Source of the DNA: Thermosediminibacter oceani DSM 16646
GTDB taxonomy: Bacteria > Bacillota > Thermosediminibacteria > Thermosediminibacterales > Thermosediminibacteraceae
Reading direction: 5' to 3'
Assembly: GCF_000144645.1 (NCBI RefSeq)
Contig: NC_014377.1
Location: 2,108,001 to 2,172,000 of the forward strand
Length of the DNA stretch: 64,000 nucleotides
How positions within the stretch are numbered: position 1 is the stretch's first letter; the number at the start of each line of letters is the position of its first letter. A model generated the notes under the pieces. It made no database searches, was not told the origin of the DNA, and was given only the letters and a program-made list of their open reading frames with translations. This document shows positions 1 to 64,000 of the stretch, in pieces. A program made the translations under genes and the position numbers.

Positions 1-215
1 CCGAAAAGAGCCGCCAGCCCTACCGAAAAAAACCTGCCGCGGTACAATGCGGCCGCAGCCGTTATTGAAATCCCCAGGGGGTAAATGCCCATGACCGGCG
101 CCCTCCCGAAGATAAAGGCTACGAGGTGAACCAGGAAGCTGTCGGGAGTAAAAGACAAAAGCGGGACGGCAAGTCCGGGTCTGTTTAAACGTGTCTTACT
201 TATCAATTCGATCAC
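1..215 (-). CDS. spoIIE: Stage II sporulation protein E, N-terminal fragment (runs off the left edge)
   Basis: Only about the first 70 residues are in the window; the frame stays open to base 1. The translated segment FIFGRAPVMGIYPLGIS resembles the start of the SpoIIE membrane domain, where a GRA motif is followed by a proline and small hydrophobic residues. SpoIIE is a polytopic membrane PP2C phosphatase that activates sigma F in the forespore (family knowledge). Start candidates are GTG at 215 and TTG at 206; a GAGG sequence at 219-222 is too close to the first and rather far from the second. The gene follows tRNA genes in the same direction, as in Bacillus subtilis. The catalytic domain is not visible, so the name rests on a short match. 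Confidence 0.6.
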   Translation of the reverse strand, partial: MIELISKTRLNRPGLAVPLLSFTPDSFLVHLVAFIFGRAPVMGIYPLGISITAAAALYRGRFFSVGLAALF

Positions 216-356
216 CTACCTCACTTTCTGGTAGGCTTTATTATACACCCTGATAATAACAAAAATTGTCAATATGATGATGTCGAGCAAAAAAATCGTT
301 AGACAAAAAAAAATAAAAGTCGCAACCTGCGACTTTTTTTGGTCGTAAAAATAAAA

Positions 357-431
357 TGGTGACCCTGAGGGGAGTCGAACCCCTGTTACCGCCTTGAAAG
401 AGCGGTGTCTTAACCACTTGACCACAGGGCC
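357..431 (-). tRNA. tRNA-Glu (TTC)
   Basis: A cloverleaf folds on the minus strand with acceptor GGCCCTG/CAGGGTC, anticodon loop CTTTCAA (anticodon TTC) and an encoded CCA end. It is the last tRNA of a three-gene run that leads into spoIIE. Confidence 0.95.
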
Positions 432-436
432 ACTTC

Positions 437-513
437 TGGTAGCGGCGCAGGGATTTGAACCCCGGACACTGCGGGTATGAACCGCATGCTCTAGCCACCT
501 GAGCTACGCCGCC
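437..513 (-). tRNA. tRNA-Met (CAT), elongator type
   Basis: The acceptor GGCGGCG/CGCCGCT pairs fully and the anticodon loop is TTCATAC. CCA is encoded. Full pairing at position 1-72 and the lack of the three-G anticodon stem argue for the elongator rather than the initiator tRNA. Confidence 0.93.
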
Positions 514-525
514 GTATTTTCACTT

Positions 526-602
<77 letters not shown>

Positions 603-625
603 TCGTAATTCGCAATGCATTTTAT

Positions 626-654
626 ATTTTATAATAAAAAACTTCTTTCGTCAA
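626..654 (-). promoter_or_regulatory. Promoter of the fMet-Met-Glu tRNA/spoIIE unit
   Basis: Minus-strand TTGACG (649-654) and TAAAAT (626-631) are separated by 17 bp, a good vegetative-sigma match located just upstream of tRNA-fMet. Whether spoIIE is co-transcribed is not visible; in other species it has its own Spo0A-controlled sigma A promoter. Confidence 0.7.
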
Positions 655-663
655 GAGTTTCGT

Positions 664-701
664 TAAAAAGCGCCGCGGGCACGCCCCAGGGACGCGCCCG
701 C
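664..701 (-). terminator. Terminator after rplL
   Basis: A minus-strand hairpin pairs GCGGGCGCG with CGTGCCCGC and is followed by a T-run at 669-665. It closes the ribosomal-protein transcript 15 bp after the rplL stop, so no rpoB follows. Confidence 0.75.
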
Positions 702-715
702 AATTTTTAGACCTC

Positions 716-1093
716 TTATTTTATCTCGACAGTAGCGCCGACTTCGGCAAGTTTCGCTTTGATCTGCTCGGCTTCTTCCTTGCTGACCTTTTCCTTTATT
801 GGTTTCGGAGCTCCGTCTACCAGGTCCTTGGCTTCCTTCAGCCCGAGGCCTGTGAGCTCTCTTACAACCTTGATTACCTTGATCTTTTCAGCGCCGGGGT
901 TGGCCAGGATCACGTCAAATTCGGTCTGCTCGGGAGCTGCAGCCTCAGCAGCGCCGGGAGCAGCAGGACCGGCAGCCACGGCCACCGGAGCGGCGGCGGT
1001 CACACCGAATTTCTCTTGAAGGGCTTTCACCAGTTCGGAAAGCTCTAAAACGGTCATATTCTCTATAGCAGCAATGATTTCATCTTTTGTCAT
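716..1093 (-). CDS. rplL: 50S ribosomal protein L7/L12
   Basis: This 125-residue protein forms the flexible ribosomal stalk that recruits translation GTPases. It has the N-terminal dimerisation segment ([19 protein letters not shown]), an Ala/Pro/Gly-rich hinge around residues 33-55, and a C-terminal domain with [20 protein letters not shown]. Length is normal for the family. It lies downstream of rplJ, but the usual next genes rpoB and rpoC are absent: a terminator and three tRNA genes follow instead. The start is set by a GGAGGA ribosome binding site. Confidence 0.97.
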
Positions 1094-1139
1094 TTTTTTA
1101 CATCCTCCTTAAAAATTTTTTATTTGTCGTTTCCTCGAC

Positions 1140-1219
1140 TCACTGCAAAACCTTCCGCTTACCGTCAGGCAGCGGTCTGCGACCGTCTGCTACGCTGACC
1201 GCATGAAGCCCTGCAGTGA
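1140..1219 (-). ncRNA. Structured element between rplJ and rplL
   Basis: The gap between rplJ and rplL can fold into a long imperfect hairpin. The outer arms TCACTGCA (1140-1147) and TGCAGTGA (1212-1219) pair perfectly. Inside, GTCAG, GCAG and CGGTC pair with GACCG, CTGC and CTGAC around a three-base loop. There is no T-run, so it is not a standard terminator. It may set the L10:L12 ratio by processing or stability control; that role is a guess. Confidence 0.5.
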
Positions 1220-1235
1220 ATCGTTTTCAAAGTGA

Positions 1236-1754
1236 TTAAGACGCCTTTTTGTCCTGAATGGCCTGCAGAGTGTATACCAGGTCGAGAATGGGCCCCTGCA
1301 GCACCCAGACGATGCCGTAGAGGGGCGACTGGACGGCTCCCACGGCTTTGGCAATGAGTTCCTCCTTCCGGGGAAGCTTTGCCAGTTGCTCTATCATGGC
1401 CTTGTCGGCCACCCGGCCTTCCACGACGCCGCCCTTTATCTCCAGCTGCTTATGGTCTTTGGCGAAATCCACCAGTACCTTGGCCGGAGCAACAGGGTCG
1501 TCGAAGCCGAAAGCCACTGCCGTAGGACCCTCTAAGTACTCATCCAGGTTGTATTCAAAGTCCTTTACAGCAATTTTGGTGAGGGTGTTTTTTACTACCT
1601 TGTATTCGACGCCCTGTTCTCTCAGCTTTCTGCGAAGCTCGGTGATCTCCGCCACATTGAGGCCTTTGTAGTCGGTCAATATGGCTGCTCTAGCCCTGCT
1701 GAACTTATCCTTCAGCTCAGCAACCAGCTGCTGTTTTTCCTCCCTGGTTCCCAC
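1236..1754 (-). CDS. rplJ: 50S ribosomal protein L10
   Basis: L10 anchors the L12 dimers to 23S rRNA at the stalk base. The 172-residue product has the typical N-terminal region with LTDYKGLNVAEITELRRKLR and KNTLTKIAV, and a C-terminal helix for L12 binding. A leader RNA with a terminator hairpin lies directly upstream (1765-1920), so the gene is probably autoregulated by L10-L12 binding. The start follows a TAAGGAGGTGAGA ribosome binding site. Residues VGTREE at the N-terminus match a normal L10 start. Confidence 0.97.
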   Translation of the reverse strand: MGTREEKQQLVAELKDKFSRARAAILTDYKGLNVAEITELRRKLREQGVEYKVVKNTLTKIAVKDFEYNLDEYLEGPTAVAFGFDDPVAPAKVLVDFAKDHKQLEIKGGVVEGRVADKAMIEQLAKLPRKEELIAKAVGAVQSPLYGIVWVLQGPILDLVYTLQAIQDKKAS

Positions 1755-1764
1755 CTTCTCACCT

Positions 1765-1920
1765 CCTTAAGCAAACTTAAAAGGCCTTCCTGCAGAGGTA
1801 CAGAAAGGCCTTGTATTCCCACTTGATACATTGCCTTCGCCTCGGTAGGATATTAAGCCTTCCAGCACCTACTGTCTGCAGCGAATGGATTCTTTATTTC
1901 ACCGCAAACTCACCACAGGC
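1765..1920 (-). ncRNA. L10 leader (ribosomal protein autoregulatory RNA)
   Basis: The minus-strand sequence contains GACAGTAGGTGCTGG and AATATCCTACCGAGG, which match the conserved core of the Firmicutes L10 leader bound by the L10(L12)4 complex. It ends in a terminator hairpin (1777-1813), as expected for an attenuation mechanism. Boundaries are approximate. Confidence 0.85.
1777..1813 (-). terminator. Attenuator terminator of the L10 leader
   Basis: AAGGCCTTTC and GGAAGGCCTT pair on the minus strand and are followed by TTAAG just before the rplJ ribosome binding site. The U-tract is short, consistent with a conditional terminator. Confidence 0.7.
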
Positions 1921-1927
1921 GGTGAAA
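1898..1927 (-). terminator. Hairpin after rplA (weak terminator or processing site)
   Basis: TTTCACCGC and GCGGTGAAA pair perfectly immediately after the rplA stop. No T-run follows on the minus strand, so it may protect the 3' end of the upstream message or belong to the L10 leader rather than end transcription. Confidence 0.4.
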
Positions 1928-1939
1928 TAAATTATTTAA

Positions 1940-2641
1940 TTACTTTTTCTCAACTACTTTCAACGGATTTATTTTAATCCCCGGACCCATGGTACTGGAG
2001 ATTACCACGCTCTTTATATACGTTCCTTTGGCAGCGGCGGGTTTCGCTTTGATTATGGACTCCATCAGAGCCGTGAAGTTATCCAGCAATTTATCGGGAC
2101 CGAAAGATTTCTTTCCTATGGGAGCGTGAACTATACCGGTTTTGTCGACGCGGTATTCGATCTTACCGGCCTTTATCTCCTTTACGGCCTTGGCTACATC
2201 GAAGGTAACGGTTCCGGCTTTGGGGTTGGGCATCAGACCCTTCGGACCCAGTATGCGGCCCAATTTACCCACGGCGCCCATCATGTCGGGCGTAGCTACA
2301 GCTACATCGAAATCCAGAAATCCGCCTTCGATTTTGGCAATCAGGTCTTCAGCACCTACGTAGTCTGCGCCTGCTTGCTCGGCTTCCGTTGCCTTATCGC
2401 CCTTTGCAAACACCAGCACTCGGACGGTTTTGCCCGTACCGTGGGGAAGCACTACCGTGCTCCTCACCTGCTGGTCGGCATGGCGCGGGTCAACGCCCAG
2501 CCTTACGGCTACTTCGATGGTCTCGTCGAATTTCTTATTAGCGGTCTGGAGGGCCAGTTCTATGGCTTCCTTGGGTTCATAGAGCCTGGTCCTGTCCACT
2601 AACTTCAACGCTTCTAGATAGCTCTTGCTTCTCTTTGGCAT
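1940..2641 (-). CDS. rplA: 50S ribosomal protein L1
   Basis: L1 forms the mobile L1 stalk at the ribosomal E site. The 233-residue protein carries the conserved family segment [14 protein letters not shown] and the preceding [14 protein letters not shown]. Length is typical for bacteria. It follows rplK by 64 bp and is likely in the same transcript. The start at MPKRSKSY has a GGAGGGAGAAA ribosome binding site. Confidence 0.97.
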
Positions 2642-2705
2642 TTTTCTCCCTCCTGTGGTAGTGTCGGAAATAAAATTCCTCCCACCCAGTCCTTACCAAT
2701 AGTCC

Positions 2706-3131
2706 TCAGTCGACCACGGTAATTCCCATGCTGCGGGCTGTACCCTCTATCATCCTCATGGCCGCTTCGAGGCTGGCGGCATTCAGATCCTTCATCTTCA
2801 GCTCGGCAATTTCCCTTATGTCCTTCTTGGTAACCTTGCCTACCTTGTTCTTGTTGGGTTCTCCCGAACCCTTCTCAACACCGGCGGCTTTCATGAGCAG
2901 CACCGATGCCGGCGGTGTCTTGAGTACAAAGCTGAAAGATCTATCCTGGTATACTGTCAACTCCACCGGAATAATAAGACCGGCCTGAGCTGCGGTTTTC
3001 TCGTTGAACTCCTTGCAGAAGTTCATTATGTTGATACCCGTCGGACCCAGGGCAGGACCTACCGGAGGAGCAGGTGTGGCTTTTCCAGCTGGGATCTGGA
3101 GTTTTACCACTGCTATTACCTTTTTGGCCAT
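2706..3131 (-). CDS. rplK: 50S ribosomal protein L11
   Basis: L11 binds the GTPase-associated centre of 23S rRNA and is needed for the stringent response (family knowledge). The 141-residue protein shows the N-terminal proline-rich signature [20 protein letters not shown] and the C-terminal RNA-binding domain ending in ARSMGITV. The start chosen is MAKKVIAV, preceded by GCGAGGAGGTG at good spacing; a longer in-frame start would translate the ribosome binding site. It follows nusG closely. Confidence 0.97.
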
Positions 3132-3152
3132 ATTTGCACCTCCTCGCAAATA

Positions 3153-3677
3153 TTATATTTTTTCCACCTGGTTAAAGTCAAGCTCGATAGGTGTTTCCCG
3201 CCCAAACATGGATATAAGGACCTTTACTTTCTGTTTTTCATGGTTTATCTCGAGCACCTTGCCTACAAAGTTTTCGAAAGGTCCGGAAACGACTTTTACA
3301 TTCTGGTCGACATCAATGTCGAGCTTCGGTTTGGGCTCCTCTATACCCATCTGCTTCAAAATCGCTTTTATTTCCGATTCCTGCAGCGGAATGGGTTTAT
3401 TCCCGGTACCTACAAAGCCCGTGACACCGGGGGTGTTCCTAACCACGTGCCAGGAATCGTCGGTAACTATCATTTCCACAAGGACGTATCCCGGAAATAT
3501 CTTGCGCTGGGTTACCTTCTTCTTCCCGTTTTTTATCTCAACTTCTTCCTCCACGGGGACCAGCACCCGGAAGATCTTGTCCTGCATTCCCATGGATTCC
3601 ACGCGCTTTTCCAGGTTTGCCTTTACCTTGTTTTCGTAACCGGAATAAGTATGGATTACGTACCAGTTTTTAGACAT
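3153..3677 (-). CDS. nusG: Transcription termination/antitermination factor NusG
   Basis: NusG binds RNA polymerase and affects pausing, Rho-dependent termination and coupling to ribosomes. The 174-residue protein has the NGN domain starting WYVIHTYSGYENKVKANLE and a KOW motif near the end (GPFENFVGKVLEINHEKQKV). Length matches the minimal bacterial form without the extra domain seen in Thermotoga. It sits between secE and rplK in the conserved order. Confidence 0.97.
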   Translation of the reverse strand: MSKNWYVIHTYSGYENKVKANLEKRVESMGMQDKIFRVLVPVEEEVEIKNGKKKVTQRKIFPGYVLVEMIVTDDSWHVVRNTPGVTGFVGTGNKPIPLQESEIKAILKQMGIEEPKPKLDIDVDQNVKVVSGPFENFVGKVLEINHEKQKVKVLISMFGRETPIELDFNQVEKI

Positions 3678-3708
3678 ATTTTACAAGGGGTAAAACCCCT
3701 GCCCTCCC

Positions 3709-3915
3709 TTATCGGAGAATCGTCTTCAGAACATTCATCAGAATGCTGTCAACTATCCATATAAAACCGCTAACCAGGGCTACGGATACAAGTACAACGA
3801 TCGTGTATGACACCAGTTCATCCCTGGTAGGCCAGGTTACCTTTTTCAGTTCCGACCTGACTTCTTTAAAAAATCTGCTGCTTCTTTTTAAGAAACCTTC
3901 GCCGCCGGCTGCCAT
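3709..3915 (-). CDS. secE: Preprotein translocase subunit SecE
   Basis: SecE is the small membrane clamp of the SecYEG channel. The 68-residue form has an amphipathic helix with the family motif KKVTWPTRDEL and a single C-terminal membrane segment (YTIVVLVSVALVSGFIWIV). Size and topology match the single-pass SecE of Firmicutes. It lies between rpmG and nusG, the usual place. Confidence 0.96.
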   Translation of the reverse strand: MAAGGEGFLKRSSRFFKEVRSELKKVTWPTRDELVSYTIVVLVSVALVSGFIWIVDSILMNVLKTILR

Positions 3916-3950
3916 TAAGCATTATCCCCCTCAAAAGGAATCATTTATTT

Positions 3951-4100
3951 CTATTTCGTCTCTTTGTGCAGGGTGTGACGCCCGCAGAACTTGCAGTACT
4001 TTCTGAGTTCAAGTCGATCCGGGTCGTTTTTCTTATTCTTTTCGGTGTGGTAATTCCTGTGCTTGCATTCGGTGCACTCCAGCACTACGTTAACTCTCAT
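3951..4100 (-). CDS. rpmG: 50S ribosomal protein L33
   Basis: A 49-residue reading frame begins [19 protein letters not shown] and ends with [16 protein letters not shown]. The two CxxC pairs are the zinc-binding knuckles of the zinc-containing L33 form. The start has a GTAGGAGGTGTCC ribosome binding site. It is the first gene of the rpmG-secE-nusG-rplK-rplA transcript, with a promoter about 65 bp upstream. Confidence 0.95.
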
Positions 4101-4162
4101 CCGGACACCTCCTACCCCTTTAAGCTCAGTGCATTCGGAGTATATAGTAAGTCACTTAAATC

Positions 4163-4191
4163 AATTTATCATAATTCGTCTTTATTGTCAA
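4163..4191 (-). promoter_or_regulatory. Promoter of the rpmG-secE-nusG-rplKA operon
   Basis: TTGACA (4186-4191) and TAAATT (4163-4168) are 17 bp apart on the minus strand, directly after the tuf terminator. The leader before rpmG is about 60 nt. Confidence 0.7.
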
Positions 4192-4200
4192 TAAAAAGGC

Positions 4201-4230
4201 AAAAATTAAGGGGAATCTCCCGATTCCCCC
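4201..4230 (-). terminator. Terminator after tuf
   Basis: GGGGAATC and GATTCCCC pair on the minus strand, followed by TTAATTTTT. It separates tuf from rpmG. Confidence 0.85.
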
Positions 4231-4241
4231 GTTTTGTTCCT

Positions 4242-5444
4242 TTATTCGATTATCTCGGTCACCACACCGGCCCCTACGGTCCTGCCACCCTCGCGGATAG
4301 CAAAGCGAAGGCCTTCTTCTATCGCTATGGGAGCTATAAGCTCGATCTCCATTACTACGTTGTCACCAGGCATGACCATCTCGGTGCCCTCGGGCAGCTT
4401 TATTACTCCAGTTACGTCGGTCGTCCTGAAGTAGAACTGCGGCCTGTATCCGTTGAAAAACGGTGTGTGCCTTCCCCCTTCTTCCTTCTTCAATACGTAT
4501 ACCTGGCCCTTGAATTTGGTGTGCGGATGTATGGATCCGGGTTTGGCTATTACCATACCCCTTTCTACTTCGTCCCTGTCTACGCCTCTCAAGAGTGCTC
4601 CGATGTTGTCTCCTGCTACCGCCTGGTCCAGGATCTTCCTGAACATCTCTACACCGGTCACTACGGTCTTCTTCTTCTCAGGAGCCAATCCTACTATCTC
4701 TACTTCGTCGCCTACTTTCAGGGTGCCCCTCTCTACTCTTCCGGTCACTACGGTGCCGCGCCCGGTTATGGTGAATACGTCTTCAACCGGCATGAGGAAG
4801 GGTTTGTCGGCGTCGCGCTCCGGTGTCGGTATATATTCGTCTACAGCGTCCATGAGCTGCCATATCTTGCCGCACCATTCGCATTCCCTCTTACCGCATC
4901 CGCATTCCAGAGCCTTTAATGCAGAACCCGCCACTACGGGTATCTCGTCGCCCGGGAATTCGTAGGAGGACAAGAGTTCCCTTACTTCCATTTCGACCAG
5001 TTCTAAAAGTTCTGGGTCGTCTACCATGTCTACTTTGTTCATGAATACTACGATGTAGGGTACGCCTACCTGCCTGGCAAGCAGTATGTGTTCCCTGGTC
5101 TGGGGCATGGGGCCGTCCGCTGCCGATACTACCAGGATGGCTCCGTCCATCTGGGCGGCTCCGGTAATCATGTTCTTTACGTAGTCGGCGTGGCCCGGGC
5201 AGTCCACGTGGGCGTAGTGCCTCTTTTCAGTCTCGTATTCCACGTGAGCCGTGGCTATTGTTATTCCGCGTTCCCTCTCTTCGGGAGCTTTGTCTATCTG
5301 GTCGTATGCTACGAAGTTGGCAAGCCCCGAGCTGGAAAGGGTTCGGGTAATCGCTGCCGTTAATGTGGTCTTTCCGTGGTCTACGTGGCCTATCGTACCT
5401 ACGTTAACGTGAGGCTTCGTCCTCTCAAATTTTTGCTTTGCCAT
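4242..5444 (-). CDS. tuf: Elongation factor Tu
   Basis: EF-Tu delivers aminoacyl-tRNA to the ribosome. The 400-residue protein has the P-loop GHVDHGKT, switch motif [12 protein letters not shown] and NKVD. The start at [15 protein letters not shown] has a CAAGGAGGAAACACG ribosome binding site. An insertion with four cysteines ([13 protein letters not shown], near residue 190) is of the kind seen in some EF-Tu proteins and may bind zinc. An IS110-type element lies upstream, between the gene and a strong promoter at 7090-7118, so current expression signals are uncertain. Confidence 0.97.
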
Positions 5445-5500
5445 CGTGTTTCCTCCTTGTACAATATAGTTAGCTTTAATAATGTAATTAAGGGTCATTC

Positions 5501-5531
5501 AAAGTTTTTTGACAACCACACAGGAATTCTG
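5501..5531 (+). repeat. Left inverted repeat of the IS110-family element
   Basis: The reverse complement reads CAGAATTCCTGTGTGGTTGT followed by CAAAAAACTTT. It pairs with 6984-7014. Its TTGTCA could act as a -35 box towards tuf. Confidence 0.7.
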
Positions 5532-5758
5532 ATAAAACTTAGCTAATATTTCTCGTAGCGGCAGGGGACTTCGATCTTCCTCCTTGGGAAGCTCTTTCGC
5601 TGTCCCGAAATTAAGAGTGAAGCCCCTCCTCTATGAGATGTCTCGAATGAGCACGTTGCGGATGTAGCTTGCTGCATGCCTCGAGTTACGCGCAAGGTTG
5701 AGACTTATAGAGGATTGCGGGAACCCTGCCTAATTCAGTGAAAGCGAGGATGTAAATC
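5532..5758 (+). ncRNA. Candidate bridge RNA region of the IS110 element
   Basis: The 227 bp before the transposase code for no protein but fold well. GGGGAC (5564-5569) can pair with GTCCC, enclosing CTTCC/GGAAG. CTCTAT and GTCTC pair with GAGAC and ATAGAG around 5630-5715, enclosing ATGTAG/CTGCAT. In characterised IS110-group elements the left non-coding end encodes the bridge RNA, which specifies target and donor DNA (established knowledge). No target-binding loops have been matched here, so the assignment is by position and structure. Confidence 0.5.
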
Positions 5759-6982
5759 ATGTTCTATGGCGGTATTGATGTGGCTAAACACAGTCACGAA
5801 GTATGCCTCGTAAACGACTCCGGTGATATAGTCTTAAAGATGCATCTAGACAATAACCATAAAGGGATGAATAAGCTTTTGCAGGCATTGGAAAGACTCG
5901 GTTTAAAGCCTGATGACGTAAAGTTCTGCTTAGAGGCCACCGGCCATTACTGGCTCCCTATCTACTGCTACCTCACTAACCAGGGATTTGAACTTCATGT
6001 CATCAATCCCATTCAGTCGGATGCTTTGCGGAATCTCTATGTGCGTAAAACTAAAACCGACCAAAAAGATGCTCTGCTCCTTGCTGACTTGCTGCGATTG
6101 GGAAGAGCCCCCGAGACCAGACTCCCTTCCGAAACAACCCTCAAATTGCAGTCGCTCTCCCGACTCCGCTTTGAGTTCGTACGCCAGGTCGGTGGCCTTA
6201 AGAACAGGGTGCTTGGTATTTTGGATAGGATTTTCCCTGAATACCCAGACTGCTTCTCCGATGTGTTTATCCGGACTTCAAGGGAGCTGCTTAAATCTTA
6301 CCCGGAGCCGGAAGAATTAGCCGAAGTGGACCTTTCAGAGTTATCTGCTTTCCTGAAAGAACATTCCCGCGGTCGGTTCGGTGAAGAAAGAGCTAAAAAG
6401 ATTCAATCTCTGGCTAAGGGGACCTTCGGTATCACAATGGCTTTAGACGCTTTCACATTACAGCTTCGTTTGTTGGTTGAGCAAATTGAATTTATTGAAG
6501 AACAGATAAAGGTTATTGAAGATGCAATTAACGAGGTTATGGAGGAGCTTCGTCCTAGTAAGGATACCCCTTATCGCCACGTAATTGAAACTATTCCAGG
6601 TATTGGCCCTGTCCTGGCTGCCGCAATTATCGGTGAGATAGGTGATATTTCTCGTTTCCCTAACCCCCGGGCTCTCGTAGCTTATGCCGGTTTAGATGCT
6701 ACAGTCAGGGCTTCAGGATTGTTTGAGGGTACTCGTAACCGTATGTCTAAACGCGGTTCCCCTGTTTTAAGAAACAGCTTGTGGTTAGCCGCTGTTTCAG
6801 CCCGCCGTTTTAACCCGGAGTTGAGGGCTTATTATGAGCAAAAACGCAGCCAGGGAAAGCACTCGAATGTTGCTACAGGAGCCGTTGCAAGAAAACTTGT
6901 TCACCTGATCTACTCTCTCTGGAAGGATAACCGGCCGTATGACCCGGATTATCAATGGTCTCCTCCCGGCAAAAATGCGTGA
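5759..6982 (+). CDS. IS110-family transposase (DEDD recombinase)
   Basis: The 407-residue protein has the N-terminal RuvC-like domain with D7 (GIDVAK), E59 (CLEATGHYW) and D101/D104 (KTKTDQKDA), a central coiled region, and a C-terminal transposase_20 domain with IPGIGPVLAAAIIGEIGD and YAGLDATVRASG. The serine of RASG is the probable nucleophile by analogy with IS621. All expected residues are present, so the enzyme appears intact. The start follows GAAAGCGAGGATGTAAATC. Codon use is ordinary for the window. Confidence 0.95.
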   Translation: MFYGGIDVAKHSHEVCLVNDSGDIVLKMHLDNNHKGMNKLLQALERLGLKPDDVKFCLEATGHYWLPIYCYLTNQGFELHVINPIQSDALRNLYVRKTKTDQKDALLLADLLRLGRAPETRLPSETTLKLQSLSRLRFEFVRQVGGLKNRVLGILDRIFPEYPDCFSDVFIRTSRELLKSYPEPEELAEVDLSELSAFLKEHSRGRFGEERAKKIQSLAKGTFGITMALDAFTLQLRLLVEQIEFIEEQIKVIEDAINEVMEELRPSKDTPYRHVIETIPGIGPVLAAAIIGEIGDISRFPNPRALVAYAGLDATVRASGLFEGTRNRMSKRGSPVLRNSLWLAAVSARRFNPELRAYYEQKRSQGKHSNVATGAVARKLVHLIYSLWKDNRPYDPDYQWSPPGKNA

Positions 6983-6983
6983 A

Positions 6984-7014
6984 CAGAATTTCTATGTGAT
7001 TGTCAAGAAATTTT
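6984..7014 (+). repeat. Right inverted repeat of the IS110-family element
   Basis: It starts one base after the transposase stop codon and reads CAGAATTTCTATGTGATTGT followed by CAAGAAATTTT, pairing with 5501-5531. Confidence 0.7.
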
Positions 7015-7089
7015 TGCTCTAGCCTATTGACTTTTCATAGCACGTCTTAATTATGTAGAATAAAATATAAAAAAATACTCGTCCACTAT

Positions 7090-7118
7090 ATTATAACCAA
7101 ATAAAATCCAATTTTCAA
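7090..7118 (-). promoter_or_regulatory. Strong promoter pointing to tuf, now cut off by the IS110 element
   Basis: TTGAAA (7113-7118) and TATAAT (7090-7095) are 17 bp apart on the minus strand, downstream of tRNA-Thr. The only minus-strand gene ahead is tuf, 1.65 kb away beyond the insertion sequence. Confidence 0.7.
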
Positions 7119-7136
7119 ATAGTTTCAATACAAAAA

Positions 7137-7212
7137 TGGAGCCCACGACCGGGATCGAACCGGTGACCTCCGCCTTACCAAGGCGACGCTCTGCCGACTG
7201 AGCTACGTGGGC
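7137..7212 (-). tRNA. tRNA-Thr (GGT)
   Basis: The acceptor GCCCACG/CGTGGGC pairs fully, the anticodon loop is TTGGTAA and CCA is encoded. It is the last gene of a four-tRNA unit. Confidence 0.95.
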
Positions 7213-7216
7213 ACTA

Positions 7217-7293
<77 letters not shown>

Positions 7294-7305
7294 ACGTTAT
7301 TTTTT

Positions 7306-7381
7306 TGGAGCGGGAAACGGGATTTGAACCCGCGACACCCAGCTTGGAAGGCTGGTGCTCTGCCATCTGAGCTATTCCCGC
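7306..7381 (-). tRNA. tRNA-Gly (TCC)
   Basis: Acceptor GCGGGAA/TTCCCGC, anticodon loop TTCCAAG and encoded CCA give a complete tRNA-Gly. Confidence 0.95.
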
Positions 7382-7386
7382 AGGTA

Positions 7387-7472
7387 TGGTGGAGAGAGGT
7401 GGATTCGAACCACCGAAGGCATCGCCAGCAGATTTACAGTCTGCCCCCTTTGGCCAGCTTGGGTATCTCTCC
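7387..7472 (-). tRNA. tRNA-Tyr (GTA)
   Basis: A class II tRNA with a long variable arm, anticodon loop CTGTAAA, acceptor GGAGAGA/TCTCTCC and encoded CCA. It is the first gene of the four-tRNA unit. Confidence 0.95.
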
Positions 7473-7490
7473 ATTAATCTTGCTCTATAT

Positions 7491-7519
7491 ATTATAAAAA
7501 TAAAAATCGTTTTGGTCAA
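7491..7519 (-). promoter_or_regulatory. Promoter of the Tyr-Gly-fMet-Thr tRNA unit
   Basis: TTGACC (7514-7519) and TATAAT (7491-7496) lie 17 bp apart on the minus strand, about 20 bp before tRNA-Tyr. Confidence 0.8.
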
Positions 7520-7533
7520 TAGTTTTTTTCTTC

Positions 7534-8178
7534 CTAAATATCCCTTACTTCTAGGTATTTTTCCAGCTTCCTCTTGACCCTCTGCAGGGCGTTGTCGATG
7601 GACTTTACATGCCTCCTCAATTCCTTGGCGATCTCCTGGTAAGACTTGCCGTTCAGGTAGGATATGAGCACTTCCCACTCCAGCTTGCTCAGGATTTCGC
7701 CCATTTTGCCTTCTATGTCCTCAACTTCTTCCCTACTGATTATGAGTTCCTCCGGGTCGGTGATCTTCACCTCGGAAAGCACATCCAGCAGCGTCCTCTC
7801 CGAGTCTTCGTCGTAAATCGGCTTATTCAGGGAAATGTACGAATTTAGCGGAATGTGCTTTTGGCGGGTGGCAGTTTTAATGGCCGTGATGATCTGCCTG
7901 GTTATGCAGAGCTCCGCAAAGGCCTTGAAAGACGATAGCTTATCGGGGTTGAAATCCCTGATCGCTTTATAAAGGCCGATCATACCTTCCTGGATAATGT
8001 CTTCTTTATCTGCACCGATCAGGAAATAGGATCTGGCCTTGGACTTGACAAAATTTTTATATTTATTGATCAGGTATTCCAGAGCTTCCCGGCTGCCTCT
8101 CCTGGCTTCGTATACTACCTCTTCGTCCTGCATGTCCTCATAGTAAGCGTAGTCGTTTTTATGAAGCCCCGCATTCAC
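7534..8178 (-). CDS. sigH: RNA polymerase sigma-H factor
   Basis: Sigma H directs early sporulation and transition-state genes. The protein has the sigma-70 region 2 core (YLINKYKNFVKSKARSYFLI and EDIIQEGMIGLYKAIRDF) and a region 4 helix-turn-helix near the C-terminus (LNGKSYQEIAKELRRHVKSI). The GTG at 8178 was chosen because AGGGGG lies 7 bp upstream and it gives 214 residues, close to B. subtilis SigH; a longer in-frame start adds an atypical N-terminus. The rlmB-yacP-sigH order is conserved in Firmicutes. Confidence 0.93.
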   Translation of the reverse strand: MNAGLHKNDYAYYEDMQDEEVVYEARRGSREALEYLINKYKNFVKSKARSYFLIGADKEDIIQEGMIGLYKAIRDFNPDKLSSFKAFAELCITRQIITAIKTATRQKHIPLNSYISLNKPIYDEDSERTLLDVLSEVKITDPEELIISREEVEDIEGKMGEILSKLEWEVLISYLNGKSYQEIAKELRRHVKSIDNALQRVKRKLEKYLEVRDI

Positions 8179-8240
8179 ACTATCGCCCCCTGCCGAAATA
8201 AACCCACGTAATTCATTATATCTCATAGGATTCCGAGTAG

Positions 8241-8771
8241 TCAAGCTCCCCCGCCGTTTTTTAGGCGCTCAATGATCTGGCTCCATATCTTCTTGTCTAT
8301 CCTTTCCTCCAGGGTATGCCTTTCCAGCCGGCGCCTTTCCTCCTGCTTCCTCCTTTTTTCGATCAGGTCCTTTATTTCCTGGTGCAGCTCCCTGGCGGAA
8401 ACGCGGATAGCGCCGCGGCCCATGACTATTTGCTGTTCTATCCAGTCGGAGGTGGCAACCCTTACCCTCTGTCCCATGGACATGGAATCCACCGTTTTTT
8501 CTATATAGTTGTCGGCGGTTTCCCCTTCTTTGGTAAAGACTACCTCCACGCCGTTTACGCGGTAGATGATGCGCCTACCTCCTTCTACCTGGTGGGCGTC
8601 GAATACTATGATGACATTTATCCCCGTCTGAGCCGCATAATCGGCCATAATGTCTATCAGTTTTTCCCTGGCGGCCTCCAGGTTCAGGCTCTTTGCCTCA
8701 ACGAGCTCAGGCCAGGCATTTATGACATTATAGCCGTCTACAAATAAATATTCCTCATATTTTTCAGTCAT
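8241..8771 (-). CDS. NYN-domain ribonuclease, YacP/Rae1 family
   Basis: The 176-residue protein has the PIN-like NYN fold: an N-terminal FVDGYNVINAWPEL, a central VIVFDAHQVEG and TADNYIEKTV, with acidic residues placed for metal binding. In B. subtilis the homologue Rae1 is a ribosome-associated endoribonuclease that cuts mRNA in the A site. The C-terminal quarter is charged and helical. The start overlaps the end of rlmB by 8 bp, implying translational coupling. Confidence 0.88.
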   Translation of the reverse strand: MTEKYEEYLFVDGYNVINAWPELVEAKSLNLEAAREKLIDIMADYAAQTGINVIIVFDAHQVEGGRRIIYRVNGVEVVFTKEGETADNYIEKTVDSMSMGQRVRVATSDWIEQQIVMGRGAIRVSARELHQEIKDLIEKRRKQEERRRLERHTLEERIDKKIWSQIIERLKNGGGA

Positions 8772-9522
8772 GCCTTCCTTCCCTTTGCCTCAAAATTTCG
8801 TATCCGAGGACAGCAGCGGCTACTGCGGCATTCAGTGAAGGCACATGACCCCGCATGGGAAGCTTAACCAAAAGGTCGCACTTTTCTCTGACCAGCCTGC
8901 CCAGCCCTTTGTCTTCTCCCCCGATGACCAGAGCTACTGGTCCGGTCAGGTCCACCCGGTGGTAGGGTTCACCGTCCATGTCAGCCCCCACCACCCACAA
9001 CCCCTTTTCTTTGAGGCATTCCAGGGTTGAGGCGATATTGGTGACCCTTGCCACATTTACGTACCCGGCAGCCCCTTCCGACACCTTTACCACGGCCGGC
9101 GTTACTCCGCAGGCCCTTCTCTTCGGGATGATCACGCCGTGGACCCCCAGGCAGTCGGCTGTGCGCAGGATGCTGCCCAGATTCTGGGGGTCGGTGATCT
9201 CGTTTAGCACGAAGACGAAAGGAGCTTCCCGGCGCCGTTCCGCCGTTTCAAGGATGTCGTCCACCGAGACGTATTCCTTCGGGGAAGACAGGGCGATAAC
9301 ACCCTGAGGGTTTCGGGTCCGGGCCATGTGCTCGAAACTCTTCGGGTCAAGCTCGACCACCGGTATACCGGAGCTTCTTGCAAGCTCCCTTATCTTCTGC
9401 ATAACCCCGTGCCTTTCCCCTTTTTTTATATAGATTTTATTTAAAGGCATGCTGGCCGAAAGGGCTTCCAGCACGGCATTTCTGCCCTCTATTCTGGCCT
9501 CATTTTTATCTTCCAGAATCAC
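8764..9522 (-). CDS. rlmB: 23S rRNA (guanosine-2'-O-) methyltransferase RlmB-like, TrmH/SpoU family
   Basis: The 252-residue protein has an N-terminal L30e-like substrate-binding domain (EGRNAVLEAL) and a C-terminal SPOUT knot with the three family motifs: NEITDPQNLGSILRTADCLG, VIGGEDKGL and LPMRGHVPSLNAAVAAAV. It methylates a guanosine ribose in 23S rRNA using S-adenosylmethionine. The start is GTG with GGGGAGGGATA upstream. It is divergent from thyX, and the next gene encodes a ribosome-associated RNase. Confidence 0.93.
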   Translation of the reverse strand: MILEDKNEARIEGRNAVLEALSASMPLNKIYIKKGERHGVMQKIRELARSSGIPVVELDPKSFEHMARTRNPQGVIALSSPKEYVSVDDILETAERRREAPFVFVLNEITDPQNLGSILRTADCLGVHGVIIPKRRACGVTPAVVKVSEGAAGYVNVARVTNIASTLECLKEKGLWVVGADMDGEPYHRVDLTGPVALVIGGEDKGLGRLVREKCDLLVKLPMRGHVPSLNAAVAAAVLGYEILRQREGRHD

Positions 9523-9615
9523 TATCCCTCCCCGGAATTTGATGATATAATTGAGTTAAAAGGCTTGTACCAATGATATTTAAATTTGCCTTAAAAGTCA
9601 AGGAGGCGAGTAATC

Positions 9616-10758
9616 ATGAGGGTAAAAGTTTTAACCCATACTCCCGAACCGGAAAAAACCGTAGCCGCCGCGGCCCGCTTATGCTATTCCAACGCAGGGG
9701 CCTGCGAGATCATGGAAAACCTGACCGAGGAAAAGATATCTTCTTTTATACAGAAATTGATGGACATGGGACACATGTCCCCCACCGAACACGTAACCTT
9801 CACCTTCGCCATCGAGGGTGTCAGCCGCACGCTGCTAGCCCAGCTCACCCGCCACCGGATAGCGTCTTACTCGGTCCAGAGCCTGAGGTATAACAATCCC
9901 TTTAAGGAAGAACTCAAAAAAGAAGATGAAACAGAAGCGGCAAAGCTCAAATCGGAAAACGAAACCTACCTGAAGGGCTTTCTTTACGCCGGCGGGGAAA
10001 AAGCTCTTTATAAGAGCTTTATAGAGGAATCCGGCGTTTTACCGGCCCTTCCCGAAGAAATCCCCGAAGAAAACCTCTCCCACTACGTCAGAGGCATTTT
10101 CGACGCGGCGGGAGAAATATCCAACGGCAGCTTTACGATATCCTTTCCCGGAACGTTTTCCTCGATTCTAGCCCGCACCCCCTTTAAATTTACGGCCGAG
10201 GGCGAAAGGCTCCTGCTTTCGGGAAAGGATGCGGTGGACTTCTGCCTCCACATCTACGGTGGAGTTGATTTTGCCGGTTCTCTCTTTTTGCGCGAAAAGT
10301 TGGTGGAACTTTGCACAAGGTCGGCGGACTTTTTCAGCGGCATAAAAAAGCAGGCGGAAGATTACATCGCCTATCGCTATTACTGTGTGCTCCCCCAAGC
10401 CGTCGCGAACAATCCGGAGGCCCTTTTGGTCTACATAGACGCCCTGGAAACCTGCAAGAAGAGCTACCTCGCGATGGTGAAAATGGGGATCGACAGGGAG
10501 GATGCCCGATACGTGCTGCCGATGGGAACCCGTACAAATCTCGTGGTGACCATGAACGTCAGGAGCCTGTATAATTTCTTCAACCTTCGCTGCTGCGAGA
10601 GGGCCCAGACGGAGATAAGGGAACTTGCGCGGATGATGCTGGCCGAGGTAAAGAAAATAGCCCCGAACCTCTTCAAAAAGGCCGGGGCTCCCTGCGAAGC
10701 CACGGGGTATTGCCCGGAGGGAGAACTCAGCTGCGGCCGGTATCCCGTCCGGAATTGA
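9616..10758 (+). CDS. thyX: Flavin-dependent thymidylate synthase with a large internal insertion
   Basis: ThyX makes dTMP from dUMP with FAD, NADPH and methylene-tetrahydrofolate. The ThyX motif RHRxxSxxxxSxR is intact at residues 79-91, and the C-terminal half (YVLPMGTRTNLVVTMNVRSL and NFFNLRCCERAQTEIRELA) is canonical. The protein has 380 residues against about 220-250 for the family. The extra stretch of about 160 residues (93-252) breaks the fold between the RHR motif and the YYCVLPQAV segment. It contains YVRGIFDAAGEIS, which resembles a LAGLIDADG helix, but no intein splice junctions. The start has AAGGAGGCGAG upstream. The 3' end overlaps mrnC tail to tail by 32 bp. Confidence 0.92.
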   Translation: MRVKVLTHTPEPEKTVAAAARLCYSNAGACEIMENLTEEKISSFIQKLMDMGHMSPTEHVTFTFAIEGVSRTLLAQLTRHRIASYSVQSLRYNNPFKEELKKEDETEAAKLKSENETYLKGFLYAGGEKALYKSFIEESGVLPALPEEIPEENLSHYVRGIFDAAGEISNGSFTISFPGTFSSILARTPFKFTAEGERLLLSGKDAVDFCLHIYGGVDFAGSLFLREKLVELCTRSADFFSGIKKQAEDYIAYRYYCVLPQAVANNPEALLVYIDALETCKKSYLAMVKMGIDREDARYVLPMGTRTNLVVTMNVRSLYNFFNLRCCERAQTEIRELARMMLAEVKKIAPNLFKKAGAPCEATGYCPEGELSCGRYPVRN

Positions 10759-11137
10759 CCAGCTCGAAGGACGCCATCAGTATCCTGTTCAGCCTGTCGT
10801 TTTGCCCGGTGAGGTAAAGGTAGCCCAGGAGCGCCTCGAACCCGGTGCTGTAATGGTAATCCATAATGTCGGCGTTCTTGGGGACCGTATTCACTTTGGC
10901 ATTGCGAGCCTTACGGACCACATCCTTTTCTTCAGGGGTAAGATACTCTTCCAGTTTTTTGAGGGCTTCGGCCTGAGCCGAAGCCCTCACGTATTTGACC
11001 GCCTCGTGGTGCAGATCCCTCACCTTTTTACCGTTCCCCACCAGCATGGTCCTAATAAAAAGGTTGAAAACCGCATCGCCCACAAAAGCCAGTGCCAGCG
11101 AAGAAAGTGCTGACACATCTAATTTTTTGCCTTCCAT
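10727..11137 (-). CDS. mrnC: Mini-ribonuclease III
   Basis: MrnC is a small RNase III-type enzyme without a dsRNA-binding domain; it matures 23S rRNA in B. subtilis. The 136-residue protein has the catalytic-domain segments LAFVGDAVFNLFIR (with the metal-binding Asp) and STGFEALLGYLYLTGQNDRL (with the catalytic Glu of FEALLGYLY). It follows cysS by 16 bp in the conserved cysE-cysS-mrnC order. Its 3' end overlaps thyX on the other strand. Confidence 0.93.
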   Translation of the reverse strand: MEGKKLDVSALSSLALAFVGDAVFNLFIRTMLVGNGKKVRDLHHEAVKYVRASAQAEALKKLEEYLTPEEKDVVRKARNAKVNTVPKNADIMDYHYSTGFEALLGYLYLTGQNDRLNRILMASFELVNSGRDTGRS

Positions 11138-11153
11138 CAGTGTATCACTCCAA

Positions 11154-12551
11154 TCATACCCGCTTCCAGCGCACGCCGGCGGGGGTATCTTCCAGGATAA
11201 TGCCCCTGGCCCTCAGCTCATCCCTTATTTTATCGGCCAAGGCGTAGTTTTTCGCCTTTCTGGCCTCCTCCCTTTCCTTTATCTTTTGCTCGATCTCCTC
11301 GTCCAGGAGCACCGGCTCGAATTTCGAGAAGAACCCCAGCACTCCGCCCAGTTCCAAAACCATCTCCTTGGTCTTCTTCACCGCTTCCCGTGAAGAATTT
11401 TCGTTCAGGCTGACGTTGAATTCCCTGATCATGTCGAAGAGCACCGCTATTGCTCCCGCGGTGTTGAAGTCGTCGTCCATAGCATCTTTGAATTTATTTT
11501 TGTTTTCAAGCTGTCTCCTTAAATACTCCTCCTCTTCGCCGTTCAACGGCCGTTCGGGGGCTGCGTTTTCCAGGTGCTCCATGGCGTAAAGGGCGTTATA
11601 AAGGCGCTCCAGGGCGCTCTTTGATTGATCCAAGAGCTCCCGGCTGAAATTTATGGGGCTTCTGTAGTGGGAGGAAAGCATCAGAAACCTCAGCACTTCC
11701 GGATTGTATTCCTTCAGTATATCCCTGACCGTGAAAAAATTTCCTAAAGACTTGGACATCTTCTCGTTGTTTATATTAAGGTAACCGACGTGCATAAAGA
11801 ACCTGGCAAAGGGTTTGCCGGTGAAGGCTTCGCTCTGGGCCACCTCGTTTTCGTGGTGGGGGAATATGAGGTCCGGTCCACCGCCGTGGATGTCAATAGT
11901 TTCTCCCAGGTGTTTCATGGCCATTGCCGAGCACTCGATGTGCCACCCGGGCCTTCCCTCGCCCCATGGGCTGGGCCAGGAAGGCTCCCCCGGCTTTTTG
12001 GCTTTCCAGAGGGCGAAATCTATCGGGTCCTTCTTTTTCTCTCCGGGCTCCACCCTGGCTCCGGCCTCCAGTTCCTCCAGGTTCTGCCCGGAAAGCTTGC
12101 CGTAACCCGGGAATTTCCTGGCGGCGAAGTAAACGTCCCCTCCCACCTCGTAAGCGTAACCCTTTTCGATAAGAACCTTTATGAATTCGATGATATCCTC
12201 GATGTGCTCGGTGGCCCTGGGGTGCACGTCGGCCCTTTTTATGTTGAGAGCGTCAGCGTCTTTGAAGTATTCTTTGATAAACCTGTCCCCCAGCTCTTTG
12301 ACCGTAACGCCTTCTTCGTTGGCTCTCTTTATCATCTTGTCGTCTATATCGGTGAAGTTCTGCACGAACTTCACCTCATAACCCTTATACTTTAAATAAT
12401 TCCTTATAACATCAAAAGTTATGAACACCCGGGCGTTCCCCACGTGAAAAAAGTCGTAAACCGTGGGGCCGCAGGTGTAAATGGTCACTTTGTTGCCGTT
12501 AAGCGGTATGAACTCCTCTTTCCTTCTCGTCAGGGTGTTGTAGATCCTCAT
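11154..12551 (-). CDS. cysS: Cysteinyl-tRNA synthetase
   Basis: The 465-residue class I synthetase has the zinc cysteine in [10 protein letters not shown], the HIGH-like motif FHVGNARV and the KMSKS motif in [11 protein letters not shown]. The C-terminal part ends in the anticodon-binding helix bundle ([20 protein letters not shown]). The start [14 protein letters not shown] matches family N-termini and lies inside the 3' end of cysE, a 53-bp overlap. Expression is probably governed by the Cys T-box upstream of cysE. Confidence 0.97.
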
Positions 12552-13218
12552 CCTTCACCCTCCTCTCAAGCCAGTCGATCTTTTTCTCCAGTTCTTCCAG
12601 CTTTCTCTGCAAGCTTCTCATCATGTCGGCCACCGGGTCCGGCAGCAGGTGATGGTCCAGGTCGACTTTCGTAAAGTCTTCTCTTGCAAAATCGATTTTC
12701 TTCCTTACGACGGCCTTCCCGGGCACACCCACCACGGTGCAATTGGGCGGTACATCCTTTAAAACTACCGCACCGGCGCCGATCTTGCAGTTGTCGCCGA
12801 TCTTTATCGGGCCCAGGACTTTGGCCCCGGCACCTACGACTATATTATTACCAAGGGTTGGGTGTCTTTTGCCCTTCTCCTTGCCGGTGCCTCCCAGGGT
12901 AACTCCCTGGTAAAGGGTGACGTTGTCGCCTATTTCCGTGGTCTCGCCGATGACGACACCCATACCGTGGTCTATGAAAAACCCCTTTCCTATTTTAGCA
13001 CCGGGGTGAATCTCGATGCCCGTTAAAAACCTTGCCACCTGGGATATGATCCTGGCTATAAGGAAAAGCTTTCTGTTATAAAAGAAATGAGCTATGCGGT
13101 GCATCAGGATGGCGTGAAACCCGGGATAGCACAGTATTACCTCCAGTACGCTCTTCACTGCCGGATCCCGCTCGAACACCACTTTTATGTCATCCCTGAT
13201 AGTCTTTAAAAACGACAT
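12499..13218 (-). CDS. cysE: Serine O-acetyltransferase
   Basis: CysE makes O-acetylserine for cysteine synthesis. The 239-residue protein has the N-terminal helical domain ([13 protein letters not shown]) and a left-handed beta-helix of hexapeptide repeats ([50 protein letters not shown]). Catalytic His residues sit in IDHGMG and RHPTLG. The C-terminal tail is longer and more charged than usual and overlaps cysS. A Cys-specific T-box leader precedes the gene, so transcription should rise when tRNA-Cys is uncharged. Confidence 0.96.
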
Positions 13219-13261
13219 TGCTTTTGCCTCCTTTCATTCTTGGTGCTTGTTTAGGTGTAAA

Positions 13262-13480
13262 TAAAAAGGCCCTTCACCTCTGCAGAGGCGAAAGGCCCGC
13301 GGTCCCACTCTGATTTTTAGCTCTTTTAGATAACGGCCTAAGCCGCAGGCCTCTACTTTATTTCAAGGCCTGAACTCCGGGGTGCAATTTCGGTCCCGCC
13401 TTTCCTTAAAACCGCTCTCAGCCGCCGGCGGTTTCTCTCTGTAAGGGATTTCGGGCCTACGATCCCCATCACAGTTTTTT
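13262..13480 (-). promoter_or_regulatory. T-box riboswitch, cysteine type
   Basis: The minus strand carries the T-box sequence AGAGTGGGACCGCGGG (13296-13311). It is followed at once by a terminator hairpin, GGGCCTTTCGCCT paired with AGAGGTGAAGGGCC and TTTTT (13263-13297). Upstream lie the AGAGA-type elements of stem I and a likely specifier UGC at 13386-13384 in GAAATTGCACC, which decodes as cysteine. It controls cysE-cysS. The 5' limit is approximate. Confidence 0.93.
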
Positions 13481-13556
13481 CGTATTGATTTTTATATTTA
13501 TGATAATAGAATTTCCGACTAAAGTCAAGGGAATTCCAATTCCCCTTTCACGTTAA

Positions 13557-13580
13557 AACCCCACCTTAAATGGTGGGGTT
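13557..13580 (-). terminator. Terminator at the end of the RlpA-like gene
   Basis: AACCCCACC and GGTGGGGTT pair around ATTTAA and are followed by TT. The hairpin begins at the stop codon itself. Confidence 0.8.
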
Positions 13581-14053
13581 TACTCAATTTCTATCATCAC
13601 GGGCACGACGCCGCTTTCTATCATTCCGAGCATTTCCGCAGCTTTTTTGGAAAGGTCAATGTGGCGGCCTTTTACGTAAGGGCCTCGGTCATTTATAACT
13701 ACCGCTACGCTTTTGCCGTTTTCCAGATTGGTAACTTTTACCCTGGTTCCAAAAGGCAGGTACCTGTGAGCCGCTGTTAGCGATTCCTGGTTGAACACCT
13801 GGCCGCTGGCCGTCCTTTTGCCGTGAAAACCCGGCCCGTACCAGGAAGCCTTGCCCGTAAACACCTTTTTGCGCGACGGCAGCTTACTTACCTGCCTTTC
13901 GACCGCACTCTTTTCCCGCACGGCCGAATAGCATACAGGCCTTGACTTAACGTTAACGACAGGCATGGCCGCCGTCTCGCTCCCCTTTACAGGCCCCACA
14001 GTAAAAACCATTAGCAGGGCTGCGATTATAGCCGCGGCAAATTTCCCGGCCAA
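13580..14053 (-). CDS. RlpA-like septal/cell-wall protein (double-psi beta-barrel)
   Basis: After a short hydrophobic N-terminal segment (AAAIIAALLMVFTVGP, a signal peptide) the protein has the RlpA fold: GKASWYGPGFHGKRTASG, FGTRVKVTNLENGKSV and VINDRGPYVKGRHIDLS. The Asp and His positions match peptidoglycan-cleaving RlpA/3D-domain proteins. The start is TTG at 14053, next to AAAGGAGGGG; a more upstream frame would translate the riboswitch. A c-di-AMP riboswitch directly precedes it, and such switches often control cell-wall hydrolases. Length is 157 residues. Confidence 0.85.
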   Translation of the reverse strand: MAGKFAAAIIAALLMVFTVGPVKGSETAAMPVVNVKSRPVCYSAVREKSAVERQVSKLPSRKKVFTGKASWYGPGFHGKRTASGQVFNQESLTAAHRYLPFGTRVKVTNLENGKSVAVVINDRGPYVKGRHIDLSKKAAEMLGMIESGVVPVMIEIE

Positions 14054-14069
14054 TTTACCCCTCCTTTCT

Positions 14070-14180
14070 CCGCCTCCGGGGTTAGCTGACGGGTTAGGGC
14101 CGAAAGGTAGCCCCTCCCTTTCGGGATTCACCCCAAAAACTGGTTCCCCCGTATTCGCTTTTCGCGAAATTCGGCGTACT
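14070..14180 (-). promoter_or_regulatory. c-di-AMP riboswitch (ydaO-yuaA class)
   Basis: The minus strand reads ACGGGGGAACCAG, then TTGGGGTGAATC, a GAAAGGG segment and finally GTCAGCTAACCCCGGAGGC. These are the conserved joining regions of the ydaO motif. It lies just before the TTG start of the RlpA-like gene. Ligand binding usually turns expression off. The ends are approximate. Confidence 0.92.
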
Positions 14181-14197
14181 GTAGATTTATAGGCAAA

Positions 14198-14229
14198 ATA
14201 AAAAAGTGAGGTTTTCAATCCTCACTTTT
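14198..14229 (-). terminator. Terminator after ispF
   Basis: AAAAGTGAGG and CCTCACTTTT pair, followed by TTATTTT on the minus strand. It separates ispF from the riboswitch. Confidence 0.85.
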
Positions 14230-14243
14230 ATTTATTCCCATTT

Positions 14244-14717
14244 CTACAATTTTTTAATCAAGCATATAGCCTGGGCTGAAATACCTTCCCCCCTACCCTC
14301 AAAGCCCATACCTTCCGTTGTGGTCGCCTTCACGCTCACCTTTTCTTTCGCTATATTCAGCGCCTCCGCTATGTTCTGCCGCATCTTTTCTATGAAGGGC
14401 GAAAGCTTTGGCTTTTCGGCGCATATTACCGAGTCTATGTTCACCACCCCGAAGCCCTCCCGCTTCAGCAGCTCTCCCACCTTTTTAAGGAGCAGGATGC
14501 TGCTTATGTCTTTGTATTTGGGATCGGTGTCGGGGAAGTGGGTGCCGATGTCTCCGAGAGCAGCGGCCCCCAGCAGCGCATCGTTAATAGCGTGAACCAG
14601 CACGTCCGCATCGGAATGGCCCAGCAGGCCTTTTTCAAAGGGGATTACCACACCGCCCAGCACGAGCCTTCTTCCCTCCACCAGGCGGTGGGCGTCGTAA
14701 CCTATTCCTACACGCAT
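14244..14717 (-). CDS. ispF: 2-C-methyl-D-erythritol 2,4-cyclodiphosphate synthase
   Basis: IspF catalyses the cyclisation step of the MEP isoprenoid pathway. The 157-residue protein has the zinc-binding start [13 protein letters not shown], the segment [20 protein letters not shown], and the C-terminal [21 protein letters not shown]. All metal ligands (Asp-x-His and His42) are visible. It follows ispD by 6 bp, the usual pair. Confidence 0.97.
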
Positions 14718-14723
14718 CCTTCA

Positions 14724-15422
14724 TCACCTCTTGAAATCGCCGTAGCCCATGTTCATGAAGGCTTCGGCCACAATCATGTCCTCCGGGGTAGTTATTTTTA
14801 TGTTTTCGTAAGCGCCTTCGATCATCCTGACCGGATACCCCAGCCGTTCCACCAGAACCGTATCATCGGTGCCGTAAAACCCGCTTTTTCTTGCTTCTTC
14901 GTGGGCTCTCAGAATCAGATTGTATTCAAAAGTCTGGGGGGTCTGGATGGCCCAGAGGGTGCTCCTCGCGGGAGTATTTATTATGAGCCCCTTGTCCACA
15001 ACCTTTATGGTGTCCTTTACCGGCACCCCTACGCCGACGGCCCTGTATTTTACAGCAGCTTCGATACTGTTTTTTATCATCGTTTTCGTCACGAAAGGCC
15101 GCACACCATCGTGTATAACAACAATATCGGTTTGAGGAGAGCAGCTCCTCAAACCGTTGTAAACGGAGTCCTGTCGTTCCCGTCCTCCCTCTACAAGTTT
15201 GACTTTTTTAAAACAATAAGGGATAAGTACCTCCTGTTCGGCCAAAAAAATATCGGAAGGACCTACCACCAGGATTATTTCCCCAATTTCCTCCAGGCTC
15301 TCAAAAGTACTGAGGGTATAGTAGAGAATGGGGCGGCCTTTCAGCATCAGAAACTGCTTGCTCAAGGTAGAGTTCATGCGCCTGCCCCTGCCGCCGGCTG
15401 CAATCACCGCCGCAATTTTCAT
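14724..15422 (-). CDS. ispD: 2-C-methyl-D-erythritol 4-phosphate cytidylyltransferase
   Basis: IspD attaches CMP to MEP in isoprenoid synthesis. The protein has the nucleotide-binding start IAAVIAAGGRGRRM with a conserved lysine in TLSKQFLMLKGRPIL, and VVIHDGVRPFV and GVPVKDTIKVV further on. The start at ATG 15422 follows GGGGTGA at good spacing. It is followed by ispF and preceded by the PIN/TRAM gene, the order seen in many Firmicutes. Confidence 0.96.
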   Translation of the reverse strand: MKIAAVIAAGGRGRRMNSTLSKQFLMLKGRPILYYTLSTFESLEEIGEIILVVGPSDIFLAEQEVLIPYCFKKVKLVEGGRERQDSVYNGLRSCSPQTDIVVIHDGVRPFVTKTMIKNSIEAAVKYRAVGVGVPVKDTIKVVDKGLIINTPARSTLWAIQTPQTFEYNLILRAHEEARKSGFYGTDDTVLVERLGYPVRMIEGAYENIKITTPEDMIVAEAFMNMGYGDFKR

Positions 15423-15437
15423 CAAAGTCACCCCGTA

Positions 15438-16520
15438 CTACATCGATTTCGGCTTGGCGAAGATCATCCTGCCAGCAGCGGTCTGCAGCACACTGGTAAC
15501 CATGACCCCTATGGTTTCGCCTATGTGCTTTTTACCTCCATCGACGACTATCATTGTGCCGTCGTCGAGATAAGCGACCCCCTGGCCCGATTCCTTTCCG
15601 TCTTTAATGACCTGCACCACCATCTCTTCTCCCGGGAGTACTACGGGTTTTACCGCGTTTGCCAGCTCGTTTATGTTTAAGACGGGAACATTATGGAGTT
15701 CGGCAACCTTGTTCAGGTTGAAATCGTTGGTTATTATTTTACCGTCGAGTATCTGAGCGAGTTTGACTAATTTGCTGTCCACCTCGGATATGTCCTCAAA
15801 ATCTCCTTCGTAAATCTTTACGTCTATTTTCATTTCCTTCTGCATCCTGTTCAGTATATCGAGCCCTCTGCGCCCGCGGTTCCTCTTGAGCACATCGGAA
15901 GAGTCGGCTATATGTCTGAGTTCCTCCAGCACGAAACCAGGTACTACGATGGGTCCTTCCAGAAAACCGGTCTTGCATATATCGGCTATGCGGCCGTCGA
16001 TTATGACGCTGGTATCCAGTATCTTGGGCTTTAGCCGGTTAGGCGCAGCCGCCGCGGGTTGCTTTTTCTGTACGGTAGGTATGGGTATGAGGGCCGAGAG
16101 CTCCTCCCGTTTCTTTATTGCTACACTGGCTCCGAGGTAGCCCAGCACAACGTTGGCCACCACGAGAAGGTAAGGCCCAATCCACGGGATGCTGAGCAGC
16201 GCCCTTGAAAACAGGTTGGCGATTATAAGTCCCATAAGTAGGCCCAGAAACCCGTATAGTATATCCCGCATCGGAGTTTTCTGCAGCTTGCTTTCCAACC
16301 ATTCCCTGGTCTTTGTTCCCCATAATATGAATCTCGGACTTAATAAATAGAATATTATTGCGAAAACCAAAGCACCTATGACCTTTCCGGCAATAACGGT
16401 GGGTTCGCTTATAATAGCAAGTTTCAGAAAATCGTTCAGGCGAAACAACAGCACCGTCATTTCATACCCTAAAGCCAGGCCTAAGAGGGTAAGAGTAGCA
16501 CGTATGATTCTGTGTATCAC
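15438..16520 (-). CDS. PIN/TRAM-domain membrane protein, YacL family
   Basis: The 360-residue protein has about four N-terminal membrane segments (within residues 1-130), then a PIN nuclease-like domain starting [16 protein letters not shown] with acidic residues ([31 protein letters not shown]), and a C-terminal TRAM domain ([20 protein letters not shown]). This matches B. subtilis YacL, whose function is not settled. It lies between carD and ispD, as in many Firmicutes. Confidence 0.92.
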
Positions 16521-16660
16521 TGTGTTATCACCTCCTATATAAAGTATTGCCGATTTTTAGCCCAGTTTTTCCTTACATCACATTATATAATATATTTATT
16601 CTTAAATCCATATTAGGATAGAAAAACCTACCATAAATTGGAGGTATAAAAAGAACGCCC

Positions 16661-17137
16661 TTATCCTAACGCATTTTCTATCATTTCATGGGCGCTCTTC
16701 TCGTCGATATTTTTGGAAAGTGCAATTTCGCTTACGAGGATCTGCTTGGCGTTCTCAAACATCCTTCTCTCTCCGGCGGAAAGGCCCTTTTCCTTCTCTC
16801 TCAGGCCCAAGTTTCTCACTACTTCGGCTACCTGGAATATGTTACCGCTCTTTATCTTTTCCATATTGGCCCTGTATCTATGGTTCCAGTTAGCGGGCAT
16901 CTTGCTCTTTTCGCCGCGAAGGATTTTCAAAACCTGGTCTATCTCTTCATCGCTCACAATCTGACGGACGCCTATCTCCTTGACGCTGTTTATGGGGATC
17001 ATTACCCTCATGTTTCCGAAAGGCATTCTCATCACGTAGTATTTCTGTTTTTCTCCCAGGATTTCCTTCTCTTCAATCGCCTCTATTATCCCGGCGCCGT
17101 GCATGGGATAGACCACTTTGTCTCCTATATTGAACAT
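16661..17137 (-). CDS. carD: CarD-family transcriptional regulator
   Basis: CarD proteins bind the RNA polymerase beta subunit and stabilise open complexes. The 158-residue protein starts with the RNAP-interaction domain MFNIGDKVVYPMHGAGIIEA, has RMPFGNMRVMIPINSV, and a helical C-terminal DNA-binding domain (NWNHRYRANMEKIKSG). Length matches CdnL/CarD. Two tandem promoter-like sequences lie upstream. Confidence 0.93.
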   Translation of the reverse strand: MFNIGDKVVYPMHGAGIIEAIEEKEILGEKQKYYVMRMPFGNMRVMIPINSVKEIGVRQIVSDEEIDQVLKILRGEKSKMPANWNHRYRANMEKIKSGNIFQVAEVVRNLGLREKEKGLSAGERRMFENAKQILVSEIALSKNIDEKSAHEMIENALG

Positions 17138-17169
17138 CCCGCAGGCCTCCTAAGCTTTTTACTGATATT

Positions 17170-17198
17170 AAATTAACATAAAATACCTCTATTGTCAA
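17170..17198 (-). promoter_or_regulatory. carD promoter P2
   Basis: TTGACA (17193-17198) and TAATTT (17170-17175) are 17 bp apart on the minus strand, about 35 bp upstream of the carD start. Confidence 0.55.
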
Positions 17199-17209
17199 GT
17201 TAAATTTTT

Positions 17210-17239
17210 ATTATACTATAAATGCCGGAATAATGTCAA
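17210..17239 (-). promoter_or_regulatory. carD promoter P1
   Basis: TTGACA (17234-17239) and TATAAT (17210-17215) are perfect consensus boxes with an 18-bp spacer. Confidence 0.75.
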
Positions 17240-17300
17240 CGGATTTTTTAACTGCGTTGCAAAGGAGGCTTCACATTATTCTCTATATTCTTACTTAAGT

Positions 17301-17330
17301 TTGACAAATTCACGAATTCCTGGATATAAT
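17301..17330 (+). promoter_or_regulatory. Promoter of the conserved gene at 17363
   Basis: TTGACA (17301-17306) and TATAAT (17325-17330) are perfect consensus boxes with an 18-bp spacer on the plus strand, divergent from carD. Confidence 0.8.
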
Positions 17331-17362
17331 AAGACTTGTAAGAATAAATAGGGGGAATAGCA

Positions 17363-17758
17363 ATGAAGGACCTGATCTGCGATGAATTTCAGGCCACAGT
17401 CTCCCAGTGCCTTGTGAGGCACAAAAGCATAATAGATGTTCTTACAAAGCTCCAGGAAACCGTAAGCCGCATTAACCGAGCCATCGCTAAGTCCGTTACA
17501 CTCTGCGGCTGCGTCGAAGTCAACGCCAAAAAACAGCAAATCCCCAGCGACATCAGCCTTCAGGAGCTCAGCGCATACATGAATACCCACCTAAAGGGCA
17601 ACCTGTGCCCCAACTGCAGGGAAGTGCTGGAACAGGAACTGGGAAATCACCTCTTCTACCTGGCAGCCCTCTGTAATCTTCTGGATCTTAATCTCTACGA
17701 CGTGTTCGTTGAAGAAAACGAAAAGCTCTCCACCCTTGGTATTTACAGCTTATCCTGA
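17363..17758 (+). CDS. Conserved clostridial protein with a CxxC motif, function unknown
   Basis: The 131-residue protein looks all-helical. It contains CGCVEVNAKKQQIP, THLKGNLCPNCREVLEQELG and a well-ordered C-terminal stretch FYLAALCNLLDLNLYDVFVE. The cysteines (CGC and CPNC) could bind metal. I recall similar proteins in many clostridia but no function. It has its own consensus promoter and a GGGGGAATAGC ribosome binding site, and it converges on radA with 13 bp between the stops. The helical pattern loosely resembles MazG-like folds, but no catalytic motif supports that. Confidence 0.8.
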   Translation: MKDLICDEFQATVSQCLVRHKSIIDVLTKLQETVSRINRAIAKSVTLCGCVEVNAKKQQIPSDISLQELSAYMNTHLKGNLCPNCREVLEQELGNHLFYLAALCNLLDLNLYDVFVEENEKLSTLGIYSLS

Positions 17759-17771
17759 CATTTTCAACGGA

Positions 17772-19121
17772 TCAATCAAAAGCGGCTTCTATAGCGTCTT
17801 TCAGTTCCTTTACCCCCGAAATGTCGATGCCTACCGTATTTTTTAAATCCCTCATGTTGTCATAGGGGATTATCGCTTCTTTAAAGCCTAGCTTTGCGGC
17901 TTCGTTCACCCTCTTTTCAATGTAGCCTACGGACCTTACCTCGCCCGCAAGACCCACTTCCCCTATGATCACCACATCCCTTACCGGTTTGTTCTTAAAA
18001 CTCGATACTATTGCGGTGATAACCGCAAGATCCACGGCCGGTTCGGTGAGTTTTATCCCGCCGGCCGCATTGATATAAACGTCTTCATGGGCGAGATTAA
18101 GCCCTAATTTTTTTTCCAAAACGGCGATCAGAAGGGCGGCCCTGTTGTAATCTATACCTGAAGTCTGCCGGCGGGGAAGGTTGAATCCGGTGGGGCAGGT
18201 AAGCGCCTGGACTTCTACCAGCAGGGGCCTTGTACCTTCCATGGTGCACACCACCGCAGAACCCGGAGAATTTCCGAGCCTGCCCGAAAGCAGGAATTTA
18301 GACGGACTGTCAACTTCCGCCAGCCCGGAAGTCTGCATCTCGAAAATGCCTATCTCGTTAGTTGACCCGAATCTGTTCTTCACCGCCCTCAGCACGCGGT
18401 AAGACTGGTATCTCTCGCCTTCAAAATACAGCACGCAGTCGACCATGTGCTCCAAAGTCCTGGGGCCCGCGAGACTCCCCTCTTTGGTGACGTGTCCCAC
18501 TATGAATACGGCGGTGCCCGTTTCCTTGGAAAGTTTGAGAAGCCGAAGGGTGGCTTCCCTTACCTGGCTGATGCTGCCCGGAGCTGACTCGAGCTCTGGA
18601 AGGTAGGCGGTCTGTATGGAATCTATTATGACCACCTGGGGCGAAAGCTCCCTTACATGCTTTTCCACTACATCCAAATTGTTTTCCGCTACTATGTACA
18701 GGTGCCCGCCGGAAATCCCCAGCCTTTCGGCTCGCAGCTTTACCTGTTTGGCCGATTCTTCGCCGGTGACGTAGAGAACAATTTTCCCGGTGGCGCCGAG
18801 CTTTGCCGCCGCCTGCAGCATCAGCGTGGATTTCCCTATACCCGGGTCTCCACCCACCAGCACCAGGCTGCCGGGAACGATACCCCCACCTAGCACCCTG
18901 TCGAGCTCCAAAAGACCCGTCTTTATCCGCTCCTCCTCCGAATAATCTATTTCGCTTAAAAGGAGGGGTTTTTGGTGTTCAGAAAGAAATGACACTCCGG
19001 CACTTCGAGTTACCTGCTCTTCCGCAAAGCTGTTCCAGCTTCCGCAATCGGGGCATCTGCCCATCCACTTGACCGACTCAAAGCCGCACTGTTGGCAGAC
19101 AAAGCGCCTTTTACTTTTCAA
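17772..19121 (-). CDS. radA: DNA repair protein RadA
   Basis: RadA is a RecA-like branch-migration helicase. The 449-residue protein has an N-terminal C4 zinc finger (CQQCGFES and CPDCGSW), Walker A GGDPGIGKST, the RadA motif KNRFG followed by STNEIG, and a C-terminal Lon-protease-like domain. Length is typical. It follows clpC in the same direction, an order seen in Firmicutes (ctsR-mcsA-mcsB-clpC-radA). Confidence 0.96.
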   Translation of the reverse strand: MKSKRRFVCQQCGFESVKWMGRCPDCGSWNSFAEEQVTRSAGVSFLSEHQKPLLLSEIDYSEEERIKTGLLELDRVLGGGIVPGSLVLVGGDPGIGKSTLMLQAAAKLGATGKIVLYVTGEESAKQVKLRAERLGISGGHLYIVAENNLDVVEKHVRELSPQVVIIDSIQTAYLPELESAPGSISQVREATLRLLKLSKETGTAVFIVGHVTKEGSLAGPRTLEHMVDCVLYFEGERYQSYRVLRAVKNRFGSTNEIGIFEMQTSGLAEVDSPSKFLLSGRLGNSPGSAVVCTMEGTRPLLVEVQALTCPTGFNLPRRQTSGIDYNRAALLIAVLEKKLGLNLAHEDVYINAAGGIKLTEPAVDLAVITAIVSSFKNKPVRDVVIIGEVGLAGEVRSVGYIEKRVNEAAKLGFKEAIIPYDNMRDLKNTVGIDISGVKELKDAIEAAFD

Positions 19122-19159
19122 AATCCTCTCCCTCCCTCAATATTACTGCCGGCAAAGTT

Positions 19160-19188
19160 CAACACCCGGCGTGGCCCGCCGGGTGTTT
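19160..19188 (-). terminator. Hairpin between clpC and radA
   Basis: CACCCGGCG and CGCCGGGTG pair with a short loop. On the minus strand the following bases TTGAACTTT make a weak U-tract; on the plus strand TTTT follows. It may only reduce read-through into radA. Confidence 0.5.
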
Positions 19189-19214
19189 TGCCGCCGAACT
19201 GTGCTTTTGTCCGG

Positions 19215-21659
19215 TTATTCACCGGTATTTGCCACGGACACTTCCTTCTTATGGAAGGTCAACCTGTCATCCTGGACATCCACCAGTACCGTATCGCCTT
19301 GAGATACATTGCCCTTTAGAATTTCTTCGGAAAGATTGTCTTCTACCTCTTTCTGGATGACCCTCCTTAAAGGCCTTGCACCGTACATGGGATCGAATCC
19401 CTTCTTCACTAGCCATTCCTTGGCCCTGTCGGATACCTCGATACTTATGTCGTTCTCCTTCAGCCTTTCGTTGACCTGCTTCAGCATCAGATCCACGATC
19501 TTTTTCATGTGCTCTTCGTTCAGGGGGTGGAAAACTATTATCTCGTCTACCCTGTTGATGAACTCGGGCCTGAAGGTGCGCCGCAGTTCTTCCAGCACCC
19601 TGTCCTTCATCTCGGAGTAATTTTTGGTCTCTTCGTCCCTGGGAGTAAAACCTAGGGTCCTGGCCCGCTGGATGAGGTTTGCACCCACGTTGGAGGTCAT
19701 AATTATAACGGTGTTTTTGAAGTCCACGGTCCTGCCCTGGGCGTCGGTAAGCCTGCCGTCCTCAAGAATCTGCAGCAGTATGTTGAAAACGTCGGGATGA
19801 GCCTTCTCGATCTCGTCAAACAGAATTACCGAATAAGGTTTCCTGCGCACCTTTTCGGTAAGTTCACCGCCCTCCTCGTATCCCACGTATCCCGGAGGAG
19901 CACCTATCATGCGGGAAACGGCGAATTTCTCCATGTATTCGGACATGTCCAGCCTTATCATGGCGTCCTCATCGCCGAACATGGCTTCAGCCAGGGCCCT
20001 GGCCAGCTCGGTTTTGCCGACACCGGTGGGGCCGAGGAATATAAAGGAGCCTACCGGCCGCCTGGGGTCCTTAAGGCCTGCGCGGGCCCTGCGGATAGCC
20101 CTTGCCACGGCCTCTACAGCCTCATCCTGGCCTATCACCCTCTGGTGTAGGATTTCCTCCATCCTGAGGAGACGCTCGGACTCCTCTTCGGTCATGCGCT
20201 CCACGGGTATGCCGGTCCAGTTGGAAACTATCCCTGCTATATCCGCCGCAGTCACCGTAGCATTTTCGAGCTTTTTCTCCTGCTGCCAGCGGGTTTTCAG
20301 GCTGTCAACCTTGGCTTTGATCTCATGTTCCTTATCCCGGAGCCTTGCTGCCTTTTCGAATTCCTGGGCCCTGATGGCGGCGTCCTTCTCCTTGCGCACG
20401 GCATCCAGTTCGTCTTCCAGTTCCTTGAGCTCCGGAGGCGCTGTCAGGCTCTGCAGCCTCACCCTGGAAGCAGCCTCGTCTATAAGGTCTACAGCCTTGT
20501 CAGGCAGGTATCTGTCGGTGATATATCGGGCCGAAAGTTTGGCCGCGGCTACCAAGGCTTCGTCGGAAATTTTCACCCTGTGATGGGCTTCGTACTTGTC
20601 CCTTAAGCCTTCCAGTATCTTAATGGTGTCTTCCACCGAAGGTTCTTCGACTATGATGGGCTGGAATCGCCTTTCCAGCGCCGGGTCCTTTTCTACGTGC
20701 TTCCTGTACTCGTCCAGGGTGGTCGCACCGATCGTCTGCAGTTCGCCCCTGGCGAGGGAGGGCTTTAATATATTCGAAGCGTCTATGGCCCCCTCGGCGG
20801 CTCCGGCTCCGATTATGGTGTGCATCTCATCTATGAAGAGGATGACATTGCCCGCCTGTTTAACCTCGTTGATCACCTTTTTGAGCCTTTCTTCAAACTC
20901 TCCCCTGAACTTGGTGCCCGCCACGAGGGAAGCCAGATCAAGGCTCACGATCCGCTTATCTTTCAGAATTTCGGGCACCTCTCCCTCGACTATCCTCTGG
21001 GCTAGCCCCTCCACTATGGCGGTTTTGCCTACACCGGGCTCACCGATAAGGCACGGGTTGTTCTTGGTCCGCCTGGTAAGCACCTGTATTACCCGCTCTA
21101 TTTCTTTCTGCCGGCCTATAACCGGGTCCAGCTTGCCCTCGGCGGCAAGTTCGGTCAGATCCCTGCTGAACTGGTTCAGGGTCGGCGTGTTGCCCGACTT
21201 CCGGAAGCCGGGGTGCCCCTTTACGTCGGAACCCAGCAGGGACAGCACCTCGGTCCGGGCTCTTTCCAGGCTCACCCCCAGGTTCGCCAGCACCTGAGCG
21301 GCTACACCTTCGCCCTCCCTGATGAGGCCGAGGAGTATGTGTTCGGTGCCCACGTAGTTGTGCTTCAACCTGCGGGATTCATCGAGGGCCAGTTCCAGCA
21401 CCCTCTTAGCCCTGGGAGTGTAACCGATCGGCCCCTGGACGACAAAGGGACCCACTCCTATGAGCCTTTGAACCTGTTCCCGGACTTTAGAGAGCTCAAC
21501 CCCTAGATTCTGGAGAGCCCTTGCGGCTACTCCTTCGCCTTCCCTTATCAACCCCAAAAGCAGGTGTTCGGTTCCCACCACATTGTGGTTCAAGCGCCTC
21601 GCTTCTTCCTGGGCATAGGCGATAACCCTCTGCGCTCTTTCCGTAAATTTGCCGTTCAT
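19215..21659 (-). CDS. clpC: ATP-dependent Clp protease ATP-binding subunit ClpC
   Basis: ClpC unfolds proteins for ClpP and, with McsB, degrades arginine-phosphorylated proteins. The protein of about 814 residues has a double Clp N-domain, AAA module 1 with [13 protein letters not shown], a coiled M-domain with a UVR-like segment, and AAA module 2 with [16 protein letters not shown]. The ATG at 21659 follows GAGGTGAA at good spacing; a GTG nine bases further upstream is also in frame. It is the last gene of the ctsR operon. Confidence 0.97.
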
Positions 21660-21669
21660 AAAGTTCACC

Positions 21670-22722
21670 TCACTTCAATAATTTTCCCCTCAAGAAATTT
21701 GCCCTGTTTAAATCCCTTTCCAGCGGGGTCATGTCCTTTTTGTATACCTGCTGGATATACGAAGGCCCGGCAGTTATGAAAAGGTTGTTCAGTTCTTCGG
21801 GTTTTAGGTTTTTTATTATGCCCAGGTCCACCCCCAGCCTCACATCGGATATCAAGGCCATGGCTTCCTGGGTGGTCATAAGTCTGGAATTCGTCAGAAT
21901 CCCGTAAGACCTTAATATCCTGTCTTCCAGGCGTAATCTATCTTCGCCCTTTAAATTTCTCCTGGCCTGCCTTTCGCTGGCGATTATCTGTCCGGCGACA
22001 CTCAGGACATTCTGTATTATGTCTTCTTCGGATTTGCCGAGGGTTATCTGGTTGGAAATCTGGTACAGGTTCCCCCAAGCTTCGGTTCCCTCGCCGTAAA
22101 GGCCGCGCACCACCAATCCGAGCTGGGCGACTGTCGAAAACATGCGGTCTACCTGTCTCAGCATGGTGAGCATCGGCAGGTGCATCATAACCGACACGCG
22201 GATGCCGGTGCCGACATTGGTTGGGCAGGCCGTAAGATACCCTAACCGCTCGTCGAAGGCAAAGTCCAGTTGTTCTTCCAGCACGTCGTCCACGCGGCTT
22301 GCGAGCTCATAAGCTTCCTGGGGGTCCAGGCCGGGAAAAACGCACTGGATTCTCAGGTGGTCTTCCTCGTTGATCATTATGCTTAAGCGCCTGTCGCCGC
22401 TTATTATCACTGCGCCCTTATTGTCTCTCGCCAGGTCCGGGCTTATAAAGTGCATCTCTACCAGCAGATTTTTTTCGGTTTCCGACAGGTCTTCCATGAG
22501 GTAGAGCCTGGCGTCTTTCGCCAGCACCGCGTTCGACGTAAAGGCCTCGTAGACCCTGTAGATGACCTCTTCTGCCTGCGAACCGTTAAGGAGGTGCGGG
22601 AACGGCACGTCCTTCAAATTCCGGGCTAACCTGACCCTGCTGCTGATGACCACGTCACCTTCGGAACCGGTGGAATTTATCCAGCCGATTCTCGAGGTGT
22701 CCAGTAATTCCTCCAAAGCCAT
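21670..22722 (-). CDS. mcsB: Protein arginine kinase McsB
   Basis: McsB phosphorylates arginine residues, marking proteins for ClpCP and inactivating CtsR. The 350-residue protein resembles the catalytic part of guanidino kinases: [19 protein letters not shown], the [20 protein letters not shown] loop, and [15 protein letters not shown]. Length matches the family. It is 15 bp downstream of mcsA and 10 bp upstream of clpC. Confidence 0.96.
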
Positions 22723-22737
22723 TTTTGCGCACCTCCG

Positions 22738-23256
22738 TTAATCCCGGCCCAGTTTCTGTTCAAGTTCCCTGATTTTGTCCCGGAGCTGGGCCGCCCTCTC
22801 ATATTCCTCGGCATTAACGGCTTCCTGCAACTCTCTTTTGAGCCTTTCTATCTCGTTCTTGATGCGCGTCCTGCCGCCGGTCCTCCTGGGAACTTTGCCC
22901 ACGTGGTAGGTCTTGCCGTGAAGGCGCCGCAGCATGGGGTCTAGCTGACCCTTAAAAGCCCCGTAGCAGCTGCTGCACCCGAACCTGCCTATCTGGGTAA
23001 ATCGCGGAAAGGTCAACCCGCAGCGGTCGCAGGAAAGCGGATGGGATTTTTCGCGAAACTCGCTCATCATCGGCTCGAAAAAGCTAGATAGAAACTTTTG
23101 AATTGACAGCGGCTCTCCCTCAAAATCGAAGGAAACGCTGAATATGTTCTTTTCCCTGGCACACTGTTCGCACAGGTGCATAAAAGTCTTTTCTCCATTT
23201 ACTATTTTAGTTATATGCACTGTAGCGGGTCTTTTTTTGCACTCATCGCATTTCAT
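22738..23256 (-). CDS. mcsA: McsA, activator of McsB
   Basis: McsA activates McsB and has zinc-binding cysteines. The 172-residue protein shows paired CxxC motifs (CDECKKRPA with CEQCARE, and CDRCGLTF with CSSCYGAF) and a C-terminal UVR motif (LQEAVNAEEYERAAQLRDKI). The start overlaps the ctsR stop by 4 bp. Confidence 0.95.
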   Translation of the reverse strand: MKCDECKKRPATVHITKIVNGEKTFMHLCEQCAREKNIFSVSFDFEGEPLSIQKFLSSFFEPMMSEFREKSHPLSCDRCGLTFPRFTQIGRFGCSSCYGAFKGQLDPMLRRLHGKTYHVGKVPRRTGGRTRIKNEIERLKRELQEAVNAEEYERAAQLRDKIRELEQKLGRD

Positions 23257-23735
23257 AACGATCTTGCCCCCTTATTCTCTTCGTAGCCCAGCAAAGCCGC
23301 AACCATGGCTTTCAAAAGCCGGGCCCTCAATCTGTCCCGCTCAGGCAGCGGTACATCCAGGTTTTTTCTGTTGATTGCGGCCCTAAAAAGTTCCGCCTCT
23401 CTTCTGGAAATTATACCCTCTTCCAGCATGAATTCCACCAAATCGCCCGCTCTGGAACTCGATATGGAATCGCCCACCAACTCGATAATTTCTCTCAAAA
23501 ACTCGTCATCTCTTATTTTTAGCTTTTTGATGCGTATATATCCGCCGCCTCCCCTGCGGCTTTCGACGATATAGCCCCTTTCCAGAGTAAACCTGGTGGT
23601 TAGCACGTAGTTGATCTGGGAAGGTGCACAGCGGAACTTGCTGGCGAGTTCGTTTCTCTGGATCTCCAGGATATTACTGCCTTCATCAAACATGGCTTTT
23701 ATAAAGTTCTCTATTACGTCTGCCAGATTGGGCAT
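23253..23735 (-). CDS. ctsR: Transcriptional repressor CtsR
   Basis: CtsR represses class III heat-shock genes. The 160-residue protein has the N-terminal winged helix (LADVIENFIKAMF, RNELASKFRCAPSQINYVL) and the tetraglycine loop region RRGGGGYIRI that senses heat. The ATG at 23735 follows GGAGGGAATTTT; longer in-frame starts run through the operator and are unlikely. It autoregulates through the site at 23771-23787. Confidence 0.95.
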   Translation of the reverse strand: MPNLADVIENFIKAMFDEGSNILEIQRNELASKFRCAPSQINYVLTTRFTLERGYIVESRRGGGGYIRIKKLKIRDDEFLREIIELVGDSISSSRAGDLVEFMLEEGIISRREAELFRAAINRKNLDVPLPERDRLRARLLKAMVAALLGYEENKGARSL

Positions 23736-23770
23736 AAAATTCCCTCCACTGCCGCAGCCAGGTTTTTGAC

Positions 23771-23787
23771 TTTGACTATCTTTGACT
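23771..23787 (-). promoter_or_regulatory. CtsR operator
   Basis: AGTCAAAGATAGTCAAA is a near-perfect match to the tandem heptad CtsR box. A third GTCAAA follows at 23770-23765. It lies just downstream of the -10 box. Confidence 0.92.
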
Positions 23788-23799
23788 TTTTCTGTTTTT

Positions 23800-23828
23800 A
23801 TTATAACCAATTGCAGGAATTTTATCAA
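23800..23828 (-). promoter_or_regulatory. ctsR operon promoter
   Basis: TTGATA (23823-23828) and TATAAT (23800-23805) are 17 bp apart on the minus strand. The CtsR box overlaps the expected transcription start. Confidence 0.85.
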
Positions 23829-23858
23829 GAGATAAAATTAGAGGGAGAGGCTCCCTCT

Positions 23859-24098
23859 TTAATCATTTCTTGTCTCTTTTTCCTTCTTTTCCGCTAGTTC
23901 TTCCGATATCTCCAGCAATGTGTTCATACGTTCTTCCTGTTCTTCGGACGACATCCAGCCCATAAGGCTGGGGATTATTTCCCCGAACATGGTGTCGTCG
24001 GCCAGTTCGTCCTCAATGATATCGTCGGTCTTTTTCCTGTACAAAGCGTCCAATTTTCCCTCGATATGGCCCAAGCGTTTTTTCGGCTTTTTTTCCAT
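23859..24098 (-). CDS. Small charged protein, function unknown
   Basis: The 79-residue protein is highly charged, starting MEKKPKKRLGHIEGKLDALY, with an acidic middle (DDIIEDELADDTMFGEIIP) and a Lys/Glu-rich tail. No domain is recognised and no cysteines or membrane segments are seen. It has an AAGGAGGGGCGGGCG ribosome binding site and lies between the EF-G paralogue and the ctsR operon, in the same direction. It could form a helical hairpin. Coding status rests on the ribosome binding site and composition. Confidence 0.65.
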   Translation of the reverse strand: MEKKPKKRLGHIEGKLDALYRKKTDDIIEDELADDTMFGEIIPSLMGWMSSEEQEERMNTLLEISEELAEKKEKETRND

Positions 24099-24190
24099 CG
24101 CCCGCCCCTCCTTTTTCGTCTGTTATTTAAAGTTTTCCCTGATGGCCGCTTAAAATACCGAAAAAGGAGGGCGTTTACTTACTTTTTATA

Positions 24191-26272
24191 TTATTCATCC
24201 TCTACGTGTTTTTTGCCTGACTCAGCTATTATCTTCTCGGCTATCTGGGCCGGGACTTCCTCGTAGTGGCTAAAAGCGGCGGAGAACCAGCCCCTGCCCT
24301 GAGTCATGGAACGAAGGTCCGTGGCGTAGCGGAAGATTTCGGAAAGCGGCGCCTGGGCTTTGATGTGCTGCAGGCCGTCCTTCAGCTCCATGCCCATTAT
24401 CCGTCCCCGGCGCTTGTTCAGGTCACCCATGATTTCGCCCATGTAATGCTCCGGAACCACTACATCCAGCTCGTATATGGGCTCCAAAAGCACCGGTTTC
24501 GCCTGGGAAATCCCCTTTTTGAAAGCCATAGAGGCCGCTATCTTGAAAGCCAGTTCCGAAGAATCCACCGGATGGAAGGAACCGTCGTAGAGGACCGCTT
24601 TGAACCCCACCACCGGGTAACCGGCCAGCACGCCTTCTTTCATGGCTTCCCTTATGCCCTTTTCGACAGCGGGGATGTACTGTTTCGGAACCGCTCCGCC
24701 GAAAATCTTTTCTTCAAACTCGAAATCGTCCTCGGAATTTATCGGCGAAAACTCTATCCACACGTGGCCGTACTGGCCCCTGCCGCCGGTCTGTTTCTTG
24801 TATTTGCCCTCCACCTTCGTAGTACCCCTGATTGTCTCCCGGTAGGGCACTTTAGGCACGCTGAGCACGACCTCGGACCCGAACTTATTGGCAAGTTTCG
24901 CTGCCAGCACTTCCAGGTGAATTTCTCCCATGCCGGAAACCAGTAGCTGGCCGGTTTCATTGTTTTTTGTAACCTTAAAGGTCATGTCCTCTTCGGTAAG
25001 CCTTGCAAGGCCGGAAGATATCTTATCTTCATCGCCCTTGGATTTGGGCTCCACAGCAAAGGAAATCACCGGTTCTGGGAAGTCTATAGTCTTAAGGAGG
25101 ATCGGGTGGTCTTTATCGCACAGGGTGTCGTTGGTGTAGGTGTTCTGGAGTTTGGCGACGGCCACTATATCTCCCGCCACGGCAACTTCAGCATTTTCCT
25201 GTTTTTTGCCCCTCATAAAGTATATGTGGCCAATTTTCTCGGTAACACCCCGGGTAGCATTGTACACCACAGTGTCGGGTTTTAAAGTGCCGGAGCAGAT
25301 TTTGAATAGATTGAGCCTACCTACAAAGGGGTCGGCCATGGTCTTGAATACTATGGCGGAGAAGGGTTCGTCGCTCCTGCATTCCCTCTTTTCTTCGGTG
25401 CTGGTCCTCGGATTTTTGCCCACATCGGCCTTTCCTTCCGCCGCCGACGGCATGTAACAACAGATGGTGTCTAAAAGAAGCTGAATTCCCCTGTTGGTCA
25501 GCGAGGAGCCGCAGAGCACTGGGTATATACTGCCGGTCTTAACCCCGATTTTCAGCCCTTTTTCTATCTCGTCGTCGGTCAGCTCTTCTCCCTCCAGGTA
25601 CTTGGCCAGCAGGTCGTCGTCGTTTTCGGCCGCAGCTTCCATGATCATGAAGCGGTAGTTTTCCATATCGCCCTTCAGGTCGTCGGGCACCGGCGCCTCC
25701 TTTACACCCTCACCGTCAAAGGTGTAGGCTTTCCGGCGGACTATGTCGACGACTCCCTTGAAATTTGCTTCCTGCCCTATGGGCAGCTGAAAGGGTATCG
25801 CTCTCTGGCCGAAGATCTCCCGGATTTGTTCGAGCACTTTGTTAAAGTTTGCGTTTTCCCGGTCCATCTTGTTCACGAAAAATATGCGGGGAAGGCCGTA
25901 TTCTTCCGCAAACTTAAACGCCTGCTCGGTGCCCACTTCGACGCCCGATGCCGCACAGGTTACTATAACGGCGCCGTCGACAACCCTCAGGGCGCTCTTT
26001 ACTTCTCCCACGAAGTCAAAATAGCCCGGCGTATCCAGGATATTTATCTTGTAATCCTTCCACTCTACGGGAGCCAGGGACATGGAAATAGAGATCTTCC
26101 TCTTTATTTCCTCAGGATCGTAGTCGCAGGTGGTATTGCCTTCATCTATCTTGCCGAGGCGATCTATGGCTCCGGCGGTAAAAAGCATGGCTTCTGCAAG
26201 GGACGTCTTTCCGGCGCCGCTGTGAGCAAAGAGACCGACGTTCTTTATCCTATCACTGCTATAGTTTTTCAA
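24191..26272 (-). CDS. Elongation factor G-like GTPase (EF-G paralogue)
   Basis: The protein of about 693 residues has all EF-G domains: a GTPase domain with P-loop AHSGAGKTS, DTPGYFDFVGEV and NKMDREN, then domain II, and domains III-V ending in LRSMTQGRGWFSAAFSHYEE. The P-loop differs from the AHIDAGKT of housekeeping EF-G, as in the FusA2-like group, whose role is unclear. Start TTG 26272 is chosen because AAGGAGGAG lies just upstream; a longer frame would translate it. The true fusA is outside the window. Confidence 0.9.
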   Translation of the reverse strand: MKNYSSDRIKNVGLFAHSGAGKTSLAEAMLFTAGAIDRLGKIDEGNTTCDYDPEEIKRKISISMSLAPVEWKDYKINILDTPGYFDFVGEVKSALRVVDGAVIVTCAASGVEVGTEQAFKFAEEYGLPRIFFVNKMDRENANFNKVLEQIREIFGQRAIPFQLPIGQEANFKGVVDIVRRKAYTFDGEGVKEAPVPDDLKGDMENYRFMIMEAAAENDDDLLAKYLEGEELTDDEIEKGLKIGVKTGSIYPVLCGSSLTNRGIQLLLDTICCYMPSAAEGKADVGKNPRTSTEEKRECRSDEPFSAIVFKTMADPFVGRLNLFKICSGTLKPDTVVYNATRGVTEKIGHIYFMRGKKQENAEVAVAGDIVAVAKLQNTYTNDTLCDKDHPILLKTIDFPEPVISFAVEPKSKGDEDKISSGLARLTEEDMTFKVTKNNETGQLLVSGMGEIHLEVLAAKLANKFGSEVVLSVPKVPYRETIRGTTKVEGKYKKQTGGRGQYGHVWIEFSPINSEDDFEFEEKIFGGAVPKQYIPAVEKGIREAMKEGVLAGYPVVGFKAVLYDGSFHPVDSSELAFKIAASMAFKKGISQAKPVLLEPIYELDVVVPEHYMGEIMGDLNKRRGRIMGMELKDGLQHIKAQAPLSEIFRYATDLRSMTQGRGWFSAAFSHYEEVPAQIAEKIIAESGKKHVEDE

Positions 26273-26411
26273 ACCCGATCTCCTCCTTATTTTGACTTGC
26301 AAAAATTATTTTATTTTTATTTATTGTAATTCTACCTTAATTGACTTTTTTCCTGCTAAATTAAATATTTTCCTCCCATTTATTTATAAGCTAATATTTT
26401 GAAATATATTA

Positions 26412-26442
26412 ATAAAAAATAAAGAACCGGCGGTAACGGTTC

Positions 26443-26443
<1 letters not shown>
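26412..26443 (-). terminator. Terminator after guaB
   Basis: AGAACCG and CGGTTCT pair with a seven-base loop and are followed by TTATTTTTTA on the minus strand. Confidence 0.8.
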
Positions 26444-27955
<1,512 letters not shown>

Positions 27956-28084
27956 CCGTTCGATTCTTTTCTACTATCCGTCTATTTATAGTCAGGCTTA
28001 ATACCAGCCAACGTTTTCCTCCCGGCATGAGTGAGCTTTACGTACGAGGTAAAAAAAAAAAGAAAACTGCTTTCGGGAATATTA

Positions 28085-29326
28085 TTAACCCAAGTTTCTA
28101 TCCATCCAGTCCTTACCTTCGAGAATCCTTGTAATTATCATTGCAGCGACAGTATCACCTGTAGAGTTGACCATAGTGGCTGGTGGGTCTACTAGATATC
28201 CAATGGTCGCAATAATAGGGAAAGCCTCCGGCGGGAAACCGTACATACTGACTATAAGCATTTCACCTATCAAACCACCGCCAGGCACCCCCGACATAAC
28301 CACACCGCTCAGTACCGCAATTATGGCAGCGCTTATGTAAGTTCCAATCCCTGTAAATGGTATTCCAAATAAACCAAATAAGAATGATATTTTCAATATC
28401 GCACTCAAACAAGAACCATCCATATGAGCTGTTGCACCAATGGGAAGAACAATTTCACGAATATCTTTCGGAATGCCTATTCTCTTTGCAGCTTCAAGAT
28501 TCACAGGCAGCGTGGCTATACTGCTCTGGGTTGCCAAAGAGGTTACGGCTGGAGATATAATTTCTTTGAAAAAAGTTTTGACACCTTTTTTACCGCCAGC
28601 AAAATATGCATATACCGCAAATCCAACAAAGAAATAAATTATTGTGATTGGGTAATATATCACCATGGCTCTCGCATAGGAACCGAGGAGCTGAGGACCA
28701 AAGCTCCCAACTAATGATGCAAAGTAGGCACCAAGCCCAATGGGAGCGTAATACATGATTATGGATACCATCTTGATCATTGCCTCGGATAAAATGTTGA
28801 GGCCGTCAACTACAAGCCTTGCTTTTTCGCCGAGCATACTTATTGCAAGTCCGAAAAATATCGAGAAAATAATCAAAGGCAACATGTTTTTTCTGGAAAT
28901 AAGATCTGGAAAATCAGTAACCGTAATAGCCGCCACTATCTGGTCTGCAGTATTCAATGGCTTTAATTCTTCAGCTTGAGGCAATTCAATTTTAACGCCT
29001 TGTGCAGGAGGAAATATATTAACCGTTATTATCATTATAAGCGAGGCTATCATCCCAGTCAGAATAAACACTACCAGCAAGGTACTTAGTATCTTACCCA
29101 GCCTCTGCAAACTGGCTATGCTAGCTACCGCACTGCTTATAGTTATAAAAACTAATGGCACCACGATAGTAAACATCGCATTCAAAAAAATGTCTCCAAA
29201 AGGCTTTAAAACTTGGGCTTTGTTCCCTAGTATTATACCCAATAAACTACCTATGATTATGGCAGACATCAGTATGATGGGAAATTTGTAAGAACCCCAG
29301 ACACTTTGTTTTTTACTTTCGTTCAC
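28085..29326 (-). CDS. Dicarboxylate/amino acid:cation symporter (DAACS family)
   Basis: The 413-residue membrane protein belongs to the GltP/DctA family. It has about eight membrane segments and the re-entrant loop signatures SLATQSSIATLP and GATAHMDGSCLSAIL, with the C-terminal DPPATMVNSTGDTVAAMII that holds the cation and substrate residues. GTG at 29326 follows AGGGGAGGGAGTATT. The substrate (glutamate, aspartate, C4-dicarboxylate or serine) cannot be told. It is more AT-rich than its neighbours, which may point to later acquisition. Confidence 0.92.
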   Translation of the reverse strand: MNESKKQSVWGSYKFPIILMSAIIIGSLLGIILGNKAQVLKPFGDIFLNAMFTIVVPLVFITISSAVASIASLQRLGKILSTLLVVFILTGMIASLIMIITVNIFPPAQGVKIELPQAEELKPLNTADQIVAAITVTDFPDLISRKNMLPLIIFSIFFGLAISMLGEKARLVVDGLNILSEAMIKMVSIIMYYAPIGLGAYFASLVGSFGPQLLGSYARAMVIYYPITIIYFFVGFAVYAYFAGGKKGVKTFFKEIISPAVTSLATQSSIATLPVNLEAAKRIGIPKDIREIVLPIGATAHMDGSCLSAILKISFLFGLFGIPFTGIGTYISAAIIAVLSGVVMSGVPGGGLIGEMLIVSMYGFPPEAFPIIATIGYLVDPPATMVNSTGDTVAAMIITRILEGKDWMDRNLG

Positions 29327-29510
29327 AATACTCCCCTCCCCTTTAGTAACTTCTAAATATATTATCAAATAAAGATTATTCGCGCTTTTTTAAAATCACC
29401 TCCCTATTCGTTGAACTTAATGCTCATGAATTATACACGGCAGCCCGGCGACTCAACGTCCCCATTTGCCTTTATTATCAATTTAGATTTCACGAATAGT
29501 TATAAAGCGG

Positions 29511-29798
29511 TTAAAAATACTGTATTTCCCTGTCAAAATCCGCCACCGAGAACCTGCCATCGTTCTCCATAAAATCCAGGATATAATCCAGTTGCCGGTT
29601 AACGTGCTCGCCGCTGTTGGAAACGCAGGCCAGGCCTATCACCGCCCATCGTTTATCGTCCTGCCTTTCAACCTCCGCTACCGATACGTTATAGCGGCTC
29701 TTAAGCCTCTCGATGAGGCTTTTCACCACCTGGCGCTTATCTTTAAGGCTGAAGGCGTCACCCAGGAAAATTTCCACCGTCATAACTCCAACCACCAT
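29511..29798 (-). CDS. DUF503 family protein
   Basis: The 95-residue protein matches the DUF503/YlxP family: an N-terminal VEIFLGDAFSLKDKRQVVKS, then RLKSRYNVSVAEVERQDD and a C-terminal alternation of strands and helices. YlxP is sometimes linked to ribosome maturation through its position beside rbfA, but here it stands alone. Function is not established. Confidence 0.85.
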   Translation of the reverse strand: MVVGVMTVEIFLGDAFSLKDKRQVVKSLIERLKSRYNVSVAEVERQDDKRWAVIGLACVSNSGEHVNRQLDYILDFMENDGRFSVADFDREIQYF

Positions 29799-29880
29799 AT
29801 AATATCACCCGCACTTATCCACAAAATTCACAGTACTTATCCCCAACCTGGGGAAAAAACTCATTTTCTGCATCAATATA

Positions 29881-29909
29881 TTGTATTTTAGGAAAGATTC
29901 TGTTATAAT
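29881..29909 (+). promoter_or_regulatory. Promoter of the manganese riboswitch-exporter unit
   Basis: TTGTAT (29881-29886) and TATAAT (29904-29909) are 17 bp apart, just before the riboswitch aptamer. Confidence 0.8.
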
Positions 29910-29920
29910 TTTTTTGGAAA

Positions 29921-30057
29921 ATAAAGGGGAGTAGTTCGGGGCTTTTGAAGCCTTCGGAAGCTCAACATACTGGCGGTATTCCGCCTGGGCTTTCGCCGTT
30001 TACGGGAACGAGACCTTTATTCCGGCTTATGTCTTACCGGAATAAAGGTCTTTTTTA
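29921..30057 (+). promoter_or_regulatory. Manganese riboswitch (yybP-ykoY class)
   Basis: The leader begins AAAGGGGAGTAG, the conserved start of the yybP-ykoY aptamer, and ends with a strong terminator: AGACCTTTATTCCGG (30011-30025) pairs with CCGGAATAAAGGTCT (30037-30051) and is followed by TTTTTT. Known members bind Mn2+ and switch on exporters when manganese is high. The gene behind it is of the exporter family expected. Confidence 0.93.
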
Positions 30058-30094
30058 TTTGGCATATTAAAACATAAATCGGGAGGTATGTTTT

Positions 30095-30397
30095 ATGGAT
30101 TTTAAGCTCTTTTTTACGGCCTTCTGCTTACTTTTTCTCGCAGAACTGGGCGACAAGACCCAGCTTACCGTTTTCACCCTGGTGACCCAGTACAATAAGC
30201 CCCTGCCCGTGTTTTTGGGCGCTTCTTGTGCCCTGGTGCTGGTCACTTTAATCGGGGCGCTGTTCGGCCACGTGGTCACCCGGTACGTGCCCGCCACCTA
30301 TATGAAAGTCATAGCGGGAGTGATGTTCGTCGGCATAGGGATATTTTTACTGGTGGAAGCGCTGCCCCAGCTGCTTCATCAATTGGGAAGGGGATGA
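30095..30397 (+). CDS. UPF0016/GDT1 (TMEM165) family cation exporter, single-repeat form
   Basis: The 100-residue membrane protein has three hydrophobic segments and one copy of the family motif ELGDKTQL (residues 17-24). Most members have two such repeats in one chain; a single-repeat protein should act as a dimer. A second half is not present next to it. Family members export Mn2+ or Ca2+, and the manganese riboswitch in front supports Mn2+. It has a GGGAGGTATGTTTT ribosome binding site and its own terminator. Confidence 0.9.
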   Translation: MDFKLFFTAFCLLFLAELGDKTQLTVFTLVTQYNKPLPVFLGASCALVLVTLIGALFGHVVTRYVPATYMKVIAGVMFVGIGIFLLVEALPQLLHQLGRG

Positions 30398-30401
30398 AAC
30401 T

Positions 30402-30433
30402 AGAGTCCCGGTTGTATTTCCGGGACTCTTTTT
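30402..30433 (+). terminator. Terminator between the exporter and nrdJ
   Basis: AGAGTCCCGG and CCGGGACTCT pair, followed by TTTTT on the plus strand. On the minus strand the hairpin also lies just past nrdJ, though with a poor U-tract. Confidence 0.88.
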
Positions 30434-30441
30434 ATACCTCT

Positions 30442-32769
30442 TTAGCCGCATTTGGAGTAACCGCAGGACCTGCAGACGATGCAGCCGCTCTCGTGCTCCA
30501 GGACGCTATTGCATTCCGGGCAGTAGCTCTTATATCCCCTTCCGGGTTCCCGCACCGGGTTGTTCCCGTCCGCCGCCGTAGCAGTATCTCCGGCGCAGTA
30601 AATTTTTTTAATGAATTCCACACCGTTGCCGCCTTCGGCCAAACGGGCTCCTATGTGCCGCTCTATCGCCCTGGCTATGGCGTCGGGACAGGACAGCACC
30701 TTGATGTCCTTGTTATTTGCCATCTGCCGCAGCGTGGAATGGCACCTGATGCCTTTGAGCTGTTCCACTATGGATTTCACGTCAATGCCGGAACGCAGCG
30801 CCAGGGAAATAAGGCGGCTGGTGGCTTCCGACTGAGACGGACATCCCCCGGCCCTACCCAGGTTTGTAAATACCTCGCAGATACCGTATTCGTCGGAATT
30901 TACGGTTATATAAAGGTTGCCGCAGCCTATCTTCACCTTTTCGGTGCTGCCGTAAGTTACGCTGGGCCTTGGTCTGGGTTTGATCTCCTTCGGTAATTCC
31001 TCACAACCACAGGTTCCGGCGCCTGCCTCTTGACCTTGGCGAGTACCTTTTTTCAGCACCTGTTCCTCGCGGCTACCGTCCCTATAAACCGTTACGCCCT
31101 TGCAGCCCAGCTCGTAGGCTAGCAGATATACCTTCTTCACGTCCTCACGGGTGGCGCTGTGGGGGAAGTTCACGGTTTTGGATACTGCGTTGTCGGTGTA
31201 TTTTTGAAATGCGGCCTGGATCCTCACATGCCACTCCGGCGATATATCGTGGGCGGTGACGAATACCCGCTTTACCTCTTCAGGAATGCCCGCTATACCT
31301 TTTAGGGAACCTTTCTCCAGGACTTCCTCCATGAGTTCCGGGCTGTAAAGCCCCCGCCTCCTCATCTCCTCCTCGAAAAGCGGGTATATTTCGATAAGTC
31401 TTTGTTTGTCCAGGACGTTTCTCTCAAAGGCCAGGGCAAAAACGGGCTCTATTCCGCTGGAACAGCCGGCGATGATACTTATGGTGCCCGTCGGGGCGAT
31501 GGTGGTCACGGTAGCATTCCTAAGGAGCGGCCCTCCGGGGACGTCGTATACGCTTCCGGGGAAGTTTGGGAAAGCGCCCCGGGTTTTTGCCAGATCCTCC
31601 GAAGCTTTCCTTGCCTCGCGCTGGATGAAGCCCATGACCTCTTCGGCCAGTTTCACGGCCTCTTCTGAATCATACGGAATGCCGAGCTTGATCAGCATGT
31701 CGGCAAAGCCCATCACCCCGAGGCCGATCTTGCGGTTGGCTTTAGTCATCTGCTCTATCTCCGGCAGCGGATATTTGTTCACGTCGATGACATCGTCCAG
31801 GAAGCGGACCGCCATGTGGACGACCTGTTTTAATTCTTCATAATCAATTTCATTACCTGTACTTCCCTCTTTTACGAATTTACTAAGGTTGATTGAACCC
31901 AGGTTGCAGCTTTCGAAGGGCAGGAGAGGCTGCTCTCCGCATGGATTGGTGCTCTCGATCTGGCCTATGTGAGGGGTCGGGTTTTTGGCGTTGACGCGGT
32001 CTATGAATAGAATCCCCGGCTCGCCGTTTTTCCAGGCCATGTCCACAATCAGGTCAAAGACTTCCCGCGCCTTCAACCTCCCGGTGACCTTGCCGGTATT
32101 GGGGTCCACCAGCTCGTAAGTGCCGTCGTTCTTTAAGGTCTCCATGAATTTATCGGTAATCGCCACGCTGATGTTGAAGTTGGTCAATTCATTGTTGTCT
32201 TCCTTGCACCGGATGAATTCCAGGATATCGGGGTGGTCCACCCTGAGAATACCCATGTTGGCTCCCCTACGCCGGCCGCCCTGCTTTACGGCTTCCGTAG
32301 CGGCGTTGAAGACCTTCATGAAGGAAACGGGACCTGACGCTTCCCCACCGGTTGACCTCACCGTGGCTCCCTTGGGCCTTAGGCGGGAAAAGGACATCCC
32401 GGTACCTCCACCGCTTTTATGAATCAAAGCCGCGTTTTTTATGGCGCCGAAGATGCCCTCCATCGAATCCTCCACCGGCAGCACGAAGCAGGCTGAAAGC
32501 TGGCCCAGCTCCCTGCCCGCGTTCATGAGAGTGGGAGAGTTGGGCATGAACTTCAACTCCGCCATCATATCGTAGAACTTCTCGGCCCAGAATTCCGGGT
32601 CCTGGCCGTAATTTTCCTCGGCCGCGGCCACGGCGCGGGCTACCCTTTCGATCATATCCTCCGGAGTTTCCACCACTTGCCCTTTTTCATCTTTGGCAAG
32701 GTAGCGCTTTTGCAGTACAACTCTGGCGTTTTCGGTGAGCCTGAGCTTTTTGTTTTTCACCGTTTTCAC
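30442..32769 (-). CDS. nrdJ: Vitamin B12-dependent ribonucleoside-diphosphate reductase
   Basis: This class II enzyme makes deoxyribonucleotides with adenosylcobalamin and needs no oxygen. The 775-residue protein has [17 protein letters not shown], the active-site segment [20 protein letters not shown], then [19 protein letters not shown], a TSCPD domain (residues about 630-730) and a C-terminal zinc ribbon ([24 protein letters not shown]). Length fits the NrdJ-Z type. The start has GGTGAAAACGGTG upstream. Confidence 0.95.
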
Positions 32770-32966
32770 CTCACACTAAAAAACACTATCCAGTAAGTCC
32801 ATTATAGACTTATCGGTTTCATTTTACAAACATAAAAAAAGCCGGTTTTCATCAATCATCGTTCATTTTTAACAGCAAGGGGCCAAATCTTTCTTAAAAC
32901 CCGATTCATTTCTGTAAAACTTTACCATTATATACCATTATATCAGGTACTGATATATTAAAAAAT

Positions 32967-32987
32967 AAAAAAAACGGCCTTCGACCG
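32967..32987 (-). terminator. Terminator after the PerR-like gene
   Basis: A short hairpin, CGGTC-GAA-GGCCG, is followed by eight T residues on the minus strand. Confidence 0.65.
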
Positions 32988-32999
32988 CTATGCGATACT

Positions 33000-33413
33000 C
33001 TAATCTTCTTTTTTGCCGCAGTCACCGCAAAGGCCGTAGAATTCCAGCCGGTGATAGAAGACCTCCCAACCGTTTCGATCTGCTACTTCCTTATCGAGCT
33101 CCCGGTTTACGGGCAGGTCTTCCACATCAAAAGTCTGTCCACATTCAAGGCACACGAAATGATAGTGATTTTCGGGCTTGCCGTCATACCTGCTATTTTT
33201 GCTGCCGTAATTCAGCTCCATTATTTCGCCCATTTTCTTCAAAGTGGCGAGGTTTCTGTATACAGTTCCCAGGCTTATGTTGGGAATTTTCTTTTTTACC
33301 TTCTCATAGATCCAATCGGCAGTGGGATGGACCCTGGTGCTGCGCAGAACCTCCAGAATAAGGGCTCTCTGTCTGGTATTCCGTACAAACCCCTTCTTCT
33401 CTTTCTCGTCCAT
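33000..33413 (-). CDS. Fur-family transcriptional regulator, PerR-like
   Basis: The 137-residue protein has a winged helix (LEVLRSTRVHPTADWIYEKV, ISLGTVYRNLATLKKMG) and a metal-binding dimerisation domain with HYHFVCLECGQTFDVED and a C-terminal CGDCG, the two CxxC pairs of a structural zinc site. Pairing with a tiny zinc-ribbon gene upstream suggests a peroxide regulator, but Fur or Zur cannot be excluded. ATG at 33413 has AAGGAGG 15 bp upstream; a TTG further up would translate that site. Confidence 0.85.
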   Translation of the reverse strand: MDEKEKKGFVRNTRQRALILEVLRSTRVHPTADWIYEKVKKKIPNISLGTVYRNLATLKKMGEIMELNYGSKNSRYDGKPENHYHFVCLECGQTFDVEDLPVNRELDKEVADRNGWEVFYHRLEFYGLCGDCGKKED

Positions 33414-33420
33414 CGTTATA

Positions 33421-33546
33421 TTATTTTTCCTCCTTGGGGTTCTCAACTTTCACAAAAGTATCCTTGGCTTCGCACTGCGGGCATTTCTTGGGCTTGCAGC
33501 GGCCTTCCTTCTCGAAGCCACAGGCACTGCACTTCCAGACAGCCAC
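33421..33546 (-). CDS. Tiny rubredoxin-like zinc-ribbon protein
   Basis: A 41-residue frame starts with GTG and reads AVWKCSACGFEKEGRCKPKK followed by CPQCEAKDTFVKVENPKEEK. CSAC and CPQC make a four-cysteine metal site like the rubredoxin part of rubrerythrin. TTTAAAGGAGGTGCAAG is a near-ideal ribosome binding region. It is 7 bp upstream of the PerR-like gene and probably co-transcribed; similar small ribbons often occur beside PerR in anaerobes. Confidence 0.85.
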   Translation of the reverse strand: MAVWKCSACGFEKEGRCKPKKCPQCEAKDTFVKVENPKEEK

Positions 33547-33602
33547 ACCTTGCACCTCCTTTAAATATCCTCAGTAACAATTATTATTTTTATTTCAGCC
33601 TA

Positions 33603-33631
33603 AATATATACCAGCCATCGTTAAAAGTCAA
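33603..33631 (-). promoter_or_regulatory. Promoter of the zinc-ribbon/PerR-like operon
   Basis: TTGACT (33626-33631) and TATATT (33603-33608) are 17 bp apart on the minus strand. An AT-rich stretch downstream (AAATAATAATTGTTA) only partly resembles a PerR box. Confidence 0.65.
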
Positions 33632-33747
33632 CAGTTATTTCCACCCACCTTTATTTTCTCCCCTTCAGTGCAGCTTATGCTCAACCCGCGACCCTGTGAG
33701 TTTACGGCCGCTATCGAGAAGCCATGTTATATTATCATTTTTTGGTA

Positions 33748-33777
33748 TTGACCGGACAAGGCGCACAAGTGTATAAT
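33748..33777 (+). promoter_or_regulatory. Promoter of the small peptide gene
   Basis: TTGACC (33748-33753) and TATAAT (33772-33777) are 18 bp apart on the plus strand. Confidence 0.7.
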
Positions 33778-33824
33778 ATAGCATAAGATACATGTATACA
33801 ATTATACAATAGGAGGTTGCAGGT

Positions 33825-33929
33825 ATGACTTCTGAAGATAAAAAGATAACAGACAGTGAAGACGCAACCCGGAAGATCCAGGAATATCTAGAAGACCTGC
33901 TCTTTAGTTCGGCTTACATGGAATATTAA
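33825..33929 (+). CDS. 34-residue acidic peptide, function unknown
   Basis: The frame encodes MTSEDKKITDSEDATRKIQE followed by YLEDLLFSSAYMEY. It has a consensus promoter about 50 bp upstream and an AGGAGGTTGCAGGT ribosome binding site, which together support translation. The middle forms an amphipathic helix. It stands alone between the PerR unit and the patatin gene. The tail is aromatic, ending in AYMEY. No family is recognised. Confidence 0.6.
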   Translation: MTSEDKKITDSEDATRKIQEYLEDLLFSSAYMEY

Positions 33930-33954
33930 AAGCCGATTCTTTTTTTACCACAAT

Positions 33955-34854
33955 TTAACTACACAGAAACTTTTCAATTTCATTCATATTTCTGCTCGCA
34001 AAATCCTCACCGAACTTTATCAATTCGGGTATCCTGTAAAAATCCGTGTACCCTACCCCCTGCACCTGCGGGTAGACGTAAAAGGCAGGATATTCCTTTT
34101 GTATATAGTAGCAAAGCTCGTCACCCATTATATCCACCGACGCCATCAGCACATCCATTGCAGTATCCACCCGGCGCCTGCCGGTACTCCGTCCCAGGTC
34201 CACCGCCAGGATCTTCAGGGCGCCCTGGTGATAGAGCACGTCCACGGGCACATTGTTCTTGATGCCGCCGTCCACCAGTTTTCTGCCGGCCAACCGCTTG
34301 GGAACGAAGATGCCGGGAAGCGAAATGCTGGCCCTGACGGCGGCGGAAACCGGGGCGTCGCTTATGAAAACCGTGTTTCTCATGCCCCCCATAGGGATAT
34401 TTTCCCTGGGACAGAAGACCACGGTCTCACCCGTCTCTACGTCCGCGCTCACCACCGAGATAGGCACTCTAAGGTCATCGAACGTCCTGCCGCCGAAAAG
34501 CCGATCCAGATACTTTTCTATTTTGTCTCCATTGAAAAGCCCATCGGGCCATTTCCGCATGACCATAGGCCGCCGCCGGGTCCAGAAGTAATACACTAAG
34601 GTGAAAACAGCCGCCGGCGGGAAGGTAGGATCCAGCAACCTCCAGGGTTTTAGGGAACTTACCCGGCTCGCAAACCAATCGATGTCGACTTCGCAGGCGT
34701 AAAAGGCCGCAGCGATGCTTCCGGCGCTGGTGCCTGCCAGGATATCCGGATAAAAGCCGTTTTTCATGAGGGCTTTCAAAATCCCCAGGTGTACAGCGCC
34801 TCTCAGTCCTCCTCCGCTGAGCACAAGTCCGAACCTGTACTGTTTTTTAAGCAT
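33955..34854 (-). CDS. Patatin-like phospholipase
   Basis: The 299-residue protein has the oxyanion loop GLVLSGGGLRGAVHLGILKA, the nucleophile elbow GTSAGS (residues 48-53) and the catalytic Asp in LVDGGIKNNVPVDVLY, a complete Ser-Asp dyad for lipid acyl hydrolysis. No signal peptide is seen, so it is likely cytosolic. ATG at 34854 follows GGGAGGGGAGAAA; a longer frame would translate that site. Confidence 0.9.
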   Translation of the reverse strand: MLKKQYRFGLVLSGGGLRGAVHLGILKALMKNGFYPDILAGTSAGSIAAAFYACEVDIDWFASRVSSLKPWRLLDPTFPPAAVFTLVYYFWTRRRPMVMRKWPDGLFNGDKIEKYLDRLFGGRTFDDLRVPISVVSADVETGETVVFCPRENIPMGGMRNTVFISDAPVSAAVRASISLPGIFVPKRLAGRKLVDGGIKNNVPVDVLYHQGALKILAVDLGRSTGRRRVDTAMDVLMASVDIMGDELCYYIQKEYPAFYVYPQVQGVGYTDFYRIPELIKFGEDFASRNMNEIEKFLCS

Positions 34855-34925
34855 TTTCTCCCCTCCCTTCAGGAGCTTTTGGCTTCTTAAATAAAATAAT
34901 ATTAATTTTGTTGGAAAAACGTTAT

Positions 34926-34956
34926 AAAAAAAACCCCCGCGGATCATCCGCGAGGG
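34926..34956 (-). terminator. Terminator after the por operon
   Basis: CCCTCGCGGA and TCCGCGGGGG pair around TGA and are followed by TTTTTTTT on the minus strand. Confidence 0.88.
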
Positions 34957-34965
34957 ATTATTTCT

Positions 34966-35910
34966 TTATCTCGGAGGGAGTTCCGGGGTTTCCCCGCACC
35001 GCTCCAGGAGCGCAAGCCACCTTCTGTCGATTTCTTCCTGTATGGCTTTTATTACGTGTTCGTTACCGGGTTTGAAAAGGTGCCTGAACCTACCCTGGGG
35101 TTTAAGGAACTCCTCTACGGGGACGTACTTCTTGGGCTTGTAGTTCAGCTTCCACTTGCCGTTTTCCACTTCAAAAAGCGGCCAGAATCTGGTCTCAACG
35201 GCGAGTCTCGTTATCTCTACAATATCCTCCGTGTTGTAACGCCAGCCGCGCGGGCAGGGTGAAAGCACGTTGATGAACGCTGGCCCCTCGACTTCTACAG
35301 CTTTCTTTGCCTTTTTGTGCACATCCTGCCAGCTGTGGATGGCCGTCTGGGCCGCATAGGGAATGTTGTGGGCCGCCATGATGGCGGTCAGGTCCTTTCT
35401 CGGCTGCTGCTTACCGGGTATGACCTTGCCTGCCGGGCTCGTCGTGGTATCGGCTCCTACCGGTGTGGCGCTGGAGCGCTGGATACCGGTGTTCATGTAA
35501 GCCTCGTTGTTCAGGCAGACGTAGACTATATTGTGACCCCTTTCCATGGCGCCGGAAAGGGACTGCAGGCCGATGTCGTAAGTTCCACCGTCACCGCCGA
35601 AGGCGATGATCTTGAAGTCCCTGTCTATCCTGCCCCTCTTCTTCAAAGCCCTGTAAGCCGCTTCCACGCCGCTGATGGTGGCGCCGGCGTTTTCAAAGGC
35701 GTTGTGGATGAAGGAGCAGTTCCAGGCCGTGTACGGGTAAATGGTGCTGGCTACTTCGAGGCATCCCGTGGCGCATCCCACGACCACGTTGGCGTCCTCA
35801 ACCGCATTCAATATCATCCTTACCGAAATGCCGTGGCCGCAACCGGCGCAGAGCCTATGGCCTCCGACAAATCTCTCTTGAACCTTAGAGAGCTCTTTCA
35901 ATGTCGCCAT
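34966..35910 (-). CDS. porB: Pyruvate:ferredoxin oxidoreductase, beta subunit
   Basis: The 314-residue thiamine-diphosphate-binding subunit has the cysteine motif HRLCAGCGHG near the N-terminus and the ThDP motif FGGDGGTYDIGLQSLSGAM with CLNNEAYMNTG. The sequence GCATGCLEVASTIYPYTAWN and CPRGWRYN are typical of pyruvate-specific PorB rather than the 2-ketoisovalerate form. It is the last gene of the four-subunit operon, 11 bp after porA. Confidence 0.94.
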   Translation of the reverse strand: MATLKELSKVQERFVGGHRLCAGCGHGISVRMILNAVEDANVVVGCATGCLEVASTIYPYTAWNCSFIHNAFENAGATISGVEAAYRALKKRGRIDRDFKIIAFGGDGGTYDIGLQSLSGAMERGHNIVYVCLNNEAYMNTGIQRSSATPVGADTTTSPAGKVIPGKQQPRKDLTAIMAAHNIPYAAQTAIHSWQDVHKKAKKAVEVEGPAFINVLSPCPRGWRYNTEDIVEITRLAVETRFWPLFEVENGKWKLNYKPKKYVPVEEFLKPQGRFRHLFKPGNEHVIKAIQEEIDRRWLALLERCGETPELPPR

Positions 35911-35921
35911 CTTGACACCTC

Positions 35922-37103
35922 CTATTCTCTCAGACCCAGGTATTTGACGGTCTCATCGACTCTGCCGGTCTTCCTGATGTTCTCCAGTTCTTCAAATACC
36001 TGTTCCACGTGTTCCAGCCTCAGGTCCCTTCCGCCGAGGCCGTATACGTAGTTTACAACCTTTATATCGTTCTTCAGGTCGTAAAGCGCATTCCTTATAT
36101 CTGCAAACATGGGACCGCCGCAGGTAGAGAAGGTCTCGGCCCTATCCATCACCGCTACTGCTTTTATACCCTTTAAAGCCTCCCGAATTTCTTCATGCGG
36201 GAAGGGCCTGTATACCCTGGGCTTCAATACGCCAGCTTTTATGCCCTTCGCCCTGAGTTCGTCGGCAACACCCTTGGCGGTACCGGCTGCCGAATTGAGT
36301 ACCACCACCGCTACATCGGCATCGTCCAATTTATATGATTCTACAAGGCCGTATTCCCTGCCGGAAATCCTGCCGAATTCCTTACCGATTTCCTTTATAA
36401 CTTCCTTGGCCGCTTTCATGGCCTCCACCTGCTGGCGCTTGTGCTCGAAGTAAAAGTCGTACATGTCGAAGTTGCCCATGGAAATGGGATTTTCAGCGTT
36501 CAGCAGGTAATCTTCGGGCACATAGGTGCCAACGAAGTTCCTCACGGTCTCGTCATCAATCACTTCCAGCACGTCCATGGCATGGCTGGTGATGAAGCCG
36601 TCCATATTGACCATTACCGGCAGGCGAACGTCAGGATGTTCGGCTATGCGCACTGCCTGGATCATATTATCGTAGGCTTCCTGGGCGTTCTCGGAGAAGA
36701 GCTGTATTACGCCGGAATCCCTGAGACCCATGGCATCGCTATGGTCGCAGTGGATGTTGATGGGGCCGCTCAGCGCGCGGTTGACCACCGGAAACACTAT
36801 GGGTAGCCTCAGCGAAGCCGCAATGTAGACAACCTCGAACATATACGCCAGACCCTGACTGGAAGTGGCGGTCATGGCCCTGGTTCCGGCGGCGGAGGCG
36901 CCTACGGCGGCGCTCATGGCGCTGTGCTCGCTTTCAACGGCTATAAATTCGGTGTCTACTTCTCCGTTGGCCACGAAGGAAGAAAATATCTGTACAATTT
37001 CGGTCTGGGGGGTTATCGGGTACGCGGCCACCACGTCGGGGTTAATCTGCTTCATAGCCTGGGCAACCGCTTCATTCCCGGTAAGCGCCACCTTAGTTTT
37101 CAT
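35922..37103 (-). CDS. porA: Pyruvate:ferredoxin oxidoreductase, alpha subunit
   Basis: The 393-residue subunit starts with the pyrimidine-binding segment GNEAVAQAMKQINPDVVAAY and continues PITPQTEIVQIFSSFVANGE; it also has EHSAMSAAVGASAAGTRAMT, as in archaeal-type PorA. It completes the active site with PorB. The start overlaps the end of porD by 11 bp. The complex converts pyruvate and CoA to acetyl-CoA, CO2 and reduced ferredoxin. Confidence 0.94.
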   Translation of the reverse strand: MKTKVALTGNEAVAQAMKQINPDVVAAYPITPQTEIVQIFSSFVANGEVDTEFIAVESEHSAMSAAVGASAAGTRAMTATSSQGLAYMFEVVYIAASLRLPIVFPVVNRALSGPINIHCDHSDAMGLRDSGVIQLFSENAQEAYDNMIQAVRIAEHPDVRLPVMVNMDGFITSHAMDVLEVIDDETVRNFVGTYVPEDYLLNAENPISMGNFDMYDFYFEHKRQQVEAMKAAKEVIKEIGKEFGRISGREYGLVESYKLDDADVAVVVLNSAAGTAKGVADELRAKGIKAGVLKPRVYRPFPHEEIREALKGIKAVAVMDRAETFSTCGGPMFADIRNALYDLKNDIKVVNYVYGLGGRDLRLEHVEQVFEELENIRKTGRVDETVKYLGLRE

Positions 37104-37470
37104 CCTTGTTCGCCTCCTTTACCTTCTTGATTTCGTCCTCGGGGAACATGTCAATGGCGTTGACGGGACACACCTTGGCACAGATACCGCATCCCTTGCA
37201 GTGCTTGTAGTCAAAGGTCTCAAACTTGCCGTCCTTGGCTATGACGGAAGCATCGGGGCAGTATCTCCAGCACATAAGGCAGTGTATGCATCTATCTTTG
37301 TTCCACACGGGTCTTCTGGATCTCCAGTCACCGGTCTCGTAGGTGTTGGCATTGCCAGGTTCGTAGATGTTGCCCGCGCGGGTCAGTTCGTGCCACTTCA
37401 TGTCCGGGCGCACGGCTTTGGTCCTGGTTCCTGTACCGAAATTTCTGTTAAAGGGGTTGTACGGCGTCAT
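37093..37470 (-). CDS. porD: Pyruvate:ferredoxin oxidoreductase, delta (ferredoxin) subunit
   Basis: The 125-residue protein has two 4Fe-4S motifs: CIHCLMCWRYCPD and CKGCGICAKVCPV. It carries electrons from the ThDP site to free ferredoxin. The N-terminal 70 residues before the clusters are longer than in archaeal PorD. It overlaps porG by 4 bp and porA by 11 bp, so translation is probably coupled. Confidence 0.94.
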   Translation of the reverse strand: MTPYNPFNRNFGTGTRTKAVRPDMKWHELTRAGNIYEPGNANTYETGDWRSRRPVWNKDRCIHCLMCWRYCPDASVIAKDGKFETFDYKHCKGCGICAKVCPVNAIDMFPEDEIKKVKEANKDEN

Positions 37471-38045
37471 TCCTCCTTCACCTCCCGGTAAGCCCTCTCT
37501 ATCGCCTTAAGGTTACCCTCGACAACTTCGGGCTTTGTCTTGAACTTTTTGGAAAGCAGTTCCTTTATGTGGCTCATAAATTGGTCGAAGGGTATGATGC
37601 CCGTCGCCCTGATAAAAGCTCCCATCATGGGAGTATTGGGAATGGCCCTCCCTATGGTATCCAGCGATATCTGGTTGGCATCCAGGGTATAAATCTTGCC
37701 ACCCTTTATATCCAGCATCTCCCTTACTTCCGCGGGGGTCTTGGTGGTGTTGATGATGTAGATACCGTCCTCCGGCACCCCTTCGGTTATCTTGGCTTTT
37801 CCTATCAGGGTGGGATCCAGCACTATTACAACATTGGGGTTTATAACGTTGGAGTGAATGTAAATGGGTTCGTCGCTGATCCTGTTAAAAGCCAGCATGG
37901 GAGCGCCCATTCTTTCGGGTCCGTACTCTGGAAAGCCCTGGACGTACTTGCCCATTGCTGCTACCGATTCGGCCAACATAAGAGCCGCCGTCTTTGCCCC
38001 CTGGCCGCCTCTAGCATGCCAGCGGATTTCCATCACCTTTGCCAT
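37467..38045 (-). CDS. porG: Pyruvate:ferredoxin oxidoreductase, gamma subunit
   Basis: The 192-residue protein starts EIRWHARGGQGAKTAALMLA, the gamma-subunit signature, and has QGFPEYGPERMGAPMLAFNR. It is the first gene of porG-porD-porA-porB. The leader is long (about 145 nt after the -10 box) and has a perfect palindrome that may be an operator. Confidence 0.94.
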   Translation of the reverse strand: MAKVMEIRWHARGGQGAKTAALMLAESVAAMGKYVQGFPEYGPERMGAPMLAFNRISDEPIYIHSNVINPNVVIVLDPTLIGKAKITEGVPEDGIYIINTTKTPAEVREMLDIKGGKIYTLDANQISLDTIGRAIPNTPMMGAFIRATGIIPFDQFMSHIKELLSKKFKTKPEVVEGNLKAIERAYREVKEE

Positions 38046-38171
38046 TTAATTTCCTCCCTTCTAATAATTAGAAATATCTGTTATAATACATAATACTGTA
38101 TATGTGTTCTTTTATAATACAAACTAGTTCATTATATATAACAGGCGCATAAAACGTTGTTATAAGCGTTA

Positions 38172-38185
38172 GTATCAATTGATAC
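38172..38185. promoter_or_regulatory. 14-bp perfect palindrome in the por leader, possible operator
   Basis: GTATCAATTGATAC lies 16 bp downstream of the -10 box, about where a repressor would block the start of transcription. It does not match the Rex, CcpA or CodY sites I know. Confidence 0.4.
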
Positions 38186-38200
38186 AGTAATCTCAATTAG

Positions 38201-38229
38201 ATTATAACAGAGTAATGATTGGCAGTCAA
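38201..38229 (-). promoter_or_regulatory. por operon promoter
   Basis: TTGACT (38224-38229) and TATAAT (38201-38206) are 17 bp apart on the minus strand. Confidence 0.8.
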
Positions 38230-38244
38230 GCTAAGCTGTAACAA

Positions 38245-38270
38245 TAAAAAAACCCTTCCGAACGAAGGGG
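38245..38270 (-). terminator. Terminator after bofA
   Basis: CCCTTC and GGAAGGG pair around GTTC and are followed by seven T residues on the minus strand. Confidence 0.85.
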
Positions 38271-38292
38271 TCGTGACAATCACAGGCGGCAA

Positions 38293-38559
38293 TCACAATA
38301 TATTTTTCAGTACTATAAGAAGTATTATTCCCGGAACACCGAGAAATCCTACAGTGAGGGCGGTCACCGGGTTGATAGCGATGTGGAGGCCCACGTAGCT
38401 GCCCATAAAATTTAACAGCACCAGGATTATCCCACCTATGACAGCATTATATAGCAGGTTGAGCACAATTTTGATTGGCCCTAGCAAAACCCTTCCTATC
38501 ACGTAAAGCATTAAAAGACCGAAGGCGTAGGCCACTATTGCTCCGATATCGAGCTGCAC
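38293..38559 (-). CDS. bofA: Pro-sigma-K processing inhibitor BofA
   Basis: BofA is a small membrane protein that holds the SpoIVFB protease inactive until the forespore signal arrives. The 88-residue protein has two hydrophobic segments and the C-terminal GLHIAINPVTALTVGFLGVP followed by GIILLIVL, which is the conserved family end. GTG at 38559 follows GGGGGGAG and gives the usual size. It follows the yaaL homologue, as in B. subtilis. Confidence 0.92.
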   Translation of the reverse strand: MQLDIGAIVAYAFGLLMLYVIGRVLLGPIKIVLNLLYNAVIGGIILVLLNFMGSYVGLHIAINPVTALTVGFLGVPGIILLIVLKNIL

Positions 38560-38591
38560 AAGACTCCCCCCTGGCTTTTTGTACATTTTTA

Positions 38592-38864
38592 TTACGAGTT
38601 TTGGTGGGTTATTCCCTGCTCCCTAGCTTTTTTCAAAAGGTAATTGTACTTCCTTCTTGCCGCCTCCATGGTGTATATGGCATGATCTACCAGTTCGGGG
38701 TCCGTGACGCTCTGGAAGTATCTTTCCGCCGAAATCAGTTCCCGGTGCGCTTTCTCAACCTCGTCGCTCAGCGAAAACTCAGCAGGCTTTATTGTTCCTT
38801 CTTCCTCTTCCATTAGAAAAGATGAGATTTCCGCCAGTAACCGGGCTATAGCCTCTTTCCTCAC
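38592..38864 (-). CDS. YaaL-family protein (DUF2508)
   Basis: The 90-residue helical protein contains ELISAERYFQSVTDPELVDH and AIYTMEAARRKYNYLLKKAR, the core of the YaaL/DUF2508 family. Function is unknown; in B. subtilis it sits in recR-yaaL-bofA. Here a LysE-type gene and a 417-bp degenerate stretch lie between it and recR. Confidence 0.88.
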   Translation of the reverse strand: MRKEAIARLLAEISSFLMEEEEGTIKPAEFSLSDEVEKAHRELISAERYFQSVTDPELVDHAIYTMEAARRKYNYLLKKAREQGITHQNS

Positions 38865-39075
38865 GACCCATCACCTCTTTTGAAATTTTAACCAGTTTTA
38901 TCAGTTTTATTCAGGCGATGGGCCGCAGGTTTTTTTATATTTTTTACCTCCCCGAAGCACTCCTGTACAAATTTTTTGGGAGCAGTTAAAAGGAATTCCC
39001 CCCACCCTGTGGCGAAATATATCCCTCTAATTAATCTTCACGGGAAAGATCATCTTATATCAAGGGGGTAAAAAA

Positions 39076-39660
39076 ATGCCTAATCTAACCGCATTCTTAT
39101 CCTACGTATTTGTAACTACTTTCACCCCTGGACCAAACAACATCATGGCTATGACCAACGGAAACCAATTCGGATTTAAGAAAGCGCTTAACTTTATTTT
39201 AGGTGTTACCACGGGCTTTGCCATAATCATGCTGCTGTGCAATTATCTCAACCTGTTACTTTTTAATTTAATGCCCAAAGTTGGAGTATTCATGAAATTG
39301 CTCGGATCAAGCTACATTATTTATCTGGCTATAAAAATACTGAAAAGCAATTCTGATGAAAATGATTCTCCCCGAGATAGCATGAGCACATTTTTAAACG
39401 GAATGCTCATGCAGTTTATCAATCCAAAAGTAATATTGTACGGGATAACCGTAACTTCAAATTTTATAATACCATATTATAAATCCAATACGACACTTTT
39501 TTTGTTTTCTATTTTCCTTGCATTTGTAGGCTTTCTGTCGACCTCTTGCTGGGCGCTTTTCGGTGCCGTTTTTCAAAAGTTTTTAAGCGAGTACAGAAAA
39601 CCCTTTAATATAGCGATGGCATTGCTCCTCATCTACAGCGCGATTTCAGTTTTAAAATGA
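39076..39660 (+). CDS. LysE/RhtB-family amino-acid exporter
   Basis: The 194-residue protein has six hydrophobic segments and the family start FVTTFTPGPNNIMAMTNGNQ followed by FGFKKALNFILG. The substrate is unknown. It is plus-strand, AT-rich and inserted between recR and yaaL, which are usually adjacent, so it was probably acquired. The ribosome binding site is AAGGGGGTAAAAAA. Confidence 0.9.
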   Translation: MPNLTAFLSYVFVTTFTPGPNNIMAMTNGNQFGFKKALNFILGVTTGFAIIMLLCNYLNLLLFNLMPKVGVFMKLLGSSYIIYLAIKILKSNSDENDSPRDSMSTFLNGMLMQFINPKVILYGITVTSNFIIPYYKSNTTLFLFSIFLAFVGFLSTSCWALFGAVFQKFLSEYRKPFNIAMALLLIYSAISVLK

Positions 39661-39762
39661 TTTGGGGGAGTACAAGGGGCAGTAACCCTCTCAATTCTTT
39701 TGGGATACGCGCCCCCTCGCCTTGCTATTTACATCCTCTTCCACAATGTAATATTGCCTCCG

Positions 39763-39933
39763 ATGACACTCAAAGCCCAGATCCATGCCGACTCAGCGGT
39801 TCTAAGAGACGCCATGTTCTGTGCCACCAAGGTCTATAATGGCTTCCTTCGGCACCTGCGGAGGGTAAATATCATTATCGTTTTAGGCCTATTCCTTTTA
39901 AGTTCCATAACTGGCAGTCAAAAAAGAAAATAA
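39763..39933 (+). pseudogene. Possible TnpB-like N-terminal fragment
   Basis: The frame reads MTLKAQIHADSAVLRDAMFC then ATKVYNGFLRHLRR, which resembles the start of IS605-type TnpB (a Lys-Ala strand, a helix, then VYNxxL). After that the similarity stops and the frame ends at 39933. It is short, so chance similarity is possible. Confidence 0.35.
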
Positions 39934-39961
39934 AATTGTTTTAGGGAATAGGATAAAGAGG

Positions 39962-40014
39962 AAAATAAAAAACATGGTCTACAGGACATTCCTTTGCCCT
40001 AATAAACCATGTTT
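39962..40014 (-). terminator. Terminator after recR
   Basis: AAACATGGT and ACCATGTTT pair across a 27-base loop and are followed by TTTATTTTCC on the minus strand. Confidence 0.7.
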
Positions 40015-40077
40015 CCTGAATCAACTTTAATTTCTTTGAAAGAACTTTTTGTAACAATGAAAAAGTTTATTTTTTGG

Positions 40078-40674
40078 CTACAGTTCCCTGCGGCCTTCCA
40101 AGGCTTTCGCCAGGGTTATCTCGTCGGCGTAGTCCAGGTCTCCCCCCATTGGGATTCCGTGGGCTATGCGGGTTACCTTCAACCCCAGGGGTTTAAGGAG
40201 CCTGGCGATGTAAAGGGCTGTTGCCTCGCCCTCCACGTCGGGGTTTGTGGCGATGATGACTTCCTTCACGCCGGAAGCCACCCGCGCCAGCAGTTCCTTT
40301 ATCCTTATATCATCGGGGCCTATGCCCTCCAGGGGCGATATCACCCCGTGCAGCACGTGATAGAGACCCTTATAATCCCTGGTCTTTTCTATGGCGACCA
40401 CGTCCTTGGGGTCTTCCACCACCATAATTGTGTTCCTGTCCCGGTGGGGCGCATTGCATATACTGCACGGGTCCACATCGGTGAAGTTGCCGCAAACGGA
40501 ACAGTATACGATGGATTCCCGGGCGCCGGCTATAGCCTGAACAAGTCTTGCCGCCCTGTCGGCAGGCATTTTCAGGATGTAGAAAGCCAGTCGCTGGGCG
40601 GTCTTGGGGCCTATGCCCGGGAGGCGGGACAATTCTTCGATGAGCCGTGCAATCGGTTCCGCGTAATACCCCAT
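40078..40674 (-). CDS. recR: Recombination mediator RecR
   Basis: RecR works with RecO to load RecA at gaps. The 198-residue protein has the helix-hairpin-helix [18 protein letters not shown], a zinc finger ([16 protein letters not shown]) and a TOPRIM domain with [14 protein letters not shown]. Length is normal. It follows ebfC by 12 bp in the conserved dnaX-ebfC-recR order. Confidence 0.97.
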
Positions 40675-40686
40675 GTCAATCCTTCC

Positions 40687-41016
40687 TTAGAACAGCCCCG
40701 GTATGCCCAGGCCCCCGGTGAGCTTGCTCATTTCTTTAGTCACCATCTCCTCGGCCTTCTGCAGGGCTTCGTTGACGGCAGCCAGGATGAGGTCTTCAAG
40801 CATTTCCACGTCGTCGGGGTCAACGGCCTCCGGCTGGATTTTAATTTCTAAAAGCTCCTTCCTGCCGTTGGCCACCGCTTTTACCACACCGCCGCCAGCA
40901 GTGGCTTCCACGGTCCTCTCTTTTAGCTCCTCCTGAAGCTTGGCCATGTCCTCCTGCACTTTCTGCACCTGCTTCATGAGCTTGCTCATATTGCCCATAC
41001 CACCGAAATTTTTCAT
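40687..41016 (-). CDS. Nucleoid-associated protein, YbaB/EbfC family
   Basis: The 109-residue protein starts [20 protein letters not shown] and has the core [20 protein letters not shown], both family features. It binds DNA as a dimer. The ribosome binding site is GATAGGAGGTAGG. It lies between dnaX and recR. Confidence 0.95.
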
Positions 41017-41037
41017 GAAAACCTACCTCCTATCCGA

Positions 41038-42753
41038 TTAATTATCGTCAATTTCAACCAGGTCCTCACCGAATAACTCGATGGCGCTCCTGATGAACTC
41101 CTCATCGGAGACATCCTTTGAATCCCGGCTCGCAGCCTCCTCGGCCTTTCTAAACCCCTTTACGGCAATCTCCATGCCCGTTATATTTTTTATCGCTTCC
41201 TCTATTATATTTTTTTGAATTTCTATTAAAGCTTTTTGGCCGTCAAACCCCTCGAAGGAAAGGAACAAGTTGCCCTTTTGAAGTTCCACGGGTTCGACCC
41301 GGCAGGCCTCCATGACGTTGACCACGGTCATCTTCCCCTTCTTTGCAAGTTCCTCTAACACCCGGGGCCATTTTTCCTTTAATTCCAGCAGTTCTTTCCC
41401 GGGATTTTCGCGCCGGACCTCCCCGCTTTTCGTTTGACGGGCACTGGCCCTTTCGGGCGTCACTTCCCGGGATACCTCGGTCCTTGCCGGCACACCGCCG
41501 GTTACAGGGTTTTCGGCCTGGGAGCCAGCGGATGCGCCGCCGGTGTCGGGTTTTTGTGCTTCATAGGCGGGAGAGCTACCGGAAAACCCCTCCAGCCTTT
41601 TTTCCAACTCCTCAACCCTCTCCTCCAGGGCCTTAATCCGGGCCGCCGGCGCCGTTTCGCCGGTCCAGAGCTCCGGCAGAGCCAGCTTTACCATTGCGGC
41701 TTCCAACACTGTTCGGGGCTGTGACGCCCACCGGACGTCGTTGGAGGCCGTTTTTAAAAGGTCCAGTATGTTTAGGATTTCTTCTCGGGAATAACTTTTT
41801 GCAAGGGCCTCAAGTTCCCCGTATTCCTCGTCGGTTACGTCCACCAGGTTCCTGTCGGCGCCTATGGAAACCATGAGCAAATTTCTGTAAAATCCCATCA
41901 AGTCGTCGGTGAAGCGCAAAAGGTCCTTCCCAAGGCCTACAACTTCCTCGATGATATCGAGGATCCTGCCGGGAGCCCTCTGCTTTACCGCCCGCGAAAT
42001 CTCGAAGAACAGGTCGTCGCCCACCGCTCCGAAGAGCGAAAGGGCATCCCGGTAGGTGAGCTTATCACCGCCAAAGGCCAACGCCTTGTCCAACAGGCTA
42101 AGGGCATCGCGCATGGACCCCTGCGAGCTCCTGGCTATGAGGGCGAGGGCTTTGTCTTCAGCCTCGACGCCGTTTTCCGCCGAAATCCTCTTCAGGTGGG
42201 ACACCAGTTCTCTGGTCTGTACCCTCCTGAAATCAAACCTCATGCAGCGGGAAAGGATGGTAGACGGGAGTTTGTTGGGTTCGGTGGTGGCAAGAATGAA
42301 CACTACGTGCTCCGGCGGCTCCTCGAGGGTTTTCAGGAGGGCGTTGAAGGCTTCGGTGGTGAGCATATGCACCTCGTCGATTATGTATACCCTGTACCGT
42401 CCTTCGGAAGGAGGGAAATTAACACTTTCTCTGAGGGTGCGTATGTCGTCGATGCCCCGGTTTGAAGCCGCATCCATCTCGATGACGTCAATCATGCCGC
42501 CTTCGTTGATGGCAAGGCAGTTCCTGCACCGGTTGCAGGGGGTATCGGTGGGGCCCTGTTCGCAATTCAGAGCTTTGGCGAAAACCCTCGCGGTGCTGGT
42601 CTTACCGGTGCCCCTCATACCGCAAAAAAGGTAGGCGTGACCAATTTTCCCGGTTCTGATCTGGTTTTTTAATGTCCTGACAATGGCTTCCTGGCCTACG
42701 ATTTCGTCGAAATCCCTGGGCCTGTACCTCCTGTATAGGGCCACGTACGCCAT
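41038..42753 (-). CDS. dnaX: DNA polymerase III subunits gamma and tau
   Basis: DnaX is the clamp-loader ATPase. The 571-residue protein starts MAYVALYRRYRPRDFDEIVG, has Walker A FCGMRGTGKTSTARVFAKAL, a zinc module (CRNCLAINEG with CEQG and CNRC), DEVHML and the sensor motif LSRCMRFDFRR. A Ser/Gly/Glu-rich linker (around 385-450) leads to a tau-type tail. ATG at 42753 follows GGGGGAG. A longer in-frame start would run through the SRP RNA and is rejected. Confidence 0.96.
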   Translation of the reverse strand: MAYVALYRRYRPRDFDEIVGQEAIVRTLKNQIRTGKIGHAYLFCGMRGTGKTSTARVFAKALNCEQGPTDTPCNRCRNCLAINEGGMIDVIEMDAASNRGIDDIRTLRESVNFPPSEGRYRVYIIDEVHMLTTEAFNALLKTLEEPPEHVVFILATTEPNKLPSTILSRCMRFDFRRVQTRELVSHLKRISAENGVEAEDKALALIARSSQGSMRDALSLLDKALAFGGDKLTYRDALSLFGAVGDDLFFEISRAVKQRAPGRILDIIEEVVGLGKDLLRFTDDLMGFYRNLLMVSIGADRNLVDVTDEEYGELEALAKSYSREEILNILDLLKTASNDVRWASQPRTVLEAAMVKLALPELWTGETAPAARIKALEERVEELEKRLEGFSGSSPAYEAQKPDTGGASAGSQAENPVTGGVPARTEVSREVTPERASARQTKSGEVRRENPGKELLELKEKWPRVLEELAKKGKMTVVNVMEACRVEPVELQKGNLFLSFEGFDGQKALIEIQKNIIEEAIKNITGMEIAVKGFRKAEEAASRDSKDVSDEEFIRSAIELFGEDLVEIDDN

Positions 42754-42785
42754 GGGAAATCTCCCCCGCAATTTCCTTATATATT

Positions 42786-42814
42786 TTAAAGGCCGCCGGA
42801 AAGTTACGGCGGCT
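42786..42814 (-). terminator. Terminator after the SRP RNA
   Basis: GCCGCCG and CGGCGGC pair, followed by CTTTAAAAT on the minus strand. It lies between the SRP RNA and dnaX. Confidence 0.65.
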
Positions 42815-42819
42815 AAAAA

Positions 42820-43095
42820 TTTTGGCCGTGCACCCTCCGTCGATTTTTCCCTCCGGGCGTTACCATGATAGTTAGCTCCGACCAGGCTGCCCCGCGGCAC
42901 ATGGAAGGGCTTCCTTACCGTTGCTTCCTCCCGGACCTGGCGGGGTTCGGAAGTTTCCATTGCGCGGGACCCGGCCATCGTCGCCACTTGTCATGGCCGG
43001 ACCCCACAGGGAGAAAACCTCGGGAGGGAATTCGACCCCACTACAGCGGCTTGTGGGTACAGGGCACCGCTACCTCCCCGTCTAGCACGGCCAAA
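42820..43095 (-). ncRNA. ffs: Signal recognition particle RNA, large bacterial type
   Basis: The minus strand shows the Alu-domain segments GCTAGACGGGGAGGTAGCGG and CCGCTGTAGTGGGGTCGAAT, then the S-domain apical region GTCCCGCGCAATGGAAAC, CCAGGTCCGGGAGGAAGCAA and GTGCCGCGGGGCAGCCTGG. The ends GGCCGTGC and GCACGGCC pair. At about 275 nt it is the Firmicutes form with an Alu domain. It precedes dnaX, its usual place. Confidence 0.96.
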
Positions 43096-43151
43096 TTTTT
43101 CTGCAGATATAAAATTAACTCTTTAGTTAGTCTATACGACCTTCGAAGTTT

Positions 43152-43180
43152 ATTATACTATCTTTAATAAAAAATAGCAA
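43152..43180 (-). promoter_or_regulatory. SRP RNA promoter
   Basis: TTGCTA (43175-43180) and TATAAT (43152-43157) are 17 bp apart on the minus strand. The mature RNA would need 5' trimming of about 50 nt. Confidence 0.65.
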
Positions 43181-43297
43181 GGCAAATAAGTTCCCAGCTA
43201 ATGCAAATAATCTTATACTCTATTGTATATTTCAAATTGCTAGTGCTTAAGTCAAGCAAATAAAAAAGTCGCCTACAACTACCGTTTTCAAAAAATC

Positions 43298-43546
43298 TTA
43301 GTTGCCCATATTAATTCTTTGATCATTTAGCATTGCCCAGATATAAGCGGACCCTCTTACAATATTGCTAATTTGACCGGGGCCATCGGTAGGCATCATT
43401 TTGAAAGCTTTACTAAAGTCGCTTTTTTGCAATTTATAATTCGTCCTGTCAGTAATAACTGCATCACTTTCTACCATATATTTAAACTCGATTCCTTTTT
43501 TTGTATAAAAATTTTCCCCTGCATGACAAATAATTATCAATGACAA
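43298..43546 (-). CDS. Small protein at the end of the Xre-ImmA-PIN module, function unknown
   Basis: The 82-residue frame contains HAGENFYTKKGIEFKYMVES, DRTNYKLQKSDFSKAFKMMP and DGPGQISNIVRGSAYIWAML. The pattern looks like a compact, conserved fold, but I do not know a name for the family. The start (TTG at 43546) has no clear ribosome binding site; an ATG at 43477 would give 59 residues. It follows the PIN gene by 6 bp. A decayed copy of its C-terminal part lies at 45362-45439 on the other strand. Confidence 0.65.
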   Translation of the reverse strand: MSLIIICHAGENFYTKKGIEFKYMVESDAVITDRTNYKLQKSDFSKAFKMMPTDGPGQISNIVRGSAYIWAMLNDQRINMGN

Positions 43547-43552
43547 TAATGA

Positions 43553-44116
43553 TTATATCAATAATTCAGATTGGGTATTAAATTTTGTTATCACATAATC
43601 GAAATTATAAATGGGAAGTTTTCTCTTTTTATCTTTCATGGATTGCCATATGGCTTGTCCTTCTTTGACTGTTATGTAATTGGCTTTCCAGTAATAATAT
43701 AAAATATGCTCTGTACAAATTAAAGGCGGCTGGTTGTCCTTGATATAGGGTAAGACATCACTTAAATTGTTGCTGGCTAAAGTGCCGTTCAGTGATTTTG
43801 CTAAAACTATAGCAGCTGCCTCACCTTTTCCAATCTTTTTAGGATTATCCATGGCAATTAATCGTAAATACTCCTTCAAATACGGATCCGTAATGCCAAT
43901 GTCTTTAACAGTAAAATTTTTGGACTCTACTTCACGTTCGATATTTTCAAATACATAATAAAATTTTGTTTTTTTCATATAGGCTAACTCGTTGTAAACG
44001 GCTTGGGGGATAATGATTTGTCCTCGGAAGAGGGTGTTGATTATGTCCAATCGATTAATCCATGAAAATGAAGCAATGCAGTCGTTGTCAAAAACTATCG
44101 GCATCTTCAAATGCAT
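43553..44116 (-). CDS. PIN-domain-like protein, probable toxin nuclease
   Basis: The 187-residue protein has IVFDNDCIASFSWINRLDII (first Asp), PQAVYNELAYM (Glu), and KIGKGEAAAIVLAKSLNGTL with ASNNLSDV, the order of acidic residues in PIN nucleases. ATG at 44116 follows GGAGGGTGTGG, so the gene overlaps the end of the ImmA gene by 29 bp. Combined with Xre and ImmA genes it suggests a toxin controlled by proteolysis; the target is unknown. Confidence 0.75.
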   Translation of the reverse strand: MHLKMPIVFDNDCIASFSWINRLDIINTLFRGQIIIPQAVYNELAYMKKTKFYYVFENIEREVESKNFTVKDIGITDPYLKEYLRLIAMDNPKKIGKGEAAAIVLAKSLNGTLASNNLSDVLPYIKDNQPPLICTEHILYYYWKANYITVKEGQAIWQSMKDKKRKLPIYNFDYVITKFNTQSELLI

Positions 44117-44858
44117 TTTCCACACCCTCCAATTCTTCATTATCCCCGTATAGAATATCTGCAAAGCCTCCTTCTAAAAGCAATTCTTCGTATTTCCCAT
44201 AAGTTATTCTACCGCTGTCCAAAAGAGTCTGGGCAAGTTCTGCGTAATCAGAATAAATTTGTGTTCCCTTATCTTCTGTATTACGATACAGGTCGGTTTT
44301 GTAACCAAGCTGGGCGGCGTTCTTAATTATATTTTTCTCCATAGCTTCATATTGTCTACTGGTAATCGCTCCGATACTTTTCAGGCGGATAAGCATTAGT
44401 TTATGGCTTACCTGGAAGTAATTTTCTAGAAATATTATATCGTTCAGGGTAATCGGCTTTCCTTTAGTCCTTTTTAGTATCATATACTCAAGGGCATCGT
44501 CTGGAACCAGCAGATGAGCCGCAAAATGGTTGGCGTCGCGTTCGTTTTGGTAATCTTCTTCAAATTTATTAATAGGGCAGACCCTTCCCGACATACCAAT
44601 GTCGTACTTTATATGATAATACTCGTGTGCAGCCGTGAAATATTGGTGTCCCAGGCTTCTGCTGGAATTTATGACAACAAGCCCAGCCTTTTTATTACGC
44701 ATAAAAAAGCCTGAAATATTTCCCTTTATTTTTGTTATTATCAGGGAAACATTTTCGATGTCTTTTAACACCCTGAATATATCCACCCTGTCATATTGAC
44801 CAATCCCAAGATTTTTTCTTGTTTCTGCTGCCTTTAATTTTATTTCATCATAATTCAT
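44088..44858 (-). CDS. ImmA/IrrE-family metallopeptidase
   Basis: The 256-residue protein has the zinc motif HEYYH in QYFTAAHEYYHIKYDIGMSG and a third ligand region ERDANHFAAHLLVPDDAL, as in ImmA and IrrE. Such peptidases cleave cognate Xre repressors under stress (family knowledge). The Xre gene is 4 bp upstream, and the ribosome binding site is GGGGAGGTGAGG. The C-terminal part is long and acidic. Confidence 0.9.
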   Translation of the reverse strand: MNYDEIKLKAAETRKNLGIGQYDRVDIFRVLKDIENVSLIITKIKGNISGFFMRNKKAGLVVINSSRSLGHQYFTAAHEYYHIKYDIGMSGRVCPINKFEEDYQNERDANHFAAHLLVPDDALEYMILKRTKGKPITLNDIIFLENYFQVSHKLMLIRLKSIGAITSRQYEAMEKNIIKNAAQLGYKTDLYRNTEDKGTQIYSDYAELAQTLLDSGRITYGKYEELLLEGGFADILYGDNEELEGVENAFEDADSF

Positions 44859-44862
44859 TTCC

Positions 44863-45207
44863 TCACCTCCCCATGAGTTCCCTCATCTCACATAGATTAC
44901 GCAAAAAGGTCTTGGCAAAAGCAATGGTTTCTAAATCTTCTTCGCAGAACTCATCGGCTCTGAAGGCTATTTCTACCTCTGGTTCTTTTTTATCCTCATT
45001 ACCGAGGAAATAATCGATCGAATACCCATATAAATTGGCCAATTCCTGTAATAGGGTAATGTTGATTTCCCTCGCCCCAGTTTCATAATAGGATAACTGG
45101 ACCTTGTTTATCCCGAGGATTTTGGCAACCTGGTCCTGTGTCAAACCGCATTTCTTTCTCGCTTCTTGGAGTCTTTCCCCAAGACTTTTGAGAAAGCTGT
45201 TATTCAT
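44863..45207 (-). CDS. Xre-family transcriptional regulator
   Basis: The 114-residue protein has a helix-turn-helix: LGERLQEARKKCGLTQDQVA then KILGINKVQLSYYETGAREI. The tail (about residues 70-114) is acidic and may bind the ImmA peptidase. It is the first gene of the module and likely represses it through the palindrome at 45247-45266. The ribosome binding site is TTAGGAGGGATTAT. Confidence 0.92.
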   Translation of the reverse strand: MNNSFLKSLGERLQEARKKCGLTQDQVAKILGINKVQLSYYETGAREINITLLQELANLYGYSIDYFLGNEDKKEPEVEIAFRADEFCEEDLETIAFAKTFLRNLCEMRELMGR

Positions 45208-45246
45208 ATAATCCCTCCTAACTTATATGTTAAATTCACACTATAT

Positions 45247-45266
45247 TGTATTATAATTATAACACA
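45247..45266. promoter_or_regulatory. Near-perfect 20-bp palindrome, candidate operator/promoter of the Xre module
   Basis: TGTATTATAATTATAACACA pairs at 9 of 10 positions with its own reverse complement and includes a TATAAT. It lies 40 bp before the Xre start. Confidence 0.55.
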
Positions 45267-45361
45267 TTTGTTATTAATTTAATCCCGGGATAAAAAATTT
45301 TTTCTATAAACACGAATTTTTAAGGTGGAAAACGGGTGTATAGGATGATGAGTATTAAAAA

Positions 45362-45439
45362 GTTGATGGCCTAGGTAAAATCAATGATATTGTAAAAGGA
45401 CCTGCTTATGTTTTGGCGATTCTAAATGATAAAAGGTAA
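45362..45439 (+). pseudogene. Decayed copy of the small gene at 43298-43546
   Basis: Read on the plus strand, 25 codons give VDGLGKINDIVKGPAYVLAI then LNDKR and a stop. This aligns with TDGPGQISNIVRGSAYIWAM-LNDQR of the 82-residue protein at about 14 of 25 positions, with mostly conservative changes. Upstream the frame has stops, so only a C-terminal remnant is left. Confidence 0.6.
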
Positions 45440-45712
45440 TATAGGAAAATCTTTTATCTCTTTTTACGTAAATATAATACTCTGGTGCAGTATTAAAAAA
45501 TGTTCATTTCACGGAATTTACATCTTAGAATTGAGTAAGGGTCAAAATACGGGTCTTTAATCTGTTGCTTAACATCCTTCATGAACTTATTAAATATTTG
45601 ATAAATTTTTAATTTCACATTCCATGTTAAACTGTTCAACAAACTCTTCAATTCTTTTCTTTTTATAAGCTCTTTTAAAAGCACATATTTTACTATTTCT
45701 CCCTACACTAAA

Positions 45713-45764
45713 CAAAAAGACCACACTCCCTTTCTTAACTCAGTAGTAATCATGGAATGTGGTC
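45713..45764 (-). terminator. Terminator of the tRNA-Ser pair
   Basis: GACCACATTCC and GGAGTGTGGTC pair at 10 of 11 positions across a long loop and are followed by TTTTTG on the minus strand. Confidence 0.75.
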
Positions 45765-45783
45765 ATGTGGACAAAAAATAAAA

Positions 45784-45878
45784 TGGCGGAGAGAGCGGGA
45801 TTCGAACCCGCGAGACGGGGATTTTCCCCGTCTACTCGATTTCCAGTCGAGCGCCTTCGACCACTCAGCCATCTCTCC
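45784..45878 (-). tRNA. tRNA-Ser (GGA)
   Basis: Class II tRNA with long variable arm, anticodon loop CTGGAAA, acceptor GGAGAGA/TCTCTCC and encoded CCA. Confidence 0.95.
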
Positions 45879-45891
45879 ACGCTTTTTTTGA

Positions 45892-45982
45892 TGGCGGAGA
45901 GAGTGAGATTCGAACTCACGAGGCGGGATTACCGCCTACTCGCTTTCGAGGCGAGCGCCTTCGACCTCTCGGCCATCTCTCC
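45892..45982 (-). tRNA. tRNA-Ser (CGA)
   Basis: Class II tRNA with anticodon loop CTCGAAA, acceptor GGAGAGA/TCTCTCC and encoded CCA. It follows tadA by 6 bp. Confidence 0.95.
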
Positions 45983-45988
45983 ACCTGA

Positions 45989-46447
45989 TTATAATCTTTT
46001 TTGCCTGAAAAAATCTTTCAATAGAATGCCGCATTCTTCGGCGAGCACACCGGAAACAACTTCCGGATGGTGGTTGAACCTTTCGACTTTAAAAAGGTCC
46101 ACCACGCTGCCCGCAGCACCGGCTTTTGGATCCGGTGCACCGAACACCACCCTGTCAAGCCTGGCCAGTATAATGGCTCCGGCGCACATGGGGCAAGGCT
46201 CCAGCGTCACGTAAAGGCTGCAGCCTGTGAGCCTCCAGGTGCCCATGGCCTCGCACGCGGCTTTTATTGCGAGCACCTCCGCGTGAGCGGTGGCGTCCTG
46301 GCTCCGCTCCCTGAGGTTATGTGCTCGGGCGATGATACTGCCTTCGTACGCGATTACCGCCCCGACGGGCACTTCGTCCTGCTCAAAGGCCTTCCGTGCC
46401 TCCTTCAGGGCTTCGCGCATGAAGAATTCGTGGTCTTTTTCCTGCAT
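45989..46447 (-). CDS. tadA: tRNA-specific adenosine deaminase
   Basis: TadA turns A34 into inosine in tRNA-Arg(ACG). The 152-residue protein has the zinc motifs AHAEVLAIKAA and TLEPCPMCAGAIILARL, with the catalytic Glu in HAE. It lies inside a tRNA cluster, and its substrate tRNA-Arg(ACG) is encoded 121 bp upstream at 46568-46644. The C-terminal region (VSGVLAEECGILLKDFFRQK) is typical. Confidence 0.96.
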   Translation of the reverse strand: MQEKDHEFFMREALKEARKAFEQDEVPVGAVIAYEGSIIARAHNLRERSQDATAHAEVLAIKAACEAMGTWRLTGCSLYVTLEPCPMCAGAIILARLDRVVFGAPDPKAGAAGSVVDLFKVERFNHHPEVVSGVLAEECGILLKDFFRQKRL

Positions 46448-46472
46448 TATTTTTAATCCCTTTTAAAAAGAA

Positions 46473-46549
46473 TGGTGCGCCCGGGAGGACTCGAACCCCC
46501 GGCACGCGGTTTAGGAAACCGCTGCTCTATCCTCCTGAGCTACGGGCGC
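46473..46549 (-). tRNA. tRNA-Arg (CCT)
   Basis: Anticodon loop TTCCTAA, acceptor GCGCCCG/CGGGCGC and encoded CCA. Confidence 0.95.
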
Positions 46550-46567
46550 ATATTTTGAAAGAATCTC

Positions 46568-46644
<77 letters not shown>

Positions 46645-46649
46645 ACGTA

Positions 46650-46745
46650 TGGCGGAGAGAGCGGGATTCGAACCCGCGATACGGATTTTAGGTCCGTATA
46701 GTCGCTTAGCAGGCGACCGCCTTCGACCTTCTCGGCCATCTCTCC
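46650..46745 (-). tRNA. tRNA-Ser (GCT)
   Basis: Class II tRNA with anticodon loop CTGCTAA, acceptor GGAGAGA/TCTCTCC and encoded CCA. Confidence 0.95.
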
Positions 46746-46755
46746 CCGGGTATTC

Positions 46756-46842
46756 TGGCAGAGGGGGAGGGATTCGAACCCCCGGCCCTTTTGGGGCACT
46801 GGTTTTCAAGACCAGCTCCTTAAACCACTCGGACACCCCTCC
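46756..46842 (-). tRNA. tRNA-Ser (TGA)
   Basis: Class II tRNA with anticodon loop CTTGAAA, 5' end GGAGGGG and encoded CCA. First gene of the tRNA cluster. Confidence 0.95.
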
Positions 46843-46859
46843 GTCCGATGGCAATTCAA

Positions 46860-46888
46860 AGTATAGCATATTGAAGGTCTATTGTCAA
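46860..46888 (-). promoter_or_regulatory. Promoter of the tRNA Ser/Arg cluster
   Basis: TTGACA (46883-46888) and TATACT (46860-46865) are 17 bp apart on the minus strand. The IS481-type element's target duplication starts only 4 bp upstream of the -35 box. Confidence 0.8.
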
Positions 46889-46892
46889 CCGG

Positions 46893-46907
46893 AAGAGGCA
46901 TAATGTA
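46893..46907 (+). repeat. Target-site duplication, left copy
   Basis: AAGAGGCATAATGTA occurs here and again at 48178-48192, directly flanking the insertion sequence. Confidence 0.85.
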
Positions 46908-48177
46908 TGTAGATGAGCCACAGTTTCGTTCACACTACTTTATTAAAGTGAAAAAGACATTGCAAAGGGTGGGTATCCCTGGGGTATTATGGATATGGAA
47001 CAACAGAAACCCACTAAGGAGGGATCCCACCCAATGACATTATACCAAAAACTTAAAGCTTCGGGTAATCCCCAGGCTGTTGCTCAAATCACTATCTCTT
47101 TACTTGAGTCTCATTCCGTTAAAGAAACCGCTAAAATCTTGGGTGTTACTCCAAGATGGGTGTATAAATTAAGAGAGCGTTTCAGGCTTTCTAATGGGGA
47201 TATATCGGCCTGTATCAAAAAACGAGGACCTAAATTCCGCATGCCTAACAGAACTCCGGAGCACATCGAAAATTTGGTCGTTACTCTGGCAAAAGAAACT
47301 AATCTGGGCTCTAAAAGGCTGGCATTGTTCATTAAAAATACCTTCAATATTCAACTTTCCCCTTTTACTATTCGAAATATTAGAAGACGTTACGGTATAC
47401 ACTGCCGTAAACACAAGACGCTTACCGGCTCCCGCCGATTTGCTACAGATTTCTCCGCCTTCGAACCTTTGCAGCTCTGGCAGATCGATGCAAAACATAT
47501 CGCCGATCAATCGGCTTTGCCTCCCGAAGCTTATGCATCTATTTTCAAAAATAAGCTGCCTCCTTTTCAGTTCACTGCTATTGATATTAAAACAAGGTTG
47601 CGCTTTATTGCGTATGCCGATTCTCTCGATTTTAAAAATGGGTTGACTTTCATGCTGCTTGTGGCAGCCTGGCTTAGAGCCTTCGGTGTAAAACATCAAC
47701 TCTTCTTTCAAACAGACAATGGAGCAGAGTTCGGAGGCAGTGCCGGCTCTCGTAAAAGAAAACTCATTCAAAAACTTATTTTCGATCATTGGAACGTATC
47801 TTTGCTTAATATCCCGGAAAGGAATAAGGAAACAAATTGCTTCGTTGAACGCTCTCACCGCACTGATGATGAGGAGTTTTACGCTTTAAACTTGAAAAAA
47901 GTAACTTCAAGGACTTCATTCCTAAAGATGGCTCAAAATTGGATACTATATTTCAACTACAGGCGGCCGCATTTTGGCAAAAACATGAATGGAATGACTC
48001 CTGTTGAGGCGTTGAAGTTTTATCGCTGCTTTTATCATCCTGCAATTGGTTCTATGCCTGTAGTTGTTTTGGATCAGCTTTCTAATTACACTTCTTTGCT
48101 TTTTGACATCTCTTCTTTGCCCTGGGATAACCTGCCCAGAAATAAAAAGCTATTGAACGAAACTATGGCACATTACA
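46908..48177 (+). mobile_element. IS481-like insertion sequence, 1270 bp
   Basis: The ends are imperfect inverted repeats: left TGTAGATGAGCCACAGTTTC-GTTCA and, on the other strand at the right end, TGTAATGTGCCATAGTTTC-GTTCA. It is flanked by a perfect 15-bp direct repeat. TGT ends and target duplications of up to 15 bp are IS481-family features (known). The single gene is intact, so the copy looks recent. Confidence 0.88.
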
Positions 48178-48188
48178 AAGAGGCATAA
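47034..48188 (+). CDS. IS481-like transposase (DDE integrase fold)
   Basis: The 384-residue protein has a helix-turn-helix (VKETAKILGVTPRWVYKLRE), a second DNA-binding helix set, and the rve core with catalytic Asp in LWQIDAKHIADQ, Asp in FFQTDNGAEFGG and Glu in NCFVERSHRTDDEE. ATG at 47034 follows AAGGAGGGATCCCACCCA; an earlier in-frame ATG at 46989 lacks a site. The right terminal repeat lies inside the coding region, and the last codons plus the stop come from the target duplication. Confidence 0.92.
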   Translation: MTLYQKLKASGNPQAVAQITISLLESHSVKETAKILGVTPRWVYKLRERFRLSNGDISACIKKRGPKFRMPNRTPEHIENLVVTLAKETNLGSKRLALFIKNTFNIQLSPFTIRNIRRRYGIHCRKHKTLTGSRRFATDFSAFEPLQLWQIDAKHIADQSALPPEAYASIFKNKLPPFQFTAIDIKTRLRFIAYADSLDFKNGLTFMLLVAAWLRAFGVKHQLFFQTDNGAEFGGSAGSRKRKLIQKLIFDHWNVSLLNIPERNKETNCFVERSHRTDDEEFYALNLKKVTSRTSFLKMAQNWILYFNYRRPHFGKNMNGMTPVEALKFYRCFYHPAIGSMPVVVLDQLSNYTSLLFDISSLPWDNLPRNKKLLNETMAHYKEA

Positions 48189-48192
48189 TGTA
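48178..48192 (+). repeat. Target-site duplication, right copy
   Basis: AAGAGGCATAATGTA repeats the left copy exactly. Its GAG GCA TAA provides the transposase stop. Confidence 0.85.
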
Positions 48193-48287
48193 CCGATTTC
48201 GCTCTTAAGAATTGTCTTTGATAGAGAAAACCTTCTTTAAGGTGTATTCGGTCATATAAAGCTTTTATGCTAAACTTATTATTTTCA

Positions 48288-48315
48288 TTGAATTAATGAA
48301 CTAATATAGTATAAT
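48288..48315 (+). promoter_or_regulatory. Promoter of the MFS gene
   Basis: TTGAAT (48288-48293) and TATAAT (48310-48315) are 16 bp apart. Confidence 0.65.
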
Positions 48316-48336
48316 ATATGGCGGGAGGAATTTCAA

Positions 48337-49533
48337 ATGCATTTATTTCGATTTTCGCTCGATGACCGCAACCTTTTCCTCATCTCGATCGGTGTGTTCA
48401 TCGCCCAGATAGCCTTTTCATCGATCACACCCTTTCTCCCGTCGCTCCTTATTGAGCTGGGCCTGAAATCTAACATATCCTTCTGGTCGAGTCTCATATT
48501 TTCCGTACAATCGGTAGTTTTTGGGATCATGGCCCCCGTATGGGGTGCCATCTCGGACCGTTACGGCAAAAAGCCGATGATGGCCCGGGCTGGCCTCGGT
48601 ATGGGGGTAGTGTATTTTTTACTGGCCGCATCCAAGAACCACATCCAGCTCCTTTTGCTCAGGGCTTTAAACGGGGCTCTTTCGGGATACATACCGGCGT
48701 CGATAAGCCTGGTAGCTTCCACCAGCAGGCCGGACAGGCTCAACCAGAACCTGGGCATGGTCAACACCGCATCCGCCGTGGGGGCCATTACCGGTCCGAT
48801 GATCGGGGGTCTGACCGCAAAAGTCTTCGGAATGAGGGGCAGCCTTGCTTTCTCCGGATTTCTACTCATCATCGCCGGATCGCTGCCCTACGTCACCAGG
48901 ATAAAAGAACCGCCCCGTTCACAAAAAGCGGAGGGCTCGATTAAAGACAGCATCATCGAGACTTTTAAAAACCGGCAGCTCACCCTTGTGTTCATGACCG
49001 GGCTTTTTACTCAGGCCGCCCTAATGGCTATACTTCCGACGTTGAACCTGGTAATGAGAAATATAGCCCCGCAGAATGCGGAGTTTTATACCGGCTTGGT
49101 GTTCTCTATTATAGGGGTTTCCACGGCCATCGCTTCGCCCTTTATCGGGAGGATGACGGACATCCCCCTCACATCCCTTTACCGGTGGTCTCTCATAGGC
49201 AGCTCTATCCTTACCGCCCTACAGGGGCTGGCCGCCTCTGTAACGTCTTTGTTGATCTTGAGGTTTATATTCGGGTTTTTCAACGCAGCCATGACCATTT
49301 CGGGGAACGTGCTCATAGCGAAAGCCGGTGGCAGCGGTAGTCAGGGGAGTTCCTTCGGAGTCTATAACGGAATAATGTCCATAGGCCTTGTATTCGGGTC
49401 AATCCTCGGCGGCATAATGGGCGATCGTTTTGGGCTTGCCTTTTCATTCTTTGCCAGCACCGCTCTGTTTCTTGCCGCATACCTGATTTCGTTCCTTATC
49501 AAAGAACCCACGGAAGAGGAGCCCGGCGTTTAA
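48337..49533 (+). CDS. MFS transporter, probable drug exporter
   Basis: The 398-residue protein has twelve hydrophobic segments and the MFS loop motif GAISDRYGKKPMM between segments 2 and 3, with RALNGALSGYIPA and AVGAITGPMIGG (motif C, typical of antiporters) in segments 4 and 5. This points to a 12-TMS drug:H+ antiporter. The substrate is unknown. The ribosome binding site is GCGGGAGGAATTTC. Confidence 0.9.
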   Translation: MHLFRFSLDDRNLFLISIGVFIAQIAFSSITPFLPSLLIELGLKSNISFWSSLIFSVQSVVFGIMAPVWGAISDRYGKKPMMARAGLGMGVVYFLLAASKNHIQLLLLRALNGALSGYIPASISLVASTSRPDRLNQNLGMVNTASAVGAITGPMIGGLTAKVFGMRGSLAFSGFLLIIAGSLPYVTRIKEPPRSQKAEGSIKDSIIETFKNRQLTLVFMTGLFTQAALMAILPTLNLVMRNIAPQNAEFYTGLVFSIIGVSTAIASPFIGRMTDIPLTSLYRWSLIGSSILTALQGLAASVTSLLILRFIFGFFNAAMTISGNVLIAKAGGSGSQGSSFGVYNGIMSIGLVFGSILGGIMGDRFGLAFSFFASTALFLAAYLISFLIKEPTEEEPGV

Positions 49534-49538
49534 ACGCT

Positions 49539-49970
49539 TCAGAGCTCCTCCTTACCTTCCTGCTTCCAGGAAATTACTTTCAAATTTATCTCCTCTTTGC
49601 CGGCTACGACTTCCACGGTCACCGTGAGCTTTTCCTTCGCCCGGCCCGCCGCACCCTGCGATGTTACTTTCAACCTGCCGGGGCTAATTTCCTCCACCGA
49701 AACCTCAAAAGACCCGTCTCCCAGGCTTTCGGCTCCATTGGGCCTGTGATCCGGGTCTTTTTTTAAAGCGGTGAGGGTTTTGTGGATTCCCGCTTCCGCC
49801 AGGTAATATGCTTTTGCGCTTTCTTTGAAATACGCGGCCTTTTTGAGCTCGGCAGTCATCATTTCCAGGATGGCGACCCCAAGCAGGGACAGTACTGAGA
49901 CTACAAATACTACCGTAATAAGGACCAAGCCCGCTTGACGGCCGCCTTTTGGCAGATCTTTATTCGACAT
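49539..49970 (-). CDS. Pilin-like/PilX-type membrane protein
   Basis: The protein has a short basic N-terminus (KGGRQAGLVLI), one hydrophobic helix (VLITVVFVVSVLSLLGVAIL) and then EMMTAELKKAAYFKESAKAY with YLAEAGIHKTL, the pattern of PilX-like or PulO-processed minor pilins that contribute to type IV pili. The lone gene has no pilus neighbours here. ATG at 49970 follows AGAGGCAA; an upstream ATG at 49997 has no site. Its stop is 6 bp from the convergent MFS stop. Confidence 0.75.
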   Translation of the reverse strand: MSNKDLPKGGRQAGLVLITVVFVVSVLSLLGVAILEMMTAELKKAAYFKESAKAYYLAEAGIHKTLTALKKDPDHRPNGAESLGDGSFEVSVEEISPGRLKVTSQGAAGRAKEKLTVTVEVVAGKEEINLKVISWKQEGKEEL

Positions 49971-50077
49971 TTGCCTCTCATACCTTTCACGAAACATTCA
50001 ATTATAAATTACTACCGGTTAAACTTTTTTTCAAGAATATTTTTGATATAATAGGAATATGAGAAGAGGGATGGTTT

Positions 50078-50323
50078 ATGAGCGAAAGAATAATCTTCGA
50101 TGATTATATAAAACAGTTACAAAAAGATTCTTTTAAAATATACAGCCTGATGGAATCTGAACAAACCCCCGGAAAAAAAGTAAAGCGAAAACCCCGCGAT
50201 CCCGAGGAAACCTTCGTCCTTTTTCTACTCGATTATAAAAGGTGGCAGAGGGCGTTAAAGACCGGTGCCATTAGCGAAATCGCCCCGAGGAGGTACAGAT
50301 TAGATTGGATGAAAAATTTTTGA
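50078..50323 (+). CDS. Small partner of an AbiEii-like nucleotidyltransferase, possible antitoxin
   Basis: The 81-residue protein begins MSERIIFDDYIKQLQKDSFK and has a basic middle (PGKKVKRKPRDPEE) and FLLDYKRWQRALKTGAISEI. The ribosome binding site is AGAGGGATGGTTT. It overlaps the next gene by 19 bp, as in toxin-antitoxin pairs. I do not recognise the family; the basic patch could bind DNA or RNA. Confidence 0.7.
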   Translation: MSERIIFDDYIKQLQKDSFKIYSLMESEQTPGKKVKRKPRDPEETFVLFLLDYKRWQRALKTGAISEIAPRRYRLDWMKNF

Positions 50324-50889
50324 AGCGGCACTTAAAGTCTATTGCAGATGAACACAACAGTTTGAAGAAGGCATTAAAAATTACGGCAATTATAACTGAA
50401 GCCTTGAAAATCAAAAATATCAAGCCTATCCTTGTTGGTGGCAGAGCATTAGAATTTTATACTCTTGGAGGTTATGCGACAAAAGATATCGATCTAGTAA
50501 TAAGAGGCAGAGAGCACGCAAAAGAAGTTTTTGAAAAGCTGGGTTTTACCAGAAGACCAGGAGAAAGGCATTGGTACAATGAAGAGATGGATCTTGCTAT
50601 TGAAGTTCCCGATGAATACCTTGCAGGATCAACAGATAGAGTTATCACAGTCGAAATAGATAATATGGAAGCTTATATAATCGGTATCGAAGATCTGATA
50701 ATAGACAGGTTATTGGCGGCAAAGTTTTGGCATAGCACTGATGATGAAGAGTGGGCGATAAAAATTATGGCATTGCACTTTAAGAAGATAGATTTTGATT
50801 ATTTAAAAGAAGAAGCCCATAAAAACCAGGTTGCAGATTTATTAACTTCCGTTATCGATAAAAGCAAGAAATTAATAGAAAAATTATAG
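50305..50889 (+). CDS. Nucleotidyltransferase-fold protein, AbiEii/DUF6036-like
   Basis: The 194-residue protein has the minimal nucleotidyltransferase core: a GG motif (ILVGGRALEFYTLGGYATKD) with the DxD in KDIDLVI, then a third acidic residue in EEMDLAIEVPDEY. AbiEii-type proteins act as toxins that add nucleotides to tRNA (family knowledge). The TTG start at 50305 follows GAGGAGGTACAG. The 81-residue gene before it is the likely antitoxin. Confidence 0.75.
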   Translation: MDEKFLKRHLKSIADEHNSLKKALKITAIITEALKIKNIKPILVGGRALEFYTLGGYATKDIDLVIRGREHAKEVFEKLGFTRRPGERHWYNEEMDLAIEVPDEYLAGSTDRVITVEIDNMEAYIIGIEDLIIDRLLAAKFWHSTDDEEWAIKIMALHFKKIDFDYLKEEAHKNQVADLLTSVIDKSKKLIEKL

Positions 50890-50910
50890 ATAGAATGAGA
50901 ATAAACCCTT

Positions 50911-51525
50911 TTATAGCTCCTTTACCATTATCAACCAATCACCCTGAAGGTCCCTGGTTCTTCCGACCGGTTTGAAACCGTACTTTTCATAGAGCCTCAC
51001 AGCCGGAGCGTTGTCGGGCCTTACCTCCAGCTTGATCCGCCGGATCCCTAAGGAAGAAAGGTAGTTTATTCCCGCCTGGAGAAGCTTTTGCCCGATGCCC
51101 CTGCCTTGGCACTTTGGAGAAACCGCTATGGAAAGCAGCTGGGCCGAGGGCTTGCTGGTAGCCTCGAATCTCACGTAACAGAGCTTGTTAAGCACCACCC
51201 TGTAAATTGTCGATAAGCCTACGCCGTATATTCCGCGAATGGCCTTTGAAAATATCTTGAAGAGAAAGCCGGAAAAGATTGCCCTCAGCCACAGCTTTTT
51301 TATGTCGTCGGCCATGACTATATATCCTAAGACCTCGTTGCCGTCGACGGCCACCATGAACCCACCGTCGAAAGTGTCCCGCAGCAGGGCGAAAAAGTCG
51401 CGGAAAGCCTCTTTGACGGCGGAACTCATAGGTGTAAAAAAAGTTATACTTTTATGAAACGCTGCGCAGAAGATATCCACCACAGCCTCAATGTGTTTGA
51501 TCTCCGCCGCTATTATTTTCATCAA
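50911..51525 (-). CDS. GNAT-family N-acetyltransferase
   Basis: The 204-residue protein has the acetyl-CoA motif LLSIAVSPKCQGRGIGQKLL (QGRGIG) and the C-terminal strand-helix LEVRPDNAPAVRLYEKYGFK. The substrate is unknown; the layout resembles RimI-like enzymes with a longer middle helix. It overlaps the deacetylase gene by 38 bp, implying co-expression. Confidence 0.88.
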   Translation of the reverse strand: MMKIIAAEIKHIEAVVDIFCAAFHKSITFFTPMSSAVKEAFRDFFALLRDTFDGGFMVAVDGNEVLGYIVMADDIKKLWLRAIFSGFLFKIFSKAIRGIYGVGLSTIYRVVLNKLCYVRFEATSKPSAQLLSIAVSPKCQGRGIGQKLLQAGINYLSSLGIRRIKLEVRPDNAPAVRLYEKYGFKPVGRTRDLQGDWLIMVKEL

Positions 51526-52747
51526 CCTGCTCCTCCGTCCTCATAAGTTCTGAGAGGAAGATCATCTGGTCAACGGTCACGAATTCGTACCCCCTGGCCC
51601 TCAGCTCATCGATCACAACCGGAAGGGCCCTGACGGTACTCGTTCTGTCGCCGCCTTTGAAGGTCACCAGGTCGCCGCTGTCGTGAAACAGTATTATCGA
51701 GCCCGGTTTCACCCGGTTTACCACGCCGGAAACTATTTTATTGGGCGGCAGTTCGGCCCAGTCCATAGCGGACACATCCCAGAGTACAATCGTGTAGCGT
51801 TCTTCCTTTAAAAACTTTCTGGAGTATGACGAATAGATACCCCTGGGTGGCCTGAAAAGTGTTGTCCTTACACCGGTCGCCTTTTTTATGGCCTCTTCGG
51901 CTTTTTTAATCTCTTCCCGGGTAGCCTTGGCAGAAAGCGGTATTAGGCTCCTGTGGGAATAAGTGTGGTTGCCTATGGAATGTCCTTCTTTTGCTATCCT
52001 CCTTGCGACATCAGGGTACTGCTCCGCATTTTTCCCGATCAGAAAAAACGTGGCGGGGACTTTCTTTTCTTTTAATATGTCTAATATCTGAGTAGTATAT
52101 ACGGGGTCCGGGCCGTCGTCGAAGGTTATCGCCACGTATTTGAATTGGTCGGGGCCGCGCCGTATTATATCCTTCTGCACGCCGAAACCTTTGTATACGT
52201 ATTTGTTAAAAAAGGCCAGCATCAGCAAAAAGAACAGCAATAAAGCAAAAGCCGTCCGGGTAAAAACCGTAGGTTTTAACCGCTTTTCCAAAGCCGGAGG
52301 CCAGTACTGCACGGCCAGGTTGCCGAATATCAAAAGCGATATTATTATAAAGGAATCGCTCTTGAAAAAGCTGAACGCAAGCACGGGTATTAAAAAGGAG
52401 GCAGCGAAAACCGCATTGTCATAATCGTTAAAGAGAAATTTAAGGAGCAGGAAGAAAAACAGTAAAATTAGCCCGAAGACCGGCGACATGAAGGTGATCA
52501 CTCCAAGCGCCAGGGCCTCCGTGGTTTCTCCGTCGAATTTATAAAAAAGAGGCCTGGTATGCCCCATAAGCGCCCCAACCGAAGCGAAAAGATAGGAAAC
52601 TCCGGAATGAAGGTACATACCCGACAGCCACATGGTGAGGTATCCTTTGGCAAAATCAAGGATATAGCGGCCCACCGTGCGCTTCCTTATTACAAATAAG
52701 CTGCATATAAGGTAGGATATTATTCCTGAAAGCCAGAGCAGCGCCAT
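51488..52747 (-). CDS. PlsY-like membrane domain fused to a polysaccharide deacetylase
   Basis: The N-terminal half (residues 1-185) has about six hydrophobic segments and recalls PlsY acyl-phosphate:glycerol-3-phosphate acyltransferase: ISYLICSLFVIRKR, LDFAKGYLTM, and GHTRPLFYKFDGETTEALAL where PlsY has GHxFPVFLxFxGGKG. The N-terminal GSGNxGATN motif is missing, so catalysis is doubtful. The C-terminal half (about 195-390) is a NodB domain: VAITFDDGPDPVYT, HSIGNHTYSHRSL, FRPPRGIYS and FHDSGD. ATG at 52747 follows AAAGGAGATG with 9 bp spacing. Confidence 0.85.
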   Translation of the reverse strand: MALLWLSGIISYLICSLFVIRKRTVGRYILDFAKGYLTMWLSGMYLHSGVSYLFASVGALMGHTRPLFYKFDGETTEALALGVITFMSPVFGLILLFFFLLLKFLFNDYDNAVFAASFLIPVLAFSFFKSDSFIIISLLIFGNLAVQYWPPALEKRLKPTVFTRTAFALLLFFLLMLAFFNKYVYKGFGVQKDIIRRGPDQFKYVAITFDDGPDPVYTTQILDILKEKKVPATFFLIGKNAEQYPDVARRIAKEGHSIGNHTYSHRSLIPLSAKATREEIKKAEEAIKKATGVRTTLFRPPRGIYSSYSRKFLKEERYTIVLWDVSAMDWAELPPNKIVSGVVNRVKPGSIILFHDSGDLVTFKGGDRTSTVRALPVVIDELRARGYEFVTVDQMIFLSELMRTEEQVDENNSGGDQTH

Positions 52748-52874
52748 TGACATCATCTCCTTTATGTATTTATATGTATTTTCCTCAGCGCGTGCTCCCG
52801 CCCTTTGCCGTTTTATATTAGACATCTACAAAAATTTTAAAGGACAGGTCTTTTCGACGTCAATGTACTAAACT

Positions 52875-52902
52875 TTGTCTTGACTTGCTTATTTGTTATA
52901 AT
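52875..52902 (+). promoter_or_regulatory. Promoter of the mntA-hepT pair
   Basis: TTGTCT (52875-52880) and TATAAT (52897-52902) are 16 bp apart. Confidence 0.65.
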
Positions 52903-52951
52903 AGAATTTTGTTTAGGAGTTTTGCCATACCGGGCAAAAGGAAGTGAGAAA

Positions 52952-53383
52952 ATGCCATTGGACCTGATCCAAATTGACAGGGAGAAGTTGAAAATTTATA
53001 TTGAAGAAAAGCTCGGCCAATTCGATGAAATCGCTGGGGTATATCTTTTTGGTTCCGCTATTGATAAAATGAGACCTGACAGCGACATAGATTTGGGTAT
53101 AATACTGGTACCCGGTGCGGTAAAATCTGAAAAAGAGCTTGCCCTTTTTCTAGAAAAACTATATCTCGCATTGAGAAATTTCGACGGACATCCCTTTGAC
53201 CTGATTTCTGTAAGGCACGTAAATACAATCCTTGCTTTCGAAATTTTACGGCACGGTGTTCCTCTTTTGATAAAAAATGATGAAGTTGTTTCGGAAGTTA
53301 TAGAATCTATCAGCCGGAGATATCGAGATGTATATCCGAGATATAAAAAGGCCCTTCAAATCATAACGGGAGTGAGTATATAA
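52952..53383 (+). CDS. mntA: MntA-like antitoxin nucleotidyltransferase
   Basis: The 143-residue protein has the minimal nucleotidyltransferase motif GVYLFGSAIDKM then PDSDIDLGIIL (GSx10DxD). MntA AMPylates the HepT toxin and so silences it (known for the system). ATG at 52952 follows AAAGGAAGTGAG; a longer frame upstream has no site. The stop and the hepT start overlap as TAATG. Confidence 0.88.
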   Translation: MPLDLIQIDREKLKIYIEEKLGQFDEIAGVYLFGSAIDKMRPDSDIDLGIILVPGAVKSEKELALFLEKLYLALRNFDGHPFDLISVRHVNTILAFEILRHGVPLLIKNDEVVSEVIESISRRYRDVYPRYKKALQIITGVSI

Positions 53384-53811
53384 TGTCACAAAATGAAATT
53401 ATTTCAAGAAAAATAGCTTTCATCAAAGAACAAATCAGTGAAATAGATTCTTTAATAAAAAATAAAAGCAGGGAGGAAATTCTAAAAGACTCCTGGCTCA
53501 TTAAAGGCCTTAAATACTCCCTTCAAACCGCTATCGAGGCCATGATCGATATCACTTACCACATCTGCGCTAAACATTTTAAAAAAGCTCCCGTTGACGC
53601 AAGAGACGGTCTCGGAATTCTTCTGGAAAATAATCTAATAACCGAAAGAGATTTTTTAACTTTCAGCCAGATGGTCGGCTTCAGGAACAGAGTAGTGCAC
53701 GGTTACGAACAGGTATCTGCGGAAAGGGTATACGAATTAGCGGCAAATGAGCTGTTAGACTTCAATCGATTTATCGATCTGGTACTGGAATATATAAGAA
53801 AAGCTCCGTAA
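53383..53811 (+). CDS. hepT: HepT-like HEPN toxin ribonuclease (DUF86)
   Basis: The 142-residue helical protein has the RNase motif RNRVVHGYE (R-x4-H followed by Y) in VGFRNRVVHGYEQVSAERVY. The tyrosine is the residue AMPylated by MntA in known pairs. The start overlaps mntA by one base. The stop codon lies in the loop of a terminator shared with the convergent macB-type gene. Confidence 0.9.
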   Translation: MSQNEIISRKIAFIKEQISEIDSLIKNKSREEILKDSWLIKGLKYSLQTAIEAMIDITYHICAKHFKKAPVDARDGLGILLENNLITERDFLTFSQMVGFRNRVVHGYEQVSAERVYELAANELLDFNRFIDLVLEYIRKAP

Positions 53812-53823
53812 AGGAGCTTTTCT
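53797..53823. terminator. Shared bidirectional terminator between hepT and the MacB-type gene
   Basis: AGAAAAGCTCC and GGAGCTTTTCT form a perfect 11-bp stem around the hepT stop codon. The T-rich arms allow function in both directions. Confidence 0.8.
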
Positions 53824-55172
53824 TATCTTCTCAGGGCTTCCACCGGCGGCACCGAAGCGGCCGTCCACGCCGGATATACGCCGAAGAGCAGGCCGCAGCC
53901 CAGGGCCACCATCACCGCAACTTTTACCGCTTCCAGGCTGACGACGGCTGTGAGCCCGTACCGGTTGAATAAACCCACACCCCAGAGTCCGGCAAAGGTG
54001 CCCGCCGCCGCCCCCATACCGCTCAGGTAAAGGGCTTCCAGCAGGAACTGCGTCAGGAGGTCGGAGCGCTTCGCCCCAAGCGCCCTCCTCACGCCTATTT
54101 CGCCGGTCCTCTCGGTTACCGCCACCAGCATTATGTTCATTATACCGAGGCCCCCGACCAGGAGGGATACAGCCGCTATTCCCCCCAAAAGCAGCGTCAT
54201 GACCCTGTTGGCCTTGTCGGCCTCTTTTACCAGCGTATTGAGATTTGTAATTGTAATTATGTCTTTGCCCAGTTCCAGGCCCGGCCGGCTGTCTTCCCCG
54301 GGAGTTTCGGGACCCGGCGCGGGCTGGGGTTCGACAGGTTTTCCCATTTCGGACCCTTGGCCGGGCGTTTCTCCCTGTTTCTCGCCCCCGCCGGCGGAAA
54401 CAGGAGCTTTGTTGTCAAGTCCCAGCTTTCTCCTGTAAATTCGCCCCATCTGGGCTATTGCAAGGTCCGCCGCCTTAGCCGATTCGGCTTTGACCCAAAT
54501 TTCATCGACCGTACTTTTCCCCGCGATCTTCAAGGCCGTGGTGTACGGTATTATTAGTTTATCGTCGATGCCTTCCCCATGACCTTCGCCTTTTTTCTCC
54601 AGCACGCCCACGATTCTGAAGGTCTGCCCGTTCAGCGTAAACGTCTGCCCCACGGGACTTCTGCCCCCCAACAGGCCCGCACCTATGTTGTAACCGAGGA
54701 CGGCTACGGATGACCGCTGTTCCACATGCCATGGGGTAAAGAACCTGCCGGATACGAGTTTATGGTCGCGAAGCTGCGGGAAATCGCTGCTCACACCCAG
54801 TATATCCACCTGTCCCCTGGCCCTGCGCCACTTCATGACGGCGTTGGTCCGGGCCACCGGGGATGCGTACTCGAGCCCGGAAACCCTCTCCAGCAACTCC
54901 CGGGCCTCCTCGGGCTGAAACTCGGCTTTCACGTCGTGGGCCTTAATCACGATTACGTTGGAACCCAGGCTCTTAAACTGCCGCACTACGGCCAGGCGCG
55001 CCCCTTCACCTATACCCATGAGGCTTATAACCGACGCGACGCCTATGGCCACCCCCAGTACAGTGAGGCCGGAGCGGAGGGGGTTGACCGCAACCCCGTG
55101 CCATGCCATCTGGGCACCGAAAATGAACCGCACCCAGAAAGACCGCCACGAATCAATAAATCTCACCGCCAT
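53823..55172 (-). CDS. MacB-type ABC transporter permease
   Basis: The 449-residue protein has an N-terminal membrane helix (RSGLTVLGVAIGVASVISL), a large extracellular domain (about 60-310), and three C-terminal helices with the FtsX motif GEIGVRRALGAKRSDLLTQF. There is no ATPase domain; the ATPase is the separate gene at 56991. An extra Pro/Gly/Glu-rich stretch of about 50 residues (253-303) interrupts the extracellular domain before the MTLLLGGIAAVSLLVGG helix. It follows the fusion-protein gene by 6 bp. Confidence 0.92.
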   Translation of the reverse strand: MAVRFIDSWRSFWVRFIFGAQMAWHGVAVNPLRSGLTVLGVAIGVASVISLMGIGEGARLAVVRQFKSLGSNVIVIKAHDVKAEFQPEEARELLERVSGLEYASPVARTNAVMKWRRARGQVDILGVSSDFPQLRDHKLVSGRFFTPWHVEQRSSVAVLGYNIGAGLLGGRSPVGQTFTLNGQTFRIVGVLEKKGEGHGEGIDDKLIIPYTTALKIAGKSTVDEIWVKAESAKAADLAIAQMGRIYRRKLGLDNKAPVSAGGGEKQGETPGQGSEMGKPVEPQPAPGPETPGEDSRPGLELGKDIITITNLNTLVKEADKANRVMTLLLGGIAAVSLLVGGLGIMNIMLVAVTERTGEIGVRRALGAKRSDLLTQFLLEALYLSGMGAAAGTFAGLWGVGLFNRYGLTAVVSLEAVKVAVMVALGCGLLFGVYPAWTAASVPPVEALRR

Positions 55173-55178
55173 CCCCCC

Positions 55179-56912
55179 TCAGTTCCCCTTACCCTGGGGG
55201 CTGCCGCCGTCACCCTGCCCCTCACCGTTCTCCTGCTGGCCGCCGGTCCCGGGCAGTATCTCGTTCGATTTAATCCGCTGTCCGGGCAGTATGTCGGCAC
55301 TGCTGCCGGTTACCACCGCCCATCCTTCTTCTAAGCCACTTTTTATCTCCGCATATCGGTCGTTCATCAGTCCCAGCTCAACGCGGACAACTTTTGTGGT
55401 TCCTTCGGGCTGCAGCACCTCCACCATAGGCTGGCCGTCCTCTTCGAACACAGCTTCCACCGGCACGAGCAGAACGCCGCTTGCGCTGCCGGCCTCTATG
55501 TACGCCCTGGCCTGCATCCCCGGCCGCAGTTCCGGCGTGCCCTTCACGTTTATGGAAACCTCAAATCTGGTAACTCCGCTCATATCCTTTCCCATCGTGG
55601 CCACGTGCATGACTTTGCCCTCAAATACCTTGCCCGGGAGGGCGTCTACCGTGACTTTGACGGGAGATCCCTGCTTGACCATGAGCACGTCCACGTCATC
55701 CACCTGGGCCCACATCTGCATGTCTTCGGCGTTGTAGATGTGGCCCAGCCACTCACCCGCCTGTACCGTCCTGCCGGGCTGAGCGTTTATGTTAGCCACC
55801 ACACCGTCCATGGGGGATTTGATTTCGAGAAGCTCGTACTGGCCGTACAGCCGCCTGAGCTTATCCTCGAGTTCGCGGACCTTTTCCAACTCCTCTTCCA
55901 GCATATCGCTTACATCGGAACCGGTGAGGGAAATTACTGCATCGCCCTTCTTAACCCGGTTCCTGTCCTTGACGTGGACCTTCGTCACCCGGGCCTCGAC
56001 GGTGCTTGTGATTGTCTCCTCCACGGAATACCCTTCCACCTGGGTCGGGAAGCGCAGCCAGAGAACCTCAGGATCTTCAGGCCGGGTATTTTCGCCCTTT
56101 GCTACTCCCACCTGAACTGTCATCCCCGGCTGCACCAGCCCGGGGTTGTCACCCTCTATCGTCATATAGTAGACGTACTGGTAAAGCGCATCGCCGCCCT
56201 CGCTCCCTTCACCGCTGCCGGGCGAAGGCTCAACCACCGGCTCGGTATTTATATCCGTTATCTTCCCCTCTACTACTCCCTCAAACTGATTAAACCTCAA
56301 AAACGCCTTGCGGCAGTCTTTTGCTATCTCGAACTCCCCGGGGTTCAGCCTGGCCGTAATCCTGAATTTGGAGTCGTCCACCACCCGGGCCACGATGTCT
56401 CCCTGCTTAATCTCCGCACCTTCTTTTACCTTAAGGCCTATTACCCTCCCGTCCACCGGGGCCCTTAAAGTTATACCGGCGGAGGGGTCCACTCCGTATA
56501 TCTCATGGGGCTCCACGTTTAATTTGGCGGCCAGCGACTTTTTCGCAGTCTCCAGCTGCTGTTCCAGGGACTCGATCTCACCCTGGAGACCGGGAGCCCT
56601 CAGCCTGACCAGAGGCTGCCCCGCCTTTACCCCATCCCCTTCCTTCACCAGCACTTCCTCTATTATGTAACTAGCAGGTCCCCCCTGCGCTTCCATATTG
56701 TACGGCACCATAATTCCACCGCCCCTGTTGGGATTGAGCGGCCCTGAAGTTTCCACACCGACGCTTATGTCCCCTCTTATTACTTTTGCCGTCGAGTATA
56801 CGGGCCCCGTACCGGCTTCTTTTGGGGGAGGCATAAGGCTTTTAAAGGCGTAAAAACCGCCTACTACCACCACAGCCACAACGGCAATGACGGCTAAAAT
56901 TTTTCTGTGCAC
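55179..56912 (-). CDS. Membrane fusion protein (HlyD/MacA family)
   Basis: The 577-residue protein has one N-terminal membrane helix (ILAVIAVVAVVVVGGFYAFK), a biotinyl-lipoyl-like region (VKEGDGVKAGQPLVRLRAPG), a second lipoyl repeat around residue 330 (KVHVKDRNRVKKGDAVISLT), and beta-barrel domains. It is longer than typical MacA because of the duplicated hairpin region. It would link the MacB-type permease to the cell wall or an outer partner. The tail is Gly/Gln-rich (GGQQENGEGQGDGGS). Confidence 0.88.
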   Translation of the reverse strand: MHRKILAVIAVVAVVVVGGFYAFKSLMPPPKEAGTGPVYSTAKVIRGDISVGVETSGPLNPNRGGGIMVPYNMEAQGGPASYIIEEVLVKEGDGVKAGQPLVRLRAPGLQGEIESLEQQLETAKKSLAAKLNVEPHEIYGVDPSAGITLRAPVDGRVIGLKVKEGAEIKQGDIVARVVDDSKFRITARLNPGEFEIAKDCRKAFLRFNQFEGVVEGKITDINTEPVVEPSPGSGEGSEGGDALYQYVYYMTIEGDNPGLVQPGMTVQVGVAKGENTRPEDPEVLWLRFPTQVEGYSVEETITSTVEARVTKVHVKDRNRVKKGDAVISLTGSDVSDMLEEELEKVRELEDKLRRLYGQYELLEIKSPMDGVVANINAQPGRTVQAGEWLGHIYNAEDMQMWAQVDDVDVLMVKQGSPVKVTVDALPGKVFEGKVMHVATMGKDMSGVTRFEVSINVKGTPELRPGMQARAYIEAGSASGVLLVPVEAVFEEDGQPMVEVLQPEGTTKVVRVELGLMNDRYAEIKSGLEEGWAVVTGSSADILPGQRIKSNEILPGTGGQQENGEGQGDGGSPQGKGN

Positions 56913-56990
56913 TGTAAAGACCCCTCCTTACCTCTAAATCATCGATTCCACGATTACGACAGCCAGCCACCGGACACCTGCCGGTTTATA

Positions 56991-57677
56991 TCAACCCACC
57001 AACTCCTCTTCTTTTATCCTCCCGTCGAGGAGCTTCACTATGCGGTGCCCGTAACGGGCCATGTCCCGGTCATGGGTGACCATTATAATCGTGATACCCC
57101 TTTCCGAGTTCAGCTTCTGGAACAGCTCCATGATCGTCCGGCCCGTTTTTGAATCCAGGGAACCGGTGGGCTCATCCGCCAGAATAAGCACCGGTTCCTG
57201 GGCCAGAGCTCTCGCGATCGCCACCCTCTGCTGTTCCCCGCCAGAAAGCTCGGAGGGCCTGTGGTGAATCCGGTCCGAAAGCCCTACGGCTTCAAGGGCT
57301 TCTCTCACGCGCCTTCTCCTTTCCGCCGTACCAACGCCCCTGTATATGAGGGGAAGCTCCGCATTTCCCATGGCATCCAGGCCCGGCAGCAGGTGAAAGC
57401 TCTGAAAGACAAACCCTATGTAGCGATTTCTGATCTCAGAAAGCCTGTCATCGCTCAACCTCTCAACCCTCATGCCGTTCAACAGGTACTCGCCGGCGGT
57501 CGGCCTGTCGAGGCATCCGATTATGTTCAAAAGCGTGGATTTCCCCGATCCCGAAGGCCCCATTACGGAAAGGAATTCTCCCTCTCCCACCGCGAGGGTT
57601 ATATCGTTAAGGGCGTTTATAAGTACCTTGCCGTTGCGGTACTGCCTGGTTATGCCCCTGAGTTCTATCAGCGGCAA
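56991..57677 (-). CDS. ABC transporter ATP-binding protein, MacB/LolD type
   Basis: The 228-residue ATPase has Walker A GPSGSGKSTLLN, the Q-loop FVFQSFHLLPGLDAM, signature LSGGEQQRVAIARALAQEP, Walker B LILADEPTGSLD and the H-loop MVTHDRDMA. The family powers MacB permeases. It is 78 bp upstream of the fusion-protein gene and 189 bp after the TetR gene. Confidence 0.94.
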   Translation of the reverse strand: MPLIELRGITRQYRNGKVLINALNDITLAVGEGEFLSVMGPSGSGKSTLLNIIGCLDRPTAGEYLLNGMRVERLSDDRLSEIRNRYIGFVFQSFHLLPGLDAMGNAELPLIYRGVGTAERRRRVREALEAVGLSDRIHHRPSELSGGEQQRVAIARALAQEPVLILADEPTGSLDSKTGRTIMELFQKLNSERGITIIMVTHDRDMARYGHRIVKLLDGRIKEEELVG

Positions 57678-57723
57678 TATATCACCCCCTTATTAGCCGT
57701 TCACTTCGATTTCAGTATATGGA

Positions 57724-57766
57724 TAAAAAAATAACCCCGATAACATCCTATCAGATGCCAGGGGTA
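57724..57766 (-). terminator. Terminator between the TetR and ABC genes
   Basis: CCCC-GGCATC pairs imperfectly with GATG-CGGGG around TGATA and is followed by TTATTTTTTT. It separates the RND-TolC-TetR unit from the ABC exporter unit. Confidence 0.65.
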
Positions 57767-57866
57767 AAATCAACACAATTTTGATTGTACTGTAAAATCA
57801 TTCTTTTATTAAATGCATGACGATAACCGGCGAGTAATTCTTCCATTCCACGGCGAGTCCCCGATT

Positions 57867-58481
57867 TCATTCGGGGGAAGATGTCACCCTGATGCCGTTC
57901 AGAACAATATCGATAACCGTCATCTTTATACTCTCCGGGTCGTATCCGTCCTCCGGAAAAAGCTCACTGAAAAGCACCAGGTGGCACGATTCCAGCAGCA
58001 TCAGGGCGGGGATTACCGGCGTCACGGGCTTTAATTCCCCCGCTTTCATGCCTTCTTCCAGGATATCCTGTACTATCTTTGCGGTCGTTCTCTTCACATC
58101 TACCAGCCATTCATAGAGCTTTTCATCTATGTGCCTGTGGTCTTTTATCATCAGCTTGAAGAAGCTTGAAGACTCCCGGAAGTACCTTACGAGTACGCTC
58201 AGGGCATTGTCCAGCCTTTCGCGGTAGCCCTTGCCTTTTGCCGCTGCGGATTTAAAGTCGTCTAGAAAGTTTGAAGTGCAGTACTTTATGACATCGAAAA
58301 AAAGCTCCTTTTTGCTGCGGAAGTATTCGTAAACCGTTCCCTTCCCTATACCCGCTAATTCTGCGATTTCCTCCATCTTCGTCTCGTGAAAGCCCTTGCG
58401 GGTAAAAAGTTCCCCGGCGGCCTTTATTATCGACTCGTAGCGCTCCCTCTTCCGGTCCGTACCGAGGTCTTCCTTCCCCAT
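57867..58481 (-). CDS. TetR-family transcriptional regulator
   Basis: The 204-residue protein has the TetR helix-turn-helix: RYESIIKAAGELFTRKGFHE, then EIAELAGIGKGTVYEYFRSK and KELFFDVI. The C-terminal ligand domain is like AcrR-type regulators. It follows the TolC-like gene by 27 bp in the efflux operon, so it probably controls the pump. No operator could be placed. Confidence 0.92.
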   Translation of the reverse strand: MGKEDLGTDRKRERYESIIKAAGELFTRKGFHETKMEEIAELAGIGKGTVYEYFRSKKELFFDVIKYCTSNFLDDFKSAAAKGKGYRERLDNALSVLVRYFRESSSFFKLMIKDHRHIDEKLYEWLVDVKRTTAKIVQDILEEGMKAGELKPVTPVIPALMLLESCHLVLFSELFPEDGYDPESIKMTVIDIVLNGIRVTSSPE

Positions 58482-58508
58482 CTTTTTTCTTTCACCTCTC
58501 TTTCAGGC

Positions 58509-59648
58509 CTACCGGTTGACGCTCATGTATACCACATTATCCAGGTTTAACCTGGCCAGGTTATAGGCGTAGATGGCCTGGGCCTTCTGAAGCTTCGCCT
58601 GTTTTAGAGCTTCCTCCGCTTGCATCAGGTCAACACCTCTTACGAGCCCCGCCTCGTAGCTGAGCTTCGCAAGGCGGTAACTCTCTTCGGCCATCTCTAA
58701 AGACCTGTCGAGCACCGGAATGCTGGCCGCCGCAACTATGTAATCCAAGTAGGCCTTCCTCACTTCCTGCTCCGCGCGGCTGAGAGCCTCTTCATAGTTC
58801 AGTTCCGCCTCCTTTAAGGCGTACTCCTTTTCCTTGTATTTGAAAGTATTGGAGGGGTAAACCTTTTTGGTCATGTCGAAATCCAGCCGGGCCAGTTCCA
58901 TCTGCTCCCGGGCTCGGACGACGTCAATCCTCCTTTCCCGGGCCTGCTGAAGGAGCTCAGCCAGGTTGATTTCCTTTTCCGCCGCTTTGAACTCAAAGGC
59001 CTCCGAAAGCTCAATCCCTCTTTCCATATCAACTTTTAAAAGCTTTTTCAGGTCTATATACGCTTTTTCCTTCTCAGCCTCCGCTTTCTTCAGTTCGGCT
59101 TCCGCCGAAGCCACCTTTACCCTGGCGTCCAGAAGGTCCTTTTTGGCTGCCGAACCGCTGTCGTACAGGGCCTTTGCAATCCTTTCCATTTCCATGGCTC
59201 TCTTCAGGCTGTCGCCGGCGATCTGAAGCCTGTCGCGGGCTGCCAGGGCCGCGTAATATGCGGCCTCGACTCCGAACCGGATGTTCCTTCCGGTGGCCTC
59301 CACCCCGAGCTGGGACAACTTCAACTCCATATCCGCTGCTTTTTTGCCAAGCTCCATCTGATATTTGTAATCGAAATCCTTGTTTAGACTGATACCGTAC
59401 TCTTCCTCCTTCTCCTCAGCCTTCCTTTCCTGATACTGCAGCTCCTTTTGCTTCAGCTCGGCCTTTTCCACCGCCAGCTGCGAAAGCCCCACCGCCGGGT
59501 TGTTTTTCAGGGCCAGGTCCACGGCCTCTTCAAGAGACAGGCTCAAGACATCACCGGCATCGGCGCCGTCCGAACCGGAAGAAACAGTAAACAGTGCCAG
59601 CACAAGGATTATTGAGAGTAAGCCCGCCCTTTTCCCAAATTTCCTCAT
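58509..59648 (-). CDS. TolC-family protein (outer membrane efflux protein-like)
   Basis: The 379-residue protein has a signal peptide (AGLLSIILVLALFTVSSG) and two TolC-type repeats of long helices (LSLEEAVDLALKNNPAVGLS, and the second from about residue 215). It is over 100 residues shorter than E. coli TolC and I see no clear beta-barrel strands between the helices. In a single-membrane cell it might form only a coiled-coil duct through the wall. It is between the RND and TetR genes. Confidence 0.85.
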   Translation of the reverse strand: MRKFGKRAGLLSIILVLALFTVSSGSDGADAGDVLSLSLEEAVDLALKNNPAVGLSQLAVEKAELKQKELQYQERKAEEKEEEYGISLNKDFDYKYQMELGKKAADMELKLSQLGVEATGRNIRFGVEAAYYAALAARDRLQIAGDSLKRAMEMERIAKALYDSGSAAKKDLLDARVKVASAEAELKKAEAEKEKAYIDLKKLLKVDMERGIELSEAFEFKAAEKEINLAELLQQARERRIDVVRAREQMELARLDFDMTKKVYPSNTFKYKEKEYALKEAELNYEEALSRAEQEVRKAYLDYIVAAASIPVLDRSLEMAEESYRLAKLSYEAGLVRGVDLMQAEEALKQAKLQKAQAIYAYNLARLNLDNVVYMSVNR

Positions 59649-59654
59649 GTTCTA

Positions 59655-62600
59655 TTACCTCCCAAATATGCGGATGCCGTTCATCCGCAACTTTATCCTG
59701 CCGATGATTTTCTCAAAATCCTCAAATACGGTGTATATCACCGGAATCACCACCAGGGTAAGCATAGTTGATACCAAAAGCCCGCCTATGACGGCAGTAG
59801 CCAGAGAGGCGCGCATTTCGCCACCTTCCCCGAAGCCCAAAGCCAGCGGGAAAAGCCCCAGTATGGTCGTTAGCGTCGTCATCAGTATGGGCCTGAGTCT
59901 GATCGGTCCCGCTTTCAATATAGCTTCTTCCCTGGAAAGTCCCTTCTGCCGCAGCTGATTTACAAAGTCAATCAGCACTATGGCGTTATCAACCACTATT
60001 CCGACCAGCATTATTATGCCTATTATGGAGGCTATATTCAGGCTCCTGCCGGTCAAAAGCAGCGATAACACCACTCCGATCACAGAAAGAGGCACGGTAA
60101 ACATTATTACGAAAGGCTGCACAAGGGACTCAAACTCCGCGGCCATGACCATATATACCAGGAGGGATGCCAGCAGAAACGCGAGAAAAAGGCTCCTGAA
60201 AGACTCCATCATCTGTTCCTGTTCCCCGCCCATTTCTATGCTGTAACCCTCCGGCAGTCTGAGGGACTTCAGCTTCTCCTGTATTTCCCTGTTCACCTCG
60301 CCCGAAAACCTGCCCAGGACGCTGCCGGTAACCTTGATTACCCTCGTCTGGTCTTCTCGCTCGATGGAAATGGGGCCTTGTGCTTTTGTCACCTCGGCTA
60401 TACCGGAAAGGGGGACCATTACTCCTGTTGGGCTTGGAATGGTGAGGCTCTTTAACTTACCTATATCGTCGACCAGGCTGCTTTCAGCTTTAACCTTTAC
60501 ATCTATTTCATCGCCGCTCATCCTGAACCTTGTGGCGGTACTCCCCTGCACCGCCGTCTTCACGTAGTTGGCCACGTAGGCGGAATTCAGCCCGTAGAGT
60601 GACGCTTTATCTTTATCGATCTTTATATTAATCTCCGGGCGCTGCCTGGCGAGGCTGCTTTCAACTTCCCGGGTGCCGGGCACCGATTTTACGATGTTTA
60701 CCACTTCTTCGGAAATACTTTTCAGCTTTTCCAAATCGTCGCCCCTTATTTTTATGGAAATAGGTTCTGAGGCCGCCCCCAGGAACATCATCCCGCCCAT
60801 CGAAGACACGTTGACCTTCACACCGGGCATCTTTCGGGTCCTTTGCCTTATTTCCTCGGCCACTTCGTCACTGGTCCTCTTTCTCTCCGCCAGGGGTTTC
60901 AATCTTACCATAATGGTGGCCTCGTTATCGTTTTCCTGGCCCTGGTTCGAAAACCCGATAATATTGAGTACGCTTTCGATTTCGGGTATTGCATCCAGCT
61001 TCGAATTGATTTCGTCGACGGCGCGCTCCATCTCCTCGATCCTCGTGCCGTCGGGCATTTGGACGGTCATCGTTATCATACCCGTATCAAATTTGGGCAG
61101 GAATTCGCTGCCGACCAGCGGTATCAAGGCGAGACTCACCACAAAAGCCGCTGCGGCAACTCCTATCACCGTTTTTCTGTGATTAAGGGCCCATTTAAGT
61201 AAATTCCCGTAAAAAGCCAGAACTCTTTTGTATGCCGCATCGAATTTCCGCCCCAGTCCCGCCGGCCCGCTCACTATTTGCTCTTTCTTTTCGCCTCCTA
61301 TAAGCCTGGATGAGAGCAGGGGTATCAGCGTCAGTGAAACGGCGAGGGACGCGAGCAGCGAATACGTCACCGTGAGGGCGAGTTCTTTGAAGAGCTGCGC
61401 CGTAATCCCCTCAACGAACACTATCGGCAAAAACACGACAACGGTGGTCAGCGTCGTCGCCATAACCGCCCTGGTGACTTCGTCGGTGCCGGAAATCGCC
61501 GCAGTCACCCGGTCTTCCCCTTCCTCGCGGTGCCTGAATATATTATCCAGCACCACTATAGAGTTATCCACCAGCATTCCAACGCCCAGGGCCAGCCCAC
61601 CCAGTGACATCAGGTTCAGGGTGATTTTGTTGAAGTATACCAGGATAAAGGTAGTTATTATGGAAATGGGTATTGAAATGCCTATAATAAGGGTGGTCCG
61701 CAGGTCTCTCAAAAATAGGTACAGGACGGCAACGGCGAGGAGGGCGCCGCTGACGGCGTTTTCAACAACCTCCCCTAACGACTTGTTTATAAAATCCGCC
61801 TGGTCGAAGACCACGTCGTATCCGGCGTCGGCAGGCAGCTCCTTCCGGAGTTCTTCGAGTTCCTTTAAAACCCTCTCCGATACCTGGACGGTATTAAAAC
61901 CACTCTGTTTGTAAAGCAGCAATACGACGCTGGGTTTTTTATTCAGCCTGGACAGCACATCGGTCTCCTCGACCTCCTCTATTTTCGCCACGCTGGAAAG
62001 AGGGATGCTGCCTCCACCGCTTACCGCAAGAGGTAGTTCCTTGATTTCGGATATATCCTTGAATTCCGAGATGCTCCTTATCAGGTACTCCCTTTTACCG
62101 TAAGAAACAGCACCTCCCGGGAGGTTCAGGTTTTCCGCCTGCAGCGTCCTTATTACCGTATCCATCGTTATGCCGTACCGGACCAGTTTATCGGGGTCAA
62201 CGATTATATGTATTTCCCTTTTCGTTCCCCCGAAAACCTGGACCATGCCCACGCCTTCAATCTGCAGGAGCCTGTTTTTTATTTTATCCTCGGCTATTTT
62301 TTTCAGCTGGGAAAGGTCTTCACCGCCATAGACTGCAATCTCCATAACGGGAATCTGCGAGGCATCGTATTTATATATTTGCGGGGAACGGACGTCGGAA
62401 GGGAGCGCATCTTTAATCAGGTCTATCTTTTCCCTGACATCCAGCACCGCAAAATCCATGTCGGTGCCCCAGTTAAACTCCACCGTTATATTGGAAACGC
62501 CTTCGAGGGACGTGGACCTTATACTTTTTACGTTGCTGACGGTAGTCAGCACCTGTTCCAGGGGCTTTGTGACCAGATTTTCCACTTCCTCGGGCCCTGC

Positions 62601-62759
62601 GCCGCTATATTCGGTAATGACCATCAGCGTCGGAAAGCTTATATCCGGCAAAAGGTCCGTGCCCAGCCTGTCGAGGGATACCGCACCCAGCACCAGCACG
62701 ATGACAACTATCATCGTCATGGTAACGGGGTGCTTTATGGAAAACTTGGCAAGGCTCAT
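59655..62759 (-). CDS. RND-family efflux transporter, AcrB/HAE type
   Basis: The 1034-residue protein has twelve membrane segments and two large extracellular loops. The start SIKHPVTMTMIVVIVLVLGA and the TM4 segment GGLALGVGMLVDNSIVVLDN with the proton-relay Asp residues are typical, as are GRMGIKRRMN-like RIKLRMN at the end. It is intact. The start overlaps the upstream fusion-protein gene by 4 bp (GTGAGC within the stop region), so the two are coupled. The substrate is unknown. Confidence 0.94.
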   Translation of the reverse strand: MSLAKFSIKHPVTMTMIVVIVLVLGAVSLDRLGTDLLPDISFPTLMVITEYSGAGPEEVENLVTKPLEQVLTTVSNVKSIRSTSLEGVSNITVEFNWGTDMDFAVLDVREKIDLIKDALPSDVRSPQIYKYDASQIPVMEIAVYGGEDLSQLKKIAEDKIKNRLLQIEGVGMVQVFGGTKREIHIIVDPDKLVRYGITMDTVIRTLQAENLNLPGGAVSYGKREYLIRSISEFKDISEIKELPLAVSGGGSIPLSSVAKIEEVEETDVLSRLNKKPSVVLLLYKQSGFNTVQVSERVLKELEELRKELPADAGYDVVFDQADFINKSLGEVVENAVSGALLAVAVLYLFLRDLRTTLIIGISIPISIITTFILVYFNKITLNLMSLGGLALGVGMLVDNSIVVLDNIFRHREEGEDRVTAAISGTDEVTRAVMATTLTTVVVFLPIVFVEGITAQLFKELALTVTYSLLASLAVSLTLIPLLSSRLIGGEKKEQIVSGPAGLGRKFDAAYKRVLAFYGNLLKWALNHRKTVIGVAAAAFVVSLALIPLVGSEFLPKFDTGMITMTVQMPDGTRIEEMERAVDEINSKLDAIPEIESVLNIIGFSNQGQENDNEATIMVRLKPLAERKRTSDEVAEEIRQRTRKMPGVKVNVSSMGGMMFLGAASEPISIKIRGDDLEKLKSISEEVVNIVKSVPGTREVESSLARQRPEINIKIDKDKASLYGLNSAYVANYVKTAVQGSTATRFRMSGDEIDVKVKAESSLVDDIGKLKSLTIPSPTGVMVPLSGIAEVTKAQGPISIEREDQTRVIKVTGSVLGRFSGEVNREIQEKLKSLRLPEGYSIEMGGEQEQMMESFRSLFLAFLLASLLVYMVMAAEFESLVQPFVIMFTVPLSVIGVVLSLLLTGRSLNIASIIGIIMLVGIVVDNAIVLIDFVNQLRQKGLSREEAILKAGPIRLRPILMTTLTTILGLFPLALGFGEGGEMRASLATAVIGGLLVSTMLTLVVIPVIYTVFEDFEKIIGRIKLRMNGIRIFGR

Positions 62760-64000
62760 TTTCCTTCCTCCTTACCGACCACTTCCACCGGGGCCCCGTC
62801 GTCCAGATATTCCTGGCCCTCTACCACAATCTCAAGGCCTTCCTCCAATCCTTCCCTGATCACCGTAAACCCGTCAACCGTAGGCCCGGTTACGACCTTC
62901 ACCGCTTTTGCCTTCCCGCCTTCCACCAGGTAGATAATTTTATCCTCGCCTTTCGTGAGCACGCATTCCTCGGGAACGGCTAATACTTTGGGATATGTGG
63001 CGACGGCCAGCTTCACCCTGGCGAACATGCCGGGTTTTACGGTCTCGCCGGCACCGGATATATTCACCTCAACGGGGTAGGTACCGGTCCTCGCATCCTT
63101 GTAAGGGCTCACGCTTGTCACCGTGCCTTCCAGGTTCACCCCGGCGGCTTCGATGGCAACTTCGACCTTCTGTCCGGTTTTTACAGAATTTATAACATCT
63201 TCGCTCACGTTTATCTTAACGACCATGCTGCCGGTGTTACCCAAGGTGGCCACTGGTATGCCGGGAGTAATGAGCTGCCCCACCTTCACGTCTACGGCTC
63301 CTACTACGCCGTCGATGGGCGCTGTTATCAGCGTACTTTCCAGAGCACTCTGTGCGGCGGAAAGCGCAGCCTTAGCCTGCTCCACCTGGGCTTTTGCCGC
63401 CGCCACTGTCCCCGGCACCGCCTTTTCTTTTGTCATCTCAAGCTGCACCCTGGCAGACTCGTACTGCTCCTTCGCTATTTTGTACTGCAGTTCTATCCCT
63501 TCGAATTCACGCTTGGAAATGGCCCCGTCCTGATAGAGTCCGCTCATCCTCTCATAATTCTGAGCGGTGTTTTTGTAGTTTTCCTCGGCCTGTTTCAACG
63601 CCGACTCCAGCCTTTGGACCTCCTGTTCCAGCTGGCTGTTTATTTTATTGTAGTTGGCAAGGGCTGCTTCGTACCCCGCCTTGGCCTGGTCAACCTGGGA
63701 TTTTACGTCCTGCTGTTCGAGCCTTACCAGCACCTGGCCGGCCTTTACTTTTTCGCCGGCCTTCACCAGAACCGCTTCCACCCTGCCCGACATCTTGGCG
63801 GTAACGGTCACCTGGCCTGCAGCCTCTACCGTCCCGGGAAAGATACGGTATTCTGCCAAATCCCGCGCAGTTACCCGGTCCACCTTTACGGGAACGGACT
63901 CCTGTGTATCGGCGGCCTCCGGCGGCTTCCTTCCGCAGCCCGCTACGACCATTACGGGAATAAGAAAAAATATCAATGCCGCGAACCCTTTCCTAAGCAT
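62756..64000 (-). CDS. RND efflux membrane fusion protein, lipoprotein
   Basis: The 414-residue protein has a lipoprotein signal ending MVVAGC (Cys22), a lipoyl domain (VLVKAGEKVKAGQVLVRLEQ), a long coiled-coil hairpin (about residues 110-200), and beta-barrel domains (SPYKDARTGTYPVEVNISGA). Its start codon is at the very edge of the window, so any ribosome binding site is outside. It is the first gene seen of the RND cluster and would dock the pump to the TolC-like protein. Confidence 0.93.
   Translation of the reverse strand: MLRKGFAALIFFLIPVMVVAGCGRKPPEAADTQESVPVKVDRVTARDLAEYRIFPGTVEAAGQVTVTAKMSGRVEAVLVKAGEKVKAGQVLVRLEQQDVKSQVDQAKAGYEAALANYNKINSQLEQEVQRLESALKQAEENYKNTAQNYERMSGLYQDGAISKREFEGIELQYKIAKEQYESARVQLEMTKEKAVPGTVAAAKAQVEQAKAALSAAQSALESTLITAPIDGVVGAVDVKVGQLITPGIPVATLGNTGSMVVKINVSEDVINSVKTGQKVEVAIEAAGVNLEGTVTSVSPYKDARTGTYPVEVNISGAGETVKPGMFARVKLAVATYPKVLAVPEECVLTKGEDKIIYLVEGGKAKAVKVVTGPTVDGFTVIREGLEEGLEIVVEGQEYLDDGAPVEVVGKEEGK

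Follow-up and report, generated by a model that had tools for sequence, protein, structure and literature searches.

The window, a 64,000-nucleotide stretch of DNA from the thermophilic deep-sea bacterium Thermosediminibacter oceani DSM 16646, carries a gene in which a membrane domain descended from PlsY, predicted to be catalytically dead, is joined to an intact NodB/CE4 deacetylase domain. This gene is followed directly by one coding for a GNAT N-acetyltransferase. PlsY catalyses the committed step in the synthesis of phospholipids and is a drug target. On balance, we favor a model in which the fusion protein is a membrane-held amino-sugar N-deacetylase built on a PlsY-derived pseudoenzyme and often works with the GNAT protein encoded by the adjacent gene. 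No paper joining PlsY with a polysaccharide deacetylase, and none on PlsY as a pseudoenzyme, was found among the matches listed from the open-licence literature, and the same search turned up nothing at odds with the statement in a preliminary description of this DNA that no protein of this build had been described. That description recognized the fusion of a PlsY-like domain with NodB, which both Pfam models (PF02660, above its cut-off, and PF01522) match; it missed the GNAT partner gene and the fact that the fusion represents a widespread family. The features are as follows.

51488–52747, minus strand: coding sequence of the fusion, 419 amino acids, with the pseudo-PlsY domain, an eighth transmembrane helix (TM8) and the NodB/CE4 deacetylase (open reading frame, Pfam, AF2).
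52757–52763, minus strand: likely Shine-Dalgarno sequence AAAGGAG, 9 nucleotides 5′ of the ATG at 52747 (sequence).
52274–52747, minus strand: seven-helix domain of PlsY fold, residues 1–158, with catalytic motifs lost (PF02660, VIA Z 18, alignment).
52676–52693, minus strand: VIRKRT, residues 19–24, a short loop at the site of PlsY motif 1, GSGNxGATN...R (alignment).
52529–52564, minus strand: GHTRPLFYKFDG, residues 62–73, remnant of the PlsY phosphate-hole region (sequence, alignment).
52193–52270, minus strand: eighth transmembrane helix, residues 160–185 (AF2, topology).
52154–52207, minus strand: family linker NKYVYKGFGxQxxxxRxG, residues 181–198 (conserved in 25 of 25 members).
51542–52153, minus strand: NodB/CE4 deacetylase domain, residues 199–402 (PF01522, Foldseek match to 4l1g, five motifs).
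50911–51522, minus strand: downstream partner gene coding for the GNAT N-acetyltransferase, with its ATG at 51522 and GGAGGAG at 51530–51536 (sequence, Pfam, loci).

The best start for the fusion gene is the ATG at 52747, and the longest open reading frame would encode 445 amino acids. The nearest named relative found is that of T. litoriperuensis (L063), at 80% in the N-terminal part.

The membrane half descends from PlsY and keeps the PlsY fold. PF02660 matches residues 28–142 over profile positions 49–151 with 36.5 bits against a cut-off of 24.1 (E 6.4e-9), and among five relatives scanned, three exceed this cut-off (L018, L010 and L008), L011 scores 19.2 bits and L017 yields no match. When a profile of the N-terminal part built from 14 members was used to search the PDB, the solved PlsY structure 5xj5 was found at E 3e-8, with a gap in the alignment that takes out the motif 1 segment. 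The AF2 model of the fusion, made with 10 aligned sequences (mean pLDDT 79, pTM 0.75), has helices at residues 2–16, 25–45, 49–64, 76–87, 89–106, 109–127 (broken), 131–147 and 160–185, followed by the NodB domain. Seven PlsY-like helices therefore extend to residue 147 and the eighth occupies 160–185, which fits the PlsY-like span of residues 1–185 assigned previously. The N-terminal part modelled alone, again with 10 aligned sequences (mean pLDDT 70, pTM 0.70), retrieves PlsY at each of Foldseek ranks one to five (E 9.9e-4 to 3e-3, probability 1.00, TM 0.56–0.65), and the first non-PlsY row stands at E 1.5. VIA-align likewise returns four PlsY entries with Z scores of 17.6–18.1 over 156–158 residues, whereas the next row scores 6.0.

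Profile and structure comparison had been named beforehand as the tests by which a PlsY relation could be refuted, and both came out positive for it. Chance resemblance is ruled out by the profile, the PDB sequence search and the structure comparison. No transporter scored near PlsY in the Foldseek and VIA structure lists, which does not by itself exclude a transporter. In common with PlsY (PF02660; PDB 5XJ5–5XJ9), the fusion has the topology of a seven-helix fold with a short TM4, a YLIGS-like TM1, and the LDxxKG and GHxxPxF regions. The segments LDxxKG and GHxxPLFxxFxG, on which the first suggestion of a PlsY relation was based, are present as LDFAKG (residues 30–35) and as GHTRPLFYKFDG. A canonical PlsY is encoded elsewhere in the T. 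oceani genome (178.9 bits, positions 1–164), which makes the fusion an additional copy, and the idea that it is the sole PlsY of the genome can be discarded. With the PlsY equivalog model the fusion scores 34.9 bits, below the cut-off of 137.2.

What sets the fusion apart from PlsY, besides the added eighth helix and NodB domain, is the absence of motif 1, Lys104 and motif 3. According to a study of PlsY (PMC5700162), glycerol-3-phosphate (G3P) is bound by Ser35, Arg45, Lys104, Asn180, Ser142 and His177, and the acyl-phosphate by Thr41, His92 and the backbone of residues 104–107. Table 2 of the same source gives mutants that retain about 1–8% of activity, including S35A (4.8%), T41A (4.8%), R45A (1.1%), K104A (7.4%), H177A (6.5%) and N180A (4.6%). 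We aligned 25 members of the family, including the T. oceani fusion, with three canonical PlsYs. Motif 1 (GSGNxGATN, carrying Ser35, Thr41 and Arg45), whose absence had been remarked on before, is deleted in T. oceani; motif 2 (GG[KR]G, Lys104) reads GETTEA, and Thr75, just past GHTRPLFYKFDG, occupies the place of Lys104; motif 3 (HRxNI, His177 and Asn180) is replaced. None of the three motifs is kept in any of the 25 members. Two of them retain more of the ancestral sequence: L081 has GGTG for GGKG, and L086 has a longer loop at this site that lacks the motif. The place of His92, which is His63 in T. oceani, is filled by His in 13 members, Gln in five and other residues in seven.

Judged from this alignment, the residues for binding G3P and acyl-phosphate have been lost from the PlsY-like half, which supports the earlier proposal that the membrane half may have lost acyl transfer. 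Annotation based on PF02660 may mislabel the fusion as a glycerol-3-phosphate acyltransferase. We consider it very unlikely that the domain retains an activity of its own, either another acyl or phosphate transfer or the movement of a substrate or product across the membrane. The PlsY fold is indeed kept, as is the phosphate-hole His in just over half of the members, but there is no conserved polar cluster on the working face of PlsY. Across residues 1–180, no positions but G35, G82, P89, P121 and D131 are shared by 22 or more of the 25 members, and D131, which is invariant in all 25, is the sole polar one. A conserved PlsY fold that is catalytically dead and carried on a deacetylase would represent a reuse of this fold.

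In the deacetylase half, PF01522 matches residues 199–319 with 140 bits (E 4.8e-41), and the five NodB motifs (TFDDGP, HxxxH, RPPR, DW and LxHD) are intact in 25 of 25 members. The linker residues Y183, V184, Y185, G187, F188, Q191, R196 and G198 are also present in every member. The best Foldseek match to this half is 4l1g (E 7.8e-17), which together with 5o6y is closest to it, and both are peptidoglycan GlcNAc deacetylases. The same five motifs, the same fold and a likely extracytoplasmic location are shared with PgdA, PdaB and Bc1960, which are CE4/NodB enzymes of this type, whereas the fusion adds the PlsY-derived membrane module, the linker YVYxGFxxQ and the GNAT partner. The best-scoring model for the NodB domain is PdaB (TIGR02764), with 193.9 bits against an equivalog cut-off of 237.4, and the fusion also falls under the PgdA equivalog cut-off. 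Lys and Arg are more common in the predicted inner loops of all 25 members, and these loops are also longer. This excess predicts that NodB should face outside, and from the loop charges and the topology of PlsY we place the domain outside the membrane. The suggestion that the deacetylase faces the wall is thus in agreement with the predicted topology and the intact NodB motifs.

The fusion is found in at least 25 of the 398 genomes of the phylum that were sampled, representing 15 families with a patchy distribution, which answers a proposal that the same fusion be sought in other clostridia. At least 22 of these genomes, among the matches listed, were identified with the N-terminal profile as carrying an open reading frame of more than 400 amino acids that includes the linker. 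GNAT led to another three, in G244, G170 and G213; the one in G213 is truncated at the end of a contig. In the pairs that were compared, purifying selection acts on both halves. For the PlsY-like half, dN/dS is 0.16 between T. oceani and T. litoriperuensis and 0.12 for L065/L064 (dS 0.6–1.0 in both), and 0.37 for L065/L066 and 0.34 for L008/L009, the two closest pairs, which have few changes. The NodB values for these four pairs are 0.07, 0.07, 0.07 and 0.14, and GNAT gives 0.145 between T. oceani and T. litoriperuensis. A decaying pseudogene is ruled out by these ratios and by stop-free frames in relatives. A scan of viral contigs with the T. oceani N-terminal part, made with phage carriage in mind, found no relative.

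In two loci (L078 and L081) the gene order is der-plsY-gpsA-spoIVA-fusion, with GNAT next in L081, and in L073 the fusion directly follows spoIVA. The genes der and gpsA were named from sequence, and the spoIVA assignments in G322 and G253 agree with a spoIVA survey. These arrangements suggest that the fusion arose by plsY duplication beside plsY-gpsA-spoIVA. They could also be read as a sign of a sporulation system, in which the pair would modify glycans of the spore cortex or germ-cell wall, as would the PdaB model being the top scorer for the NodB domain and the location of a GNAT gene after a LysM-GH18 gene in one genome (G102, L124). We regard this role as unlikely. The PdaB score misses its cut-off, the adjacency to spoIVA may merely trace the place of origin, and spoIVA is present in 336 of 398 genomes, so that its presence in fusion genomes says little and co-occurrence with it is uninformative as a test. 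Sporulation of T. oceani is given as "not observed" in PMC3035372. No paper tying a polysaccharide deacetylase to sporulation and spoIVA was found in the open-licence literature.

The GNAT gene begins within the 3′ end of the fusion gene, and the two share 35 base pairs. The GNAT gene product matches PF00583 with 71.6 bits against a cut-off of 20.7. No named NCBIfam equivalog reaches its cut-off among the best 25 of 42 families, the top one being RimI with 69.8 bits versus 86.4. PDB matches lie mainly over the acetyl-CoA-binding half, and the profile also has conserved residues N-terminal to that half (W79, G86, G98, Y100, N113 and K114). This preceding part may contact the membrane.

In 15 of 25 fusion loci, GNAT is the next gene downstream and has the same orientation; eight of these loci come from the order of T. 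oceani and seven from other lineages (L079–L084 and L086). A profile search at E 1e-30 found this GNAT subfamily in 42 of the 398 genomes. Of these, 18 carry the fusion, 11 have GNAT beside another NodB, three have it beside or fused to the de-N-acetylase PIG-L, and 10 are others. The two genes are adjacent in 17 of the 18, the fusion lying elsewhere in G163. Among the 22 genomes whose fusion was detected without recourse to GNAT, 15 carry it, versus 2.3 expected (22 × 42 / 398) if shared ancestry is ignored. The remaining seven (G003, G004, G027, G041, G237, G322 and G328) lack the subfamily, so GNAT is not essential there. A smaller sample of 35 genomes, with GNAT in nine of 17 that carry the fusion and in none of 18 others, had given the impression that GNAT is confined to fusion genomes; this is refuted by the 24 of 42 GNAT genomes without a detected fusion.

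In 11 genomes, a NodB matching the family profile lies beside GNAT (L130–L136, L138, L139, L142 and L143). These short NodBs have about 260–330 amino acids where the start is visible and apparently two helices, as judged by eye. Those examined have no match to the N-terminal profile, and Pfam finds NodB alone in L130 and L136; L134 holds masked bases. The N-terminal part of the L138 NodB (G358) lies past the contig end, and an apparent NodB-GNAT fusion at this locus, whose frame runs through masked N's, was counted as adjacency only. GNAT frames of 436 (G163) and 360 amino acids (G170) were likewise set aside as long open frames rather than clear fusions, the latter with masked letters. Two genomes, G061 and G354, carry next to the GNAT gene a PIG-L gene whose N-terminus looks hydrophobic by eye. 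In a third (G345, L129:4872–6890, minus strand), PIG-L and GNAT share one 672-amino-acid open reading frame with a Pfam-unmatched segment between them and an in-frame stop just 5′ of the PIG-L part. No membrane helix is evident in this protein, so both of its domains would be inside. Among nine GNAT genomes without a visible deacetylase, the five inspected (G284, G316, G199, G337 and G124) have no family NodB or PIG-L motif within about 2–5 kb on each side; G173, G223, G293 and G357 (same genus as G316) fall outside that set. In L121 (G284), likely tsaE-tsaB and tsaD genes, named by eye, flank a GNAT gene of opposite orientation, with no deacetylase seen.

The recurring unit is therefore a deacetylase plus GNAT, with pseudo-PlsY as one of several membrane modules for it. 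That the deacetylase beside GNAT can be NodB or PIG-L favors a shared substrate class over chance. No paper on a gene neighborhood of this kind was found in the open-licence literature, and the findings point to an undescribed two-gene system that modifies amino sugars of the cell envelope. This unit, whose NodB and PIG-L components seem interchangeable, opens an undescribed modification of amino sugars in Bacillota to experimental testing.

Could the membrane bundle be a plain anchor? Under this explanation, a chance gene fusion supplied a tether for an ordinary peptidoglycan GlcNAc deacetylase of the wall, and GNAT is a passenger. In sequence and structure the NodB domain is nearest to soluble deacetylases of peptidoglycan and of sporulation; the face that bears the PlsY active site on the cytoplasmic side has eroded, with a variable His92 place; and a version with a short N-terminus exists in the same NodB clade. 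In a tree of NodB domains that took seven of 18 other NodB rows and left out L138, 28 fusions and 10 short forms are split from the seven others (branch 95/87). Ten of the 11 GNAT-adjacent NodBs fall in this fusion clade, and the short forms make up one clade (100/100) that nests among the fusions, with a long branch and open forks. In another tree, without L093, four long-branch rows (L023, L026, L027 and L028) nest among the fusions (2 changes). A single origin of the fusion and short-NodB clade is likely, and the PlsY-like part may have been either lost or gained within it. However, one helix would suffice for a tether, yet purifying selection maintains the seven-helix part in the tested pairs, Asp131 and the linker are invariant, and GNAT follows the deacetylase even when a replacement from another family takes its place. 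We find the plain anchor doubtful, while giving it some weight. Since the bundle is kept by selection, it probably does more than tether the enzyme.

In the model we favor, the fusion would act as an extracytoplasmic CE4/NodB amino-sugar N-deacetylase. The PlsY-derived bundle, presumably no longer making lysophosphatidate, would hold it at the membrane, and the added eighth helix would take the chain outside. In many genomes, including that of T. oceani, the GNAT from the adjoining gene would serve as its partner. The bundle could act as an anchor or, as the preliminary description also entertained, as a binder of a lipid substrate. It might have been kept as a platform that holds NodB near a membrane-proximal, possibly lipid-linked, GlcNAc-containing substrate. 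The simplest suggestion is that it binds a substrate linked to lipid, because the ancestral PlsY fold binds acyl-phosphate in the membrane. GNAT should need acetyl-CoA and is thus expected inside the cell, where it might acetylate amino sugars of the same type, to restore the acetyl group on recovered fragments or to protect the amine before export. Against this model, a NodB outside and a GNAT inside cannot share one site, and NodBs of the same clade without the PlsY-like bundle show that it is dispensable for some.

A more elaborate possibility, which we consider quite unlikely, is that a lipid-linked amino sugar passes through a cycle of acetylation and deacetylation across the membrane. 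A membrane-associated GNAT would acetylate the amine at the inner face, pseudo-PlsY would bind the carrier head group in the former acyl-phosphate groove, and NodB would deacetylate outside. If so, PlsY, an enzyme that makes lipid, would have become a module that binds lipid substrates while sugars of the envelope are modified.

ArnD has a NodB fold. For adding and removing an acyl group around a lipid-linked amino sugar, the ArnA formyltransferase and ArnD deformylase of the L-Ara4N pathway provide a precedent: as described in PMC12748117, an amino sugar first receives an acyl group, which a deacylase then takes off the lipid-linked sugar. The two systems differ in that the group is formyl there and acetyl here, no glycosyltransferase partner was found here, and the lipid-linked substrate is here only supposed. 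An acetyltransferase acting on glucosamine and glucosaminides, to go by a paper title, reportedly has a role in wall recycling, and it is likened to GNAT by this description rather than by sequence.

Other genes near the fusion in the window include a divergent pair at 52880–53811 (plus strand), a nucleotidyltransferase gene (PF18765/PF01909) followed by a HepT-like gene (PF01934), which looks like an MNT-HepT toxin-antitoxin system. Relatives of these two genes flank the fusion in L088 as well. At 46989–48188 (plus strand) lies a gene resembling transposases, with matches to helix-turn-helix models and, weakly, to an integrase core. Two small overlapping open reading frames at 50078–50889 (plus strand), the second of which codes for a DUF6036 nucleotidyltransferase, are possibly another pair of the toxin-antitoxin type.
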